Shown: in pieces, positions 1-64,000 of the stretch
Layout: the number at the start of each line of letters is the position of its first letter
How positions within the stretch are numbered: the stretch's first letter is position 1
Program-made: the position numbers and the translations under genes
NCBI RefSeq assembly: GCF_900095285.1
Contig: NZ_LT607734.1
Location: 1,178,001 to 1,242,000 of the forward strand
DNA from: Fusobacterium gastrosuis
Lineage (GTDB): Bacteria > Fusobacteriota > Fusobacteriia > Fusobacteriales > Fusobacteriaceae
Direction of reading: 5' to 3'
DNA length: 64,000 nucleotides
The notes under the pieces: model-generated
Database searches by the model: none
What the model was told of the DNA's origin: nothing
What the model saw: the letters and a program-made list of their open reading frames with translations, nothing else

Positions 1-1212
1 GGATTTGACAGAAAAAATTATTTTTATCCAGATGCACCTAAGAACTACCAAATAACACAGTTTGAAAAGTCATATGCAGAAAAAGGATATATAGAATTCA
101 AATTAAATTCCGGAAGAGAAGTAAAAGTTGGAATAACTAAAATTCAAATAGAGGAGGATACAGCAAAAGCAATACATGCAAAAAATGAATCTTATTTGAA
201 TTACAACAGAGCTTCAATACCTTTGATAGAAATAATCTCTGAACCTGATATGAGAACTTCTGAAGAAGCTTACGAATATTTGAATACTTTAAAAAATATA
301 ATAAAGTATACAGGTATAAGTGATGTATCTATGGAACTTGGTTCTTTAAGATGTGATGCAAATATATCTGTTATGGAAAAAGGTTCGAAAGTGTTTGGAA
401 CAAGAGTAGAAGTGAAGAATCTAAATTCATTTAAAGCAGTTGCAAGAGCCATTGATTACGAAATTGGAAGACAGATTGAACTTATTCAAAATGGTGGAAA
501 AGTTGATCAAGAAACAAGACTTTGGGACGAAGAAAATCAAATTACAAAGGTTATGAGATCTAAAGAAGAAGCAATGGATTACAGATATTTTAATGAGCCA
601 GATTTATTAAAACTTGTAATTACAGATGAAGAAATAGAAAATGTTAAAAAAGACATGCCAGAGTCTAGATTGGCAAAAGTAGAAAGATTTAAAACTACTT
701 ATGGAATAGATGAAACAGAAGCATTAATCTTAACAGAAGAAATAGAATTATCTGAATATTTTGAAGCAGTTGTTAGAAATTCTGGGAATCCTAAAATAAG
801 TGCTAACTGGGTTTTAACAGAAGTTTTAAGGGTTTTAAAAAATAAAAATATTGATATAGAAAAATTTTCAATGTCAGCTGATAGTTTAGCTAAGATAATA
901 AAATTAATAGATAGTAAAGTAATCTCTTCAAAAATAGCGAAGGAACTTTTTGAAATATGTTTAGTTGATTTAAGAGATCCTGAGGTAATAGTTAAAGAAA
1001 AATCTATGGTACAGGTTTCTGATAGTTCTGAAATAGAAAAAATGGTAGATGAAGTTTTGGTTGCTAATCAAAAAATGGTAGAGGATTATAAAAATGCCGA
1101 TGATGGAAGAAAACCAAGAGTTTTAAAGGGAATTGTCGGTCAAGTGATGAAACTTTCAAAAGGAAAAGCAAATCCTGAATTAGTAAATGAACTAATTTTG
1201 AAAAAAATTTAA
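1..1212 (+). CDS. gatB: Aspartyl/glutamyl-tRNA(Asn/Gln) amidotransferase subunit B (5' partial)
   Basis: GatB is the kinase/transferase subunit of GatCAB, which converts misacylated Glu-tRNA(Gln) or Asp-tRNA(Asn) to the correct amide form in the cytoplasm. The frame is open from base 1 and begins inside the gene with GFDRKNYFYPD, a GatB signature. Further family motifs are LNYNRASIPLIEI, LRCDANISV and EVKNLNSF. About 403 residues are visible; the family is usually near 475, so roughly 75 N-terminal residues lie upstream of the window. The ATG at 196 is internal and not the start. The C-terminal tail domain is intact to the stop, and a terminator follows directly. The identification is secure. 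Confidence 0.96.
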   Translation, partial: GFDRKNYFYPDAPKNYQITQFEKSYAEKGYIEFKLNSGREVKVGITKIQIEEDTAKAIHAKNESYLNYNRASIPLIEIISEPDMRTSEEAYEYLNTLKNIIKYTGISDVSMELGSLRCDANISVMEKGSKVFGTRVEVKNLNSFKAVARAIDYEIGRQIELIQNGGKVDQETRLWDEENQITKVMRSKEEAMDYRYFNEPDLLKLVITDEEIENVKKDMPESRLAKVERFKTTYGIDETEALILTEEIELSEYFEAVVRNSGNPKISANWVLTEVLRVLKNKNIDIEKFSMSADSLAKIIKLIDSKVISSKIAKELFEICLVDLRDPEVIVKEKSMVQVSDSSEIEKMVDEVLVANQKMVEDYKNADDGRKPRVLKGIVGQVMKLSKGKANPELVNELILKKI

Positions 1213-1229
1213 GTTAAACAAAATTATAT

Positions 1230-1262
1230 GAAGGTTGTTATTAATTAACAATCTTCTTTTTT
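1230..1262 (+). terminator. Rho-independent terminator after gatB
   Basis: An 11-bp stem (1230-1240 with 1246-1256, one G-U pair) and a 5-base loop are followed by six T residues. It lies 17 bases after the gatB stop and separates gatB from the ilv promoter. Confidence 0.85.
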
Positions 1263-1448
1263 ATTTTATGTAAAAACATAACTTTACCATACTTAAATTA
1301 TGTTTTCATAAAAAATTCAATATCTTCAGCTAATTTCTGTTATCGCAGTGGCTAGAAATCCTAGAATGATTCCATTATTAGAAATAATAAGAAAAATTAA
1401 ATTGTCCAAAAAATTAGAAAAAAATATTAAAAAAATTTACAAAAAAAC
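1263..1448. other. Intergenic stretch before the ilv promoter
   Basis: No complete gene is visible. It holds an AT-rich inverted repeat (1273-1281 with 1298-1306) that may be a weak second hairpin. It also holds a start-less open frame, about 1310-1481, whose middle reads like a protein fragment (VARNPRMIPLLEI). That frame may be a gene remnant or chance; I do not recognise it. Confidence 0.4.
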
Positions 1449-1477
1449 TTGCTTTTTTTTTGAAAGTAAGTTAATAT
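1449..1477 (+). promoter_or_regulatory. Promoter of the ilv-leu operon
   Basis: TTGCTT at 1449-1454 and TAATAT at 1472-1477 are separated by 17 bases, close to the sigma-70 consensus. The start point would fall near 1484, just before the leader peptide. Confidence 0.65.
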
Positions 1478-1510
1478 AAATGAAATAAAAATTTTTAGGA
1501 GAGAAATAGA

Positions 1511-1600
1511 ATGTTTATATCAACTAACTTAGTTATTATTAACATACTTCTAATTCTGGTGATTATTATTCTAGTGATAATCAGCAGTTTTTTAGTATAA
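1511..1600 (+). CDS. Ile/Leu/Val-rich leader peptide of the ilv-leu operon
   Basis: This 29-codon ORF has a good ribosome binding site (AGGAGAG at 1497-1503, 7 bases from ATG). It encodes 10 Ile, 6 Leu and 4 Val, 20 of 29 residues, with a dense run in codons 7-24. Five of the six Leu codons are not all the TTA favoured here: CTT, CTA and CTG also occur, with GTG and ATC, codons that look uncommon in this genome. Such a peptide ahead of ilvD matches leader peptides of transcription attenuators in enterobacterial ilv operons, where stalling on scarce charged tRNA controls a downstream terminator. It is too short for ordinary gene calling. The stop codon lies only 8 bases before a segment able to pair with either the leader or the terminator. 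The peptide itself probably has no other role. Confidence 0.85.
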   Translation: MFISTNLVIINILLILVIIILVIISSFLV

Positions 1601-1718
1601 ATAAAACAAAGTTAGGGAATGAGTATAAAAATAAGATAGATGTTTAATAATAAGTGTAACAGCTAAAATTAATTAAAATCAGTTTATTCAAATACAGCCT
1701 AACGGCTGTATTTTTTTT
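1524..1718 (+). promoter_or_regulatory. Transcription attenuator (leader RNA switch) of the ilv-leu operon
   Basis: Three segments are mutually exclusive. CTAACTT (1524-1530, leader codons 5-7) can pair with AAGTTAG (1609-1615). GTTAGG (1611-1616) can instead pair with CCTAAC (1698-1703), which is part of the left arm plus loop of the terminator. The terminator itself pairs 1691-1699 with 1704-1712. A ribosome finishing at the stop (1598-1600) would cover 1611-1616 and favour termination. A ribosome stalled early in the Ile/Leu/Val run would mask 1524-1530, free 1611-1616 and favour read-through. The pairings are visible in the sequence; the mechanism is inferred from known ilv/leu attenuators. 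Confidence 0.7.
1691..1718 (+). terminator. Attenuator terminator upstream of ilvD
   Basis: A perfect 9-bp stem, AATACAGCC (1691-1699) with GGCTGTATT (1704-1712), has the tetraloop TAAC and a T-run to 1718. It sits between the leader peptide and ilvD, so most transcripts would stop here unless an alternative fold forms. Confidence 0.9.
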
Positions 1719-1750
1719 AGCAAAAAATATAATTAAGGAGAGTGTTTTTA

Positions 1751-3415
1751 ATGGGGAGAAGTAATAATTTAACATGTGGGACAGCAAGAGCACCACATAG
1801 ATCATTACTGAAAAGCTTGGGCTTTGTGAATGAGGAAATGGATAGACCGATAATTGGAATAGCAAATTCATTTAATGAGATAATTCCGGGGCATGTACAT
1901 TTGAATACATTAGTTCAAGCAGTAAAAGATGGAATTAGGAATGCAGGAGGAATTCCAATGGAATTTAATACTATTGGGATTTGCGATGGTTTAGCAATGA
2001 ATCACATAGGAATGAAATATTCTTTAGTAACTAGAAATATAATAGCTGATTCAATAGAAGCTACTGCAATGGCAACTCCATTCGATGCCATAGTATTTAT
2101 TCCTAATTGTGACAAAGTTGTTCCTGGAATGTTGATAGCAGCAGCAAGATTAAATATACCTTCTCTTATCATAAGTGGTGGAGCAATGCTTGCAGGAGTA
2201 TATAAAGGAAAAAAAGTTGGACTGAGCAATGTTTTTGAGGCAATAGGGCAATTTAATGCAGGAAAAATGAGCCAAAAAGAGTTAGATATGGTTGAAGATT
2301 TAGCATGCCCTACATGTGGTTCTTGTTCTGGGATGTATACGGCAAATACAATGAATTGTTTAACAGAAGCTCTTGGGATGGCTTTACCTGGAAACGGAAC
2401 TATTCCAGCAGTTTTTTCGGAAAGACTAAGACTTGCCAAAAAAGCTGGAATGCAAATAATGGAAGTATTAAAAGCAGATTTAAGACCTAGGGATGTTTTA
2501 ACAAAAGAGGCTTTTGAAAATGCAGTAGCGGTTGATATGGCACTTGGAGGTTCATCAAATACAGCTCTTCACTTGCCTGCAATTGCCCATGAAGCAGGAA
2601 TAGAATTAACACTTGATGATTTTAATGAAATTGCAAAGAAAACACCTCAGTTGTGTAAATTATCTCCATCAGGAGAATACTTTATAGAAGATTTATATAG
2701 AGCAGGTGGAGTTACAGGTGTAATGAAGAGAATGTATGAAAACGACAGATTAAATGGAAATGTCAAAACGGTTGCCTTACAAACTCAAGAAGAATTAGTT
2801 AAAAAAGCGTGCATAAATGATGAAGATGTAATAAAACCATGGAATAAACCAGCTTATGTTACAGGTGGAATAGCAGTTTTAAAAGGAAATTTAGCGAAAG
2901 ATGGATGTGTTGTGAAAGAGGGAGCTGTCGCAAAAGAAATGCTTGTTCATTCTGGGCCTGCGAAAGTTTTTAATAATGAAGAAGATGCAGTGGCTGCTAT
3001 AGTTGGAGGAAAAATCGTAGCAGGAGATGTAGTTGTTATTAGGTATGAGGGACCTAAAGGTGGGCCTGGTATGAGAGAAATGCTATCACCCACATCTATG
3101 ATAGCAGGTATGGGGCTTGATAAAGATGTAGCACTTATAACGGATGGAAGATTTTCAGGGGCAACAAGAGGAGCTTCAATAGGACATGTATCACCTGAAG
3201 CAGCTGCAGGAGGAACAATTGCAATAGTACAAGATGGAGATATTATTGAAATTGATATACCTAATAGAAAATTAAATGTAAAACTTTCAGATGAAGAAAT
3301 AACAGAAAGAAAAACAAAATTAGCACCTTATAAAATAACAGCAACAGGATATTTGAAAAAATACGCTATGCATGTTTCATCAGCAGCAGAAGGAGCAATA
3401 GAAATATTAGATTAA
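1751..3415 (+). CDS. ilvD: Dihydroxy-acid dehydratase
   Basis: IlvD dehydrates 2,3-dihydroxy-isovalerate and 2,3-dihydroxy-3-methylvalerate to the 2-oxo acids, the step before transamination in valine and isoleucine synthesis. The product is 554 residues, typical for the family. The Fe-S ligand cysteines are seen in NCDKVVPGM (about residue 120) and CPTCGSC (about 186-192). The C-terminal swivel domain carries DGRFSG. I chose ATG 1751 because AAGGAG at 1735-1740 is correctly spaced for it; a GTG at 1742 is too close to that site. It is the first gene of the operon, immediately behind the attenuator. Confidence 0.97.
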
Positions 3416-3433
3416 ATTTTAAGGAGTAAATAA

Positions 3434-4639
3434 ATGCATAAACTTTATGATTTTATAGAAGCAAGAGAGAGACTAGGTACAGTTATTGAAAAGACAAAAC
3501 TTATTTACAGTGGAATTTTTTCAGATGAATCAGGGAATGAAGTCTATATTAAACCTGAAAATTTACAAAAAACAGGATCCTTTAAAGTTAGAGGCGCTTA
3601 TAATAAAATAGCAAAACTTTCGGATGAAGAAAAAGCTAAAGGAGTTATAGCTGCTTCAGCAGGAAATCATGCTCAAGGTGTGGCATTAGCTGCACAAAAA
3701 TTAGGTATTAAAGCTATTATTGTAATGCCTAAGCATAGTCCTTTAATTAAAGTAGAAGCAACTAAAAAATTTGGAGCAGAAGTTATTTTAATAGGAGATG
3801 TTTATGATGATGCATATAAGTATGCAAGAGAATTACAAGAAAAAGAAGGTTATACATTTGTACATCCATTTGATGATGAAGATGTTATAGAGGGACAAGG
3901 AACTATAGCATTAGAAGTATTAGAAGAAATACCTGATGCCGATATGATTTTAGTCCCAGTGGGTGGAGGTGGCTTAATTTCAGGACTAGCCTGTGCTGCA
4001 AAATTAAAAAACCCTCTTATCAAAATAATTGGGGTTGAGCCTGAAGGAGCTGCAAGTGCATTAGCTGCAGTAAAAAATAATCAAGTTGTTACACTTGATG
4101 AAGCAAATACAATAGCTGATGGGACAGCTGTAAAGAGAATAGGAGATAGAACATTTGATTATATAAAAAAATATGTGGATGAAATAGTAACGGTTTCTGA
4201 TTATGAACTTATGGAAGCATTTTTATTATTAGTTGAAAAACATAAACTAGTTGCAGAAAATTCAGGAATATTATCAGTTGCAGGTCTTAAAAAATTAAAT
4301 GTCAAAAATAAAAAAATAGTATCTATATTAAGTGGAGGAAATATAGATGTATTAACAATATCATCAATGATAAGTAAAGGACTTATAAATAGAAAAAGAA
4401 TTTTTACATTTTCAGTTGATTTACCTGATAAACCTGGGCAATTAGTTGCTGTTTCAGAAATACTAGCAGCTCAAAATGCAAACGTAGTTAGACTTGAACA
4501 TAACCAATTTAAAAATCTTAATAGATTTCATGATGTTGAACTACAAGTGACAGTAGAAACTTATGGTGAAGAACATATAAATAGAATAACTGAAATTTTT
4601 AAAGAAAAAGGTTATGTGATAAAAAGATTAAATTCTTAA
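3434..4639 (+). CDS. ilvA: Threonine dehydratase (threonine ammonia-lyase) with ACT domain
   Basis: This PLP enzyme deaminates threonine to 2-oxobutanoate, which feeds isoleucine synthesis. The PLP lysine lies in KTGSFKVRGAY (K51), and the phosphate-binding glycine loop GGGGLISG is near residue 178. A single ACT domain occupies about 325-401. The 401-residue layout resembles the shorter TdcB-like ammonia-lyases with a C-terminal ACT domain rather than the 500-residue E. coli IlvA. Its place between ilvD and ilvB argues for a biosynthetic role, so I use ilvA; a catabolic role cannot be excluded from sequence. The start has AAGGAG at proper spacing, 18 bases after ilvD. Confidence 0.92.
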   Translation: MHKLYDFIEARERLGTVIEKTKLIYSGIFSDESGNEVYIKPENLQKTGSFKVRGAYNKIAKLSDEEKAKGVIAASAGNHAQGVALAAQKLGIKAIIVMPKHSPLIKVEATKKFGAEVILIGDVYDDAYKYARELQEKEGYTFVHPFDDEDVIEGQGTIALEVLEEIPDADMILVPVGGGGLISGLACAAKLKNPLIKIIGVEPEGAASALAAVKNNQVVTLDEANTIADGTAVKRIGDRTFDYIKKYVDEIVTVSDYELMEAFLLLVEKHKLVAENSGILSVAGLKKLNVKNKKIVSILSGGNIDVLTISSMISKGLINRKRIFTFSVDLPDKPGQLVAVSEILAAQNANVVRLEHNQFKNLNRFHDVELQVTVETYGEEHINRITEIFKEKGYVIKRLNS

Positions 4640-4665
4640 AATAAAAGGTAAAGTAGGTGAAAAAA

Positions 4666-6393
4666 ATGCAGAATGTTATGATAAATGGAGCAAGAATGTT
4701 ATTAGAATGTCTTTATAGAGTTGGTGTGACAGATATGTTTGGATATCCTGGCGGAGCTGTAATACCAATATATGATGAACTCTATACTTTTAATAAAATA
4801 AATTATTATTTTTCAAGGCACGAACAAGGTGCAGCACATGAAGCTGATGGTTATGCTAGAGTTACAGGAAAAGTTGGAGTTTGTTTGGCAACTTCAGGAC
4901 CAGGAGCTACAAATTTAGTAACAGGGATAATGACTGCACATATGGACTCGATACCAATGTTAGCAATAACAGGACAGGTAAAAAGCAATATGTTAGGAAA
5001 AGATGCTTTCCAAGAAACTGATATAGTTGGAATTACAGTACCTATAACTAAGATGAATTATTTAGTTCAAGATATAAAAGATATACCTAGAATAATAAAA
5101 GAGGCTTATTATATAGCTGGAACTGGAAGACCAGGTCCAGTACTGGTTGATATACCAAATGATATACAGTTACAAGAGATATCATATGAAGAATTTAATA
5201 AACTTTATGAGAAAGAAATAAAATTGGAAGGTTATTCTCCAACTTATGAAGGACATTTAGGACAGGTTAAAAAGGCTATTAAATTAATAAAAGAAGCAAA
5301 AAAACCATTGATTATAGCAGGTGCAGGAATATTAAAATCAGGAGCAAATCAAGAATTACTAGAATTTGCTAAAAAAATAGATACTCCTGTTACAACAACC
5401 TTGTTAGGACTAGGAGGATTCTCAGAGGAGCATGAATTATCTTTAGGTATGTTAGGTATGCACGGAACGGTTGCCGCAAATTATGCAACGGTTGAAACAG
5501 ATTTGGTAATAGCTGCTGGAATCAGATTTGATGATAGAATAACAGGAAATCCGAATACTTTTTGCCCTAATGCAAAATTTATTCATATAGATATAGATCC
5601 AGCTGAAATAGATAAAAATGTAATTGTGGATGTCCCAATAGTAGGTGATTTAAAAAATGTTTTAACCATGTTAATAGGAGAAGTAAAGGAAAAAAATAAT
5701 AAAGAATGGGTAAAACAAGTAAAAATATGGAAGAAAGAATATCCTTTTGCTCATAGAAAAGTTGAAATGGACAAGCTTTTACCTCAGGAAGTTTTAAAAG
5801 AACTTAATAGTATTTTAAAAGGAAATGCAATAATAGCTACTGATGTAGGCCAACACCAAATGTGGGCTGCACAATATTTAACATATATTAAACCTAACAG
5901 CATTGTAAGTTCAGGTGGAGCAGGAACAATGGGCTTTGGGCTTCCAGCTGCAATAGGAGCACAGGTTGGTGCAAGAGATAAAAAAGTTGTATTAATAGTT
6001 GGTGATGGTGGATTTCAAATGACTTTTCAAGAATTGATGCTGATAAAACAATATAATTTACCTGTAAAAGTTATCATTATAAATAATGCGTATTTAGGTA
6101 TGGTAAGACAGTGGCAAGAATTATTTAAAGATAGAAGATATTCGTCAGTTGATTTATCAATTAATCCAGACTTTATAAAAATTGCAGAAGCTTATGGTTT
6201 AAGGGCTGAGAGAATAGAAAATAAAAAAGAGTTAAAGAAAAAATTAAAATCCTTAATAGAATCAGATGAAGGAGTTGTAATAGATTGTATAGTTGAAAAA
6301 GAAGAAAATGTATTTCCTATGATACCAGCTGGCACTAGTGTGATTCAGATGATGGGGAAAAGAGGTGTTCTAGAAGATGAACAAAGAGCATGA
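4666..6393 (+). CDS. ilvB: Acetolactate synthase, large (catalytic) subunit
   Basis: This ThDP enzyme condenses pyruvate with pyruvate or 2-oxobutanoate, the first common step of branched-chain synthesis. The N-terminal Pyr domain has GYPGGAVIPIYDEL and the catalytic Glu in RHEQGAAHEADG. The C-terminal PP domain has the ThDP/Mg motif GDGGFQMTFQEL near residue 450 ending in INN. About 575 residues, as expected. Two starts are possible: GTG 4657 with AAGG upstream, or ATG 4666 with AGGTGA 6 bases away. I prefer the ATG. The 3' end overlaps ilvN by 17 bases, suggesting translational coupling of the two subunits. Confidence 0.96.
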   Translation: MQNVMINGARMLLECLYRVGVTDMFGYPGGAVIPIYDELYTFNKINYYFSRHEQGAAHEADGYARVTGKVGVCLATSGPGATNLVTGIMTAHMDSIPMLAITGQVKSNMLGKDAFQETDIVGITVPITKMNYLVQDIKDIPRIIKEAYYIAGTGRPGPVLVDIPNDIQLQEISYEEFNKLYEKEIKLEGYSPTYEGHLGQVKKAIKLIKEAKKPLIIAGAGILKSGANQELLEFAKKIDTPVTTTLLGLGGFSEEHELSLGMLGMHGTVAANYATVETDLVIAAGIRFDDRITGNPNTFCPNAKFIHIDIDPAEIDKNVIVDVPIVGDLKNVLTMLIGEVKEKNNKEWVKQVKIWKKEYPFAHRKVEMDKLLPQEVLKELNSILKGNAIIATDVGQHQMWAAQYLTYIKPNSIVSSGGAGTMGFGLPAAIGAQVGARDKKVVLIVGDGGFQMTFQELMLIKQYNLPVKVIIINNAYLGMVRQWQELFKDRRYSSVDLSINPDFIKIAEAYGLRAERIENKKELKKKLKSLIESDEGVVIDCIVEKEENVFPMIPAGTSVIQMMGKRGVLEDEQRA

Positions 6394-6865
6394 ACTATTA
6401 ATAATTGCAAAGAATAGTAATGGAATTGTAGCAAGAATAATGTCTTTATTTAATAGAAGGGGTTATCTAGTAAAAAAAATGACAGCTGGTGTAACAAATA
6501 AAGTTGGTCATGCAAGACTTACATTAACAGTTGATGGAGATGATAAGTCATTGGAACAAATTCAAAAACAAGTCTATAAAATTGTAGATGTAGTGAAAGT
6601 AAAAATATTTCCAGAGAGTGGAGTAATCAGAAGAGAACTTATGTTAATAAAAGTTAAGGCAGATTACAAAACTAGGGCTCAAATAGTTCAAATAGCTGAT
6701 ATATATCGTGGTAAAGTCCTAGATGTTTCGCCAAATTCTGTAATAATTGAATTGACTGGAGATGTTGAGAAACTTAGAGGCTTTGTGGATATGATGGAAA
6801 ATTATGGAATTTTAGAAATGGCTAAAACAGGAGTTACAGCCATGAGTCGTGGAGAAAAAATCTAA
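6377..6865 (+). CDS. ilvN: Acetolactate synthase, small (regulatory) subunit
   Basis: This is the regulatory partner of IlvB, which stimulates it and confers valine feedback inhibition. The 162 residues comprise an N-terminal ACT domain (about 5-80, with NSNGIVARIMSLFNRRGY) and the conserved C-terminal domain (RELMLIKVKAD onward, with ELTG near 125). The length matches IlvH/IlvN-type small subunits. It starts inside the last codons of ilvB. No separate promoter is needed. Confidence 0.95.
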   Translation: MNKEHELLIIAKNSNGIVARIMSLFNRRGYLVKKMTAGVTNKVGHARLTLTVDGDDKSLEQIQKQVYKIVDVVKVKIFPESGVIRRELMLIKVKADYKTRAQIVQIADIYRGKVLDVSPNSVIIELTGDVEKLRGFVDMMENYGILEMAKTGVTAMSRGEKI

Positions 6866-6917
6866 AAAATTATTTTTTAATAAAATACAAAGATATGAGT
6901 AAATTTTAGGAGGGAAA

Positions 6918-8432
6918 ATGAAACACATTAAATTTTTTGATACAACTTTAAGAGATGGAGAGCAGACACCAAGAGTTAATTTGAATGCTAAAGAAAAATT
7001 AAGAATAGCAAAGCAACTTGAAAATTTGGGAGTGGATATAATAGAAGCAGGGTTTGCTGCAGCTTCTCCAGGGGATTTTGAAGCAATAAAACTCATATCT
7101 GAAAATATAAAAAAATCAACTGTAACAAGTTTAGCAAGAGCAGTAAAAAAAGATATAGAAATTGCAGCTGAAGCATTAAAAAATGCAGATAAACCAAGAA
7201 TACATACTTTTATTGCAACATCACCTATACATAGAGAATTTAAGTTAAAAATGTCCAAGGAAGAGATAATTTTAAGAGTAAAAGAAATGGTTACCTATGC
7301 AAAATCTTTTATAGATGATATTGAATTCTCAGCTGAAGATGCTTTTAGAACGGAAAAAGAATATTTGGTTGAAGTTTTCAATGCAGCCATAGAAGCCGGG
7401 GCAACAACTCTAAATGTACCTGACACTGTGGGATATAGGACTCCCACAGAAGTATATGAAACAATAAAATATTTGAAAGAAAACATAAAAGGAGTAGATA
7501 AAGTTGATTTATCCATTCACTGTCATGATGATTTAGGACTTTCAGTCGCAAACTCAATAGCTGCAATTCGGGCAGGAGCTAGACAAATTGAATGTACTAT
7601 AAATGGTATAGGAGAAAGAGCTGGAAACACTTCTTTGGAAGAAGTAGTTATGATAATCAAAACAAGAAAAGATATATTTGATGGATATATGACTAATATA
7701 GATGCTAAGCAGATTTATCCGACTAGTAAATTGGTTAGTTTATTAACGGGTGTTACGACTCAACCTAATAAAGCAATAGTAGGAACAAATGCATTTTCAC
7801 ATGAATCAGGTATACATCAACATGGAGTATTAGCTAATCCAGAAACTTATGAAATTATAAGACCAGAAACTGTTGGTAGAAATACAGATAGCTTAGTTCT
7901 AGGAAAGTTATCAGGAAAACATGCCTTTATTCAAAAGTTAGAAATTTTAGGATTGCATATATCTGAAAATAAAATTGAAGATTTATTTAATGAGTTTAAG
8001 AAATTAGCTGATAAGAAAAAATATGTCTTAGATGAAGATATAATTGCATTAGTTGCAGGAGATGCGGCACAGATAGAAGGAAGAAAAATTATTCTTGAAC
8101 ATTTTGAAATTTCAAGAAAAGCCGGACAAAAAACGAAAGCAGAAATAAATTTGCTCATAGATGGAGAAAAAGTTTACAAAGAAGCTTTTGGAGATGGACC
8201 AGTTGATGCGGCATATAAAGCAATAAACTCAGCATTAAACGATGATTTCACATTAGAAGAATATAAACTTGAATCAATAACAGGAGATACGGATGCACAA
8301 GCTCAAGCAGTAGTATTTATAAATAAGAATGGAAAGAGATACATGGGAAGAGGCCAAAGTACAGATGTGGTTGAAGCGGGATTGAAAGCATATATCAATG
8401 GCTTGAATAGATTGTATAAGGAAAATAATTAA
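6918..8432 (+). CDS. leuA: 2-Isopropylmalate synthase
   Basis: LeuA condenses 2-oxoisovalerate with acetyl-CoA, the committed step of leucine synthesis. The HMGL-type TIM barrel begins with FFDTTLRDGEQTP (catalytic Arg-Asp). It has the metal-binding pair SIHCHDD near residue 202 and GERAGNTSLEE. The linker carries HESGIHQHG and NPETYEI. A C-terminal LeuA dimer/feedback domain covers about 390-504. At 504 residues it is full length. Homocitrate or citramalate synthases are alternatives in this superfamily, but adjacency to leuCDB makes LeuA the best call. AGGAGGG precedes the ATG. The 52-base gap from ilvN holds no obvious terminator. Confidence 0.95.
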   Translation: MKHIKFFDTTLRDGEQTPRVNLNAKEKLRIAKQLENLGVDIIEAGFAAASPGDFEAIKLISENIKKSTVTSLARAVKKDIEIAAEALKNADKPRIHTFIATSPIHREFKLKMSKEEIILRVKEMVTYAKSFIDDIEFSAEDAFRTEKEYLVEVFNAAIEAGATTLNVPDTVGYRTPTEVYETIKYLKENIKGVDKVDLSIHCHDDLGLSVANSIAAIRAGARQIECTINGIGERAGNTSLEEVVMIIKTRKDIFDGYMTNIDAKQIYPTSKLVSLLTGVTTQPNKAIVGTNAFSHESGIHQHGVLANPETYEIIRPETVGRNTDSLVLGKLSGKHAFIQKLEILGLHISENKIEDLFNEFKKLADKKKYVLDEDIIALVAGDAAQIEGRKIILEHFEISRKAGQKTKAEINLLIDGEKVYKEAFGDGPVDAAYKAINSALNDDFTLEEYKLESITGDTDAQAQAVVFINKNGKRYMGRGQSTDVVEAGLKAYINGLNRLYKENN

Positions 8433-8457
8433 GGCTAAATAAATGGAGGAAACTTAT

Positions 8458-9846
8458 ATGAAAACATTATTTGATAAAGTCTGGGAAAAGCATGTAGTGG
8501 AAGGAATTGAAGGAGAAGCCCAACTTTTATATATAGATTTACATCTAATTCATGAAGTAACATCACCGCAGGCATTTTCTGGCTTAAGAATAGCAGGGCG
8601 TAAGGTTAGAAGACCAGATTTGACCTTTGGAACTATGGATCACAATACACCTACTATAATGGAAGAAAGAATGAATATAAAGGATGAAGTTTCTAAAGCT
8701 CAATTAGATGCGTTAGCAAATAATTGTAAGGAATTTGGTGTGGAACTTGTAGATATGTTCAATGGAAACAATGGAATAGTACATATGGTAGGTCCTGAAC
8801 AAGGCTTGACATTACCAGGAAAAACAATTGTTTGTGGGGATAGCCATACAGCTACGCATGGAGCATTTGGAGCAATAGCTTTTGGAATAGGAACAAGTGA
8901 AGTTGAGCATGTACTTGCAACTCAAACTATATGGCAGAAGAAACCTAAGACCATGGGAATTGAGATAACAGGAAAATTACAAAAAGGAGTATATGCTAAG
9001 GATATAATTTTATATATTATAAAGACTTATGGCATAGGTTTAGGCAATGGTTATGCTTTTGAATTTTTTGGTGATACAATAAGAAATTTATCAATGGAAG
9101 AAAGGATGACAATATGCAATATGGCTATTGAAGCTGGAGGGAAGTCAGGAATAATTGCCCCAGATGAAATCACATTTGAATATATCAAAGGAAGAAGATT
9201 CACACCAAAAGATGAAGATTTAGAGAAAAAAATAAAAGAATGGAAAGAATTATATACAGATTCGGTAGAAGCTTTTGATAAGTATATAAAAATTGATGTA
9301 AATAATTTAGTACCACAAGTAACTTGGGGGACTAATCCTGAAATGGGAATAGATATTACTGGAATTTTTCCAGAAATAAAAGATGTAAATGATGAAAAAG
9401 CCTATGAGTATATGGGATTAAAACCTAATCAAAGCCCTTATGATATTCCTTTGAAGCATGTTTTCATTGGATCTTGTACAAATGGAAGATTAAGTGATTT
9501 AGAAATAGTTGCAAAAATAGTGGAAGGAAAAAGAGTGGCTGAAAATATAAAAGCGGTTGTAGTTCCTGGTTCACAAATTGTAAAAAGAATAGCAGAGGAA
9601 AAAGGAATTGCAAAAATCTTAATTGATGCTGGTTTTGAATGGAGAGAAGCAGGTTGTTCAACTTGTTTAGGTATGAATCCAGATGTTATACCAAGTGGAG
9701 AGCATTGTGCATCTACATCTAACAGAAATTTTGAAGGTAGACAAGGTAAGGGGGCAAGAACACACCTTGTCAGTCCTGCAATGGCAGCTGCAGCAGCAAT
9801 TAATGGGAAATTTGTAGATGTGAGATTTGAAAAAGGAGTTGAATAA
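8458..9846 (+). CDS. leuC: 3-Isopropylmalate dehydratase, large subunit
   Basis: LeuC is the aconitase-type, [4Fe-4S]-bearing subunit of isopropylmalate isomerase. The cluster cysteines are visible in GSCTNGR (around residue 340) and [11 protein letters not shown] (around 400). Other family motifs are [14 protein letters not shown] and [15 protein letters not shown]. The product from ATG 8458 is 462 residues. An in-frame ATG at 8443 overlaps the ribosome binding site (GGAGGA at 8445-8450), so 8458 is the better start. The gene ends 2 bases before leuD, its obligate partner. Confidence 0.96.
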
Positions 9847-9848
9847 TA

Positions 9849-10421
9849 ATGAAACCTTTTAAAAAATATGTAGGAACAATCGTTCCCATAATGAATAATA
9901 ATATAGACACAGATCAATTGATTCCTAAGCAATATCTAAAAAGTATAGAAAAAACTGGCTTTGGCAATTATGTTTTTGACGAATGGAGATACAATGAAGA
10001 TGGAACAGATAACATGGATTTTAACCTAAACAAGCCGGAATATAAAAATGGAACTATTTTAATAACAGGAGAAAATTTTGGCTGTGGCTCATCAAGAGAA
10101 CATGCTGCTTGGGCATTACAAGATTATGGTTTTCATGTGATTGTAGCTGGAGGATATTCTGGAATTTTCTATATGAACTGGCTAAATAATGGGCATTTAC
10201 CAATAACATTACCAGAAAAAGAAAGAGAAGAACTTGCAGAATTAGATGGAAATATAGAAGTTGTAGTAGATTTAGAAAATAATAAATTATCTGCAAATGG
10301 GAAAGATTATTTTTTTGAATTGGAAGAATCTTGGAAACAAAGATTACTAAAAGGGTTAGATTCAATAGGGTTAACTTTGGAATATGAAGACAAAATAAGA
10401 GCTTATGAAATGAAAAATTAA
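9849..10421 (+). CDS. leuD: 3-Isopropylmalate dehydratase, small subunit
   Basis: LeuD is the swivel-domain subunit that completes the isomerase active site with LeuC. It has NNNIDTDQLIPKQYLK near the N-terminus and GENFGCGSSREHAAWAL near residue 75, both diagnostic. The 190 residues match the longer, bacterial-type LeuD. It starts 2 bases after the leuC stop, so translation is probably coupled. Confidence 0.96.
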   Translation: MKPFKKYVGTIVPIMNNNIDTDQLIPKQYLKSIEKTGFGNYVFDEWRYNEDGTDNMDFNLNKPEYKNGTILITGENFGCGSSREHAAWALQDYGFHVIVAGGYSGIFYMNWLNNGHLPITLPEKEREELAELDGNIEVVVDLENNKLSANGKDYFFELEESWKQRLLKGLDSIGLTLEYEDKIRAYEMKN

Positions 10422-10453
10422 AAAGTAATATATAATGCGAGGAGAAAATTATA

Positions 10454-11512
10454 ATGGAATACAAAATTGCAGTATTAAAAGGAGATGGAATAGGTCCGGA
10501 AATAATAGCAGAAACTATAAAAGTTTTAGACAAAGTAGCTGAAAAATATGGGCATAAATTTGTATATCAAAGAGGATATTTGGGTGGAGAATCTATTGAT
10601 AAATATGGAGTTCCATATTCAGAAGAAACGAGCAGAATTTGCAGAAATTCAGATGCTATTTTATTAGGAGCAGTGGGAGGATCTAAGTGGAACGAAATAG
10701 AAGCAGATAAAAGACCTGAAAAAGGATTGTTAGCAATTAGAAAAGAATTAGCTGTCTATACAAATTTAAGACCAGCAATATTATTTAAAGAATTAAGAAG
10801 TGCAAGCCCATTAAAAGATGAAATAGTTGAGGATGGGTTAGATGTGATGATAGTCAGGGAACTTACAGGAGGAATATACTTTGGACCTCGTGAGTATTCA
10901 GAAGAAAAAGCCGTAGATACAATGCCTTATACAAGAAATGAAATAGAAAGAATAGCCAGGAAGGCTTTTGAAATTGCAAGAAATAGAAACAAAAAATTAA
11001 CAAGTGTGGACAAACACAATGTTTTAGATACTTCAAAACTATGGAGAAAAATAGTAAATGAAGTAGCGAAAGACTATCCAGATATAGAAGTATCTCATAT
11101 GTATGTGGACAATGCGGCTATGCAGCTTATTATAAATCCAAGGCAATTTGATGTAATTTTAACTGAAAATATGTTTGGAGATATTTTATCAGATGAAGCT
11201 TCTATGCTTACAGGTTCGCTTGGAATGCTGCCATCAGCTAGTTTGGGAGATGGGAAACTTGGTTTATATGAACCATGTCATGGCTCTGCTCCAGATATAG
11301 CTGGACAAAATATTGCTAACCCAATAGCAACTATAATGTCAGCAGCTATGATGCTTAGATATTCTTTTGACTTGGAAGATGAAGCTATAGCTATTGAAAA
11401 AGCAATTGAAGAAGTTTTGAGTCAAGGATACAGAACAGCAGATATATATACTGAAGGAACAATAAAAATAAGTACAGTAGAAATGGGAACACAAATAGCA
11501 AATAAAATTTAG
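10454..11512 (+). CDS. leuB: 3-Isopropylmalate dehydrogenase
   Basis: LeuB oxidatively decarboxylates 3-isopropylmalate to 2-oxoisocaproate using NAD and Mg2+. The 352 residues start with [11 protein letters not shown]. They contain the active-site lysine region [16 protein letters not shown] near 185, the metal-binding Asp in [15 protein letters not shown], and the NAD-binding [18 protein letters not shown]. These features separate it from isocitrate dehydrogenase, as does its place after leuD. GAGGAGA precedes the ATG. Confidence 0.96.
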
Positions 11513-11521
11513 GAGTAAATA

Positions 11522-12316
11522 ATGGAAAAAGAAATACTATGTTATAAAAATGTTTCTTTTGTAAGAGATGGTAGAAAAATTTTAGATGACATTAATTGGC
11601 AAATCAAAGAAAATGAGAATTGGGCTTTGATAGGCTTAAATGGTTCTGGAAAATCTACACTTTTGAGTATGTTACCAGCTTATGTTTTTCCAAGCTCTGG
11701 AGAATTATGGGTTTTTGAAAATAAATTCGGAGCTTGTTTTTGGAAAGAGGTAAGAGATAAATTAGGCTTTGTGAGCTCAGCATTACAAAATAATTTTTCA
11801 TCAACGCTTAATAGACAAAGCTTAGAAAATATAGTGATTTCAGGAGCATATAATTCCATAGGAATTTATCAGGAAGTGGCAGATGAAGTAAAGAACAAAG
11901 CAGAAAAGATAATTGAAAATTTTAAAATTTCATATATAAAAGATAAAATTTTTGGAAGTTTATCTCAAGGCGAACAAAGAAGAACTTTACTTGCAAGAGC
12001 TTTTATGAATGAACCAAATTTACTTATTTTGGATGAGCCTTGTTCTGGGCTTGATATAACAGCAAGAGAAAGTTTTTTAAAAAATCTTCAGGAGATTTCA
12101 GAATCTGAGGAAGATAAAATAGCTTTTATCTATGTAAGTCATCAAATAGAAGAAATAATTCCAGCTGTTAGTCATGTTGCTATCTTAAAAGATGGAAAGA
12201 TGATAGCTCAAGGGAAGAAAGAAGAAATTCTAACAAAAGAATTTTTAAGAGAATTATTTGAATTAGATGTAGATATAATTTGGAAAAATGGAAGACCATA
12301 CTTAATAATCGAATAA
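11522..12316 (+). CDS. Stand-alone ABC ATPase (YlmA/ModF-like) inside the ilv-leu operon
   Basis: This is a single nucleotide-binding domain of 264 residues with no membrane segment. It shows Walker A GLNGSGKST (about 38-46), signature LSQGEQRR (about 147), Walker B LLILDEP (about 167) and the H-loop SHQ (about 203). By length and layout it resembles orphan COG1119-type ATPases such as B. subtilis YlmA. No permease or binding protein is nearby, so transport cannot be assumed. It lies 9 bases after leuB and 36 before ilvC on the same strand, so it is presumably co-transcribed with the pathway. Its substrate is unknown. It may team with a permease elsewhere or act in a non-transport role. Confidence 0.85.
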   Translation: MEKEILCYKNVSFVRDGRKILDDINWQIKENENWALIGLNGSGKSTLLSMLPAYVFPSSGELWVFENKFGACFWKEVRDKLGFVSSALQNNFSSTLNRQSLENIVISGAYNSIGIYQEVADEVKNKAEKIIENFKISYIKDKIFGSLSQGEQRRTLLARAFMNEPNLLILDEPCSGLDITARESFLKNLQEISESEEDKIAFIYVSHQIEEIIPAVSHVAILKDGKMIAQGKKEEILTKEFLRELFELDVDIIWKNGRPYLIIE

Positions 12317-12343
12317 TAAATTAATAATATAACAAAAATATAG

Positions 12344-13360
<1,017 letters not shown>

Positions 13361-13394
13361 AAATATTTTAAAATAAAAAAGATGGATGAGTAAT

Positions 13395-13422
13395 TGAAGA
13401 ATGAAAGTTCATTTTTTTTTAT
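13395..13422 (+). terminator. Possible weak terminator after ilvC
   Basis: A short AATGA/TCATT hairpin at about 13400-13413 runs into a T-run of about 10. The stem is weak, so this is tentative. Confidence 0.35.
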
Positions 13423-13440
13423 TTGTATCAATAGTTTATA

Positions 13441-13524
13441 TACCCATATGGGTAATAAAAAATATTTTGAATATTTGTGGATTTATTATATAATAAATTA
13501 AATGTAAATATCGGTAAATACCCA
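13441..13524 (+). promoter_or_regulatory. Promoter with candidate operator for the glutamate mutase operon
   Basis: A perfect 14-bp palindrome, TACCCATATGGGTA (13441-13454), lies upstream of a promoter-like pair TTGAAT (13467-13472) and TATAAT (13489-13494) spaced 16 bases. A third copy of TACCCA lies at 13519-13524, within GGTAAATACC (13513-13522). The repeated half-sites flanking the promoter suggest binding of a dimeric regulator, which is not identified. No cobalamin riboswitch is seen. Confidence 0.45.
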
Positions 13525-13551
13525 AAGAAAATTATTAAAGGAGTATAAGAT

Positions 13552-13968
13552 ATGGTAAATAAAAAAATTGTAATAGGAGTTATTGGCTCAGATTGCCATA
13601 CTGTTGGGAATAAAATTATTCACCATAAACTTGAAGAAAATGGATTTGAAGTTATAAATATTGGAGCTTTATCTCCACAAATAGATTTTATTAATGCCGC
13701 ATTGGAAAGTAATGCCGCAGCAATTATTGTATCATCTATTTACGGATATGGAGAGCTTGACTGCCAAGGTATGAGAGAAAAATGCAATGAATATGGACTG
13801 AAAGACATTCTTTTATATGTTGGTGGAAATATTGGAACTGGAAATGAAGATTGGGAAAGTATAGAGAAAAGATTTAAAAAAATAGGTTTTGATAGAATTT
13901 ATAAACCAGGAACTTCAATTGAAAAGACAATTGAAGATTTAAAGTTAGATTTGGAAGAAAAAAAATAA
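13552..13968 (+). CDS. glmS: Glutamate mutase (methylaspartate mutase) sigma subunit, B12-binding
   Basis: This small subunit of coenzyme-B12 glutamate mutase binds adenosylcobalamin. The enzyme rearranges L-glutamate to 3-methylaspartate, the first step of the methylaspartate fermentation route. The 138 residues contain the base-off/His-on motif SDCHTVGNKI (Asp14, His16), with His16 expected to ligate cobalt. The later GGNIGTG loop also fits a B12-binding Rossmann fold. AAGGAG precedes the ATG. It is first in the order S-L-E known from Clostridium. Confidence 0.95.
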   Translation: MVNKKIVIGVIGSDCHTVGNKIIHHKLEENGFEVINIGALSPQIDFINAALESNAAAIIVSSIYGYGELDCQGMREKCNEYGLKDILLYVGGNIGTGNEDWESIEKRFKKIGFDRIYKPGTSIEKTIEDLKLDLEEKK

Positions 13969-13987
13969 TTTGATAAAAGGAGAAAAA

Positions 13988-15394
13988 ATGATAGAGGTAT
14001 ATTTGGCGATAGACTTTGGAAGTACATATACCAAATTAACAGCTATAAATTTAAACGATAGAGAAATAATCGCATCGACAAAAGCATTAACAACTGTTGA
14101 AATAGATGTGATGCAAGGTTTTGATAAAGCATATGGTGAGTTATTAGATATTTTGGCTAACAAGTTTGGGAAAAATTATATTATAAAATATAGAAATGCT
14201 TGCTCATCAGCTGCAGGTGGACTTAAAATAGTTGCTGTTGGTTTAGTACCTGATTTAACAACAGAAGCAACAAAAATAGCAGCTCTTAGTGCTGGAGCTA
14301 GAGTTATAAAAACATATGCATTTGCATTATCTGATTCAGATATAGAAGAAATAGAAAATTTAGATTATGATATTTTAGTATTATCTGGAGGAACTAATGG
14401 CGGAAATAGAGAATATATTCTAAAGAATGCTAGGAAAATAGTTGAAAGTAAAATCATAAAAACAGTTATTGTTGCAGGAAATGAGTATGTACAAGATGAA
14501 ATAAAAGAAATTTTTAAAAATTCTAAATTTGAATTTTTTATTAGTGAAAATGTAATGCCAGTTGTAAATAAAATAAATGCTGAAAATTTAAGAGAAATAA
14601 TTAGAGAAGTATTTATGAAAAACATAGTTAAAGCTAAAGGTATGGAGAATGTCCAAAAAATAGTTGAAAATATAATAATGCCAACACCGGCAGCAGTAAT
14701 GAAAGCAGCAGAAATATTATCGGATGGAACAGAAAATATTGATGGAATAGGAAATGTTTTAGTTGTTGATATTGGTGGAGCGACAACAGATGTACATTCT
14801 ATTGGAAAAGGTTTACCAAAAACTAATAATATTCAATTAAAAGGTTTAGAAGAACCGTATAGTAAAAGAACTGTCGAAGGAGATTTAGGAATGAGTTATT
14901 CTTCAATGGCTCTTTATGAAGCAACAACATTAAATAAAATAAGAGCATATTTAGGTCGGAAAGAATCAAAGATAAGTATAAAAGATAGTTTTAAATATAG
15001 AGAGCAGAACCCAAATTTTATTGCAGAACAAGAAGAAGATTTATTATTCAATGAAATGATGGCAATGATTTGTACAGAAATTGCTACAAATCGTCATGCA
15101 GGTGTGTTAGAATGCATATATTCACCAATGGGAACTATTTTTTCACAAAGTGGAAAAGATTTGACAGATATAAAATATATCATTGGAACAGGTGGAATAA
15201 TAGCAAACAGTAGAAATCCACAAAAGATATTGGAACTTGCTTTATATAAAGAAGAGGATACTCTAAGCTTAAAGCCTAAGTATGCAAAATTTTTAGTGGA
15301 TAAAGAATATATTTTATCAGCTATGGGATTATTATCAAAAGATTTTCCTGATATAGCTCTTGAAATAATGAAAAAAAACATGATTGAAGTTTAG
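13988..15394 (+). CDS. glmL: GlmL/MutL, glutamate mutase-associated ASKHA ATPase (reactivation factor)
   Basis: This is a member of the actin/Hsp70-like ATPase family encoded between the two glutamate mutase subunits. It is thought to reactivate the enzyme by exchanging damaged cobalamin. It starts with LAIDFGSTYTKLTAI (phosphate loop 1). It has VLSGGTNGG near residue 125 and a second phosphate loop VVDIGGATTDVHSIG near 257. The 468 residues are typical. ATG 13988 has AAAAGGAG at correct spacing; a TTG at 13970 overlaps the Shine-Dalgarno region and is unlikely. Function is inferred from family and position. Confidence 0.93.
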   Translation: MIEVYLAIDFGSTYTKLTAINLNDREIIASTKALTTVEIDVMQGFDKAYGELLDILANKFGKNYIIKYRNACSSAAGGLKIVAVGLVPDLTTEATKIAALSAGARVIKTYAFALSDSDIEEIENLDYDILVLSGGTNGGNREYILKNARKIVESKIIKTVIVAGNEYVQDEIKEIFKNSKFEFFISENVMPVVNKINAENLREIIREVFMKNIVKAKGMENVQKIVENIIMPTPAAVMKAAEILSDGTENIDGIGNVLVVDIGGATTDVHSIGKGLPKTNNIQLKGLEEPYSKRTVEGDLGMSYSSMALYEATTLNKIRAYLGRKESKISIKDSFKYREQNPNFIAEQEEDLLFNEMMAMICTEIATNRHAGVLECIYSPMGTIFSQSGKDLTDIKYIIGTGGIIANSRNPQKILELALYKEEDTLSLKPKYAKFLVDKEYILSAMGLLSKDFPDIALEIMKKNMIEV

Positions 15395-15411
15395 TTTCAG
15401 GGGGAGAAACT

Positions 15412-16863
15412 ATGTCATTTAATTTAAAAAAAATGCAGGAAGATATATTTTTTCAAAAAAGAAAAGAACTATTAGAGAAAAATGAATTAAATATAGATTT
15501 AGATTTTAAAGAATCAATAAAATTTCAAAAGTGTCTACCAGAATATAAAAATTTTGTAAAGAAGCTTAAAACATATCATGATGAAAGAAAAATAGGTATA
15601 CAGGTCAGTGCAGGTTTAACTCTATTAGATGAAGAGATAAAACAAATGGCTCTTTTATCTGAAGAAAAAAAAGTAGATTTTTTAGCAGTTACAGTGGATT
15701 CATATACTCGAGAAAATAAATTTGAAAGAGCAAGAAAGGGGTTGGAAGAGTCAGAGAATTCCAATAAATCTATGTTAAATGGATATCCAATCGTGAGCTA
15801 TGACATCTGTAAAAATAGGAAATTGATAAGTGAATCAGCTGCTCCTTTGCAGCTAAAACATGGTTCAACTAATCCTGCACTTTTAGTAGAAGTAGCTTTA
15901 GCCTCAGGAATAACATCTATTGAAGGTGGGGGAATTAGTCATAATATAGCTTTTAGTAAAGCAGTATCTATTGAGGAAAGTATTGAAAATTGGAAATATG
16001 CTGATAGACTGATAGCATTTTATGAAGAAAATGGAATTCCTATTCATAGAGAATCAAATTTTGCTTTAACAGCAACTCTTGTCCCACCGGCAATATCAAA
16101 TTCCATACAAATTTTGGAAGGACTGCTGGCAGTGGAGCAAGGTGTTAAGAATATAAGTTTAGGTTGTGTTCAATATGGAAATTTAATTCAAGATGTTGCA
16201 AGTCTTGAAGCATTGAAAGAAGATATGGAGTTCTATTGCCAAAATCTAGGAATTAAAAATATAAATTTAAGTACGGTTTTTCAACAATGGATTGGTGGTC
16301 TTTCAAATGATGCAATGAAAAATTATGGAGTAATTTCTTATAGTACTTTTGTTGGTGCTATTTGTGGTGTGGATAGAATTATAATAAAAAATCCGGAGGA
16401 GTTCAGTTCAAGCTATTTGAATATTTCTCTTTTAAATACCATTGAACTAACAAAATCACTTTTAAAAATTATGAATTTTCAAGTAAAAGAAAATATTTTA
16501 GAAATAACAAAAGAAAAAGAACAAATTAAAAGAGAAACTAGAAGAATAATTTCAAAAGTAATGGAATTGAGTGACGGAGATTTAGGAAAAGGCATAGTGA
16601 GAGCTTTTGAGCAAGGTATTATAGATGTCCCATTTTCGCCATCTAAATATAATTGTGGAAAGATGATGCCTGCAAGAGATATTGAGGGAATGATAAGATA
16701 TTTAGATATAGGAAATCTACCTTTTTGTGAAGATATAAAAGAATTTAATAATAAAAAAATTAACGAAAGAGCTGTAGCAGAAAATAGAGAAATTAGCTTT
16801 CAAATGACAGTTGATGATATTTTTGCTCTCAGCAATGGAAATATCTTACCAAATAAAGAATAA
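15412..16863 (+). CDS. glmE: Glutamate mutase (methylaspartate mutase) epsilon subunit
   Basis: This is the catalytic TIM-barrel subunit that pairs with GlmS around the cobalamin. The 483 residues match the family. Recognisable stretches are IQVSAGLTLLDEEI, LKHGSTNPALLVEVALASG, EGGGISHN and the PARDIEGMIRYLDIGNLPF tail. The start has GGGGGAG, 17 bases after glmL. Methylaspartase, the next pathway enzyme, is not in this window. No clear terminator follows; the lysine riboswitch promoter begins within 15 bases of the stop. Confidence 0.95.
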   Translation: MSFNLKKMQEDIFFQKRKELLEKNELNIDLDFKESIKFQKCLPEYKNFVKKLKTYHDERKIGIQVSAGLTLLDEEIKQMALLSEEKKVDFLAVTVDSYTRENKFERARKGLEESENSNKSMLNGYPIVSYDICKNRKLISESAAPLQLKHGSTNPALLVEVALASGITSIEGGGISHNIAFSKAVSIEESIENWKYADRLIAFYEENGIPIHRESNFALTATLVPPAISNSIQILEGLLAVEQGVKNISLGCVQYGNLIQDVASLEALKEDMEFYCQNLGIKNINLSTVFQQWIGGLSNDAMKNYGVISYSTFVGAICGVDRIIIKNPEEFSSSYLNISLLNTIELTKSLLKIMNFQVKENILEITKEKEQIKRETRRIISKVMELSDGDLGKGIVRAFEQGIIDVPFSPSKYNCGKMMPARDIEGMIRYLDIGNLPFCEDIKEFNNKKINERAVAENREISFQMTVDDIFALSNGNILPNKE

Positions 16864-16875
16864 TAAAAAAAGTAC

Positions 16876-16904
16876 TTGCAAAAAATTTTAAATAATGATA
16901 ATAT
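16876..16904 (+). promoter_or_regulatory. Promoter of the lysine-riboswitch operon
   Basis: TTGCAA (16876-16881) and TAATAT (16899-16904) are 17 bases apart. The inferred start lies a few bases before the riboswitch P1 stem. Confidence 0.75.
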
Positions 16905-16917
16905 GGGTGAAATTTGA

Positions 16918-17089
16918 TTTTAAGACAGAGGTTGCATCAATCAAGAGTAGTTAGTTGGAGATCGAAAGTCAGTGAAAACTAATGAAAGGGAAAGATGCCG
17001 AAGTGAATTGTCAAAAAATTTGCTGGGGATATGTTGAATAAGCATATAACTGTCTTTGTGCAAGAGCACAAAGTTGCGCTATCTTAAAA
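16918..17089 (+). ncRNA. Lysine riboswitch (L box)
   Basis: The sequence follows the L-box consensus in order: AGAGGTTGC, a loop with CAAGAGTAG, GTGAAAACT, GAAAGGG, GATGCCGAAG, TTTGCTGGGG, a short hairpin, ACTGTC, a stem-loop around CTTTGTGCAAGAGCACAAAG, and TTGCGCTATCTT. Closing stem P1 pairs TTTTAAGA (16918-16925) with TCTTAAAA (17082-17089). Known lysine riboswitches turn genes off when lysine is bound. Here AAAACATG (17086-17093), which overlaps the 3' strand of P1, is perfectly complementary to CATGTTTT (17161-17168). That gives a plausible antiterminator. Confidence 0.93.
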
Positions 17090-17154
17090 CATGAAAGACT
17101 AAATATATATTAACTTAATTACTTTTTGTGATTGATATTTTATTGTATTGAGGT

Positions 17155-17190
17155 ACCTTGCATGTTTTTTGATGCAAGGTCTTTTTTTTT
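17155..17190 (+). terminator. Lysine riboswitch terminator
   Basis: A perfect 9-bp stem, ACCTTGCAT (17155-17163) with ATGCAAGGT (17172-17180), is followed by nine T residues. It lies 65 bases after P1 and 34 before the transporter start. Its left arm and loop overlap the candidate antiterminator strand. Confidence 0.9.
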
Positions 17191-17223
17191 ACAAAATTTT
17201 TTTAATACAGTAGGAGGTTAATT

Positions 17224-18606
17224 ATGGAAAGAAGAAGCTTTAAAATGCCGCATAGCTATGTAATAATATTTTCAATGTTAGTACTGGCTTTTATTATGGG
17301 AAATGTGATTGATGCAGGGGAATATGAAAGAGTTGCGAATGAAGCAGGGAAAATGGTTGTAATTCCTGGAAGTTATCATAAAATAGAAAATATCGGAATG
17401 AATTTATTTGATTTTTTTATGTCAATACAAGATGGCTTTGTAAAAAGTGCCAACATAATATTTTTTGTTATTTTTGCCTATTCATTTGTCTATATGATAA
17501 TAAAAAATGGAACTTTTGATGCAGTTGTAGGTTTTTTACTAAGAAAAGTTGGGAGGAGAATAGAACTTATAATTCCAATAGGCATGATTGTATTTGGAAT
17601 ACTTGGATCAACTATGGGTTTATATGAGGAAACTTATGGACTTATACCAGTATTCATGGCAATAGCAAGTGTAATCGGATACGATGCAATAGTAGGAAGT
17701 AGCATTATATATTTAGGAGTTGCAGTAGGATTTGCATCGGCGACAATAAATCCATTCACAATAGGAGTTGCTCAACAAGTAGCGGGAGTTCCACTATTTT
17801 CAGGAATAGGATATAGAATATTCTGTTTCATAGTTTTTATGGCTATTTCTATAATTTATGTATGGAGATATGCACATAAAATAAAAGATAATCCAACGCA
17901 ATCTCTGCTATATGGTATAGAAATGGAAACTGTTGATGTAGCAAGTAAAGATGAATTAATGCAAATTCAATTTACAAATATTCATAGATTAAGCTGTTTA
18001 ATGTTTTTAGTAACTATAGGCGTATTGATGTATGGAACTATTTCTAAAGGTTGGTATATAGATGAAATTTCAACTTTATTTATTATAATGACAATAGTAA
18101 CAGGACTAATTTCTAGGTTTTCTCCAAGCCAAATAGCTACATATTTCATAGAGGCAGCAAAAGATATGATGTTTGGAGCTCTAATAATTGGATTGAGTTA
18201 CAGTATGCCAGTAGTTATGGAAAAGACAAAGATAATTGATACTATAATTAATTTTTTAGTGGGAACTTTAAATAATTTTAGTGGAGTAACAAGTGCAATA
18301 GGAATGTTATTTGTTCAAAATATAATAAACTTATTCATTCCAAGTGGAGGTGGACAAGCACTAGTGACTATGCCAATTTTGGCACCAGTTGGTGAAATGG
18401 TTGGGCTGAGTCGTCAGCTAACAGTGTTAGCATATCAATTTGGAGATGGATATTCAAATATATTTTGGCCTACATCTGTATTTTCAATGTGTGGAATAAT
18501 GAGAATGCCGGTAAATAAATGGTATAGTTTTGTTACACCACTATTTGGAATGATGTTTATAGCGCAGATAATTTTAATAATAATTGCAGTAATAGTGAGG
18601 TATTAA
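17224..18606 (+). CDS. YfcC-family membrane transporter under lysine riboswitch control
   Basis: This is a 460-residue, very hydrophobic protein with about ten to twelve predicted membrane segments. It resembles the YfcC/C4-dicarboxylate anaerobic carrier-like family (COG1288). Conserved-looking features are MGLYEETYGLIPVFM, ASATINPFTIGVAQ and IPSGGGQALVTMPILAP. Members are often annotated as dicarboxylate or basic amino acid carriers without proof. Control by a lysine riboswitch, and pairing with an amidohydrolase one base downstream, point to uptake of lysine or a lysine derivative. That is inference from context. AGGAGG precedes the ATG. Confidence 0.85.
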   Translation: MERRSFKMPHSYVIIFSMLVLAFIMGNVIDAGEYERVANEAGKMVVIPGSYHKIENIGMNLFDFFMSIQDGFVKSANIIFFVIFAYSFVYMIIKNGTFDAVVGFLLRKVGRRIELIIPIGMIVFGILGSTMGLYEETYGLIPVFMAIASVIGYDAIVGSSIIYLGVAVGFASATINPFTIGVAQQVAGVPLFSGIGYRIFCFIVFMAISIIYVWRYAHKIKDNPTQSLLYGIEMETVDVASKDELMQIQFTNIHRLSCLMFLVTIGVLMYGTISKGWYIDEISTLFIIMTIVTGLISRFSPSQIATYFIEAAKDMMFGALIIGLSYSMPVVMEKTKIIDTIINFLVGTLNNFSGVTSAIGMLFVQNIINLFIPSGGGQALVTMPILAPVGEMVGLSRQLTVLAYQFGDGYSNIFWPTSVFSMCGIMRMPVNKWYSFVTPLFGMMFIAQIILIIIAVIVRY

Positions 18607-18607
18607 T

Positions 18608-19774
18608 ATGATTTATAAAGAAAAGTTGTACGAAGTTGAAGAAAGTTTAGCTTCTGAAATAGAAAATATTAGTGAATTTATTTTTAATAATCCCGAATTG
18701 GGAAATGAAGAATTTATTTCAAGTTCTTATTTGGTTGAAAAGTTAAGGGAATATAATTTTGATGTAAATTATCCTTATTTAGAAATGCCTACAGCTTTTA
18801 AAGCCGAATATAAAAAAGGAAATAAAGGTTTAAAAATTGCTTTTTTAGCTGAATATGATGCTCTTCCAGGATATGGAGAAAATAAAAATCAAAATGCCCA
18901 TGCTTGTGGGCATAATTGGATAGCAGCAACTACTGTTGGAGCAGCGATAACATTAGCAAAATCTGATATTGAATTTGATGGAAGTATAGTAGTTATTGGA
19001 ACACCAGCTGAAGAAACGACAGGAGGAAAATGTGAATTAGTTGAAAAAGGAGCATTTCTAGATATAGATGCGGTTATTCAAATGCATTTAGGAGCAGAAA
19101 CTAATATAAATATAATTACTCTTGCAATGGATTCGATTGAGTTTAATTTTAAAGGTGTGGCAGCACATGCTGCTGCTTATCCAGAAAGAGGAGTTAATGC
19201 ATTAGATGCAGTAAATCTAATGTTTGCTGGAGTTAATGCATTAAGGCAACATATTAGAACCGATGCAAGAGTTGCAGGTATTATTACTGAAGGTGGAAAG
19301 GCATGTAATATAGTTCCAGATAAGGCTAGTTGTAGATATTATATAAGAGCAAAAGAGAGAAACTATCTAAAAGAATTGACACAAAAAATTATAAATTGTG
19401 CAAAAGGAGCTGCTCTTATGACAGGAACAGAATTAGAATATCATAATTTTGAAAATTCTTATGATAATTTAACTTACAATGAAAGTTTGAGAAAATTATT
19501 GAAAAGAAATTTACAAGATTTAGGAGTAGATAATTTTGTTATATCTGACGAGAAAGCAAGTGGTTCCAGTGATATTGGAAATGTTTCATCGGTTTGTCCG
19601 ACAGTTTATTGTGAAATAGATACAGGTGCAAGACCTAAAGTTTATGCACATAATGAAGAAATACTAGACTATGTCCATGGGAAAAATTCTCAAAATACTT
19701 TACATATAGCAACAAAAGCTATGGCTTATACGGCGTTACAAATTTTGTTAAGACCTAGTTTATTAGAAAAATAA
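18608..19774 (+). CDS. M20-family amidohydrolase/peptidase, riboswitch-linked
   Basis: This 388-residue cytoplasmic metallo-amidohydrolase belongs to the AbgB/HipO-like M20D group (COG1473). Metal-site motifs are AEYDALPGYG, AHACGHN (about 97-103) and PAEETTGGK with the catalytic Glu near 136. VIQMHLG and a dimerisation domain with AAHAAAYPERG follow. Relatives remove acyl groups from amino acids or split aryl- or acyl-glutamate and diaminopimelate derivatives. It begins 1 base after the transporter stop, under the same lysine riboswitch. I infer that it releases lysine from an imported N-acyl-lysine or lysine conjugate; the substrate is not provable here. Confidence 0.85.
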   Translation: MIYKEKLYEVEESLASEIENISEFIFNNPELGNEEFISSSYLVEKLREYNFDVNYPYLEMPTAFKAEYKKGNKGLKIAFLAEYDALPGYGENKNQNAHACGHNWIAATTVGAAITLAKSDIEFDGSIVVIGTPAEETTGGKCELVEKGAFLDIDAVIQMHLGAETNINIITLAMDSIEFNFKGVAAHAAAYPERGVNALDAVNLMFAGVNALRQHIRTDARVAGIITEGGKACNIVPDKASCRYYIRAKERNYLKELTQKIINCAKGAALMTGTELEYHNFENSYDNLTYNESLRKLLKRNLQDLGVDNFVISDEKASGSSDIGNVSSVCPTVYCEIDTGARPKVYAHNEEILDYVHGKNSQNTLHIATKAMAYTALQILLRPSLLEK

Positions 19775-19803
19775 GATAGATATATTTAAAACTCATAAAT
19801 TTA

Positions 19804-19812
19804 TGTTATAAT
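19804..19812 (+). promoter_or_regulatory. Extended -10 promoter element before the MATE gene
   Basis: TGTTATAAT (19804-19812) is an extended -10 element 31 bases before the ATG. No good -35 is seen. Confidence 0.45.
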
Positions 19813-19842
19813 AATTGCTATATAAATTTTTAGGAGAAAAAA

Positions 19843-21207
19843 ATGAGAGTTTTAAAATTCGATACAACGGTTGATTTAATTAATGATGGTATACTGAAGT
19901 CTATATTGATTTTTTCCTTACCAATACTTATTTCAAATATATTTCAACAGCTATATAACATGGCAGATATAGCTATTGTTGGAAATACTTTAGGGGATAG
20001 GTCACTTGCAGCTATTGGTGCATCCACTGCTGTTTTTGATTTATTGGTAAATTTTGCAGTAGGAGTAGGAAATGGACTTAGTATGGTAGTTGCAAGAAAT
20101 TATGGTGCTAAAGATGAGAAATTATTAAAAAAATCTGTGGCAGCTTCTGTAATAATAGGATTATTTTTATCAATTAGTTTAGTTATTTTATCACGATTTA
20201 TTTTGATTCCACTTTTAAATTTTTTAAATACACCGCAGGAAATTATAGGAGAAGCTTATTCTTATATAAGCATAATAACATTATTTATAGTTGTAACTTT
20301 TGGATATAACTTACTTTCTGGTCTGCTTAGAGCCATTGGAAATAGTTTTATGTCATTAGTATTTTTAGTTATAGCTTCAATCATAAATATTATCTTAGAC
20401 ATATATTTCATAACATCATTAAATATGGGAATAGCTGGTGCAGCAATTGCAACAGTCATAGCACAAGCAGTTTCAGTAATATTATGTGCCATCTATATTT
20501 ACAAAAAGGTTCCTATTTTAATACCAAGGAAAAAAGATTTTAAATTTGATGAAAGACTGTATAAAGAACTTCTGGGGCAAGGTTTTTCTATGGGCTTTAT
20601 GATAGCAATAGTACTGGTAGGAACAGTAATACTGCAAATGGCTATAAATAATTTTGGCTATCTAATTATTGCAGCACATATAGCAGCGAGAAAGCTTATG
20701 ATGTTCTCAATTATGCCCATTACAACTTTAGCAGTGGCTTTAGCAACTTTTGTATCTCAAAATAAAGGAGCAAATAAAGGATTGAGAATAAAAAAAGGAG
20801 TACTATATGTAAATATATTGGGAATAGTTTTTGGTATATTTTTATTTGTAACAATGCTTTTGTATTCAAAAGATATGGTAAGATTTTTATCTGGTTCTAA
20901 TTCCGAAGAAGTTCTATCAAATGGTTCTAACTACTTAAAGGTAGCAGCACCTTTTTTTGGAATTTTAGCCATTGTTTTAAATACAAGATATGCTTTGCAA
21001 GCTTTGGGTCAAAAAATATTACCACTCGTTTCCAGTGTTATTGAATTAATTGGAAAAGTACTGTTTGTTGTGTATATGATTCCTAAATTAGGATATTTTG
21101 GAGTAATGATCTGTGAACCATTAATTTGGATAATTATGGCCATTCAACTAACTCATTCTTTTTATAAAAATGATTATATAAAAAAATTAAACACAAAATT
21201 GAAATAA
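19843..21207 (+). CDS. MATE-family multidrug/Na+ efflux transporter
   Basis: This is a 454-residue protein with twelve predicted membrane helices in two related halves. The N-terminal half has PILISNIFQQLYNMADIAIVG and the helix with AIGASTAVFDLL, typical of the NorM/DinF superfamily. MATE proteins export cationic drugs or metabolites in exchange for Na+ or H+. It has its own extended -10 promoter and RBS (TAGGAG), and lies alone between the lysine and methionine blocks. Substrate unknown; no regulator is adjacent. Confidence 0.9.
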   Translation: MRVLKFDTTVDLINDGILKSILIFSLPILISNIFQQLYNMADIAIVGNTLGDRSLAAIGASTAVFDLLVNFAVGVGNGLSMVVARNYGAKDEKLLKKSVAASVIIGLFLSISLVILSRFILIPLLNFLNTPQEIIGEAYSYISIITLFIVVTFGYNLLSGLLRAIGNSFMSLVFLVIASIINIILDIYFITSLNMGIAGAAIATVIAQAVSVILCAIYIYKKVPILIPRKKDFKFDERLYKELLGQGFSMGFMIAIVLVGTVILQMAINNFGYLIIAAHIAARKLMMFSIMPITTLAVALATFVSQNKGANKGLRIKKGVLYVNILGIVFGIFLFVTMLLYSKDMVRFLSGSNSEEVLSNGSNYLKVAAPFFGILAIVLNTRYALQALGQKILPLVSSVIELIGKVLFVVYMIPKLGYFGVMICEPLIWIIMAIQLTHSFYKNDYIKKLNTKLK

Positions 21208-21211
21208 ATGA

Positions 21212-21240
21212 TTGACAAAGCTACTATAATATAGTAAAAT
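21212..21240 (+). promoter_or_regulatory. Promoter of the metF-metH operon
   Basis: A consensus -35 TTGACA (21212-21217) and TAAAAT (21235-21240) are spaced 17 bases apart. It begins 4 bases after the MATE stop. Confidence 0.7.
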
Positions 21241-21255
21241 CCATTTCAATATAAT

Positions 21256-21362
21256 AACCATAAAGAGAAACGGAGGGACAGGCCCTTAGATGTTTCAGCA
21301 ACCTACTGCATATGAAAATCATGTGGTGTGGTGCTAATGCCTGAGCTATGGAAGATAGGTAA
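21256..21362 (+). ncRNA. SAM-I riboswitch (S box)
   Basis: S-box elements occur in the canonical order: AAAGAG, CGGAGGGACAGGCCC, GATGTTTCAGCAACC, a variable hairpin, GGTGTGGTGCTAATGCCTG, and the 3' core GGAAGATAGGT. SAM binding in this class promotes termination of methionine genes. GGAAG (21350-21354) can pair with CTTCC (21372-21376) of the following terminator as a candidate antiterminator. Located directly before metF, it fits feedback by S-adenosylmethionine. Confidence 0.93.
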
Positions 21363-21373
21363 AAAAAGAAACT

Positions 21374-21397
21374 TCCTAGTAAAGCTAGGATTTTTTT
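21374..21397 (+). terminator. SAM-I riboswitch terminator
   Basis: A short stem, TCCTAG (21374-21379) with CTAGGA (21385-21390), is followed by seven T residues. It lies between the S box and the metF ribosome binding site. Confidence 0.8.
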
Positions 21398-21417
21398 ATT
21401 ATAAGGAAGGGGCAAAT

Positions 21418-22296
21418 ATGAGAATTGCAGAAATATTAAAACACAATCAATTGACAACATCATTTGAAGTTTTTCCGCCAAATGATAAAGTGGGATTGGA
21501 CACGGTATATAATTGTTTAGACAAATTAGCATTAGAAAATCCCGATTTTATTAGCGTTACCTATGGAGCAGGTGGAAATACAAAAGGACGAACAGTAGAA
21601 ATTGCAAGCAAAATAAAAAATCAAAATAAAATAGAATCACTTGCACATTTAACATGTATAGGTTCAAAAAAAGAAGATATAGATGAGATATTAAGACAAC
21701 TAAAGAGCAATAACATTGAAAATATCCTTGCTCTTCGCGGCGACTATCCTTTGGATGGAAAACTAGTGGAAGGAGATTTTAAATATGCAAAAGATTTAGT
21801 TGAATATATTCGTTTAAAAGATAGTTCATTTTCAATAGGTGCTGCTTTTTATCCGGAAGGTCATAGGGAAACTAACGATCTATTAGATTTGTTTTATTTA
21901 AAAGAAAAAGTAAATGCAGGAGTAGATTTTTTAATATCACAAATATTTTTGGATAATGAATACTTATATAATTTTAGAGATAAACTGGAAAAATTGCAGA
22001 TAGATACTCCACTTATAGCCGGGATTATGCCTGTTACAAATGCAAAACAAATAAAAAAAATTACATCACTTTGTGCATGTACAATTCCTAAGAAATTCTT
22101 AAAAATATTAGAAAAGTATGAACATAATGAAGAAGCATTGAGAGAAGCAGGGCTTAGTTATGCAATTGAACAGATTACAGATTTAATTGCTTCAGATATA
22201 AGGGGAATTCATATATATACTATGAATAAAACAGAAACAGCCAAAAAGATTATAGATGCAACAGGGATAATTAGAAACTATCATAAGGAGGTTTAA
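21418..22296 (+). CDS. metF: 5,10-Methylenetetrahydrofolate reductase
   Basis: This flavoenzyme makes 5-methyl-tetrahydrofolate, the methyl donor for MetH. From ATG 21418 it is 292 residues, normal for MetF, with TTSFEVFPPND at the N-terminus, FISVTYGAGG, ALRGDYP near 100 and ISQIFLDN. An in-frame ATG at 21328 lies inside the riboswitch and is rejected. AAGGAAGGGG at 21403-21412 serves ATG 21418. The stop lies 1 base before metH, whose ribosome binding site is within metF. Expression is expected to fall when SAM is abundant. Confidence 0.94.
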   Translation: MRIAEILKHNQLTTSFEVFPPNDKVGLDTVYNCLDKLALENPDFISVTYGAGGNTKGRTVEIASKIKNQNKIESLAHLTCIGSKKEDIDEILRQLKSNNIENILALRGDYPLDGKLVEGDFKYAKDLVEYIRLKDSSFSIGAAFYPEGHRETNDLLDLFYLKEKVNAGVDFLISQIFLDNEYLYNFRDKLEKLQIDTPLIAGIMPVTNAKQIKKITSLCACTIPKKFLKILEKYEHNEEALREAGLSYAIEQITDLIASDIRGIHIYTMNKTETAKKIIDATGIIRNYHKEV

Positions 22297-22297
22297 T

Positions 22298-25200
22298 ATG
22301 CTTCGTGAAGACTTAGAAAAAAGAATATTGATATTAGACGGAGCAATGGGAACCGTTTTACAAAAATATGATTTAACAGAAGTAGATTTTGCTGGAAAAG
22401 CAAAAGGTTGCTATGAAATTTTAAATGAAACAAGACCGGATATTATAAAAGAAATTCATGAAAAATATATTCAAGCGGGTGCAGATATAATAGAAACAAA
22501 TAGCTTTAACTGTAACGCTATATCTTTAAAAGATTATGGCTTTGAAAATAAAGTTTTTGAACTGGCAAAAAAAGCCGGAGAAATTGCAAGAGAAGCTACT
22601 AAAATTACCAGTAAAAAAATATATATTTTAGGTTCAATAGGACCCACAAATAAGAGCTTAAGCTTTCCAATTGGGGATATACCATTTGAAAGATCACTCT
22701 CATTTAAAGAATTATTAGAAGTCTATAAAGAGCAAATAAGAGGACTTATAGCCGGAGGAGTTGACGGTTTATTAATAGAAACAATATTTGATGGATTAAA
22801 TGGAAAAGCCGCAGTTCTAGCAGCGGAAGAAGTCTACGAAGAACTAGGATTAAATCTTCCAATTTGTATTTCAGCAACTGTTAATAGACAAGGGAAATTA
22901 TTGACAGGACAGAGTATAGAATCTTTGATTGCAAGTTTAGATGGCCCTTCCATTTTATCTTTTGGATTTAATTGTTCCTTTGGAGCAAAGGATTTAGTTC
23001 CACTTATAAAAAAAATTCAACAAAGTACAACAAAATTTATATCACTTTATCCAAATGCTGGTTTACCTAATCAAAATGGAGATTATGTTGAAACTGCTGA
23101 ACAAATGAAAAATGATATTGCTAGTATAGTTGAAAATCAAGAAATTAATATATTGGGTGGGTGCTGTGGAACAACTTATGAACATATAAAAGTTTTAGCA
23201 GAATTAGTAAAGGGTAAAAGTCCAAGAAAAGCTCCTAAAGAAAATATATTAAAAGCCTGCTTATCAGGAAATGAAATCTATAGGCATAAGGAAGTTTTTA
23301 CATGTGTTGGGGAAAGAAATAACATTTCAGGATCAAAATTATTTCGTACAATGATTGAAGAGAAAAATTATTTAAAGGCTTTAGATGTTGCAAGACAACA
23401 AATAGAAACTGGAGCTAAAGTTATAGATGTAAATTTAGATGATGGAATTATGGATTCTAAAATTGAAATGAGAAATTTTTTGAGAGTTCTACAAAATGAT
23501 AGTTTTATTTCAAAGGTTCCTATAATGATAGATTCATCAGATTTTGAAGTTATAGAAGAAGGCTTACAAAATATAGCGGGAAAGGCAATAGTAAATTCTA
23601 TAAGTCTAAAAGAAGGAGAAAGAGAATTTCTAAGAAAAGCAAAAATTATAAGAAAATATAGAGCGTCAATAGTTGTAATGGCATTTGATGAACAGGGGCA
23701 AGGAGTTGATTCAAAAAGAAAAATTGAGATATGCCAAAGATCTTACAATCTATTAAAAAGTTTAAACATAAGTGATGAAGATATCTTCTTCGACCCTAAT
23801 ATATTGAGTATAGGAACTGGAGAAGAAGCTGCTCGTTATCATGGCAGAGAGTTTTTAAAATGTGTAGATTATATTAAAAAAAATATGCCTAAGTGTGGTA
23901 TAGTTGGAGGATTGAGTAACTTATCCTTTGCATTTAGAGGAAATAACCCTTTAAGAACTGCAATGCACAATGTATTTTTAATGCTTGCTAAACCAAGAGG
24001 TTTTAATTTTGCAATATTGAATCCCAAAGAATTATCAACAGATTATAAAGAAGAAGACATAAAAATAATAGAAGATTTTATACTTGGAAATGATGATAAT
24101 ATTGAAAAACTATTATCTCTAAATTTTGTAAAAAAACAAGAAGATAAAATCGTTTTTTCTGAAAGTCCTGAAGATAAAATAAAGAAAGCATTAATTCAAG
24201 GTGGGAGTTTATCTTTGGTTGATGAAATACATGAACTTTTAAAAAAATATACGGCTCTTGAAATTTTGGAAAACATTTTGATGTCAGCTATGCAAGAAAT
24301 TGGGAAATTATTTGAAAATGGAGATCTTTATTTACCTCAACTTATAAGATCAGCGTCTGTTATGAATGATTGTGTAAATACTTTAACTCCATATTTAGAA
24401 AAAGTTGATAAACAGAGCTCTTCAAAAGGGAAAATTTTAATGTCGACTGTTGATGGAGATGTCCACGACATAGGTAAAAACATAGTTGGAACTGTTTTAG
24501 AATGCAATGGATATGAAGTTATAGATTTAGGGGTAATGGTAAAAAAAGAAAAAATAGTTGAAATGGCTAAAAAGGAAAATGTGGATATAATTACATTGAG
24601 TGGTCTTATTAGTCCATCATTGAAAGAAATGGAAAAAGTAGCAGAACTATGTAAAAAAGAAGGGCTACAAATTCCAGTTTTGATTGCTGGAGCAGCAACT
24701 TCAAGATTACATACTGGGATGAAAGTCTTGCCTAATTATGATTATAGCTTGCATATAACTGACGCCATGGATACCGTTTCAACAGTTTCGCAATTATTGT
24801 CTACCAAAAGAAAAGATTTTATTGAGAAGAAACAAAAACAACTTATTAATGCTGTAAAAAGACATGAAATTTCTCAAAAAAGAGAAATAGAAAAAGTATG
24901 TGAAGATGTTCCAAAAGAAAATAGATATGTACCTAAATATTTAGGTAAAAAATTTTTAGAATTGCCGGTTGTGGAGCTTGAAAAAGAATTGAGTTATGAT
25001 ATAGCTCTTTATGCGTTACGAGTTAAAAATACAAAAGAAGAAGAAAAAACACTAAGAGAACTAAAAGAAATTTTTGAAGAAATGAAAAAGCAAAATATAA
25101 CTTTTAGGGCTGCTTATGGATATTTTAAGGTCAAAAGAGATGGAAATCAGCTTGAAGTTGAAGACGAAGTTTTTGAAGTATTACCAGAATTTTCAAGATA

Positions 25201-25540
25201 TATTGAAGTTGAAGATTATCTGGGAGCATTTGTAATATCTGTTGAGAGCCAATTATTTAAAAATGATAAATACAAATCAATTTTAGAATTATTAATGTGT
25301 AATTCTCTTGCAGAAACTGCATCTCAATATATGGAAAAAAGAGTTTCTGATGAAATATGCCCTACATTTTTACGACCGGCTGTCGGTTATCCTATGCTTG
25401 CTGATCATTCTTTAAAAAGAGTCGTATTCGATTTGGTTGATGGTGAAAAAACAGGAGCAAAATTAAGTTCATCTTATGCTATGTCCCCTCTTAGTTCGGT
25501 ATGTGGCTTTTATATCAGTAATGATAGAGCTAAGTATTAG
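22298..25540 (+). CDS. metH: Cobalamin-dependent methionine synthase (short activation domain)
   Basis: MetH transfers methyl from methyl-THF to homocysteine through cobalamin. Domains in order: homocysteine-binding (about 1-300; zinc cysteines in GFNCSFG and GGCCGTTYEH); pterin-binding (about 320-600; GERNNISGSK, IMIDSSDFEV); cobalamin cap and B12 domain (about 640-850; GDVHDIGKNIVG with the cobalt His, SGLISPSLKEM, AGAATSR); and a C-terminal AdoMet-activation domain with RPAVGYPMLADHS near 1040. At 1080 residues it is shorter than E. coli MetH (1227), mainly in the activation domain, but the signature motif is kept. Dependence on B12 links it metabolically to glutamate mutase upstream. Confidence 0.95.
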   Translation: MLREDLEKRILILDGAMGTVLQKYDLTEVDFAGKAKGCYEILNETRPDIIKEIHEKYIQAGADIIETNSFNCNAISLKDYGFENKVFELAKKAGEIAREATKITSKKIYILGSIGPTNKSLSFPIGDIPFERSLSFKELLEVYKEQIRGLIAGGVDGLLIETIFDGLNGKAAVLAAEEVYEELGLNLPICISATVNRQGKLLTGQSIESLIASLDGPSILSFGFNCSFGAKDLVPLIKKIQQSTTKFISLYPNAGLPNQNGDYVETAEQMKNDIASIVENQEINILGGCCGTTYEHIKVLAELVKGKSPRKAPKENILKACLSGNEIYRHKEVFTCVGERNNISGSKLFRTMIEEKNYLKALDVARQQIETGAKVIDVNLDDGIMDSKIEMRNFLRVLQNDSFISKVPIMIDSSDFEVIEEGLQNIAGKAIVNSISLKEGEREFLRKAKIIRKYRASIVVMAFDEQGQGVDSKRKIEICQRSYNLLKSLNISDEDIFFDPNILSIGTGEEAARYHGREFLKCVDYIKKNMPKCGIVGGLSNLSFAFRGNNPLRTAMHNVFLMLAKPRGFNFAILNPKELSTDYKEEDIKIIEDFILGNDDNIEKLLSLNFVKKQEDKIVFSESPEDKIKKALIQGGSLSLVDEIHELLKKYTALEILENILMSAMQEIGKLFENGDLYLPQLIRSASVMNDCVNTLTPYLEKVDKQSSSKGKILMSTVDGDVHDIGKNIVGTVLECNGYEVIDLGVMVKKEKIVEMAKKENVDIITLSGLISPSLKEMEKVAELCKKEGLQIPVLIAGAATSRLHTGMKVLPNYDYSLHITDAMDTVSTVSQLLSTKRKDFIEKKQKQLINAVKRHEISQKREIEKVCEDVPKENRYVPKYLGKKFLELPVVELEKELSYDIALYALRVKNTKEEEKTLRELKEIFEEMKKQNITFRAAYGYFKVKRDGNQLEVEDEVFEVLPEFSRYIEVEDYLGAFVISVESQLFKNDKYKSILELLMCNSLAETASQYMEKRVSDEICPTFLRPAVGYPMLADHSLKRVVFDLVDGEKTGAKLSSSYAMSPLSSVCGFYISNDRAKY

Positions 25541-25597
25541 AAAGTATTTAAAATACTATATAAATTTCGGAACTCCTTTGTATTAAGCTATATTATA

Positions 25598-25606
25598 TGT
25601 TATAAT
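25598..25606 (+). promoter_or_regulatory. Extended -10 promoter element before the mgtC-like gene
   Basis: TGTTATAAT (25598-25606) is an extended -10 element 47 bases before the ATG. It follows metH after a short AT-rich gap with only a weak hairpin at 25541-25556. Confidence 0.45.
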
Positions 25607-25652
25607 ATATAGACATATATTTCAAAAATAGTTTATACAAAGGGGTTTTATT

Positions 25653-26378
25653 ATGGAAGAGTTAGTACGAGAATTTATGAATGATAGATTTGTGGGAGAA
25701 TTATCATTTCCAATAGTATGTTTAAGACTTTCACTTGCTATTATATTTGGTGGTATAGTTGGGTTTGAGAGAGAAAAAAACAATAGACCAGCAGGATTTA
25801 GAACTCATATTTTAGTCTGTTTTGGTGCAGCAATTGTTTCAATGATAGAGGATCAATTGAGATTAAATCTTATTCAACAATATGGAAGTAACGGATTAAA
25901 TTTAGCACTTGGAAGAATGGGAGCACAAGTAATTAGTGGAATAGGTTTCTTAGGTGCAGGAAGTATAATGAAAGATAAAGGGGAAACTATTGGAGGAATG
26001 ACAACAGCAGCAGGAATATGGGCAACTGGTTGTGTTGGACTATGTATAGGCTGGGGATTTCATAATATAGCTATGATAGCAATAGCTTTTATGTTAGTTG
26101 TGATGGTTTCTTTCAAAAAAATAGAATCTAAATTGATAAGAAAATCAAGATTGATTTCATTTGAAGTTAAATATGAATTGGAAGAAGATATTTCAGATGT
26201 TATGTTATCATGCTATGAAGTATTTAGAGAAAAGGCTATAAGAATCTCGGAGATAGATAAAGACTTGAACAATAATATAGTAGTTTTTACAGTTAGTATG
26301 AAGGGAAGAAATAATATATCAGATATAATTGTCAGTCTATCGGCAAATCCTAAAGTTGAATATGTAAGGGATATATAA
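25653..26378 (+). CDS. MgtC/SapB-family inner-membrane protein
   Basis: This is a 241-residue protein with an N-terminal MgtC domain of four to five membrane helices (about 20-150). It includes the family motif GFEREKNNRPAGFRTHIL and later GIGFLGAGSIM and TAAGIWATGCVG. A cytoplasmic, ACT-like C-terminal domain covers about 160-241. MgtC proteins are linked to Mg2+ limitation and membrane potential in other bacteria; transport itself is not proven. Its last base overlaps the ruvC start, so the two are probably co-transcribed. No riboswitch or Mg-sensing leader was recognised. Confidence 0.88.
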   Translation: MEELVREFMNDRFVGELSFPIVCLRLSLAIIFGGIVGFEREKNNRPAGFRTHILVCFGAAIVSMIEDQLRLNLIQQYGSNGLNLALGRMGAQVISGIGFLGAGSIMKDKGETIGGMTTAAGIWATGCVGLCIGWGFHNIAMIAIAFMLVVMVSFKKIESKLIRKSRLISFEVKYELEEDISDVMLSCYEVFREKAIRISEIDKDLNNNIVVFTVSMKGRNNISDIIVSLSANPKVEYVRDI

Positions 26379-26947
26379 TGAGAATAATAGGAATAGATCC
26401 AGGAACAGCAATAGTTGGTTATGGAATAGTAGATTTTGAAAAAAGTAAGTATAATACAGTTCATTATGGGGTAATAACGACTTCAAAAGATTTAGCAATG
26501 GAGGAAAGATTACATATAGTATATAAGGAATTGGGAAAGCTTCTAGATGAATATAAACCAGAATACATGGCAATAGAAGATTTGTTTTATTTTAAAAATA
26601 ATAAAACGGTTATTTCGGTTGCACAAGCAAGAGGTATAGTTCTATTGACAGCAATACAAAGAGGTATTTCAATAGCAAGTTACACACCACTACAAGTAAA
26701 AATAGGAATTACGGGATACGGAAAAGCAGATAAAAAACAAATTCAACAGATGGTACAGAAATTTTTAAATTTATCTGAAATTCCAAAACCAGATGATGCA
26801 GCTGATGGATTAGCGATAGCAATTACTCATATTAATTCGTTAAATTCTAAAATAAACTTTTCTTCGAGTAATAATTTAAAAAGCTTAAAAACAAATTCTA
26901 ATAAAATTAGTCTAGAAGAATATAAAAAATTAATTGGCAGTAAGTAG
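26378..26947 (+). CDS. ruvC: Holliday junction resolvase RuvC
   Basis: This endonuclease resolves Holliday junctions with RuvAB. The acidic catalytic residues are visible in IIGIDPGTA (Asp7), AIEDLFYFKN (Glu about 65) and DDAADGLAIAI (two Asp near 140). The core is about 160 residues; the product has 189, with a polar C-terminal extension rich in Asn, Ser and Lys that is dispensable in appearance. It starts on the last base of the mgtC-like stop. ruvA and ruvB are not here. Confidence 0.95.
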   Translation: MRIIGIDPGTAIVGYGIVDFEKSKYNTVHYGVITTSKDLAMEERLHIVYKELGKLLDEYKPEYMAIEDLFYFKNNKTVISVAQARGIVLLTAIQRGISIASYTPLQVKIGITGYGKADKKQIQQMVQKFLNLSEIPKPDDAADGLAIAITHINSLNSKINFSSSNNLKSLKTNSNKISLEEYKKLIGSK

Positions 26948-26955
26948 AGGTAAAT

Positions 26956-27483
26956 ATGGAAAAAATAAAATTATTGGTTTTGGATGTCGATGGAACTTTA
27001 ACAAATGGGAAGTTGTATATTGATAATTATTTAGATAATTTAGCAAATGAAGGTAAGGCATTTCATGTTAGAGATGGATTTGCTATGGTTAACTGGCTTA
27101 AACAGGGTGGAGAAATTGCAATTTTAACTGGAAAATATTCTAATATAGTTAGTAAAAGAGCAGAAGAATTAGGGATAAAGTATGTTATTCAAGCTTCAAA
27201 AAATAAGACAAAAGATTTAAAAAAATTATTAAGTGAATTAAATTTAGATTTTTCAAATGTCGCTTATATGGGTGATGATGTAAATGATATTGGAGTTATG
27301 CTGAGAGTAGCTTGTCCTGCTTGCCCAGCGGATGCAGTAGATGAGGTAAGAAATCTTTCAAATATAAAATTTATATCTTCTAAAAATGGTGGAGATGGAG
27401 CAGTTAGAGAATTTTTAGAGTATATAATGAAAAATAATGGAATGTGGAAAAAGGTTCTGGATAGATACATGAATGAGGAATAA
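26956..27483 (+). CDS. kdsC: KdsC-type HAD phosphatase (Kdo 8-phosphate phosphatase)
   Basis: This haloacid dehalogenase-type phosphatase has nucleophile motif I VLDVDGTLTNG (Asp9), motif II LTGKYS and motif IV YMGDDVNDIGVM. The length of 175 residues and absence of a cap domain fit tetrameric KdsC/YrbI, which makes Kdo for lipopolysaccharide. PACPADAVDEVR near 120 is typical of the subgroup. Kdo synthesis implies an outer membrane, as in Fusobacteria. Related phosphatases act on acylneuraminate 9-phosphate, so substrate is probable, not certain. RBS AGAGG. Confidence 0.88.
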   Translation: MEKIKLLVLDVDGTLTNGKLYIDNYLDNLANEGKAFHVRDGFAMVNWLKQGGEIAILTGKYSNIVSKRAEELGIKYVIQASKNKTKDLKKLLSELNLDFSNVAYMGDDVNDIGVMLRVACPACPADAVDEVRNLSNIKFISSKNGGDGAVREFLEYIMKNNGMWKKVLDRYMNEE

Positions 27484-27484
27484 T

Positions 27485-27805
27485 ATGAAAAAGAATTTTA
27501 ATGAAGTAATAAAAAAAAGTGTAGAGCTTCGTAAAAAATACCATGAACTCGAAAAAGAATATCATGGTTCAGAATGGACATTAGAAGAAGATGTAATAGC
27601 TTATCTTAGTGATTCTGCATTGGTAGGAAGGTTAATTATGGATAGAAAGGGTAGATGGCCGGCAGATACTTCTAAAAGACAGTTAGAACATAAATTAGCT
27701 GAAAATATTTGGTGGATATTAACTATTGCAGATAGGCTAAATATAAATATAGAAGAAGAAGTTGAAAATTTTTTCGAATATACTGATAAAAAAATAAATG
27801 ATTAA
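27485..27805 (+). CDS. MazG-like protein
   Basis: This is a 106-residue, all-alpha protein of the MazG-like nucleotide pyrophosphohydrolase superfamily. The helices carry EWTLEEDVIAYLSDSALVGRLIMD and EHKLAENIWWILTIAD, matching the acidic metal-binding pattern. Relatives hydrolyse non-canonical or surplus NTPs; the substrate here is unknown. I chose ATG 27485, with GAGGA 5-6 bases upstream. The in-frame ATG at 27473 lies within the kdsC end. It is followed by a strong bidirectional terminator. Confidence 0.8.
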   Translation: MKKNFNEVIKKSVELRKKYHELEKEYHGSEWTLEEDVIAYLSDSALVGRLIMDRKGRWPADTSKRQLEHKLAENIWWILTIADRLNINIEEEVENFFEYTDKKIND

Positions 27806-27807
27806 AA

Positions 27808-27839
27808 AAAAGCTAAGAAATTTAATTTCTTAGCTTTTT
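27808..27839. terminator. Bidirectional terminator between MazG-like and Spy-like genes
   Basis: AGCTAAGAAAT (27811-27821) pairs with ATTTCTTAGCT (27825-27835), flanked by an A-run and a T-run. It therefore works on both strands for the convergent genes. Confidence 0.88.
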
Positions 27840-27841
27840 GC

Positions 27842-28243
27842 TTATTTAGAACCATTTAATCTTTTAACAGCTAACTCTCTAGCTTTAACATACTGTTCTT
27901 GAGTTATTAATTTTTGAATTTTTATTTGGCTTCTAATTCTCTCTTTTGAAATAGACGCTTCAATGCTTCCAATCTTGTCAAAAGTTTTATCAATCTCATC
28001 TAAATATTTTTCAGGCCCATCTAAAACATATTTATTAATTTGAAGCTGTAATTGTTCAATTTCTAATGTCTTTAGCCTATAAGAACTTGCAACTTCATTC
28101 ATCAAATCTTTAGCCTTTTTAATATTTTCTTCCTTCACACCAACAGCTTTTAAGTCTTTATCTATGATTATTCCTAAACCAGTATCTTCAGCAAATCCTA
28201 AGATTGAAATAAACAAAAATAAACTCAATAAAATTTTTTTCAT
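27842..28243 (-). CDS. Small exported helical protein (Spy/CpxP-like), ECF operon
   Basis: This 133-residue protein has a clear signal peptide (MKKILLSLFLFISILGFA, cleavage after about residue 18). A mature, charged, helical region of about 115 residues follows. Its late segment QKLITQEQYVKARELA resembles the LTxxQ-type repeat of periplasmic Spy/CpxP chaperones, but the similarity is loose. It is the third gene behind an ECF sigma factor, so an envelope-stress role is likely. No cysteine or catalytic motif is seen. The function is inferred from architecture only. Confidence 0.7.
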   Translation of the reverse strand: MKKILLSLFLFISILGFAEDTGLGIIIDKDLKAVGVKEENIKKAKDLMNEVASSYRLKTLEIEQLQLQINKYVLDGPEKYLDEIDKTFDKIGSIEASISKERIRSQIKIQKLITQEQYVKARELAVKRLNGSK

Positions 28244-28261
28244 TCCTTAATTCATCCCCCA

Positions 28262-28573
28262 TTAAATTTGTGTATCAAATGCAAATAACTCATCAGGATT
28301 TAATTCTCCTGATTTTTTGTTAATTAAACCATTGTTATTATTATACAAACTAGAAACAAAAGCATCTTCACCAGCTTTACTTAACACAATGTTATTATTG
28401 TATATATTAGTATTGTTCGGCACAGATTTTACAAGACTATTATATGTAGACATTGTTACTATACCAACAAAAAATAACCCAACTGAAAACATAGACATTC
28501 TTTTATTTCTTCTTTTTTCTTCTTCCAATAATCCTTTGTATATATTGGCTCTAACTCTTTCTTTAGGTGACAT
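28262..28573 (-). CDS. Single-span membrane protein, candidate anti-sigma factor
   Basis: This 103-residue protein has a charged N-terminus (MSPKERVRANIYKGLLEEEK), one membrane helix at about 27-46 and an Asn-rich outer region. Its start overlaps the sigma factor stop by one base (TAATG), a coupling typical of sigma/anti-sigma pairs. It lacks the HxxxCxxC zinc motif of classic anti-sigma domains, so anti-sigma function is inferred from position and topology alone. I do not recognise the family. Confidence 0.65.
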   Translation of the reverse strand: MSPKERVRANIYKGLLEEEKRRNKRMSMFSVGLFFVGIVTMSTYNSLVKSVPNNTNIYNNNIVLSKAGEDAFVSSLYNNNNGLINKKSGELNPDELFAFDTQI

Positions 28574-29025
28574 TATTTTTCTCCTCCCATATCTTTGAGT
28601 GCTTTATAATAAATAGATTTAACAGTAGATAAATTTAAGTTTTTCATATCTGCTATTTCTTTTAATTTGTATCCATAGATATCTTTAAGAATTACGATTT
28701 CTTTTTCTTTTTCAGAAATTAAATTTAATTTTTCTTGTAAAATTATATTTGTATCAGAGTTAAATTCATCTGCAATTAAGAGAACTTCCTCATTCATTTC
28801 TAATTCAACTTTTTTCTTTTTAAAAAAATCATAAGTCTTATTTATAGCAATTCTATATATCCAAGTATATATATTACTTTCTTCTCTAAATTTATTTAGA
28901 TTTTTGTATACGCTCATAAAGACTTCTTGAGAAATATCTTCGGCATCATCACTATTTTTTACGATGCTTAGAACTTTATAATACACCTTATCAAAATATT
29001 CCTCAAATAAACTATCAAAATCCAT
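28573..29025 (-). CDS. ECF-family RNA polymerase sigma factor
   Basis: This is a 150-residue sigma-70 family member with only regions 2 and 4. Region 2 holds DDAEDISQEVFMSVYKNL and TWIYRIAINKTYDFFKKKK. Region 4 holds LKDIYGYKLKEIADMKNLNLSTVKSIYYKAL, a helix-turn-helix. It is the shorter, SigW/RpoE-like ECF type that responds to envelope or stress signals. It heads a three-gene operon with a membrane protein and an exported helical protein. An AAAC-N17-CGTC element just upstream looks like a promoter for an ECF factor, suggesting autoregulation. Confidence 0.92.
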   Translation of the reverse strand: MDFDSLFEEYFDKVYYKVLSIVKNSDDAEDISQEVFMSVYKNLNKFREESNIYTWIYRIAINKTYDFFKKKKVELEMNEEVLLIADEFNSDTNIILQEKLNLISEKEKEIVILKDIYGYKLKEIADMKNLNLSTVKSIYYKALKDMGGEK

Positions 29026-29057
29026 ATCATCTCTCCAAGTATGTATTATATTATTTA

Positions 29058-29082
29058 GACGACAATTTTTTGGAAAAAGTTT
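29058..29082 (-). promoter_or_regulatory. ECF-type promoter, probably autoregulatory
   Basis: On the minus strand AAAC (29082-29079) and CGTC (29061-29058) are 17 bases apart. They lie 33 bases before the sigma factor start, the classic -35/-10 pattern of SigW/SigM-type ECF promoters. Recognition by the adjacent sigma factor is inferred. Confidence 0.6.
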
Positions 29083-29099
29083 ATAAAATTATAAAAAAT

Positions 29100-29483
29100 T
29101 TATTCATGTAGTTCCAATGGTAAGTCATCAGGATCTTTGAAAAATGTCATTTTTTTATTTGTATAAGGATCTATTCTAATTGGTTCACAAATAATTCCTT
29201 TTAAATTTAGTTCATTTACAATTTTTTCGATATTTTCAACTTTAAACGCTAAGTGTCTAAGTCCATTTGCTTCAGGATTAGAAAGTCTTTTTGGTGGATT
29301 TTTTATTATGAAAAGTTCTATTTCTATTTCATTGTTCAATATTAAATCTATCTTCCAATCATTTTTATCAATTCTATAATTTTCTCTCAAAACTTTAAAG
29401 CCTAATTTATCCACATAAAATTCTTTTGATTTTTCATAATCAGAACCTATAATTGCTATGTGATGAATTTTATTTAAAAGCAT
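29100..29483 (-). CDS. VOC-superfamily protein (glyoxalase/bleomycin-resistance fold)
   Basis: This 127-residue protein has the two beta-alpha-beta-beta-beta modules of the vicinal oxygen chelate fold. The first begins IHHIAIIGSDYEKSKEFYVDKLGF, the second LRHLAFKVENIEKIVNEL. Candidate metal ligands are the early His in KIHHIAI, the His in LRHLAF and the Glu of the final PLELHE. Similar small proteins are labelled lactoylglutathione lyase-like, but substrates vary widely. It lies 28 bases downstream of ispG and is probably co-transcribed. AGGAGG precedes the start. Confidence 0.82.
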   Translation of the reverse strand: MLLNKIHHIAIIGSDYEKSKEFYVDKLGFKVLRENYRIDKNDWKIDLILNNEIEIELFIIKNPPKRLSNPEANGLRHLAFKVENIEKIVNELNLKGIICEPIRIDPYTNKKMTFFKDPDDLPLELHE

Positions 29484-29511
29484 AATTTATATCCTCCTAG
29501 AAAATAAATTT

Positions 29512-30567
29512 TTATTTTTTTAAATCTTCTCTTATAAGATTTTTTAGCTCTTCTAATAAATCTTTTTCCGAAACTTTTTTTACAATTTCTCCTTTTTTAA
29601 AAAGTATTCCAGTACCACGACCAGCAGCTATACCGTAGTCCGCTTCTTTTGCTTCTCCGGGGCCATTGACAACGCAGCCCATAACTGCAATTGAAAATTT
29701 TCTTTTCTCGTCTTCAAATTCTTTTTCAACTTGTTTAGCCAAATTAATTAAATCTATTTCAGTTCTTCCACAAGTAGGGCAAGAAATTATTTCGACACCT
29801 TCATCAGATAAATCCAAAACTTTTAAAATTTCTTTTGCAACTTTAATTTCTTCAACAGGATTTTCAGTTAAAGAAACTCTCATAGTATCCCCAATGCCAT
29901 CAATAAGCAAAGATCCAATACCAATTGCTGATTTCACTGTTCCTTGAAATTTGGTTCCAGCTTCAGTAACCCCTAAATGTAGTGGGTAATCAGTAAGCTC
30001 AGAGATTTTTCTATAGGCATCTATCATCATTCGGACATTACTAGATTTCAAAGAAATTACTATATCATAGAAACCAAATTTTTCTAAAAGTTTTACATGA
30101 TACATAGCACTTTCCACAAGAGCTTCAGTACATGGTTTTCCATACTTTTCTAAGATTTCTTTCTCAATTGAACCAGAATTAACTCCGATTCTGATAGGAA
30201 TTTTCTTTTCTTTAGCAGCAAGTACAACCTTTTCTACATTTTCATCGGATCCAATATTTCCGGGATTGATTCTTAGTTTGTCAATACCATTTTCTATTGC
30301 AAGTAAAGCAAGTTTATAATCAAAATGTATATCAGCAACAAGCGGAATATTTATTTCTTTTTTTATTTCTTTGATAGCTTCAGCAGCTTTTAAATTATTA
30401 ACAGTAACCCTAACTAATTGGCAGCCAGCTTTTTCAAGTTCATTGATCTGTGTAATAGTGGCTTTAATATCAGCTGTATTTGTGTTAGTCATTGATTGAA
30501 TAATAATATTACTATCTCCACCCATAGAAATATTACCAATCTTCAATAATTTACTTCTTCTCCTCAT
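29512..30567 (-). CDS. ispG: 4-Hydroxy-3-methylbut-2-enyl diphosphate synthase
   Basis: IspG (GcpE) reduces MEcPP to HMBPP in the methylerythritol phosphate isoprenoid route. The 351 residues have the TIM barrel start [15 protein letters not shown] and [12 protein letters not shown], then a C-terminal [4Fe-4S] domain with [11 protein letters not shown] and [10 protein letters not shown]. The typical short bacterial form lacks the plant insert. AAGGAGAGG precedes the ATG. A minus-strand terminator upstream separates it from the M23 peptidase gene. Confidence 0.95.
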
Positions 30568-30579
30568 AACCTCTCCTTA

Positions 30580-30622
30580 ATTAAAAAATAAAAGAAGTTG
30601 AAGATCATTCTTACAACTTCTT
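30580..30622 (-). terminator. Terminator after the LysM/M23 peptidase gene
   Basis: On the minus strand AAGAAGTTG (30622-30614) pairs with CAACTTCTT (30600-30592), followed by a T-rich tract to about 30580. It ends the miaB-rho-M23 unit. Confidence 0.75.
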
Positions 30623-30682
30623 TGTTTATATATTGTTAAAAAAAATTTAAGTTGTTATAAATAATCTCATAGTAGAGAATTA

Positions 30683-31732
30683 TTATAAATATTTCATAGG
30701 ATTTTTTGGAACACCATCTTTTCTTATTTCAAAATGTAAATGAGGACCGGTTACTCTACCTGAAGCTCCAGTTTTACCAATTAAATCCCCCTTACTAACC
30801 CTTTCACCAACATTAGTGGAAATTACACTTAAATGAGCATATCTTGTTTCATACCCATTTGCATGTTTTATAATAATAATTTTTCCATATCCATTCATGT
30901 ATCCAGCAAAGGAAACAATACCTTCTCTCGAAGCTCTCAAAGGAACATATTTTGCAACTAAATCTACACCAGTATGTAAAATGTATCTCTTTAAAACAGG
31001 ATGGAATCTGTTCCCAAATGGACTGGCAACTCCCGCATATCTTACAGGATGGCCAAAACCAGAGGAACTAGAAGAAGGGTAAGAGTCGGCACCACTAGGA
31101 GAACTTGGACTAGCTTTTGAAGGCTTAGGTGCTTTAGGCTTTTCTTGTGGCTTTTTCTCAGCCTCTTCTAATTGAATAATTTTTTGAAATGTAACACCTT
31201 TTAAAAAGATAGTAGAACCAGCTTTTAATCTTTTTGGGTTAATATCATTAAAATTAACGATATCACTAGTTTTTACTCCGTAAAGTTTAGCGATTTTAGA
31301 AATAGTATCATTTTTTTTAATTTTATAATAAAAACCATCAACAGAAGGGAATGATAAAGTATCACCTTTCTTTAATTTCCCTGTACGAGCCGATTTATTA
31401 TTTAGTTTTATAGTATCAACAGAAATATTAAATTTTTTTGCAATTTTTTGTAAAGTATCACCTGAATTAACAGTATACTTAATTGTTTCAACTTTATTCT
31501 CAGGAACCTTTTCTATTGGTTTGTCAGTAAAATCATACTCTTTTTTGAAAGTTGTAAAGTTTTCTACAACAATTTCTAATCCACCATTATCAGAATCACC
31601 TTGTTGGAAATAGTCTGTAAAATTGGCAGTGTTAAGAATTTCAGTATTTCTAATTCTATATAGCCTTGCTGATAGAATTGCTACTGTTAAAATAAGAGTA
31701 CAAATAAGAATATTTGTAATTATTTTTTTCAT
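30683..31732 (-). CDS. Membrane-anchored LysM / M23 (LytM-type) peptidase
   Basis: This 349-residue cell-wall protein has an N-terminal membrane anchor (about 5-23) and two LysM peptidoglycan-binding repeats near 80-125 and 128-172 (SGDTLQKIAKKFN, KNDTISKIAKLYG). A Pro/Ser-rich linker and a C-terminal M23 domain follow. Zinc ligands look intact: RFHPVLKRY, HTGVD and GPHLHFE. It should be an active endopeptidase cutting peptide crosslinks, or an activator of division amidases. ATG 31732 has GAGG 6 bases upstream; an ATG at 31744 overlaps that site. It follows rho by 8 bases. Confidence 0.92.
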   Translation of the reverse strand: MKKIITNILICTLILTVAILSARLYRIRNTEILNTANFTDYFQQGDSDNGGLEIVVENFTTFKKEYDFTDKPIEKVPENKVETIKYTVNSGDTLQKIAKKFNISVDTIKLNNKSARTGKLKKGDTLSFPSVDGFYYKIKKNDTISKIAKLYGVKTSDIVNFNDINPKRLKAGSTIFLKGVTFQKIIQLEEAEKKPQEKPKAPKPSKASPSSPSGADSYPSSSSSGFGHPVRYAGVASPFGNRFHPVLKRYILHTGVDLVAKYVPLRASREGIVSFAGYMNGYGKIIIIKHANGYETRYAHLSVISTNVGERVSKGDLIGKTGASGRVTGPHLHFEIRKDGVPKNPMKYL

Positions 31733-31740
31733 AGTTAACC

Positions 31741-32973
31741 TCATATTTTGTAAGTATCTAATAATTCTTTATTATTATTAGTTGATTGAATAAGTTTAAT
31801 CAAAGAGGAGGTTGCAATGTTTTTGTTTTCTAAACTTGCCAGATATCTTCTTAACTTCCAAACTTTTTCAATTTCATTTTTATCTAAAAGCAATTCTTCT
31901 TTTCTTGTTCCCGATTTTTCTATATTAATAGCAGGGAAAATTCTTAATTCTGCTAAATTTCTATCCAAATAGATATCACAGTTACCAGTCGATTTAAACT
32001 CTTCATATATAACTTCATCCATTTTACTTCCGGTATCCACTAAAATAGTTGCAATTATAGTTAAACTACCACCATTTTTTATATTTCGAGCAGCTCCAAA
32101 AAAGTTTTTAGGATGATAAAGAGCATGAGGATCAATACCACCTGATAAAAGTTTACCACTAGAAGGAATAACTATATTGTAAGCTCTTGCAAGTCTAGTA
32201 AGAGAATCAAGAAGAATGATTACATTTTCTCCATTTTCAACTTTAGTTTTAGCTTTTTCAATTAAATCTTCAGTAACTTTTATATGATTTTTAGGATCAT
32301 CATCAAATGTTGAAGAGAAAACTTGAGCTCCTATAACATTTTCTTTGATATCAGTAACTTCTTCAGGTCTTTCATCTATTAATAAAATCCAAACTTCACA
32401 GTTTTTATTGTCTTTTATAATTGAATTGGCAATAGAACTAATAAAAGTCGTTTTTCCAGCTTTTGGAGGTGCTATAATAAGAGCTCTTTGCCCCATTCCA
32501 ACAGGACATATTAAATCAAGAATTCTTCCAGTAATATTATTTTTATCAGCCCCTAAAAGAAGTTTTTGAGTAGGATATGTAGGGACAAGTTCTTCAAAAG
32601 GTATTCTTGCCTCAGCAATATCAAGATTAGAGTCGTTAACTTTTAATATTTTTATTATTGCATAGTTTCTTTCATCCGAAACGGGTTTTCTAACTTCACC
32701 AATAACAATATCATTTTTTCTGAGTTTAAATTTTCTAATTTGAGAAGAGGATATATAAATATCCTTTTCAACAGAAGTATTTCTTAAAAACCCATATCCA
32801 TCAGCTATAATATCTAATGTTCCACTAGCTATTAATGTTTCATTTTGTTCAAGATAATTGTTTATGATTGATTTAACGGTATCTTTTTTTGAATTACTTG
32901 GAACTTCTAAGTTTAAGTATTTTGTAATTTCAAGTAAATCTTTTAAAAGAAATTTGTCTAAGATATTATTCAT
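31741..32973 (-). CDS. rho: Transcription termination factor Rho
   Basis: This hexameric RNA helicase terminates untranslated transcripts. The 410-residue protein has an N-terminal helical domain and the RNA-binding OB fold ([14 protein letters not shown]). The ATPase core has Walker [10 protein letters not shown] (about 177), Walker [13 protein letters not shown] and the Q/R loops ([21 protein letters not shown]). No long insertion domain is present. It sits between miaB and the M23 peptidase on the minus strand with short gaps. Confidence 0.97.
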
Positions 32974-33004
32974 AGTTATAATTCCCCTTTTCTTTGATTT
33001 AACT

Positions 33005-34312
33005 CTAAATTATATCACCATAAAGAGTCCATGTTTTACATTCATTAATTTTTATATTTACAAATTGACCTTTTAAAGAAATATCTCCTTTAAAAAGAAC
33101 AACTTTGTTAGTTGAAGTTCTTCCAGATAAAATTTCTTTATTTTTTTTGCTAGGTCCTTCAACTAATACTCTAACAATTTTGTTTTTGTATGTTTGACTT
33201 TCATTATAAGAACATTCATTTTGTACTTCTATAAGTCGTTGTAATCTCTCTTTTTTTACTTCTTCATCAATTTGATCTTCCATTGTTGCTGCTTTTGTAC
33301 CTTTTCTTATAGAATACATAAACATAAAAGAATTATCAAAACTAATTTGCTTTACAACATCTATTGTATCTAAAAAATCTTCTTCTGTTTCTCCAGGAAA
33401 ACCAACAATTATGTCAGCAGTAAGTGCAACGCCAGGAATTTTTTCTTTTATCTTTTTAGCAAGAGCTATGTATTTTTCTTTTGTATATCCCCGATTCATT
33501 TTCCTAAGAATTTTAGTTGAACCAGATTGCAAAGGAAGATGAAGGCATCTAGAAATTTTTTCATTTTTTGCAATTACATCTATAACATCATCTGTGAAAT
33601 CTCTAGGATGTGGAGAAACAAATCTAACTATAAAGTCACCTTCTACTTTACATATTTCATCCAATAATTTTGCAAAAGTATCTCCATTCTTAAAATCTTT
33701 CCCGTAAGAATTTACATTTTGTCCTAGTAAGACAATTTCTTTTGAACCTTTTTTTACATATTGTTCAACATCATGAATAATCTCACTTAGAGGGACCGAT
33801 CTTTCTCTTCCTCTAACATAAGGAACTATACAGAATGTACAGAAGTTATTACATCCATAGGAAATAGAAATTGAGGCAGTTTGATCTGATTCAAATTCAG
33901 CATCCAACCTTGGTGGTAATTCATCTTCATTATCGGTATAAACTTCATGTTCACCTTCATTATTTTCAATTTTTTCAATTGCTTGCGGGATTCTTCCAAT
34001 ATTTTGATTTCCCATAACTATATCAATTATTGGGAATTTTTTTATTAATTCTCTTCCTTGTTCTTGAGCAAAGCAACCAGTAACTCCAATAATAGTTCCT
34101 TTTCTTTCTTTTAAGTGTTTTAGCTCTCCAAGTTTTCCAAAAATTTGAGTAGCTGCTCCTTCTCTGACTGTACATGTATTTAAAAAAACTGCGTCAGAAT
34201 CTTCTATATCATCAGTGACTGTATATCCTAAATTTTGAAAAATTTTTTTAATTTTTGCACTTTCATTTACGTTCATCTGACATCCGTAAGTAATAATTGA
34301 TGCCTTTTTCAC
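33005..34312 (-). CDS. miaB: tRNA-2-methylthio-N6-dimethylallyladenosine synthase
   Basis: MiaB is a radical-SAM methylthiotransferase that modifies i6A37 of tRNAs reading UNN codons. The N-terminal UPF0004 domain has [15 protein letters not shown] and GCFAQ cysteines. The radical-SAM core has [19 protein letters not shown] near residue 155. A C-terminal TRAM domain follows. GTG 34312 is the likely start, with GGAGG 5 bases upstream, giving 435 residues. A longer reading from 34348 (TTG) has no such site. Confidence 0.95.
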
Positions 34313-34350
34313 AATGTCCTCCACTTCTAAAAATAAAATTTTATACAATT

Positions 34351-34371
34351 AATATGTTATTATAACATATT
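34351..34371. repeat. 21-bp perfect palindrome between miaB and polA
   Basis: AATATGTTAT (34351-34360) and ATAACATATT (34362-34371) flank a single T. On the minus strand it contains TATAAT (34364-34359), a possible -10 for miaB, so a regulator could act here. The rest of 34372-34540 is featureless AT-rich sequence. Confidence 0.5.
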
Positions 34372-34540
34372 TTAATTTAATAAAAAATAAAATTATTTAT
34401 ACAGAAATAATTTTGTTTCTAAAATAATTTTATAAAAAATTATAATTTTTAACATCTTACTAATATTAGACTTTTTAAATTAAAAATAAGTTTATAAAAA
34501 ATAATAAATATTAAAATAAAAACCTAAAAAAATAAATATA

Positions 34541-34549
34541 TGGTATAAT
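34541..34549 (+). promoter_or_regulatory. Extended -10 promoter element before polA
   Basis: TGGTATAAT (34541-34549) lies 32 bases before the polA ATG. No convincing -35 hexamer is visible in the AT-rich flank. Confidence 0.5.
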
Positions 34550-34581
34550 TATAAAGTTAAATTAATAAATTGGAGGGAAAA

Positions 34582-37311
34582 ATGAAAAAAGCTGTTCTTT
34601 TAGATGTAAGTGCCATAATGTATAGAGCATATTTTGCAAATATGAATTTTAGAACTAAGAATGAACCAACAGGGGCTGTGTATGGTTTTGTAAATACTTT
34701 AATGAGCATTTTGAAAGAATTTGAGCCAGATTATGTTGCAGCAGCTTTCGATGTAAAAAGATCTTCTTTAAAAAGAACAGAAATTTTTGGTGAGTATAAA
34801 TCAAATAGAGAATCAGCACCTGAAGATTTAATTTTACAAATTCCAAGAATAGAAGAATTACTGGATGCTTTTAATATAAAAAGATACAAAATAGATGGCT
34901 ATGAAGCTGATGATGTATTAGGAAGTTTAGCTAAAAAAATATCCTCTGAAGGAGTAGAAGTCTATATAGTTACAGGAGATAAGGATTTATCTCAAATAGT
35001 TGATGAAAATATTAATATTGCTCTATTAGGAAAAGGGATAGAAGGAGAAAAATTCGGAATTTTAAAAACAAATGAAGATGTAGTGAATTATTTAGGAGTT
35101 TATCCAGATAAAATTCCTGATTTGTTTGGACTTATTGGAGATAAAAGTGATGGAATTCCGGGTGTAACTAAAATTGGAGAAAAAAAAGCTTTAGCTATAT
35201 TTTCAAAATATGATAGTCTTGAAAAAATTTATGAAAACATAAATGATTTAAAAAATATAGATGGAATAGGACCATCTCTTATAAAAAACTTAGTTTCAGA
35301 AAAAGAAATAGCTTTTATGAGTAGGGAATTGGCTAAAATTTTTACAAATTTAGATCTTAAGTATGAATTGGAAAATTTAAGATTTAGTATGGATAGAGCA
35401 AGGCTTTATAAATTATTTAAAGAATTGGACTTTAAAATGTTTATAAAAAAGTTTGAGTTGGAACCTGAAGTTTCTCAAGGCACTTTATTCCAAGCAAATA
35501 TTTTTCAAGAAAAAGAAGTAGAGAATGAGAAAGCTGAATCGAAAAATTATGATAAAGAAATAGGTATAAAAATGCAAGATAGAGAATTTATACTTGTAGA
35601 TGGTATAAATATTCTTGAAGAGCAGAAACAATATCTGGGAAATTATACTAAGATAGCAAGTATCTATTATGAAGAAACCGGAATAGCAATAAGTACAGAA
35701 GATAGAGATTTTTATTTCCCATTGTTTCATCAAGGGCTTTTAAATCAAAATATTGAAAAGGAAATTTTAATAGATTTTATTCAAAATTTGGATATAAAAT
35801 TTATAGCATACAATATAAAAAATATTTTAAATATGGATTTTAAATTTAAAAATATTCAAATGGATTTAATGATAGCCTATCATTTAATAAGTTCTCAAAC
35901 AAAAGTTGACCCTTTAATGCCGATTTCAGAATATTCATCCATTGAAGTAAAAGATTTTAAAACAGTGTTTGGCAAGCAGGAAGGTGCTTTAATTTCAACT
36001 GAGGAATATGGGAAATATTTAACAAAAATAAGCTTAGGATTATTAGATATATATGATGAAATAGAAAAACTTCTTTTAGAAAATGATTTAAAAGATGTTT
36101 TACATGAAATAGAAATGCCTTTGATAGAAGTTCTTTCATATATGGAAAAAAATGGTATAAAAATAGATAAGAATTATTTTAAAAATTATTCTCTGGAATT
36201 GGAATTAGATTTATCAAAGATAGAAAAAGAAATTTATGAGGAAGCAGGAGAAATATTTAATATTAACTCTCCAAAGCAACTAGGAGAAATTCTTTTTGAA
36301 AAGATGAATTTACCTAGTGGAAAAAAGACAAAGACTGGTTTTTCAACTGATGTAAGTGTTTTAGAAGATTTGGACTATATGGGATATAATATAGCTAGAT
36401 TAATTTTAGAATACAGAAAGTTAAATAAATTAAAAAATACCTATGTAGATACTCTACCTACTATGGTTGATGAATTTTCTAGAATTCATACCACTTTCAA
36501 TCAAATAGGGACTGTAACAGGAAGATTATCATCTTTTGAGCCTAATTTACAAAATATTCCAGTAAAAACAGATAATGGAATAAAAATAAGGGAAGGATTT
36601 GTAGCTGATGAAGATACTTTATTGATGAGTATAGACTATTCACAAGTAGAATTAAGAGTCTTAGCTTCATTATCAAAAGATTCTAATCTGCTAGAAGCAT
36701 ATAGAGAGAAAAAAGATTTGCATAGTTTGACAGCTAGAAAAATTTTTAATTTGTCAAATGATGAAGAAGTTTCAAGAGAGCAAAGAATAATAGCAAAAAT
36801 TATTAATTTTAGTATAATTTATGGAAAAACAGCCTTTGGTTTATCAAAAGAATTAAAAATTCCAGTGAAGGAAGCCTCTGAATATATTAACAAATATTTT
36901 GAACAATATCCGAGAGTAACAACTTTTGAAAAAGAAATAATAGAGTTTGCAGAAGAAAATGGCTTTGTAAAAACACTTTTCGGAAGAAAAAGATTCATCA
37001 GTGGAATTACTTCAAAAAATAGAAATATAAAGTCACAGGCAGAAAGAATGGCTGTAAATACTGTTATTCAAGGAACAGCGGCAGAAGTTTTAAAAAAAGT
37101 TATGATAGAAATATATAAACTTTTAAAAGACAAAGAAGATATAAAATTACTTTTACAAGTTCATGATGAACTTATATTTGAGGTAAAAAAAGTAGCTCTT
37201 GAAAAATATACTCAGTTATTATCAAAAATAATGATAGAAACTGTAAAATTAGAAGATGTAGAATTAGAAATAAATATAAATAGTGGGAAAAATTGGGCTG
37301 AAGCTAAGTAA
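34582..37311 (+). CDS. polA: DNA polymerase I
   Basis: This repair and Okazaki-fragment-processing polymerase has 909 residues. The 5'-3' exonuclease domain (1 to about 290) has YEADDVLGSLA, TGDKDLSQ and GLIGDKSDGIPG. The central 3'-5' exonuclease-like domain (about 315-500) lacks a recognisable DxE metal motif and looks inactive, as in Taq and Bacillus Pol I. The polymerase domain (about 530-909) has DYSQVELRVLA (motif A), KIINFSIIYGKTAFGL (motif B) and LLQVHDELIFEV (motif C). ATG 34582 has TGGAGGG upstream; a TTG at 34570 is part of that site. It probably heads a unit with whiA, ribF, scpA and murJ. Confidence 0.96.
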   Translation: MKKAVLLDVSAIMYRAYFANMNFRTKNEPTGAVYGFVNTLMSILKEFEPDYVAAAFDVKRSSLKRTEIFGEYKSNRESAPEDLILQIPRIEELLDAFNIKRYKIDGYEADDVLGSLAKKISSEGVEVYIVTGDKDLSQIVDENINIALLGKGIEGEKFGILKTNEDVVNYLGVYPDKIPDLFGLIGDKSDGIPGVTKIGEKKALAIFSKYDSLEKIYENINDLKNIDGIGPSLIKNLVSEKEIAFMSRELAKIFTNLDLKYELENLRFSMDRARLYKLFKELDFKMFIKKFELEPEVSQGTLFQANIFQEKEVENEKAESKNYDKEIGIKMQDREFILVDGINILEEQKQYLGNYTKIASIYYEETGIAISTEDRDFYFPLFHQGLLNQNIEKEILIDFIQNLDIKFIAYNIKNILNMDFKFKNIQMDLMIAYHLISSQTKVDPLMPISEYSSIEVKDFKTVFGKQEGALISTEEYGKYLTKISLGLLDIYDEIEKLLLENDLKDVLHEIEMPLIEVLSYMEKNGIKIDKNYFKNYSLELELDLSKIEKEIYEEAGEIFNINSPKQLGEILFEKMNLPSGKKTKTGFSTDVSVLEDLDYMGYNIARLILEYRKLNKLKNTYVDTLPTMVDEFSRIHTTFNQIGTVTGRLSSFEPNLQNIPVKTDNGIKIREGFVADEDTLLMSIDYSQVELRVLASLSKDSNLLEAYREKKDLHSLTARKIFNLSNDEEVSREQRIIAKIINFSIIYGKTAFGLSKELKIPVKEASEYINKYFEQYPRVTTFEKEIIEFAEENGFVKTLFGRKRFISGITSKNRNIKSQAERMAVNTVIQGTAAEVLKKVMIEIYKLLKDKEDIKLLLQVHDELIFEVKKVALEKYTQLLSKIMIETVKLEDVELEININSGKNWAEAK

Positions 37312-37346
37312 ATATGATGAAATAAATATTTTCAAAGGAGAAATTT

Positions 37347-38243
37347 GTGTCATATAGTTCAAATGTAAAATTAGAAATTACTAAAAAACTACCAACTACG
37401 AATTTAGAATGTTTGGCAGAACTTTTTGGCATGCTAGAAAGTAAGAGTGCTATTTTTAATGACTATATTGAAATAAAAATAGAAAACTCTACTTTTGCCA
37501 AAAGAGCTTATGCGCTTTTAAAAAATATCAGTACATTGAAAATAGGTATAAAATATTCGGTTTCTAAAAAATTTACTGAACATAACATTTATACAATAAC
37601 AGTATATAAACAAAAAGGAATTAAAGAGTTTATAAAAAAAATATATTTTTCATACCTAGATATTCAACAAAATGAAGAAATTTTTAAAGGTTATATAAGA
37701 GGAATTTTTATAAGTTGTGGGTATATAAAAGATCCTAAAAAAGAGTATTCTTTAGATTTTTTTATGGATAATGAGGAGATGGCAGATAAAATTTATACTC
37801 TTTTAGTTAATAAAAAGAAAAAAGTAGCTAAAACTAAAAAGAAAAATAAAATTTTAGTTTACTTAAGAAATTCGGAAGATATAATGGATATATTGGTTAT
37901 AATAGATGCTATGCAGCATTTTTTTGACTTTGAGGAAACAACCATTATAAAAAATATAAAAAATAAAACTATAAGAGAAATGAATTGGGAAGTGGCTAAT
38001 GAAACTAAAACTTTAAATACTGGAAATAGTCAGATAAAAATGATAAGATACATAGGAGAAAAATTAGGACTTAATAATTTAACCCCTGTTTTAGAAGAAG
38101 CAGCATATGTTAGATTGAATAATCCAGAAAGTTCTTTACAGGAATTGGCAGACATGATAAAAATATCTAAATCTGGAATAAGAAATAGATTTAGAAGAAT
38201 AGAAGAAATATATAATACTTTGTTGGAAGAAAATGAGAATTAG
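37347..38243 (+). CDS. whiA: WhiA-type DNA-binding protein (LAGLIDADG-like + HTH)
   Basis: This 298-residue protein has an N-terminal WhiA domain and LAGLIDADG-like homing-endonuclease fold (IFKGYIRGIFISCGYIKDPKKEYSLDF at 105-131, split by motif). The C-terminal helix-turn-helix reads LTPVLEEAAYVRLNNPESS followed by LQELADMIKISKSGIRNRFRR. In Gram-positives WhiA affects sporulation, chromosome segregation and division. The role in this lineage is not established. It starts with GTG (AAAGGAG upstream), 35 bases after polA. Confidence 0.9.
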   Translation: MSYSSNVKLEITKKLPTTNLECLAELFGMLESKSAIFNDYIEIKIENSTFAKRAYALLKNISTLKIGIKYSVSKKFTEHNIYTITVYKQKGIKEFIKKIYFSYLDIQQNEEIFKGYIRGIFISCGYIKDPKKEYSLDFFMDNEEMADKIYTLLVNKKKKVAKTKKKNKILVYLRNSEDIMDILVIIDAMQHFFDFEETTIIKNIKNKTIREMNWEVANETKTLNTGNSQIKMIRYIGEKLGLNNLTPVLEEAAYVRLNNPESSLQELADMIKISKSGIRNRFRRIEEIYNTLLEENEN

Positions 38244-38261
38244 TTAGGGGAGAAAGCATAA

Positions 38262-39221
38262 ATGATAGTTATTAATGATATACTTACATCTAAATTTAAT
38301 TTTGAAGATACTTATGTTGCAATAGGAAATTTTGATGGAGTACATTATGGGCATAAAAAATTAATAAGAGAAACTGTGAAAAAAGCAAAGAATGACAATA
38401 AGATGTCAGTTGTATTTACATTTGAAAATCATCCCATGGAAATTTTGAATAAAGGGAAGAAATTTAATTATATAAACACAATTGAAGAAAAATTATATCT
38501 GTTAGAATCACTGGGAGTTGACTGTGTGGTTTCGCAAAAGCTTGATGAAAACTTTTTAGAATATAGTCCCCTTGAATTTGTCAGAATTCTAAAAAATAAA
38601 TTAAAAGTTAAAGAGATTTTTGTTGGTTTTAATTTCTCGTTTGGGAAAGGTGGCTTAGGAAGAACAAGTGATTTAAAATATTTAGCAGAACTTCATAATA
38701 TATCAGTAACAGAAGTAGAACCTATAATGATAGATAACGAAGTGGTTAGTTCTTCTTTGATCAGAAAAAAAATATTAAATTCAGATTTTGATGGAGCCAT
38801 AAAATTTTTAGGACATCCGATGATTGTGATAGGAGAAGTTATACATGGAAGAAAAATTGCCAGAAAACTTGGTTTTCCAACAGCAAATATTGAAATAAAT
38901 AATAGGTTATATCCGCCTTATGGAATATATGGAGCCTGTTTACAAATAGAGGACAAAGATTCAGAAGTACTATATGGGGTAGTAAATGTGGGTATTAACC
39001 CTACTTTAAAATCAGGAGAACTTAGTTTAGAAGTTCATATTTTGGATTTTGATAGAGAAATATATGGTAAAAAGCTATATATTCAAATAGTTGAATTTAT
39101 GAGAGAAGAAAAGAAATTTAATTCTGTTGATGAATTAAAAGCAACTATAGCAGCTGATGTTGAAAAATGGAGAAAAAGAAAAAGTGAGATAAAAAATGGA
39201 AGTTTTGTTGAAATTAGATAA
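38262..39221 (+). CDS. ribF: Bifunctional riboflavin kinase / FAD synthetase
   Basis: RibF phosphorylates riboflavin to FMN and adenylates it to FAD. The N-terminal nucleotidyltransferase domain (about 15-170) has IGNFDGVHYGHKKLI, the HxGH-type site, and later VSSSLIRKKI. The C-terminal riboflavin kinase domain (about 180-305) has HGRKIARKLGFPTANIE and YGVVNVGINPT. The 319-residue length is normal. Its end overlaps scpA by 26 bases. Confidence 0.96.
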   Translation: MIVINDILTSKFNFEDTYVAIGNFDGVHYGHKKLIRETVKKAKNDNKMSVVFTFENHPMEILNKGKKFNYINTIEEKLYLLESLGVDCVVSQKLDENFLEYSPLEFVRILKNKLKVKEIFVGFNFSFGKGGLGRTSDLKYLAELHNISVTEVEPIMIDNEVVSSSLIRKKILNSDFDGAIKFLGHPMIVIGEVIHGRKIARKLGFPTANIEINNRLYPPYGIYGACLQIEDKDSEVLYGVVNVGINPTLKSGELSLEVHILDFDREIYGKKLYIQIVEFMREEKKFNSVDELKATIAADVEKWRKRKSEIKNGSFVEIR

Positions 39222-39870
39222 TTTTGAAGGACCTTTAGATTTACTTTTAAGTTTAGTTGATAAGAAAAAAATGCAAATATCTGAGATAAGTATTTCACAA
39301 TTAATAGATGAATATTTAGATGTTTTACATGCTTCAGGAAAAGAAAATATTGAAATAAAAGCTGAATTTACTGTCACTGCTTCAGAACTTTTAGAAATAA
39401 AAGCCTTATCTTTATCCAATTTGGATAAAGATAAAGAGAAGGAGAAAGAGCTTAGAAGAAAACTTGAAGATTATAAATTGTTCAAAGAGCTAGCTCCTAA
39501 AATTTCTGCTCTTGAAAATGAATATAATATTTCCTATTCAAGAGGAGAAAGTAGAAGAACTATAAAAAAAATAGCAAAAGAATATGATCTTTCGTTTTTA
39601 AATACTGATGATATATATCGGTCATATATAAAATATTACGAAGAGAATGAATATAAAGATGTTTTAGAATTAAATTTGAATAAACAATATGATATAAAAG
39701 ACATAATGGATGATATATTAATAAAAATATACTTTGAAAATAGAATGATAGACTCCTTATTTATGAATGCAGAAAATAGAATGCATCTGATTTATATTTT
39801 TTTGGGTATACTTGAGCTATACAAAGATGGAAAGATATCTATTTTAAATGGAGAGATAAGAAAATGCTAA
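39196..39870 (+). CDS. scpA: Segregation and condensation protein A
   Basis: ScpA is the kleisin subunit of the SMC-ScpAB condensin. The N-terminal motif LDNFEGPLDLLLSLVDKKKM binds the SMC neck. The middle holds the ScpB-binding helices, and a C-terminal winged-helix-like end binds the SMC head (IFLGILELYKDGKISI). It is 224 residues, within the family range. The gene starts inside ribF. Its stop lies in the first copy of a 29-bp tandem duplication that ends at murJ. ScpB is not in the window. Confidence 0.93.
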   Translation: MEVLLKLDNFEGPLDLLLSLVDKKKMQISEISISQLIDEYLDVLHASGKENIEIKAEFTVTASELLEIKALSLSNLDKDKEKEKELRRKLEDYKLFKELAPKISALENEYNISYSRGESRRTIKKIAKEYDLSFLNTDDIYRSYIKYYEENEYKDVLELNLNKQYDIKDIMDDILIKIYFENRMIDSLFMNAENRMHLIYIFLGILELYKDGKISILNGEIRKC

Positions 39871-39902
39871 AAATAAATGGAGAGATAAGAAAATGCTAAA
39901 AA
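39846..39902 (+). repeat. 29-bp tandem duplication at the scpA-murJ junction
   Basis: A 28-base identical unit starting AAATGGAGAGATAAG occurs at 39846-39873 and 39875-39902 (period 29). Copy one holds the scpA stop (39868-39870). Copy two holds the ribosome binding site and ATG of murJ (39893). A single copy would make scpA and murJ overlap by 7 bases. Confidence 0.95.
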
Positions 39903-41362
39903 AATCAATAAATACGATGATAATTACAATGATAAGTAGGATACTAGGTCTTTTTAGAGGGACCTTGGTAGCCTATTTTTTTGGTTCTTCTGAATTGACA
40001 GATGCCTATTACAGTGCATTTAAAATAAGCAATTTTTTCAGGCAGTTATTAGGCGAAGGTGCACTTGGAAATACTTTTATTCCACTTTATCATAAAAAAA
40101 GAAAAGAACAAGGTGAAGAAGAAAGTACAAAGTATATATTTTCTGTTTTGAATATAACTTTTTTATTTAGTTTATTGATAAGTATTGGAATGATAATTTT
40201 TTCTGAACAAATAATTGGTATAATAGTAGTTGGATTTAATGATGAAATGAGATTACTAGCTGCAAAACTTTTAAGGATAATGTCTTTTTACTTCTTATTT
40301 ATATCTATGTCTGGAATGATAGGTTCTATTTTAAATAATTTTGGCTATTTTGTTATTCCGGCTTCAACAGCAATATTTTTTAATTTATCCATAATATTTT
40401 CGGCAATGTGTTTGACTAAATATTTTAGTATAGAAGCATTAGCATATGGAGTATTATTTGGTGGATTTTTACAATTTTTAGTTGTATTTTTCCCTTTTCT
40501 GCTAATTTTAAAGAAATATTCATTAAAAATAGAGTTTAAAGATATTTATTTAAAATTATTAGGTTTAAAATTACTTCCAATGCTAGTTGGGGTATTTGCA
40601 AGACAAGTTAATAGTGTAGTTGATCAATTTTTTGCTTCATTTTTAGTAATTGGTTCTATAACTGCATTAGAAAATGCCAGCAGAATTTATTTATTACCGG
40701 TTGGAGTATTTGGAGTAACCATATCTAATATAGTTTTTCCAAATCTTTCAAAAGCGGCAGCAAATAATAAAAAAGATGAAATAGCTAAACTTTTAGCGAC
40801 AGCATTGAATTTTTTAAATTTTTTAACTGTTCCAAGTTTACTGGTATTGACTTTTTACTCAAAAGAAGTAATCAGATTGGTTTTTTCATATGGTAAATTT
40901 GATGAAGCAGCAGTTCAAATAACAAGTGAATCATTACTTTTTTATTCATTGGGCTTAATTTTTTATGTTGGAGTACAGTTAGTAAGTAAGGCATACTATG
41001 CAGTTGGAGATAATAAAAGACCAGCCAGATATTCAATTTTAGCAATAGTAATAAACATAATTTTAAATTTTATTTTGATAAAAAGTTTACAACACAGAGG
41101 ACTTGCTCTTGCCACAGCAGTTTCATCTGGAATAAATCTTCTTTTTCTTTTGATAATTTATAATAGAGTATATGTAAAATTAGATATGAAAAATATGTTA
41201 TATATGTTATTTAGAACTTTGGTAAAAAGTGGAATTGCGATATATATATCTACATTTTTCTTAAACTTTATAATTCAATTGGTTGTATTTTCAATTGTAT
41301 ATTTATTAATGTGGTCTTATTCAGCGTATAATTTTAGAGAAAAAATGTTTTATAAAAAATAA
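39893..41362 (+). CDS. murJ: MurJ/MviN lipid II flippase
   Basis: MurJ moves lipid II across the inner membrane for peptidoglycan synthesis. The 489-residue protein has about 14 membrane helices. The family signatures are SRILGLFRGTLVAYFFG, the helix with SNFFRQLLGEGALGNTFIP, and PVGVFGVTISNIVFP (near 285). The start lies in the second copy of a tandem duplication with GGAGAG upstream. An alternative ATG in copy one (39864) reads only 11 codons to a stop. Confidence 0.95.
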   Translation: MLKKSINTMIITMISRILGLFRGTLVAYFFGSSELTDAYYSAFKISNFFRQLLGEGALGNTFIPLYHKKRKEQGEEESTKYIFSVLNITFLFSLLISIGMIIFSEQIIGIIVVGFNDEMRLLAAKLLRIMSFYFLFISMSGMIGSILNNFGYFVIPASTAIFFNLSIIFSAMCLTKYFSIEALAYGVLFGGFLQFLVVFFPFLLILKKYSLKIEFKDIYLKLLGLKLLPMLVGVFARQVNSVVDQFFASFLVIGSITALENASRIYLLPVGVFGVTISNIVFPNLSKAAANNKKDEIAKLLATALNFLNFLTVPSLLVLTFYSKEVIRLVFSYGKFDEAAVQITSESLLFYSLGLIFYVGVQLVSKAYYAVGDNKRPARYSILAIVINIILNFILIKSLQHRGLALATAVSSGINLLFLLIIYNRVYVKLDMKNMLYMLFRTLVKSGIAIYISTFFLNFIIQLVVFSIVYLLMWSYSAYNFREKMFYKK

Positions 41363-41426
41363 TTGTTTTCTTATACAAAATAATGGTATAATCATAGAAA
41401 GTTAATTAAATTAGGAGGGGTTTTTA
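41363..41426 (+). promoter_or_regulatory. Promoter of the unknown coiled-coil gene
   Basis: TTGTTT (41363-41368) and the extended -10 element TGGTATAAT (41384-41392) are spaced 18 bases. GGAGGGG follows before the ATG. Confidence 0.5.
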
Positions 41427-42092
41427 ATGAGTGTATTTTCTTCTTTATTTGGTAAGGACAAAGAAAAAGAATATCAAAGAAAAATAGAAGAACTAGAAAA
41501 GAAATTAGCGGCTAAAGAAGACGAGATTTCTAATTTAATAGCAGAGTTAGAAAAAGCAAACAATAAAGTTTCACCTAAGCAATTTGGTATAATTGAAAGA
41601 AATATAAAAGAAAGTCAAGAAAAGGCAACAAGATATGCTAAAATAATCGCTTCGTTTGGATTGAATCCTGATAAAAAATATTATAAATATAAATTAGAAG
41701 TATCTAAATTTTTTACAGGAACAAAATTCACAGAACTTTTAGAAGTATTGACAAAAAATAATATAGAGTTTATAGATGATTTAACAGATGTTACATTTTT
41801 TTCCTTATTAAATGGAGTTAAAAATGTTGAAGAAGCCAAAAAAAAATTTGCTGATTATAAAAATAATAAGTTTGATTGGGATGTTGCAGCTCTTATAAAT
41901 AGAGGGGACAAATTATCGAAAATATATTCTTCCAGAAAATTACTAAATGTATTTTCTGAGTTGTCTTTAGAATATATGGATGATATTGATAACTTTGATT
42001 TTAGTTCTTTAAAAATCTATAATTTTTCTTATCCTCAGATAGAAGAATTTAAAACTAAAAGAGATGAGTATTACAAAGATAGACGAATATAA
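41427..42092 (+). CDS. Unknown protein with N-terminal coiled coil
   Basis: This is a 221-residue soluble protein I do not recognise. Residues 12-52 form a strong heptad coiled coil rich in Glu and Lys (KEYQRKIEELEKKLAAKEDE). The rest is a compact, charged, mixed region with many Phe, Tyr and Leu and no catalytic motif, signal peptide or membrane helix. It has its own promoter, a good ribosome binding site (AGGAGGGG) and a strong terminator, so it is a single-gene unit. It may be lineage-specific. Confidence 0.75.
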   Translation: MSVFSSLFGKDKEKEYQRKIEELEKKLAAKEDEISNLIAELEKANNKVSPKQFGIIERNIKESQEKATRYAKIIASFGLNPDKKYYKYKLEVSKFFTGTKFTELLEVLTKNNIEFIDDLTDVTFFSLLNGVKNVEEAKKKFADYKNNKFDWDVAALINRGDKLSKIYSSRKLLNVFSELSLEYMDDIDNFDFSSLKIYNFSYPQIEEFKTKRDEYYKDRRI

Positions 42093-42110
42093 CTAGTGTA
42101 AATAAAAGAT

Positions 42111-42149
42111 AAAAAAAGAGTTAAAATATATTTTTTTAACTCTTTTTTT
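42111..42149. terminator. Bidirectional terminator between the unknown gene and ogt
   Basis: GAGTTAAA (42118-42125) pairs with TTTAACTC (42135-42142), flanked by A7 and T7 runs that extend the stem. It serves both convergent genes. Confidence 0.85.
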
Positions 42150-42169
42150 ATAAAATAAATATTTTTGTT

Positions 42170-42712
42170 TTATAAAGCAGTTCCTTTAGACGGAACAAAA
42201 AATTTACTCATATCTAATCCCTCATGAGTAAGTAATTTTATTTTTTTTTCTAAACCACCAGCGTAACCAGTTAAATTTCCATTATTTCCTACAACTCTAT
42301 GACAAGGAATAATTATGGTAAAAGGATTATGACCAACTGCTCCTCCTACTGCTTGAGAAGACATTCTATCAATTTTTCTTTTTTTAGCAATTTTTTTGGC
42401 AATTTCTCCATAGGTTATAACTTCACCATAAGGAATTTCAGCAAGTATTTCCCACACTTCTTTACGAAATTCTGTTCCAATGAAAGTAATAGGTAGTTCA
42501 TTAATGCTTGGGTTTTCATTATTGAAATATCTATCAAGCCAATTTTTTGTTTGCAGTAGAACATTAGTTTCTTTTTCTATAATTTCTTCAGATTTATTTT
42601 CAGAACCTAAAAAGTATTTTTGATTCATCATCCAAACACCGATTAAGAAATTATCTTTTTCAACGAGTAGAAGTTCTCCAATAATAGAATTATATTTCAT
42701 AGAATAAAGCAT
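42170..42712 (-). CDS. ogt: O6-methylguanine-DNA methyltransferase
   Basis: This suicide enzyme removes alkyl groups from O6-methylguanine. The C-terminal active site IIPCHRVVGNNGNLTGYAGG carries the acceptor Cys. The DNA-binding helix-turn-helix is in YGEVITYGEIAKKIAKK and AVGGAVGHNPF. The N-terminal ribonuclease-H-like domain is present. From ATG 42712 it has 180 residues; ATG 42718 or GTG 42721 are possible, but GGAG sits directly against them. Ada-type extra domains are absent. Confidence 0.93.
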   Translation of the reverse strand: MLYSMKYNSIIGELLLVEKDNFLIGVWMMNQKYFLGSENKSEEIIEKETNVLLQTKNWLDRYFNNENPSINELPITFIGTEFRKEVWEILAEIPYGEVITYGEIAKKIAKKRKIDRMSSQAVGGAVGHNPFTIIIPCHRVVGNNGNLTGYAGGLEKKIKLLTHEGLDMSKFFVPSKGTAL

Positions 42713-42804
42713 ATACATCACTCCTTTTTAGAAATTATAGCATAAACTTCCTAAAATACCATTGTATTTAAAACTTAATAAAAAAATAATTTTATAAAAA
42801 AACA

Positions 42805-42813
42805 TGTTATAAT
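42805..42813 (+). promoter_or_regulatory. Extended -10 promoter element before coaBC
   Basis: TGTTATAAT (42805-42813) lies 50 bases before the coaBC ATG. Confidence 0.45.
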
Positions 42814-42862
42814 ATAAGCCATGAAAATTGAAAATATTCTTTTATTTATTAAGAGGTGAGAA

Positions 42863-44077
42863 ATGAAAAATATTTTAATAGGAGTGAGTGGAGGAATAGC
42901 GGCATACAAGTCAGCCAATATTATATCTATGCTGAAAAAGAAAGGTTATAATGTAAAGGTTATAATGACAAAGAATGCAACAAATATAATTTCACCATTA
43001 ACTTTAGAAACTTTATCAAGAAATAGAGTTTATGTTGATATGTGGGATGAAAAGCCACATTATGAAGTTGAACATATATCCTTATCAGACTGGGCAGATC
43101 TAGTTTTAATAGCACCAGCGACTTACAATATAGTTGGGAAAATTGCAAATGGAATTGCTGATGATATGCTTACAACAGTAATATCTGCAACAGAAAAACC
43201 AACCTTCTTTGCTTTAGCTATGAATGTAAAAATGTATGAAAATCCAATTCTAAAAGAAAATATTGAAAAATTAAAAAAATATGGATACAAGTTTATTGAA
43301 GCAGATGAAGGTCTTTTAGCATGTAATTATGTTGCTAAAGGCAGATTAAAAGATGAAAAAGAGATTGTTGATGAAATAGAAAGATTCTTTTTATATTCTG
43401 AAATAGAAAATTATTCTAATTTATTAAGTGGAAAAAAAGTTTTGGTAAGTAGCGGAAGAACAAGAGAAGATATAGATCCAGTTAGATATGTAACCAATAA
43501 TTCAAGTGGTAAAATGGGATATTCTTTAGCTCAAGCAGCAGTAGATTTAGGAGCTGATGTAACTCTTGTTAGTGGGCCAACAGAATTAAAAGAACCAAGT
43601 TCTTTGAAAAAGTTTATAAGAGTTAATTCAGCAGAACAAATGTATCAAGAAATTAATAGAGAATTTAAAGATACAGATATTTTTATTTCTTGTGCAGCTG
43701 TTGCTGATTATAAACCAAAAGAATATCACAATGAAAAAATAAAAAAAGCTGAAGGTAATTTAATTATAGAATTTGTTAGAAATAAAGATATCTTATTTGA
43801 AATGGGGCAAGTCAAAGAAAAACAATTTTTAGTTGGTTTTGCAGCAGAAACAAACGATATAAAAGAAAATGCACTAAAAAAACTTAGAAAAAAGAATTTA
43901 GATATGATAGTAGCAAACAGTGCTTTTAATATGAATAGTAATGAAAACGCTATTGAAATTATAAAAAAGGATGAAACTTCACAAGAATTTTCCCAAAAAT
44001 CAAAACAAGAATTAGCTTATGAAATTTTAAAAGTTGTGGCTAATGAGATTAATAATAAAAATAAGAATAATAAATAG
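42863..44077 (+). CDS. coaBC: Bifunctional phosphopantothenoylcysteine synthetase/decarboxylase
   Basis: CoaBC (Dfp) performs the second and third steps of coenzyme A synthesis from phosphopantothenate. The N-terminal flavoprotein decarboxylase (CoaC, about 1-185) has GVSGGIAAYKSANII, the catalytic His in EVEHISL, the PXMNXXMW-like ALAMNVKMYENP, and the Cys flap in LLACNYVAKGRL. The C-terminal synthetase (CoaB, about 190-400) has SSGRTREDIDPVRYVTNNSSGKMG and CAAVADYKPK. The length of 404 is normal. AAGAGG precedes the ATG. Confidence 0.96.
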   Translation: MKNILIGVSGGIAAYKSANIISMLKKKGYNVKVIMTKNATNIISPLTLETLSRNRVYVDMWDEKPHYEVEHISLSDWADLVLIAPATYNIVGKIANGIADDMLTTVISATEKPTFFALAMNVKMYENPILKENIEKLKKYGYKFIEADEGLLACNYVAKGRLKDEKEIVDEIERFFLYSEIENYSNLLSGKKVLVSSGRTREDIDPVRYVTNNSSGKMGYSLAQAAVDLGADVTLVSGPTELKEPSSLKKFIRVNSAEQMYQEINREFKDTDIFISCAAVADYKPKEYHNEKIKKAEGNLIIEFVRNKDILFEMGQVKEKQFLVGFAAETNDIKENALKKLRKKNLDMIVANSAFNMNSNENAIEIIKKDETSQEFSQKSKQELAYEILKVVANEINNKNKNNK

Positions 44078-44086
44078 TGAGAGAAA

Positions 44087-44665
44087 ATGGAGAATAAAAA
44101 TAATTTAATATTTAAAATATTTATAGTGTTCTTTAAAATAGGAGCATTTACAATAGGTGGAGGTTATGCAATGCTTTCACTTATAGAAGATGAAATTGTC
44201 AATAAAAAAAAGTGGCTTAGTCAAGATGAATTTTTGGAAGGTATGGTTATAGCACAGTCAACACCTGGTGTATTAGCTGTAAATATTTCCATTGTTACGG
44301 GCTATAAAATAGCTGGTTATTTAGGAATGTTTGCCGGAGTCTTGGGTTCTATATTGCCGTCTTTTTTTATAGTTTTATTATTGAGTAGATTTTTAATGAT
44401 TTATAGACATACAGAAATATTTATTGCATTTTTTAATGGCTTAAAACCTGCAGTAGTGGCTCTAATTTTAATTTCAGTTTGCAGAATAGCAAGATCATCA
44501 AAAGTAAATTACAAAAACTTTTTTATTCCTTTAGGCATAGCCCTTATAGTAAAATTTACAGATATATCTCCAATTTATATAATTATAGCTACTATGATTT
44601 TAGGGAATATTTATTTTTCAAACAGGGATAAAAAAGAAAAATTAAAAGAAGATGATGCGAAATGA
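44087..44665 (+). CDS. Chromate transporter-family protein, half 1
   Basis: This is a 192-residue membrane protein with one CHR domain and about six helices. Family motifs are FFKIGAFTIGGGYAML, AQSTPGVLAVNISIVTGYKIAG and FFNGLKPAVVALIL. It overlaps by four bases a second CHR gene, so the two probably form the paired short-chain type, functioning as a heterodimer like a full-length ChrA. Actual substrate (chromate, sulfate or other) is unknown. It follows coaBC by 9 bases. Confidence 0.88.
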   Translation: MENKNNLIFKIFIVFFKIGAFTIGGGYAMLSLIEDEIVNKKKWLSQDEFLEGMVIAQSTPGVLAVNISIVTGYKIAGYLGMFAGVLGSILPSFFIVLLLSRFLMIYRHTEIFIAFFNGLKPAVVALILISVCRIARSSKVNYKNFFIPLGIALIVKFTDISPIYIIIATMILGNIYFSNRDKKEKLKEDDAK

Positions 44666-45192
44666 TATATTTACAGTTATTTTTAGTATTTTTTAAAATA
44701 GGATTATTCAGTTTTGGTGGTGGTTATGCTGTATTAGCTTTGATTCAAAAAGATATTATTGAAAATTACCAATGGGTATCAATGTCAGAATTTACAGAAT
44801 TGGTTGCCTTATCTCAGATAACGCCTGGACCAATTTCAATAAATTTAGCAACTCATGTGGGCTATAAAGTTGGAGCGACTTTAGGTTCTACCATTGCGAC
44901 TATTGCGGTTGTAGTACCATCATTTATTATTATAACAACGATTATAGTTTTTTTAAAAAAATTCAGTGATTCAATCATAGTTAAACGAGCATTGGATGCC
45001 TTGAAGTTAGCTGTTGTAGGTTTAATATTAGGGGCGGCATTATCTCTTTTTGTAAAGGATAATTTTATAGATCTAAAATCTTATGTAATTCTTGTAGGTG
45101 TTTTTATTGCAGGATGGGTTTTTAATTTAGGAAGTATGTTACTGATAGCATTGTCCGGACTTGTAGGCATAGTCCTATATTATTTTTTATGA
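44662..45192 (+). CDS. Chromate transporter-family protein, half 2
   Basis: This is the second CHR domain, 176 residues, with FFKIGLFSFGGGYAVLALI, ALSQITPGPISINLATHVGYKVG and ALDALKLAVVGLILG. It starts within the ATGA overlap of its partner, indicating coupled translation at roughly equal dose. The two halves are clearly diverged paralogues. No chromate regulator (ChrB/ChrS type) is nearby, so a housekeeping ion role is as likely as resistance. Confidence 0.88.
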   Translation: MIYLQLFLVFFKIGLFSFGGGYAVLALIQKDIIENYQWVSMSEFTELVALSQITPGPISINLATHVGYKVGATLGSTIATIAVVVPSFIIITTIIVFLKKFSDSIIVKRALDALKLAVVGLILGAALSLFVKDNFIDLKSYVILVGVFIAGWVFNLGSMLLIALSGLVGIVLYYFL

Positions 45193-45226
45193 TGTTAGAA
45201 ATTTAAAAAAAGAGAGGAGCATTAAA

Positions 45227-46222
45227 ATAGAAAATTTTGCTAAAGAAAAAATAAATATATTTTCAGAGTATAGAATAAAAAATATAGTAATTAAAAATAG
45301 AATAGTTTTACCGCCTATGGTTAGATTTTCACTTATTGATAAAAGCGGATATGTAAGTGAAGAATTGATAAAGTGGTATGGAGATATAGCAAAAAGTGGA
45401 GTAGGGCTTATTATTGTTGAGGCTTCAGCAGTTGAAGAAAGTGGGAAATTAAGAGAAAATCAAATAGGAATCTGGAATGACAGTTTCATAGAAGGATTAA
45501 CTAAAGTTGCAGAAGAGATTCACAGATATAATGTACCTTGTATGATACAAATTCACCATGCTGGATTTTTAAATAATTTGAATGAAGTTTCAGAAAATGA
45601 ATTAGATAGAATATTAAAATTATTTGAAGAAGCCTTTGTTAGAGCAAAGAAATGTGGTTATGACGGAATTGAAATTCATGGAGCACATGGTTATTTGATA
45701 TCACAGTTAAATTCAAAAAAAATAAATCAAAGAAAAGATAAATATGGGGAGCATCTATATTTTTCAAGAAAATTAATTGAAAATACTAAATTCTTATTTG
45801 ATGATAATTTTATTTTAGGTTATAGAATGGGAGCAAATGAACCCGAGCTTGAAGATGGAATAAATAATGCAAAGCAACTTGAAAAATATGGGATAGATAT
45901 TTTGCATGTTTCCAGTGGTATCCCAAGCGATAAATATAGAAGACAGGTAAAAATTGATTGTTTACCTAAAGATTTTCCATTAAATTGGATAATTTATTCA
46001 GGGATAAAAATTAAAGAAGAGATTAATATACCAGTAATAGGAGTGTATGGAATAAAAAAGGAAAAAGAGGCCAGTTGGTTAGTTGAAAATGGTTATTTAG
46101 ACTTTGTTGCAGTAGGTAGGGCTATGATAGCCAGAGGAACTTGGATGGAAAAAGCAAGAAAAGATTTTAAATACAGAAATCTTAATAACATAGAAATAAA
46201 ATTAAAAGGAGAAAAATGTTAG
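45227..46222 (+). CDS. NADH:flavin oxidoreductase, old-yellow-enzyme type, with non-canonical start
   Basis: This FMN-dependent TIM-barrel oxidoreductase has IKNRIVLPPM at the FMN site, QIHHAG, the catalytic-loop FDGIEIHGAHGYLISQ and GYRMGANEPELEDG. The first in-frame ATG (45317) falls inside PPM and would delete the first strand. The frame upstream is open and family-like (FSEYRIKNIVIKNR), yet it has no ATG, GTG or TTG after chrA. The only codon correctly spaced from GAGGAG (45214-45219) is ATA at 45227; ATT 45221 is too close. I annotate from 45227 (331 residues) as a probable rare start or a mutated ATG. The substrate is unknown. Confidence 0.75.
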   Translation: MENFAKEKINIFSEYRIKNIVIKNRIVLPPMVRFSLIDKSGYVSEELIKWYGDIAKSGVGLIIVEASAVEESGKLRENQIGIWNDSFIEGLTKVAEEIHRYNVPCMIQIHHAGFLNNLNEVSENELDRILKLFEEAFVRAKKCGYDGIEIHGAHGYLISQLNSKKINQRKDKYGEHLYFSRKLIENTKFLFDDNFILGYRMGANEPELEDGINNAKQLEKYGIDILHVSSGIPSDKYRRQVKIDCLPKDFPLNWIIYSGIKIKEEINIPVIGVYGIKKEKEASWLVENGYLDFVAVGRAMIARGTWMEKARKDFKYRNLNNIEIKLKGEKC

Positions 46223-46746
46223 ATAATAAAAACGAAGATTTGAAAGAGTTTGATAAAATAAATAATCTTACAGTAAGTGATACAAAAAAGGTAATGCCGA
46301 ATAGAAAAGAAAATATATATGGGATTTTGGCAGGAATAATTTCTTTACTTAATACAATTTTTGTTGCAGTAGTAGTAATAAAAATTCCTTTTTTTGGAAA
46401 ATATGATATAGGATTTTTTAAAGGAATATCAGAGTTTACAAGCTATGCTAAAGAGATAAAAAATATATCAATAATTTTAACTTCAATAGGGATTCTATTA
46501 ATAGTTGCAGCAGTTGGATTAATTTATTCAAGCATAATAAAAAATAAATATTTTATAAAGTATATAATTTTCAGTAAAGTAGGGATATTATTAGCATTTT
46601 ATATTTATTTGTTGTTAAAAATTCCTGATGAGGTAAGTGCATATGTTTCTATATCATTTGTAAAGATATTTTTATATATGATTTCTATAATTTTAGCTTA
46701 TATATCATCAGTTTCGATAATAGCTGATGATGTAGAGAAAAATTAA
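46216..46746 (+). CDS. Unknown four-helix membrane protein
   Basis: This 176-residue protein has a charged N-terminal 32 residues followed by four predicted membrane helices (about 35-55, 85-105, 115-135, 145-168). No motif is recognised. It overlaps the flavin oxidoreductase end by 7 bases and precedes the MORN protein by 14. It is probably in the same transcript, but no functional link is evident. It has no signal peptide or cysteines. I cannot assign a function. Confidence 0.75.
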   Translation: MLDNKNEDLKEFDKINNLTVSDTKKVMPNRKENIYGILAGIISLLNTIFVAVVVIKIPFFGKYDIGFFKGISEFTSYAKEIKNISIILTSIGILLIVAAVGLIYSSIIKNKYFIKYIIFSKVGILLAFYIYLLLKIPDEVSAYVSISFVKIFLYMISIILAYISSVSIIADDVEKN

Positions 46747-46760
46747 AAGAAGGGGAAAAA

Positions 46761-47540
46761 ATGAACAAAAATAAAAGAAATTTTCTTATTGTAGCCATAA
46801 TAGCAATTATATTTTCATTTGGAAGTAGTTTTGGATATCACAAGTATCAAGATTATAAAAAAAGACAGGAACTTGAAAATTTTAAAAATTTATTTTCGAT
46901 TGCTCTGGAAACAAAAAATAAAAATAAAGACTCATCTGAAGATATAGTAAGCTTAGAACAAAAATTTAAACAAAATTTGAAAAATGTATATTTAGATAAG
47001 GGCTATAAAATAAAAAATACAAATCTTTTTCAAAAATTTAAAGTTTTACTAGGTGGAGATAATATTGAAAAATTTGAAAGTGAGAATAAAAAAGTAAAAA
47101 TCAATTACTTAAAAAATAGAATTTTAGTGGAAGAAAGCTCGAATGAAAAAATTATAAAAGAGATTGAGTATCAAACTGAAGATAATTTTGAAACAGTTCA
47201 TGTTAGAATTGATGATAAAGAGCAAGGATATATAAGAAATTTAGAAAATATAGAAAATGGCTTTGGTGTAGATGAGTTTAAAGATGGATCAAGAATTGAG
47301 TTTAAACATAAACATCAAATACCTTCAGGACCAGCAGTAAAATATTTTACCAATGGAGATAGAGAAGAATTTAGATATAGAAATGGTCAAAGACATGGAT
47401 TTTCTACTTACTATTTTGCCAACGGAGATAAAGAAGAGGTATATTATATAGATAATGTATTAGAAGGGAAAGCAAAATATACCTATGCTGATGGTTATGT
47501 GGAAATTTATAGATATAAAAATGGAAAAAGAGTAGAGTGA
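46761..47540 (+). CDS. Membrane-anchored MORN-repeat protein
   Basis: This 259-residue protein has an N-terminal membrane anchor (about 8-26), a coiled, charged middle, and three C-terminal MORN-like repeats near 190-259 (AVKYFTNGDREEFRYRNGQ, STYYFANGDKEEVYYIDN, KYTYADGYVEIYRYKNGK). MORN repeats in bacteria occur in surface or YwqK-type proteins with poorly known roles. AAGGGG precedes the ATG. It ends 1 base before the pseudouridine synthase start, implying co-translation. Confidence 0.8.
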   Translation: MNKNKRNFLIVAIIAIIFSFGSSFGYHKYQDYKKRQELENFKNLFSIALETKNKNKDSSEDIVSLEQKFKQNLKNVYLDKGYKIKNTNLFQKFKVLLGGDNIEKFESENKKVKINYLKNRILVEESSNEKIIKEIEYQTEDNFETVHVRIDDKEQGYIRNLENIENGFGVDEFKDGSRIEFKHKHQIPSGPAVKYFTNGDREEFRYRNGQRHGFSTYYFANGDKEEVYYIDNVLEGKAKYTYADGYVEIYRYKNGKRVE

Positions 47541-47541
47541 G

Positions 47542-48222
47542 ATGAGATTAGATAAATTTTTAGTAGAATGTGGGCTTGGCAGCCGAAAAGAAGTTAAAGA
47601 AATTATTTCTAATGGGGAAATTACTGTCAATGGAGAGGTTACAATAGTAAATAAACAGAATATTGATGAAGCAAGTGATGAAATTAGATTTCAAGATGAG
47701 ATTTTAACATATAAAAAATATAGATATTATATTATGAATAAAAAAGCAGGCTACATTACTGCAACTGAGGATTTTAAAGAAAGAACAGTGATGGAATTAT
47801 TACCGGACTGGGTTATAAAAAAGGATTTAGCACCAGTAGGACGGCTAGATAAGGATACAGAAGGTCTATTACTTTTTACTAATGACGGAAAATTGAATCA
47901 TAAATTACTATCTCCTAAAAGTCATGTTGATAAAACTTATTATGTGGAGGTTGAAAACGATTTAAGAACAGAAGATTTAATTTCTCTGGAAAATGGTGTA
48001 ACAATAGATGACTATTTTACTATGCCGGCACAGGCAAAAAAAATTGAAGATAAAAAATTGTTATTGACTATAAGAGAAGGAAAATTTCATCAAGTAAAAA
48101 AAATGCTTGAAGCGATTGGAAATAAAGTTTTGTATTTAAAAAGAATTTCTTTTGGAAAATTAAAATTGAATAATTTAGAATTAGGAGAGGTTAAAGAAGT
48201 TTCTTTAGAGGATATAGTATAG
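47542..48222 (+). CDS. RsuA/RluB-family pseudouridine synthase
   Basis: This 226-residue enzyme converts specific uridines in rRNA to pseudouridine. An N-terminal S4 RNA-binding domain (MRLDKFLVECGLGSRKEV) precedes the catalytic domain with the nucleophile Asp in GRLDKDTEGLLLFTNDG near 105 and GKFHQVKKMLEA. Length and S4 domain fit RsuA (16S) or RluB/E/F (23S); the target cannot be chosen from sequence alone, so I give no symbol. It starts 1 base after the MORN gene. Confidence 0.9.
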   Translation: MRLDKFLVECGLGSRKEVKEIISNGEITVNGEVTIVNKQNIDEASDEIRFQDEILTYKKYRYYIMNKKAGYITATEDFKERTVMELLPDWVIKKDLAPVGRLDKDTEGLLLFTNDGKLNHKLLSPKSHVDKTYYVEVENDLRTEDLISLENGVTIDDYFTMPAQAKKIEDKKLLLTIREGKFHQVKKMLEAIGNKVLYLKRISFGKLKLNNLELGEVKEVSLEDIV

Positions 48223-48251
48223 AAATTTAATTTTATTATGGAGGATTGTAG

Positions 48252-48530
48252 ATGAAAAAAGCAGTTTTTATAGGTGTATTATCGTTAATCATTATAAATG
48301 GATGTACAGCATCAATTGGAGTAGGAACAGGTTTTAATATAGGTGGGATAGGTGTTGGAGTTTCAACATCAGCAAGTAAACCAATAACGAAAAAGAATAT
48401 TGAAGAAACAAAAGAAAAAATTGTAGAAAAAACAGTTGAAGTTGAAAAGAAAGCTGAAACTCAAAAAGATAAAGTGGAAAACACTAAAAAAACTCAAGTT
48501 AAAAGGGTAAAACAAATAAGAAATCAATAA
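48252..48530 (+). CDS. Small lipoprotein, Gly/Val-rich then Lys/Glu-rich
   Basis: This is a 92-residue predicted lipoprotein. The signal peptide ends in the lipobox IING-C (Cys17 or so). A glycine/valine-rich segment (ASIGVGTGFNIGGIGVGVS) is followed by a charged Lys/Glu helix likely to be coiled (EETKEKIVEKTVEVEKKAE). It has AGGA 9 bases upstream. A second small lipoprotein with a similar Gly-rich segment follows at 48595, so they look like a diverged tandem pair. Function unknown. Confidence 0.75.
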   Translation: MKKAVFIGVLSLIIINGCTASIGVGTGFNIGGIGVGVSTSASKPITKKNIEETKEKIVEKTVEVEKKAETQKDKVENTKKTQVKRVKQIRNQ

Positions 48531-48557
48531 TTTCATTTAAAATTCATTTTAATATCC

Positions 48558-48563
48558 TATAAT
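48558..48563 (+). promoter_or_regulatory. -10 element before the second small lipoprotein
   Basis: TATAAT (48558-48563) lies 32 bases before ATG 48595. It suggests a separate transcript. Confidence 0.35.
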
Positions 48564-48594
48564 ATTTATAAAATTTTATAGGAGTGATATTTTG

Positions 48595-48759
48595 ATGAAA
48601 AAAAATTTTTTTATAGCTATAGTGCTAACAATGTTGGGAACAAGCTGTGTAGCTTTACATATAGGTTTAGGAATGGGATTGGGTTTAGGTATTGGTGGAA
48701 TTAGTTTATCTGTTGGTAGAAATGCACCTGTCCATGAAAAAAAAGGCAATACCACATGA
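48595..48759 (+). CDS. Second small Gly-rich lipoprotein, with apparent frameshift at an A8 run
   Basis: This 54-residue ORF has a lipoprotein signal ending LGTSC and a Gly/Leu-rich body (GLGMGLGLGIGGISLSVGRN). The frame ends abruptly with GNTT after an A8 run (48736-48744 region). With one A fewer, the frame continues as AIPHEKQRKIEEYPYEHIN to a TGA at 48803-48805, giving about 69 residues. That longer tail looks more like real coding sequence. The A-run may vary in length, be a sequencing error, or be a slippage site. GGAGTG lies upstream of the ATG. Function unknown; it resembles the lipoprotein just upstream. Confidence 0.65.
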   Translation: MKKNFFIAIVLTMLGTSCVALHIGLGMGLGLGIGGISLSVGRNAPVHEKKGNTT

Positions 48760-48831
48760 AAAGCAAAGAAAAATAGAAGAGTATCCATATGAGCATATAA
48801 ATTGAAATGTTAAAAATAAAAAGGAAGTTAT

Positions 48832-49893
48832 ATGAAAATAGAAAATATTGATGTTTTTTGTGAGGTCATAGATAACTATGGTGATGTAGGGGTAGCTTAT
48901 CGTTTGGCAAGGGAACTAAAAAAATTTTACAGAGAAAAGAAAATAAGATTATTTGTTGATAAAATAGAAGAAATAAATCTTATGAAAAGTCATGGAACCG
49001 AGGAAATAGAAATCATAAAATTTTCAAATATGGATATTAATATAAAAGTTGCAGATTTAATTATAGAATGCTTTGGATGCGATATACCTGCTGATTACAT
49101 GGAAAAAGCCTATGAAAATTCTAAAATTTTACTTAATTTAGAATATTTTTCAGCAGAAAATTGGATAGAAGATTTTCATCTTCAAGAATCTTTTTTAGGG
49201 CGAGGTCGTCTAAGAAAATTTTTTTTCATGCCCAGTATAAGTGAAAAAAGTGGAGGACTTATAATAGATAGTGATTTTATAAAAAGGAAAGATGAAGTTA
49301 TTAAAAATAGGGAAAAATTCTTCAAAAAATATGGTATAGAAAAAAAATATGATCTTATAGGAAGTATATTCTCATATGAGAAAAGTTTTGATAAATTGGT
49401 AGAAACTTTAGAAAAAACAGGGAAAAAAGTTCTTTTGCTCATTATGAGTGAAAAAACTCAAAAAAATTTTATAAAATATTTTGATAATACTAATAAATAT
49501 GATAAAATAGAGTTCGTTAAATTACCATTCTACCCATACAATGAGTATGAAGAGATTTTGAGTCTGTGTGATTTTAATTTTGTTCGAGGAGAAGATAGCT
49601 TTGCAAGAGCCTTATTATTAGGGAAACCTTTTTTATGGCATATATATCCTCAAACAGAAAATACACATATGATGAAATTAGAAAGTTTCTTAGACAAATA
49701 TTGTAAGGATTGGAAGGAATTAAAAAATACTTTTATAAGATATAATTTATCTGATGATGGCTATGAATATTTTTTTGAAAACTTAGATAAGATTAGTCAG
49801 CACAATGAAAAATATAGTAGATATTTATTAGAAAATTGTAATCTAGTTGATAAGTTAAATAATTTTATAGAAAATTTAGGAGGTAGCAAATGA
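48832..49893 (+). CDS. earP: EF-P arginine rhamnosyltransferase EarP
   Basis: EarP transfers rhamnose from dTDP-rhamnose to Arg32 of elongation factor P, enabling it to relieve polyproline stalling. The 353-residue GT-B enzyme has DVFCEVIDNYGDVGVAYRLAREL at the N-terminus, with the conserved Asp pair. RGEDSFARALLLGKPFLWHIYPQ near 257 holds the conserved Glu-Asp of the donor site. The stop overlaps efp (ATGA, four bases), and that EF-P has arginine at the target position, so the pairing is convincing. Rhamnose synthesis genes are not in this window. Confidence 0.93.
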   Translation: MKIENIDVFCEVIDNYGDVGVAYRLARELKKFYREKKIRLFVDKIEEINLMKSHGTEEIEIIKFSNMDINIKVADLIIECFGCDIPADYMEKAYENSKILLNLEYFSAENWIEDFHLQESFLGRGRLRKFFFMPSISEKSGGLIIDSDFIKRKDEVIKNREKFFKKYGIEKKYDLIGSIFSYEKSFDKLVETLEKTGKKVLLLIMSEKTQKNFIKYFDNTNKYDKIEFVKLPFYPYNEYEEILSLCDFNFVRGEDSFARALLLGKPFLWHIYPQTENTHMMKLESFLDKYCKDWKELKNTFIRYNLSDDGYEYFFENLDKISQHNEKYSRYLLENCNLVDKLNNFIENLGGSK

Positions 49894-50453
49894 AAATTGC
49901 ACAAGAATTAAGAGCGGGGAGTACTATTAAAATAGGAAATGACCCATTCGTAGTGTTAAAAGCTGAATATAATAAATCAGGAAGAAACGCTGCAGTAGTA
50001 AAATTAAAAATGAAAAATTTAATATCAGGAAATATGTCTGATGCTGTTTATAAAGCAGATGATAAAATGGATGACATTAAACTTGATAAAGTAAAAGCAA
50101 TCTATTCTTACTTAAATGGAGATTCATATATGTTCTCTAATCCAGAAACTTGGGAAGAAATAGAATTGAAGGGAGAAGATTTGGGAGATGCTCTTAATTA
50201 TCTTCAAGAAGAAATGGAATTAGAAGTAGTTTATTATGAATCAACTCCAGTTGCTGTTGAGTTACCAACTTTCGTAGAAAGAGAAGTTACATATACAGAA
50301 CCAGGGCTTAGAGGAGATACTTCTGGAAAAGTTATGAAACCAGCAAGAATTAATACTGGATATGAAATTCAAGTTCCTTTATTCGTTGAACAAGGTGAAT
50401 GGATTAAAATTGATACAAGAACAAATGAATATGTTGAAAGAGTAAAGAAATAA
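49890..50453 (+). CDS. efp: Elongation factor P (arginine-32 type)
   Basis: EF-P binds the ribosome E site and promotes peptide-bond formation at consecutive prolines. The 187-residue protein has the KOW-like domain I with loop EYNKSGRNAAVVKLK, where the modified residue is Arg32 rather than lysine. OB domains II and III end in PLFVEQGEWIKIDTRTNEYVERVKK. Arg32 is the substrate of EarP, which is encoded immediately upstream and overlaps by four bases. GGAGG in the earP tail serves as the ribosome binding site. A strong terminator follows. Confidence 0.97.
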   Translation: MKIAQELRAGSTIKIGNDPFVVLKAEYNKSGRNAAVVKLKMKNLISGNMSDAVYKADDKMDDIKLDKVKAIYSYLNGDSYMFSNPETWEEIELKGEDLGDALNYLQEEMELEVVYYESTPVAVELPTFVEREVTYTEPGLRGDTSGKVMKPARINTGYEIQVPLFVEQGEWIKIDTRTNEYVERVKK

Positions 50454-50463
50454 TAAATAATAA

Positions 50464-50500
50464 AAAAAATAGAGCTAGTTTTTAGCTCTATTTTTTATTA
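50464..50500 (+). terminator. Terminator after efp
   Basis: TAGAGCTA (50470-50477) pairs with TAGCTCTA (50483-50490), extended by A6/T6, with a T-run to 50496. It ends the earP-efp unit. Confidence 0.88.
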
Positions 50501-50532
50501 TTTAGGGAAGTATAAATTTAATGTAAATTCAT

Positions 50533-50561
50533 TTGCAAAAAAGTTAATAAAATGATAGGAT
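50533..50561 (+). promoter_or_regulatory. Promoter of the arginase gene
   Basis: TTGCAA (50533-50538) and TAGGAT (50556-50561, preceded by TGA as an extended -10) are spaced 17 bases. The position is 38 bases before the start codon. Confidence 0.6.
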
Positions 50562-50598
50562 TTATTAAATTAAAAACAAAAATATGAATGGAGATAAT

Positions 50599-51510
50599 AT
50601 GAAACCTGAATTGAAAAAAAATATTTCTATGATAGGAGCACCATTAGATTTAGGAGCAAGTTTAAGAGGGGTAAGTCTTGGACCAGACGCAATTCGTTAT
50701 GCAGGGATTAAAGAAAGATTGGAGCGTATAGGATACAATGTTATAGATGAGGGAAATGTGAGTGTAAAAAAAGAGGAAGCATTTACAGTTCCAGGTTCTA
50801 ATTTGAAAAATATGAATGTTATAGTTGAAGCGAATAAAGAACTTTGTAAAAAAGTTGATACTGCATTAAAAAAGGGAAATTTTCCCTTGGTTTTGGGTGG
50901 AGATCATAGCATAGCAATAGGTACAATAAAAGGAGTACTTCATAATATAAAAAATTTAGGTGTAATTTGGTTTGATGCTCATGGAGATATAAATACAGAT
51001 AAAACATCTCCAACAGGTAATATACATGGAATGCCAGTGGCAAGTTTATTAGGCTATGGTGTGAAAGATTTAAAAGAAATAGGTGGTGAAGAATACAAAT
51101 TAAATAAAAAAAATTTTGTTTTTATTGGTTCAAGAGATCTAGATGCTCCTGAAAGAGAAACAATGAAAGAATTAGGTATGCATGTATTTACTATGCATGA
51201 AGTCGATAAAATGGGAATAGTTGCAGTAATGGAAGAGGCTATTCGTATAGCTTCAGATGGAACAGATGGGATACATGTGAGTTTTGATATGGATGTATTA
51301 GATCCTGAAGTTGCCCCCGGGACAGGGACAAAGGTAAAAGGTGGAATGGGATATAGAGAAGCTCATTTATCTTTAGAACTTATAGCAAAAACTGAAAAAC
51401 TTGTTAGTGCAGAATTTGTGGAAATAAATCCTTTACTTGATCATGAAAACATGACAGGAGAAGCAGTTGTTTCTCTTGCTGGTTCTTTATTAGGAGAGTG
51501 GTTAATATAA
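50599..51510 (+). CDS. rocF: Arginase
   Basis: This binuclear manganese enzyme hydrolyses arginine to ornithine and urea. Metal-binding motifs are GGDHSIAIG (about 100), WFDAHGDINT (about 125) and SFDMDVLDPEVAPGTG (about 230), as in true arginases; EINPLLDHENMT ends the fold. From ATG 50599 (GGAG 5 bases upstream) it is 303 residues. The in-frame ATG at 50584 lies before that site. Agmatinase or formiminoglutamase are alternatives in the family, but the start ISMIGAPLDLGASLRG and the length favour arginase. Confidence 0.92.
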   Translation: MKPELKKNISMIGAPLDLGASLRGVSLGPDAIRYAGIKERLERIGYNVIDEGNVSVKKEEAFTVPGSNLKNMNVIVEANKELCKKVDTALKKGNFPLVLGGDHSIAIGTIKGVLHNIKNLGVIWFDAHGDINTDKTSPTGNIHGMPVASLLGYGVKDLKEIGGEEYKLNKKNFVFIGSRDLDAPERETMKELGMHVFTMHEVDKMGIVAVMEEAIRIASDGTDGIHVSFDMDVLDPEVAPGTGTKVKGGMGYREAHLSLELIAKTEKLVSAEFVEINPLLDHENMTGEAVVSLAGSLLGEWLI

Positions 51511-51869
51511 AATATCTACAGTAGTAGATGTTATTTGACTCTCTATTGTATATATATTGAGCAACAATCTTCTTGTTATTATTCAAAAAATATTAAAATT
51601 TTAAAATTGGGATATAAGTAGCGTCTTATATCTCATTTTTTATCTTTTAAGTTTTGTATTAAGGTGTAATTAAGTTGTAAAATAAAAAATTTGACAGTAT
51701 AGATTTAGTTGCAGATATGATTAAACTTATCAATTATAAATTTAATAAGTACTTATCAAAGAAAAAAATTCTAAGACTAATATACATTTTCTAAACTCTA
51801 TTAAAAAGTAATTAAATAAAAGTAAAATAATGATATAATATGAATATATAAAAAAGTGAGGTGAAAACT
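51511..51869. other. Intergenic region between arginase and the AAA-ATPase gene
   Basis: No gene is seen. It holds a small hairpin (51514-51519 with 51524-51529), the terminator at 51609-51640, about 180 bases of plain AT-rich sequence, and an extended -10 element TGATATAAT (51831-51839). The latter probably starts the next gene. Confidence 0.6.
51609..51640 (+). terminator. Terminator downstream of arginase
   Basis: GATATAAG (51611-51618) pairs with CTTATATC (51625-51632), plus two outer pairs, and a T-run starts at 51636. Confidence 0.75.
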
Positions 51870-53507
51870 ATGTCAAAAAAAATACCATTAGGAATTAGTA
51901 ATTTTAAAGAAATAATAGAAGAGAACTATTACTATATTGATAAAACTAAATTTATAGATGATCTAATTCAAGATGGTTCAAAAGTAAAACTTTTTACAAG
52001 ACCGAGAAGATTCGGAAAAACTTTGAACATGTCTACACTTAGATATTTTTTTGATATAGTTGACGCTGAAAAAAATAGAAAGTTGTTTAAAGATTTATAT
52101 ATAGAGAAATCAGAAACTTTTAAATATCAAGGACAATATCCAGTTATTTTTATTTCTTTAAAGGAATTAAAAAGTCAAACTTATGATGAACTTTTAGATA
52201 GTATAAGAACTTTAATTTCTGAGATATTTTATACTTTTGAATTTTTGATAGATAAATTGGATGAATTTACTAGTCCTCTATTTAAAAGTTATATTTTGAA
52301 AACATCTAAAGTCAATGAATTGAATAACTCTCTAAAATTTTTATCAAAAATTATATATAGGCATATGGGAAAAAGAGTAATAATAATAATAGATGAATAT
52401 GACACTCCAGTAGTGTCAGCATATGAGCATGGTTATTATAATGAAGCTATATCTTTTTTTAAAACTTTTTTTGGAGTAGCATTAAAAGATAATGAATATT
52501 TACAAATGGGAATAATGACAGGAATATTAAGGGTAGCAAAAGAAGGAATATTTTCAGGATTAAATAATTTAATCACCTATAGTATATTAGATGAAAACTA
52601 TAGTTCATATTTTGGTTTAACAGAAAAAGAGGTAAAAAAAGCACTATTTGATTTTGAAATAGAAGATAAAGTGAATGAGGTAAAAGATTGGTATGATGGG
52701 TATTTATTTGGAAATACAGAATTGTATAATCCGTGGTCAATAATAAATTATTTATCTAAGAAGAAATTAGAACCCTATTGGGTAAATACATCAAACAACT
52801 TTTTAGTATATGATCTATTAAGTAAAGCAAAAATAGATATTTTTAATGATTTACAAACCGTATTTCAAGGAAAGCCTATTTATAAAATATTAGATAATTC
52901 GTTTAGTTTCCAAGATATGAATAACCCTCAGGAAGTATGGCAACTTTTACTATATAGTGGATACCTAAAAATCTCTGAAATCTTACCTGAGAGTAAATAT
53001 GCTTTAAAAATACCAAATAAAGAAATAAATAGTTTTTTTGAAAAAAGTTTTTTAAATCGTTTTTTAGGAGGAATTGATTTATTTCAAGAAATGATAGAAG
53101 CTTTAGAAAATCAAAAAATAAATTTATTTGAAAAAAAGCTTCAAGAGATAATGTTAGTAAGTGTTAGCTATAATGATTTAGGAAAAGAAGAGAAATATTA
53201 TCATAACTTAATATTAGGGATGATTTTGTCAATGTCAAAAAATTATGAGATTCATTCTAATAGTGAAAGTGGATATGGTAGATATGATATTTCGTTAGAA
53301 CCTAATGATAAAACAAAAGCAGGGATAATTTTAGAAATAAAGGTAGCAAAATTTAGAGATGAATTAGATAAAAAATTAGAAGAAGCTTTGAAGCAGATAG
53401 AAAAAAGAGGGTATGATACTGTAATGAGACAAAGAGGAATAAAAAAAATATTAAAAATAGGTCTTGCTTTTTATGGAAAAGAGATAAAGATAAAATATTC
53501 TGAATGA
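51870..53507 (+). CDS. AAA-ATPase-like / PD-(D/E)XK nuclease-fold protein (DUF1703 type)
   Basis: This 545-residue protein belongs to the family with an N-terminal AAA-ATPase-like domain and a C-terminal PD-(D/E)XK nuclease-like domain. The ATPase part (about 5-280) starts IPLGISNFKEIIEENYYYIDKT. It has Walker A RPRRFGKTLNMS and Walker B VIIIIDEYDTP. The C-terminal domain has GYGRYDISLEP and ILEIKVAK, matching the D...ExK active site. Such proteins are frequent, multi-copy and patchily distributed in anaerobes; the biological role is unknown, with mobile-element or defence links only suspected. ATG 51870 has GTGAGG 9 bases upstream. It stands alone between terminators. Confidence 0.87.
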   Translation: MSKKIPLGISNFKEIIEENYYYIDKTKFIDDLIQDGSKVKLFTRPRRFGKTLNMSTLRYFFDIVDAEKNRKLFKDLYIEKSETFKYQGQYPVIFISLKELKSQTYDELLDSIRTLISEIFYTFEFLIDKLDEFTSPLFKSYILKTSKVNELNNSLKFLSKIIYRHMGKRVIIIIDEYDTPVVSAYEHGYYNEAISFFKTFFGVALKDNEYLQMGIMTGILRVAKEGIFSGLNNLITYSILDENYSSYFGLTEKEVKKALFDFEIEDKVNEVKDWYDGYLFGNTELYNPWSIINYLSKKKLEPYWVNTSNNFLVYDLLSKAKIDIFNDLQTVFQGKPIYKILDNSFSFQDMNNPQEVWQLLLYSGYLKISEILPESKYALKIPNKEINSFFEKSFLNRFLGGIDLFQEMIEALENQKINLFEKKLQEIMLVSVSYNDLGKEEKYYHNLILGMILSMSKNYEIHSNSESGYGRYDISLEPNDKTKAGIILEIKVAKFRDELDKKLEEALKQIEKRGYDTVMRQRGIKKILKIGLAFYGKEIKIKYSE

Positions 53508-53535
53508 ATCATATAGATAAAAAATAAAGAGATAT

Positions 53536-53562
53536 AAAAAATGCGACTATTGTCGCATTTTT
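53536..53562. terminator. Bidirectional terminator after the AAA-ATPase gene
   Basis: ATGCGAC (53541-53547) pairs with GTCGCAT (53552-53558), flanked by A5 and T5, so it can work on both strands. Confidence 0.8.
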
Positions 53563-53616
53563 AATTATATAGAAAAGTCTAAATTTCATACAATTTATAT
53601 TATATAAAAAGAATTT

Positions 53617-53673
53617 TGGGTTTCAAGGGCAGCCCCCTCGAACCATTGTGGTAGCAAAAGTTAGCTGACAAAG
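53617..53673. other. GC-rich imperfect hairpin of unknown nature
   Basis: TTCAAGGG (53622-53629) pairs with CCCTCGAA (53635-53642), one mismatch. It stands out as a G/C-rich island in AT-rich sequence. A second imperfect inverted repeat (AGTTAGCTGAC / GTCAACT, 53660-53678) follows just past the methyltransferase stop. It could be a repeat-element scar, a structured RNA or part of the minus-strand terminator. I do not recognise it. Confidence 0.4.
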
Positions 53674-54863
53674 TCAACTCTTTTTATAATATATCTTCAA
53701 TAAATCCTCTAACATAGGTTCTATATTGAAGAAATTTTTAAAATTGTTGTATTCTTCTGCTTTTTCTTTTAAATAAGTTTTAGATGGATTACTTTTAATA
53801 GCTTTTATTAAAATATTTTTTGGAGTATGTTCCATATCAATAAATTCGACCATTTTTACTTTATAGCCACAAAGCTCAAGAGCAAGACTTCTAAATGAAT
53901 CTGTTGTAAGCGTTGCAAATTTTTCTAGAATTATTCCATTTTCTCCCATTATTTTTAAATTGTCATAAAAAGGAGAGCTTTTATTTTTTGAAATTTTATC
54001 ATAAAATTCATGATGACAACATGGAACAGCTAAAATAGCTTTTGAATTTAATTCCAAAGCTTTTAAAAGAGAATAATCAGTTGCATTATTACAAGCATGA
54101 AGCGAAAAAACTAAGTCGACTTCTTCACCATTGAAATCTTTTATATCCATATTGATAAATTTTATATTATCATAATTTAATTTCTTGACTAAATCATTAC
54201 AAAAATCTATAACATCTTTTTTTAAATCCAATCCAATAATATTAAAAGTAAAATCTTGTCTAAATTTTTTTAAATAATAATAAAGTGCAAAAGTTAAATA
54301 AGACTTACCACAGCCAAAATCTAAAACATTTAAAGAGTTTTTTATTAAATTTTTACTTTTTAATTCTTCGATAGTTTCATCTATAAACTCTAGATATTTG
54401 TTTATTTGTCTAAATTTATTGTAAGAATTTTTAAAAATTTTACCATCTTCTGACATCAAACCAAGCATAATTAAAAAATCGATATTTTCACCTTCATTTA
54501 GAAAATATTTTTTTACTTTATTATGAGATTTTACTTCTGATTTTAAATTATTTTTCTTTTCTTTTTTTGAAAAAATATTATTTTTCTTATTAAAGATAAA
54601 ATCCACTCCAGTAGTTTGCAGAAGAATTTGTTTAAAATTATCTATGTATTCTTCTACTTTTTTTGAAAGTTCTTGAGAGGAAAAGTCTAAATTGCTATGA
54701 AAAACCTTATTATCTTTAAAACTTTCAATTTGAATTTTATTTTTATCTTTTTTATTATAATTTTATTAAATTCATAATTTTTTGTATCTGAAAATACACA
54801 TTTTATTAAATTTTCACTATTTATATTATCCATTAAAAAGTCTAAAATTTTTATTTTATCCAT
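53674..54863 (-). pseudogene. SAM-dependent methyltransferase, apparently frameshifted near the N-terminus
   Basis: A class I methyltransferase with the SAM-binding loop LDFGCGKSYLTFALYYYL, acidic residue in IIGLDLKKD, then LVFSLHACNNATDYSLLKAL and AVPCCHHEF. It resembles the Methyltransf_32-type group; the substrate is unknown. The main open frame (53674-54606) begins at an internal GTG. The true start is ATG 54863 (GGAGTTACT upstream), whose frame runs 58 codons to a TAG at 54687. The two frames join at A_AAA_AAG (T6 on the plus strand, 54748-54753), consistent with one missing A or a -1 slip. Joined, it gives about 397 residues. It follows the CobW gene by 8 bases. Confidence 0.8.
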
Positions 54864-54871
54864 AGTAACTC

Positions 54872-55762
54872 CTAAATTAAAAAGTTTTCTATATCATTTA
54901 CAGCCAAATTATTTCCAATTATAACAAGTTTAGTTTCATCATTTTGAGGACATGCTTCCATTTCAAAATTTTTATGAACAATATTAAATTTTCCCCACTG
55001 ACCATCAATTTTTACAATACCTTTTGCTCTATATACTTTTCCGAAATCTCCATTTACAATTTTATGTAGAAATAAACCTAATTTATCCATAGAATCTATA
55101 TTGAAATTAGTTTTTGAAAAAGTTTTCAAATTTATATGATTAGCTATTTTAAAATTAGCTTGAATTTCTTTATTTTCAATATTTGTATTAAATATATCTT
55201 CTAAAAAATTTTGACTTAAATTTCTATAATCTTCGGAAATTATTTTAGAATTAGAGTTAATATTTAAAATATCTTCTTGAATTTTTTTTATATCAAAAGA
55301 AGAACAATCATTTAATTTTGTTAAAATTATTTTACCTGTGTTCAAAATATTATCTTCAAAGAAATCTTTAAAATTAAATAAATATTCATCAAAACAAGTA
55401 GCATCTATCATAGTGATAGGATTTAAAAGAGTGATATCACAGTCTTCTATTGCTTGAATATTTTTTATAATTGAACTAAGCATTCCAACTCCAGTAGGTT
55501 CAATTAAAAGATATTCTGGGTTTATTTGCATATAAATATTTCTTATAGAAGCTTTAAAATCACCTGTCATTGAACAGCAAATACATCCTTCTGACATCTC
55601 CCACACATTGAGATTTTTTTCATTTAAAAAGTCTTTGTCTATACCTACATCAGCATATTCATTTTCCAAAACTACAAATTCCATATTGATATTTTTAGCT
55701 ATGTGTTTTATAAAAGTAGTTTTTCCTGCTCCTAAAAAGCCTGAAATAATTAAAATTTTCAT
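54872..55762 (-). CDS. CobW/COG0523-family GTPase (metal-insertion type)
   Basis: This 296-residue G3E-family P-loop GTPase has Walker A GFLGAGKTTFIKH at residues 8-20. The metal-binding CxCC motif is EGCICCSM (about 65-70), preceded by ENEYADVGID. LTKLND fills the NKxD position, and a CobW C-terminal domain follows. Members deliver zinc, cobalt or iron to target enzymes, or are linked to cobalamin, which this organism uses. ATG 55762 has GGGAG at correct spacing; a longer reading to 55807 has no such site. It is probably co-transcribed with the downstream methyltransferase. Metal unknown. Confidence 0.88.
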   Translation of the reverse strand: MKILIISGFLGAGKTTFIKHIAKNINMEFVVLENEYADVGIDKDFLNEKNLNVWEMSEGCICCSMTGDFKASIRNIYMQINPEYLLIEPTGVGMLSSIIKNIQAIEDCDITLLNPITMIDATCFDEYLFNFKDFFEDNILNTGKIILTKLNDCSSFDIKKIQEDILNINSNSKIISEDYRNLSQNFLEDIFNTNIENKEIQANFKIANHINLKTFSKTNFNIDSMDKLGLFLHKIVNGDFGKVYRAKGIVKIDGQWGKFNIVHKNFEMEACPQNDETKLVIIGNNLAVNDIENFLI

Positions 55763-55938
55763 AATAAGATCTCCCAAAAATTTTTTATTAAAAATATTAT
55801 AACACATATTTAATATTTTATATTTTACTTCTATAAAAAATTAAAAAAATAGTATATAATATAATAATGCAACAGAAAAGAAAGTTTACATTAAAAAAAT
55901 AAAATGATTATAAATAAATTTATGGAGGAATTGAAATC

Positions 55939-57132
55939 ATGAAAGTTTCAAAAAGAGCTATACAAATGGAGTATTCTGCAGTTAGAAAACTACTTCCTTT
56001 AGCAACTGAAGCAGAAAGAAGAGGTGTAAAAGTATATAGATTAAACATAGGACAACCTAACATCCCAACACCAGAGTTATTTTTTGAAGGTATTCGTAAT
56101 ATAGATAATAAAGTTATAAGCTATGCTGATTCAAAAGGTTTAGCTCTTTTAATAGACAGAGTTGTGGAAACTTACAAAAGAGATGGATATAATATTGAAA
56201 AAGAAAATGTACTTGTAACACAAGGTGGAAGTGAAGCATTGACTTTTACTATGCTAGGAATATGTGATGAAGGTGAAGAAGTTCTAATACCTGAACCTTT
56301 TTATTCAAATTATAAAAGTTTTACAGAATTTGCTGGAGCTAAAATAGTTCCAATTCCAACAAAAATTGAAAATGACTTTGCACTTCCAGGCAAAGAAGAA
56401 ATTCAAAAATTGATAACAGACAAGACAAGAGCGATATTATTTTCTAATCCATGTAATCCGACAGGAAAAATTTACACTGAAGAAGAAGTTAAGTTATTAA
56501 CAGAAATCGCAGTAGAAAATGATTTGTATTTAGTAGGAGATGAACCATACAGAGAATTTATTTACGATGACACTAAAAAACATTACTCAGTATTGGATAT
56601 GGAAAAAGCTAAAAATAATGTGATTTTGATAGATAGCGTTTCCAAACATTATAGTGCTTGTGGAGCTAGAATAGGATTTATAATTTCGAAAAATATAGAT
56701 TTCATGGGATATATTTTAAAATTTTGTCAAGCGAGATTAGCAGTTCCTATGGTGGAACAATATGCAGTTGCAAATTTATTGAAAGCTCCAAAAGAATACT
56801 TTAAAGAAATTAAAGAAATTTATAAAAGAAGAAGAGATATAATAGTAAATGGATTGAATAAAATTGAAGGAGTAACCTGTGCTTCACCTAATGGTGCTAT
56901 ATATGCTTTTGCAAAATTGCCTGTTGAAAGTTCAGAAGAATTCTGTAAATGGCTTCTAACAGATTTTACTTATGAAAATGCTACTTTAATGTTAGCACCG
57001 GGAGAAGGTTTTTACGCAACAAAAGGTTTAGGAAAACAAGAGGTTAGATTCTCTTTCTGTGTTGGAGAAGAAGATATAGAAAAAGCTATGGTTGTTTTAG
57101 AAAAAGCTTTAAAAGAATATAGAAATAAATAA
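55939..57132 (+). CDS. PLP-dependent class I/II aminotransferase
   Basis: This 397-residue fold-type I aminotransferase has the N-terminal RLNIGQPNIPTPELFF, TQGGSEALTF (cofactor phosphate), NPCNPTGKIYTEEE, DEPYREFIYDD, the Schiff-base lysine in DSVSKHYSACGARIG near 235, and the carboxylate-binding Arg in VRFSFCVG near the C-terminus. It is closest in pattern to aspartate or general amino acid aminotransferases (AspC/AspB-like). Specificity cannot be fixed, so no symbol. TATAAT at 55855-55860 may be its promoter; GGAGG precedes the ATG. Confidence 0.88.
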   Translation: MKVSKRAIQMEYSAVRKLLPLATEAERRGVKVYRLNIGQPNIPTPELFFEGIRNIDNKVISYADSKGLALLIDRVVETYKRDGYNIEKENVLVTQGGSEALTFTMLGICDEGEEVLIPEPFYSNYKSFTEFAGAKIVPIPTKIENDFALPGKEEIQKLITDKTRAILFSNPCNPTGKIYTEEEVKLLTEIAVENDLYLVGDEPYREFIYDDTKKHYSVLDMEKAKNNVILIDSVSKHYSACGARIGFIISKNIDFMGYILKFCQARLAVPMVEQYAVANLLKAPKEYFKEIKEIYKRRRDIIVNGLNKIEGVTCASPNGAIYAFAKLPVESSEEFCKWLLTDFTYENATLMLAPGEGFYATKGLGKQEVRFSFCVGEEDIEKAMVVLEKALKEYRNK

Positions 57133-57140
57133 AAAAGATA

Positions 57141-57166
57141 GGAGGCTTGTGAGAATATCACGAGGA
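57141..57166 (+). promoter_or_regulatory. Hairpin overlapping the ribosome binding site of the secreted-protein gene
   Basis: CTTGTGA (57146-57152) pairs with TCACGAG (57158-57164, one G-U). The right arm includes most of GAGGA (57162-57166), the apparent site for ATG 57173. A second GGAGG (57141-57145) sits just before the stem. It may modulate translation; this is only a structural observation. Confidence 0.4.
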
Positions 57167-57172
57167 TAAAAA

Positions 57173-57499
57173 ATGAAGAAATTATTAGCAATATTTTTAT
57201 TAATGAGTGTAGCTGTTAGTGCAGTTGAAATATTTGATGAATTTTATGTGATGGAAAAAACAATATCAACTATTGAAAAGGGAGAAGTTTATAGTATAAA
57301 TGGAGAGAAATTTAAAGTCACTAAAGTTGACAATAAGATACTAAAAAGTTTGTCAACAACTGATAATCCGTTTTATTTTTATAACTCAAATAATGAAAAA
57401 ACTATGGCAAGAATAGGAGATTATTTAGTAAGTCCTTTAACATTATCTGAAATTTATTCAGTGGATAAAAATGAATTTAAAAATTATATAAAAGAATAG
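57173..57499 (+). CDS. Small exported protein of unknown function
   Basis: This 108-residue protein has a cleavable signal peptide (MKKLLAIFLLMSVAVSA, cut near residue 17). A mature region of about 90 residues follows with alternating beta-like stretches (EKGEVYSINGEKFKVTKVDN). It has no cysteine or known motif. It lies between the aminotransferase and YihY genes with short gaps, so it may belong to one transcript. I do not recognise the family. Confidence 0.7.
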   Translation: MKKLLAIFLLMSVAVSAVEIFDEFYVMEKTISTIEKGEVYSINGEKFKVTKVDNKILKSLSTTDNPFYFYNSNNEKTMARIGDYLVSPLTLSEIYSVDKNEFKNYIKE

Positions 57500-57514
57500 T
57501 TTATAAGGTGCTTT

Positions 57515-58744
57515 ATGGAAAATATAGAAAAATTTTTGAATTTACTTACCTTGGAAAATATTACCGAAGGTATAAAAAAAGCATATTTAAAGTATAAGAT
57601 AGCTAATTCAAGTTTTTGGGTAACATCATTATCATTTTATACAATACTTGCTTTAGTACCAGTAGCTGCAATTCTTTTCAGTTTAGGAAGTTGGTTTGGA
57701 GCAAAAGATTATATACTAAATCAAATATCCAGTTCAACGCCTCTTCCTAAAGAAGTTATAGAAATGATATCGTCTTTTGCTGAAAACCTTTTAAAAAATG
57801 CAAGAGGAGGAGTATTGGCAGGAATTGGTTTTATATTTTTAGGATCAACATTTATAAAAATGTTTTCTTTAATAGAAAATTCATTTAATGATATATGGCA
57901 TGTGAAAACTCAAAGAACTTTCATTAGAAAAATGAGTGATTATATTTCATTTTTTATATTTTTACCTCTGTTATTTATTTTAATAAATGGATCACTACCT
58001 TTTGTAATGTCAAAAATTGAGAATATCTCAATTCTATATTATTGTTTGTCAAAAATTGTGCCATACATAAGTTTGCTCATATTTTTTGGCTCACTTTATA
58101 TGGTAATGCCCAATACAAATGTAAAATTAGTTCCAGCTTTAACAGCAGCTTTTGTAATATCAATTATGTTTTCTATATTTCAGTTTACCTTCATTCGTAT
58201 ACAAGTACTAATTAATAGTTATAGTGTTATTTATGGAAGTTTTTCGATCATATTTATATTTTTAATATGGATAAGGGTTTTTTGGTTTTTTACCATATTG
58301 GGAGTTCATTTGGCGTATTTGTTCCAAAATGTTAGTCTTGACATTAATTTAGAAAGTGATGCTATCTTAATAAGTTTTAACTCAAGATTGTATATAACTT
58401 TAAAGATATTTGAAATTATAGTAAAAAGATATCTAAATAGCGAAAATGTTATAACATTTGAAGAGCTAAAAAAGGAAATAAAATCTTCCACATTTCTATT
58501 GGAAACAATTTTAGATGAATTGACAAAAGCGGGCTATTTAATTTCAGGAGTGTCGAATAATGCTGAGAAAACATACTCAATAACTAAAAATATAGATGAT
58601 ATTAAATTGAAAGAAATTTATGATTTTACAGCTAGAAGTGGAGAAGAAATTTATATTTTAAAAGATAATTTTTCAGACAAAATTGAAAATATTATTTTGA
58701 AACAAGACTATGCAAAAACATTGAGAAGTTTAGGAGGAGAATAG
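57515..58744 (+). CDS. YihY/BrkB-family inner-membrane protein
   Basis: This 409-residue protein has the YihY (formerly RNase BN/Rbn) domain of six membrane helices over about 25-280. Its motifs are SSFWVTSLSFYTILALVP, SFNDIWHVKTQRTF and the late YGSFSIIFIFLIWIRVFWFF. The C-terminal 120 residues are cytoplasmic and look like a winged helix (FEELKKEIKSSTFLLETILDELTKAGYL). The RNase name for this family is obsolete, and its function is unclear. The stop overlaps the next start by one base. Confidence 0.9.
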   Translation: MENIEKFLNLLTLENITEGIKKAYLKYKIANSSFWVTSLSFYTILALVPVAAILFSLGSWFGAKDYILNQISSSTPLPKEVIEMISSFAENLLKNARGGVLAGIGFIFLGSTFIKMFSLIENSFNDIWHVKTQRTFIRKMSDYISFFIFLPLLFILINGSLPFVMSKIENISILYYCLSKIVPYISLLIFFGSLYMVMPNTNVKLVPALTAAFVISIMFSIFQFTFIRIQVLINSYSVIYGSFSIIFIFLIWIRVFWFFTILGVHLAYLFQNVSLDINLESDAILISFNSRLYITLKIFEIIVKRYLNSENVITFEELKKEIKSSTFLLETILDELTKAGYLISGVSNNAEKTYSITKNIDDIKLKEIYDFTARSGEEIYILKDNFSDKIENIILKQDYAKTLRSLGGE

Positions 58745-60900
58745 TGTCAAGACATTTTAAAATTGGGCTTACAATTTTACTATTAGTAATAGTTTCGTTA
58801 ATATCGATAAGCCTTATTTATAATAAAAAATTTTTCTTATTGGTGGTACTAGGCTTAACGGTGGTCTACACTATTTTTTTGTTAATTTCAATTAGAGATA
58901 TGAAAAAAAGAAGCACTTTTACAAAAAGAAATAGAATAGTAATATTTATAATAACATTTTTTATAATGATAATTTTTTTAAGACTTGTACAAATTCAAAT
59001 ATTTGATAAAAGTAAATATGTTTCTATGATGAATAGCCAAATTCTAAGTGTAAATAAAGAAGAAGGAGAAAGAGGAATAATTTATGATAGTACTGGTAAA
59101 AAATTAGCGTTTAATAAGAGATTATATACTATGCATATAAACCCAAATCTTCTTAATGATGAAAAATATTCTGCTGATCTGTTAAAAGATGTAGAACTTA
59201 TAGTAGAAAGTAAATTGGTAAAAATTGATGAAAATATAATTAAAGAACTAAAAGAAATGGCAAGTCAAAATAAAAAATATAAAGTTTTGGCAAAAAATAT
59301 AGATGATGATACAAAAGATAAAATAGATGAATTGATAGAAACTTACCATAAAGAGCAGGGGAAAAAGTCATATAAAAGCCCAATTGTTTATGATAAATCT
59401 ATAGAAAGAATTTACTATCAGGAAAAAGAATATGAAAAATTGATTGGTATGGTTAAGTTTACTGATAATTCAACTTCTAAATTAGGAATTTCTGGAATAG
59501 AAAAACAGTATGAGGACTATTTAGTTGAAAGAAAAAGAGCTATATCAAAGTTATATGGATTAAATAAAAAGACGATATTACCTCTGTCTAAAGATACAGT
59601 ATATTCTGATTTGAATGGGAAAAACTTACATTTAACAATAGATTCAAACATTAATTATATTTTAAATGATGAAATGAAAATACAATTTGAAGAAACTCAA
59701 GCTAGAGAAGCATACGGTATAGTGATGGATCCAAATTCAGGAAGAATTTTGGGAATCGCTGCTTTATCTCGGGATAAGAAGTTATTGAGAAATAATATAT
59801 TTCAAAGTCAGTATGAACCAGGTTCTATTTTTAAACCTATAATTGTTTCTGCGGCACTTAACGAAGGATTAATAAGTAAAAATAGTAAATTTGATGTAGG
59901 AAATGGTTCAATTGTAAAATATAGAAAGACAATAAAAGAAAGTAGTAGAACTACAAAAGGAGTTTTGACTACAACTCAAGTAATAATGAAATCAAGTAAT
60001 GTAGGAATGGTCTTAATAAGTGATTATTTTTCAGATCAACTTTTTGAGGAATATTTAAAAAGATTTGGTCTTTATGATAAAACAAATATAGATTTTCCAG
60101 ATGAGTTGAAACCCTATACAATTCCTTATCAAAAATGGGATAAATTAAAGAAAAATAATATGGCTTTTGGACAAGGAATAGTAGTAAGTCCTATTCAAAT
60201 GGCAGTGGCTTTTTCAGCTGTTGTTAATGGTGGAACTATGTACAAGCCTTATTTAGTTGATAAAATAACAGACAATGATGGTGTTGTCATAATGAGAAAT
60301 ACACCAGAAAAAGTTAGAGAAGTTATAAAACCAGAAGTATCTGAAATGGTAAGAGGTATGATGGAAGAAACTGTTTCGGCTGGGACAGGAAAAAGAGCAT
60401 ATATAGAAGGTTATAGACTGGGAGGTAAAACAGGAACAGCACAGTTGAGTGCCGGAAAATCTGGATATGAAAAAAATGAATATTTGGCATCATTCATTGG
60501 ATTTTTTCCTGCAGATAAACCTAAGTATGTAGTTTTAGTAATGTTTATGCGGCCACAAGGAGATGCACAATTTAAAAAATTTGGAGGATATGTATCTGCT
60601 CCCGTTGTTGGAAATATAGCTAGAAGAATAATTAAAGATGATAAAGTACTATCTCAGAATATATCAAAGCTAAATTCACAAATAGGTACAGTTCAAAATA
60701 CAAAAAAGGCTGTAACTACTGATGAGGGGAATATTATGCCTGATTTAACTGGTATAAGTTTAAGAGAGGTCATAGAGCTTTTTGGGAACGATGAAGATAT
60801 AGAACTTGAAATAACAGGTACAGGGCTTGTAAAAGAACAACAACCAAAAGCTGGAGAAGATTTAGAAAATGTTAGTAAAATAAAGATAATTTTAGAATAA
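58744..60900 (+). CDS. Class B penicillin-binding protein (FtsI/PBP2-type transpeptidase) with PASTA domain
   Basis: This 718-residue cell-wall transpeptidase carries SxxK in EPGSIFKPI, SxN in KSSNVGM and KTGT in GGKTGTAQL. A dimerisation domain starts near EEGERGIIYDSTGKKLA. A C-terminal PASTA domain spans about 665-718 (MPDLTGISLREVIELFG). The N-terminus has three hydrophobic segments within the first 85 residues instead of the usual single anchor. Most similar in build to division-specific FtsI/SpoVD proteins. The start is GTG, overlapping yihY by one base. It should crosslink septal peptidoglycan. Confidence 0.9.
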   Translation: MSRHFKIGLTILLLVIVSLISISLIYNKKFFLLVVLGLTVVYTIFLLISIRDMKKRSTFTKRNRIVIFIITFFIMIIFLRLVQIQIFDKSKYVSMMNSQILSVNKEEGERGIIYDSTGKKLAFNKRLYTMHINPNLLNDEKYSADLLKDVELIVESKLVKIDENIIKELKEMASQNKKYKVLAKNIDDDTKDKIDELIETYHKEQGKKSYKSPIVYDKSIERIYYQEKEYEKLIGMVKFTDNSTSKLGISGIEKQYEDYLVERKRAISKLYGLNKKTILPLSKDTVYSDLNGKNLHLTIDSNINYILNDEMKIQFEETQAREAYGIVMDPNSGRILGIAALSRDKKLLRNNIFQSQYEPGSIFKPIIVSAALNEGLISKNSKFDVGNGSIVKYRKTIKESSRTTKGVLTTTQVIMKSSNVGMVLISDYFSDQLFEEYLKRFGLYDKTNIDFPDELKPYTIPYQKWDKLKKNNMAFGQGIVVSPIQMAVAFSAVVNGGTMYKPYLVDKITDNDGVVIMRNTPEKVREVIKPEVSEMVRGMMEETVSAGTGKRAYIEGYRLGGKTGTAQLSAGKSGYEKNEYLASFIGFFPADKPKYVVLVMFMRPQGDAQFKKFGGYVSAPVVGNIARRIIKDDKVLSQNISKLNSQIGTVQNTKKAVTTDEGNIMPDLTGISLREVIELFGNDEDIELEITGTGLVKEQQPKAGEDLENVSKIKIILE

Positions 60901-60911
60901 ATGGAGAAGTT

Positions 60912-63206
60912 ATGCAGTATTTTGATGTGTATATTGATGGGATGAAAGACTTATATACTTATTCAGATAAAAATGATGAATTTTTATTGGGAGAAAGTGT
61001 GATAGTACCATTTAGAAATATAAAAAAAACTGCAATTATAATAAAGAAAAATGAATCAGAGAAATATGATTTTAAAATTTTAAATATTGATTCTAAAATA
61101 AAAGACTCTATAAGATTAAGTTCTAAACAGCTTGATTTAATTGAATGGTTAAAAAACTATTACTTGCTTTCGTATGATAATGTTATAAAAGCCATGCTTC
61201 CTAAGAACATAAAAATAAAATCAAAACAAAATTATTATGTAAATTTAGAAAAATTAAATGATATTAATCTAGTTGAAAATGAAATTGTTGAATATTTACT
61301 TTCTTTAACAGAAATAAGTTATTCAACGGCAAAAGCAAAATTTAAGAAAAAAGTAGTTGATAGTTTAGTTAAAGAACAGTATTTAGATTTAGCGGAGAAT
61401 ACAATAAGAATTAACATTAATAAATTTTCGCTTTTAAAAGAAAAAAATATGGATATCTATCTATATTTTTATGATAAATTAAAAATAAGAAAAGAAAATC
61501 TAGAAAAAAATTTTTCAAAAGAAAAGGTAAAAAACTTTAAAGATTTAGGAATTTTAATTCTTGAAGTTGAATTAGATGAAAAAAAGAATTTTTTCAAGAA
61601 AACTTAAAAGAAGTATATAAAAAAGAAAGTATATTGACAGAAGAACAGCTCACTGTAAAAGATGAAATAGAAAACTCTAAGGATAAATATTTTTTACTAA
61701 AAGGGGTAACGGGTTCTGGTAAAACAGAAATATATATCGAATTAATAAAAGAAGCATTTTTTAGAGGAGAGGGGAGTATATTTCTTGTTCCGGAAATTTC
61801 ATTAACACCCCAAATGATAAATAAATTTAAAAATGAGTTTAAAAATAATATAGCTATTTTACATAGTAGACTTACAGATAATGAAAGAGCAAAAGAATGG
61901 GAAAGTCTTTATAAAGGTGAGAAAAAAATTGTTTTAGGAGTTAGATCGGCAATATTTTCACCTATTCAGAACTTAAAATATATAATTCTTGATGAAGAAC
62001 ATGAAACAACATATAAACAGGATAATAATCCAAGATACCATGCTAAATATGTAGCAATAAAAAGATGTCTTTTAGAAGATGCTAAATTAATACTAGGTTC
62101 GGCAACTCCTTCGATAGAAAGTTATTACTATGCAAAAAAAGGTATATACAAGTTACTTAATTTAGATAAAAGATATGGGATAGCTAAAATTCCAGATGTA
62201 GAAATTGTAGATATGAAGAAAGAAGAAGATTTATTTTTTAGTAAGAAACTTCTTCAAGAAATAAAAGATACTTTAATAAAAGGAGAACAAGTGATTCTTC
62301 TTTTAAATCGAAAAGGTTACTCCACTTATATTCAATGTAAAGATTGTGGTCATGTTGAAGAGTGTGAGCACTGCTCTATAAAAATGAGCTATTTTAGTGG
62401 AAGTAAAAAATTAAAGTGTAACTATTGTGGCAAAACTAAAAAATATACTGGAAAATGTTCAAACTGTGGAAGTGAAAATTTAATTCATAGTGGAAAGGGA
62501 ATAGAAAGGGTAGAGGAAGAATTAAAAAAATATTTTGATGTACCTATAATAAAAGCAGATGCAGATTATTCAAAGGATAGAGATTTTTTTTCGAAATTAT
62601 ATGAAGATTTTTTAAATAAAAAATATAGTATATTGATTGGAACTCAAATTATAGCGAAAGGTCTTCACTTTCCTAATGTAACTTTGGTAGGAGTTATAAA
62701 TTCAGATATAATATTAAATTTTCCAGATTTTAGAGCAGGAGAAAAAACATATCAACTATTAACTCAGGTATCAGGTAGAGCTGGAAGAGCAGAGAAAATA
62801 GGTAAAGTCATTATTCAGACTTATCAGAAAGAAAATTATGTCATAGAAAATAGTAAAGAAGAATATTATGAAGAGTTCTATGAAAAAGAAATTAAACTGA
62901 GAAAAATGTTCCTATATCCACCTTTTTCAAAATTAATAAATATAGGGCTTAGTTCTGAAAATGAGAAGGAACTTTTAGAGGAAGCAGCAGAAGTTTTTCA
63001 GAAGTTAAAAAGTGATTTAGTAGAAATGTATGGACCTATGCCTAGTATGGTATATAAAGTAAAAAATAGATATAGAATGAATATTTTTATAAAAGGAAAT
63101 AAAAATAATATAGATAGGTTTAAAAAATTTTAAACAAAAAATAAAGGAATATAAAAATAAAAATATTAGAATAATTGTAGATATAGATCCGATTAATTTG
63201 ATATAG
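60912..63206 (+). pseudogene. priA: Primosomal protein N' (PriA helicase), two apparent frameshifts
   Basis: PriA restarts stalled replication forks. Frame one (60912 to about 61584) encodes the N-terminal DNA-binding domain. Frame two (about 61585-63133) encodes the helicase: GVTGSGKTEIYIEL, LDEEHETTYKQD, the zinc-binding CKDCGHVEECEHC and CNYCGKTKKY, IGTQIIAKGLHFPNV and QVSGRAGRA. Frame three ends with NIRIIVDIDPINLI, the typical PriA tail, stopping at 63206. The first break is at an A7 run (61578-61584, A_AAA_AAG, one A short). The second is at an A6 run (63122-63127, one A too many). Joined it gives 764 residues, normal for PriA, so sequence error, slippage or recent decay are all possible. 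Confidence 0.88.
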
Positions 63207-63218
63207 AAAGGAAAAAAT

Positions 63219-63734
63219 ATGGTTTATGAAATAAAAAAATATGGAGAAGCTGTATTGAAAGAAGTTGCAAAAAAAGTTGAATTATCTGAATTTAACGATG
63301 AATTCAGAAAATTTTTAGATGATATGGTTGAAACTATGTATGTCACGGATGGGATTGGATTGGCTGCTCCACAAATTGGTATTAGCAAAAGGATATTTGT
63401 TTGTGATAATGGGGAGGGAGTGGTTAGGAAAGTAATAAATCCAGTTATAACTCCATTGACAACAGATAAACAGGAATTTGAAGAAGGGTGCTTAAGTGTT
63501 CCTGGAATATTTAAGAAAGTTGAAAGACCTAAAAAAATTCATATTAAATATCTAAATGAAAATGCTGAAATTATTGAAGAAGAGGTAGATGAATTTTTAG
63601 CAGTAGTAATGCAGCATGAATTTGATCATTTGGAGGGAATATTGTTTGTAGAGAGAGTATCTCCTATGGCAAAGAGAATGATAGCAAAAAAATTACAAAT
63701 AATTAAAAAGGAAACTTTAAAAGGGATAGAATAA
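63219..63734 (+). CDS. def: Peptide deformylase
   Basis: Def removes the formyl group from nascent proteins. Its three motifs are complete: GIGLAAPQIGI (motif I, about 44), EEGCLSVPG (motif II, with the metal Cys near 90) and QHEFDHLEG (motif III, HExxH near 131-136). The 171 residues fit bacterial type I. AAAGGA precedes the ATG, 12 bases after the priA end. Its neighbours priA and def are commonly linked in bacteria. Confidence 0.97.
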   Translation: MVYEIKKYGEAVLKEVAKKVELSEFNDEFRKFLDDMVETMYVTDGIGLAAPQIGISKRIFVCDNGEGVVRKVINPVITPLTTDKQEFEEGCLSVPGIFKKVERPKKIHIKYLNENAEIIEEEVDEFLAVVMQHEFDHLEGILFVERVSPMAKRMIAKKLQIIKKETLKGIE

Positions 63735-63737
63735 AAA

Positions 63738-64000
63738 ATGGATAAAAAAATTCTGATAAGTTTAGGAATAATAAGTTTATTTAGCTTAAATGTAGTTCCA
63801 CAAATAAAAAATAATATTTCAAAAAAAGAAAATTTAGAGACAGAAATAGAGAATACAACTAAAAAAATCGCTTTATTGGACGAACAAATTATAAAATATG
63901 ATAATTTCATTAAAAAATTAGAAACAGATTTTGAACAAGAAAAAATTGCTAGAAATAAGTTGAAAATGATAAAAGAAAATGAAGTCATATATAAATTAGT
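63738..64000 (+). CDS. FtsB/DivIC-like septum formation initiator (3' partial)
   Basis: ATG 63738 lies 3 bases after the def stop, and the frame stays open to the window end (87 codons visible). It shows an N-terminal membrane helix (about 5-20, ILISLGIISLFSLNVVP). A coiled coil follows (ENLETEIENTTKKIALLDEQI). The end KLKMIKENEVIYKL resembles the 'R.KL.MI..NE' close of FtsB/DivIC proteins. These small bitopic proteins link FtsQ and FtsL in the divisome. The match is by architecture and a short motif, so it is moderately sure. Confidence 0.72.
   Translation, partial: MDKKILISLGIISLFSLNVVPQIKNNISKKENLETEIENTTKKIALLDEQIIKYDNFIKKLETDFEQEKIARNKLKMIKENEVIYKL

Follow-up and report, generated by a model that had tools for sequence, protein, structure and literature searches.

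Positions 1511–1718 of the window (the whole stretch analysed here, 64,000 nucleotides of Fusobacterium gastrosuis, NZ_LT607734.1 positions 1,178,001–1,242,000, forward strand) very probably form a ribosome-mediated transcription attenuator ahead of a branched-chain amino acid operon, with read-through expected when charged Ile/Leu/Val tRNA is scarce. Leader-peptide attenuation had been proposed in a preliminary description of this DNA and is the best reading after comparison with relatives, given leaders in 39/57 Fusobacteriota genomes with ilvD, the fit of complementary strands to their own partners, and negative searches for T-box and other Rfam elements; the distribution of the leaders suggests attenuation of this kind across much of Fusobacteriota. 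A more extended reading, to which we lean by a modest degree, is that the element belongs to a class in which the antiterminator strand is itself coding sequence, within a leader ORF of 35–56 codons, and is switched off by translating ribosomes; that this class originated in Fusobacteriota, reached Veillonella together with ilvD and is there identical to a published ilvD riboswitch candidate; and that the window's copy was rebuilt after its ORF had been shortened.

The leader ORF, RNA segments and terminator of the preliminary description are all present to the base. The ORF (plus strand, 1511–1600, stop codon at 1598–1600) is preceded by a Shine-Dalgarno sequence, AGGAGAG, detected by script at 1497–1503, and its 29 codons specify the peptide MFISTNLVIINILLILVIIILVIISSFLV, with 20 Ile/Leu/Val residues (10 I, 6 L, 4 V). 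Seven I/L/V-rich ORF entries (20–80 codons, at least 60% Ile/Leu/Val) occur on both strands of the whole window, two of them having one stop codon in common, and the leader ORF is the only one with a Shine-Dalgarno sequence. Segment 1 (CTAACTT, 1524–1530) and its complement AAGTTAG (1609–1615) are both in place, as is the intrinsic terminator ahead of ilvD, with stem arms AATACAGCC and GGCTGTATT at 1691–1712, extending to ten pairs as 1690–1713, and a T tract that takes the element to 1718 (−13.2 kcal/mol). Two terminator-like sites were observed in 1180–1790 against 0.1 expected in shuffles, the second lying behind gatB, the gene upstream of the leader; a simple promoter scan of the interval from the gatB terminator to the leader gave no promoter-like site on the plus strand. 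Within the ORF, a hairpin (1556–1587) followed by TTTTTTAG (to 1595) is terminator-like with its T run, and possibly serves as a pause site or as a terminator of untranslated RNA; such a site occurs within the ORF in one of the 49 leaders collected below, namely the window's own. An inverted repeat, AACTTGCTTT/AAAGTAAGTT, lies at 1446–1472 directly upstream of the leader and is possibly an operator.

The first gene past the leader is ilvD, encoding dihydroxy-acid dehydratase (1751–3415, plus strand; TIGR00110 above cut-off), followed on the same strand at 3434–13360 by ilvA, ilvB, ilvN, leuA, leuC, leuD, leuB, an ABC ATPase gene and ilvC, assigned by NCBIfam matches. Gene order and strand suggest a single transcript from ilvD to ilvC, and the amino acids that the leader would sense are those made by the products of the ilv and leu genes in this series. 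The ABC ATPase gene (11522–12316), between leuB and ilvC, is assigned from NCBIfam matches that lie below their cut-offs.

Folding predictions for the leader RNA are consistent with alternative structures of the classical kind. In the absence of a ribosome, a single long hairpin is predicted to form from the ORF and segment 2 (1609–1619), with the pairing of 1524–1530 and 1609–1615 near its base; the RNA of 1511–1624 folds at −28.5 kcal/mol against a mean of −18.5 (sd 3.0) in permutations of its own synonymous codons, none of 500 being as low, and by this test a competing 1:2 structure over the regulatory codons is predicted for the window. Downstream, the terminator arm and loop (1691–1703) are paired with 1601–1690 over an expected 9.3 nt versus 5.3 (sd 2.1) in shuffles, with 7/300 shuffles reaching the observed value. 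The preliminary description had based its antiterminator on GTTAGG (1611–1616) and CCTAAC (1698–1703); both sequences are present, but the 6-bp match by itself is at chance level (p=0.55) and was rejected as sufficient evidence. Its predicted context is larger: when the growing transcript ends at 1703–1708, 2:3 pairing is preferred, and three blocks of pairs are predicted between the RNA that a stalled ribosome leaves exposed and the left arm and loop (1611–1616/1698–1703, 1623–1626/1692–1695 and 1630–1635/1683–1688), the last two adding a further antiterminator strand at 1623–1635, and the partner region, segment 3 (1683–1703), overlapping the terminator left arm (1691–1699) and loop (1700–1703). 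A pairing that excludes the terminator is thus found in silico in the window, against shuffles, as it is in relatives by the partner swaps described below.

Once the transcript ends at 1710 or later, the terminator is predicted to be more stable than the 2:3 pairing, and the equilibrium fold of the full-length leader keeps the terminator stem (9/9 pairs) in 6/6 ribosome positions tried; left-arm capture was therefore rejected as an equilibrium state of the complete leader and must act kinetically. Full-length folds with a stalled ribosome also pair the U tract (1713–1721) with 1611–1619, leaving the stem intact, while the U tract is unpaired without a ribosome or when 1611 is covered. This pairing, which the preliminary description did not name, may be a second antitermination route; from these fold differences, the switch could use kinetic left-arm capture, U-tract pairing of the kind proposed for Staphylococcus aureus, or both.

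The mechanism that we propose has three states. Without a ribosome, 1524–1530 would pair with 1609–1615 and nothing would hinder the terminator. When charged tRNA is plentiful, the ribosome would reach the stop codon at 1598–1600; the leading edge of a ribosome lies ∼10–12 nt beyond the stop codon, and would here cover 1609–1611, so that 1611–1616 could not pair downstream, and the terminator (1690–1713) would form with its U tract free. With a ribosome stalled in the Ile/Leu/Val run, segment 1 would be hidden and 1611–1635 left free to pair with 1683–1703 while the right arm emerges, with 1611–1619 perhaps pairing later with the U tract; transcription would then continue into ilvD.

An ilvD orthologue (at least 54% identity, with paralogues at 44–49% identity excluded) was found in 57/98 Fusobacteriota genomes, and conserved Ile/Leu/Val-rich leader ORFs, the comparative evidence that the preliminary description had asked for, lie upstream of it, with a Shine-Dalgarno sequence, in 39 of these 57. 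They comprise 24/24 genomes in the family of Leptotrichia and Sebaldella, 2/2 in the window's genus, six further members of the window's family, whose leaders are dense, and seven of one genus in that family with a short leader (for example MNKFKNLFTIIIIICFWVWI). A strict rule (Shine-Dalgarno sequence and at least nine I/L/V in 14 residues) is passed by 34/39 positive genomes, the other five (L037, L038, L157, L159, L160) being positive under a looser rule only. No leader was found in the remaining 18/57 genomes with ilvD, one of which has just 158 nt upstream; the counts exclude loose matches in L020 (VYFSIVVVN, 451 nt distant) and in L182 of the Negativicutes (TTG start, 420 nt distant), as well as candidates in L084 and L121, whose peptides read as the ends of transporter genes.

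The regions upstream of ilvD that were searched, including those of relatives outside the phylum, yielded 49 leader loci, with two contigs represented twice (as L014/L046 and as L018/L047). Residues 2–21 of the 49 leaders are 74.8% I/L/V and 5.6% A/F/G/M/W/C/Y, a bias towards I/L/V stronger than one would expect of a membrane peptide. The genus with short leaders (L037, L038, L156–L160) represents a second design within the window's family, in which a leader of 19–20 codons contains a run of five or six Ile and two alternative hairpins precede ilvD; its first hairpin starts more than 20 nt past the stop codon, and the classical geometry is for that reason not claimed for it. Two Desulfobacteria loci have short leaders of their own (L088 2818–2904 and L120 73–162; MKNNIVIINLILIIILVVRVLPYCEEKD and similar); their antiterminator strand, 13 nt long, covers the stop codon, and their terminator has 14 bp.

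The classical ilvGMEDA and leu attenuators of Escherichia coli and Salmonella have an Ile/Leu/Val-rich leader and a 1:2, 2:3, 3:4 pairing logic, with segment 2 near the stop codon; in most relatives examined here, by contrast, segment 2 lies well inside the ORF. The position of segment 2 past the stop codon, described initially for the window, is accordingly not the general geometry: the strand best complementary to the terminator lies within the ORF, past the Ile/Leu/Val run, in 46/49 loci, the exceptions being the window, L088 and L120. Complementarity between strand and terminator has p≤0.05 in 33/49 loci and lies above 0.05 in 16/49, L003 and L044 among them. Leptotrichia-type leaders carry the strand in codons for ALKV that read GCCTTAAAAGT, which in L006 and L013, for instance, is perfectly complementary to ACTTTTAAGGC in the terminator left arm and in other loci has a shorter or broken match; the corresponding pair is GTCTTAAAAGTT with AACTTTTAAGAC in Veillonella, GCCTTTT with AAAAGGC in another Veillonella group, and GGGTTAGCTAT with ATAGCTAACTT in L026. 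When partners were swapped among loci, strands 2 and 3 (R2/R3) scored 17.46 with their own partners versus 14.61 with others, and 0/5000 swaps reached the observed value (28 distinct pairs in 40 loci, kinship ignored); this comparison covers the 40 loci of the GCCTT/GTCTT class, other pairing types (L012, L026, L028, L029, L016, L049, L050, L088 and L120) having been left out beforehand. Two-sided changes occur among the R2/R3 pairs, for example from GCC/GGC to GTC/GAC. The window's own pairings (1524–1530/1609–1615 and 1611–1616/1698–1703), for which a covariation check had been proposed, were not found in relatives in exact form; they consequently have no covariation support and rest on the folding statistics.

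RNAalifold predicts the helix of strands 2 and 3 in both of two alignments, of 10 Veillonella and 14 Leptotrichia-type sequences chosen among the 49 and ended before the right arm. Columns of the helix pair in 98.1% of cases versus at most 50.0% for versions slid by 1–3 columns in one alignment, and in 85.2% versus at most 67.9% in the other; within these single clades the helix hardly varies, and the observed count of two-sided changes is reached by 500/500 and 140/500 shuffles. Frame 0 is used for the strand at 34 loci, frame 1 at five and frame 2 at one, a single inserted base in Veillonella shifting the frame and leaving the RNA unchanged. Its Ala codon is GCC in 18/18 leaders tested (motif AL[KRE][VI]), against 32/1077 Ala codons in the available parts of ilvD at the same loci. 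Gaps upstream of the strand are all multiples of three in two leader alignments (12/12 and 16/16), as in a translated ORF; taken together, the gap, frame and codon patterns indicate a first half of the ORF that behaves like a translated run of I/L/V codons and a second half that behaves like RNA. On these sequence patterns, it is the RNA and not the peptide that is conserved in the second half of the relatives' leader ORFs, which would make them a clear example of such conservation within a leader ORF.

Most relatives would thus follow the same logic through a strand inside the ORF (codons 25–33 in the main class, whose ORFs have 35–56 codons) that translating ribosomes would mask. Between strands 2 and 3 of the main class lie 78–169 nt (median 130.5), strand 3 beginning 23–120 nt past the leader stop in relatives. 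The spacing is a weak point of the proposal, for a single fast ribosome would get past strand 2 before strand 3 exists, and strand 2 would need repeated translation, or re-pairing with upstream RNA, to stay occupied. Predicted folds of Veillonella leaders pair TGTTAGGTT with AACTTAACA, directly upstream of strand 2; this pairing of the ORF start is seen in 10 Veillonella sequences, and the helix is nearly invariant and so carries no covariation signal.

The window is a divergent member of this group, with a shorter ORF, a different terminator, segment 2 past the stop codon and no GCCTT-type strand. Its nearest IlvD relative (L044) and a genome of the same genus (G002) have the common design with a GCCTT-type strand, the complementarity in both being weaker than in most (p 0.26 and 0.67), and no counterparts of the same sequence to the window's segments 2 and 3 were found among the relatives.

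The IlvD tree joins the window's protein with that of L044 (97/85) within a Leptotrichia-type clade; judged by its IlvD, the operon sides with Leptotrichiaceae and not with the bulk of its own family. Leptotrichia-type and Veillonella IlvD form one clade (100/99; 45 rows), and the leader is present in 44/45 of these rows, the 45th having just 263 nt upstream. When other Negativicutes were added, Veillonella IlvD stayed among Fusobacteriota, and a tree constrained to place it with other Negativicutes was rejected (p-AU 2.45e-5). The Negativicutes sample consisted of 150 genomes drawn from a larger class, 114 of them with ilvD; among the 30 best loci, the leader was found in 18/18 whose IlvD shares at least 78% identity with the V. 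infantium protein and in 0/12 of the next-best (61–63% identity), and named Veillonella loci also carry it upstream of ilvD. The simplest reading, and a likely one with the tree evidence being that of IlvD, is that operon and attenuator crossed phyla together, presumably in the direction of Veillonella, which would make this a case in which an attenuator apparently changed phylum together with its operon. One Negativicutes genome (G159) carries three equal-scoring ilvD copies exactly 25,748 bases apart (contig C1, 40705, 66453 and 92201), which may be a tandem triplication or an assembly artefact.

A conserved RNA has been published upstream of Veillonella ilvD, the Veillonella ilvD (WRC-18-2) motif, with a possible terminator and the standing of a weak riboswitch candidate (PMC8632094). 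It lies where the Veillonella leaders of the present analysis lie, upstream of ilvD, and is likely the same attenuator element, an identity drawn from location; as published, the motif is confined to Veillonella, and the section that describes it names no leader ORF. The present analysis therefore offers a testable explanation for an orphan riboswitch candidate. PMC8632094 is the only paper found in the open-licence literature on the Veillonella ilvD motif, and also the only one found there for Fusobacter with branched-chain amino acid, or Veillonella with ilv. No paper on leader-peptide attenuation in Leptotrichia or Fusobacterium was found in the same literature, and priority is not claimed; PMC4833913, in the portion concerned, mentions Fusobacteria only among groups with an uninformative distance peak.

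Leaders of this type, initially placed mostly in Proteobacteria and Actinobacteria, are not limited to these groups, as ilvD leaders of S. aureus (PMC5794164) and Listeria (PMC5864092) have been published. The Listeria monocytogenes Rli60/ilvD attenuator, reporter-tested in E. coli (PMC5864092), shares with the window a leader with branched-chain amino acid codons and an alternative antiterminator and terminator before ilvD of an ilv-leu operon; as described there, it has a leader of 13 amino acids with the alternative structures downstream, whereas the window has 29 codons, the main class of relatives 35–56 with the strand in the ORF, and the phylum is another one. The leucine-rich attenuator peptide of S. 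aureus ilvD is an Ile/Leu leader of 26 amino acids that has its own ribosome-binding site and is followed by a terminator ahead of ilvD; the predicted antiterminator pairs with the poly-U and leaves the stem intact (PMC5794164). The same U-tract pairing with an intact stem appears in the window's predicted full-length fold with a stalled ribosome; unlike the S. aureus proposal, the left arm is also captured in the window's growing transcript, as predicted, and in relatives. A precedent for reinterpretation is the Corynebacterium ilvB-II motif, first tested as a riboswitch and then read as a branched-chain amino acid uORF attenuator (PMC10272879); it precedes ilvBNC in Actinobacteria, whereas the window's leader precedes ilvD, and ilvD goes unmentioned in the main text of that paper, whose reinterpretation as uORF attenuators concerns ilvB motifs.

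The conserved RNA could instead be a metabolite-binding riboswitch to which the ORF is incidental, as the candidacy of the Veillonella motif (PMC8632094) and the strongly conserved RNA adjoining the antiterminator strand in Veillonella would allow. We consider this improbable. The conserved RNA falls within an ORF in which I/L/V make up 75% of the first part and every gap ahead of the strand is a multiple of three, and the strand itself is complementary to the arm of the terminator. No Rfam family reaches its gathering score in the window's leader region, at 16 ilvD loci with a leader or at 20 further ilvD loci; the authors of the motif note in describing it that covariation is scant and that the stems are unusually long (PMC8632094). 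Relaxed Rfam matches in 1200–1800 (RAGATH-17, E 2; STnc390, E 1.1) were far below gathering scores and were rejected. That the ORF encodes a small hydrophobic membrane protein, upstream of ilvD by position only, has the slightest chance of the readings weighed here: I/L/V-rich stretches do occur in membrane helices, and the Leptotrichia-type leaders have ∼50 codons and a conserved C-terminal half, but other hydrophobic residues are rare (5.6%), the conserved half corresponds to an RNA strand whose reading frame differs among loci, and three leader peptides gave no NCBIfam family match.

Control by a T-box or a DNA-binding repressor, with the leader adding little, is very improbable. The preliminary description had noted that a T-box might be expected in a fusobacterium-like genome, and T-box-like matches below the gathering score do occur in 13/61 related genomes; however, 0/61 genomes reach the gathering score, RF00230 gave no match at the locus or, at E≤0.001, in the window's own genome, where T-box control was rejected, and none was found at gathering score in the window, the 16 leader-bearing or the 20 other ilvD loci. 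The inverted repeat at 1446–1472 is compatible with a repressor, which could act in addition to the attenuator. Attenuation by the leader peptide accordingly remains the preferred account of 1511–1718.

Two riboswitches lie elsewhere in the window, a lysine riboswitch at 16918–17089 (103.8 bits) and a SAM (S-box) riboswitch at 21255–21354 (58.5 bits), which together with the attenuator make three unlike amino-acid-related leader elements within 64 kb.
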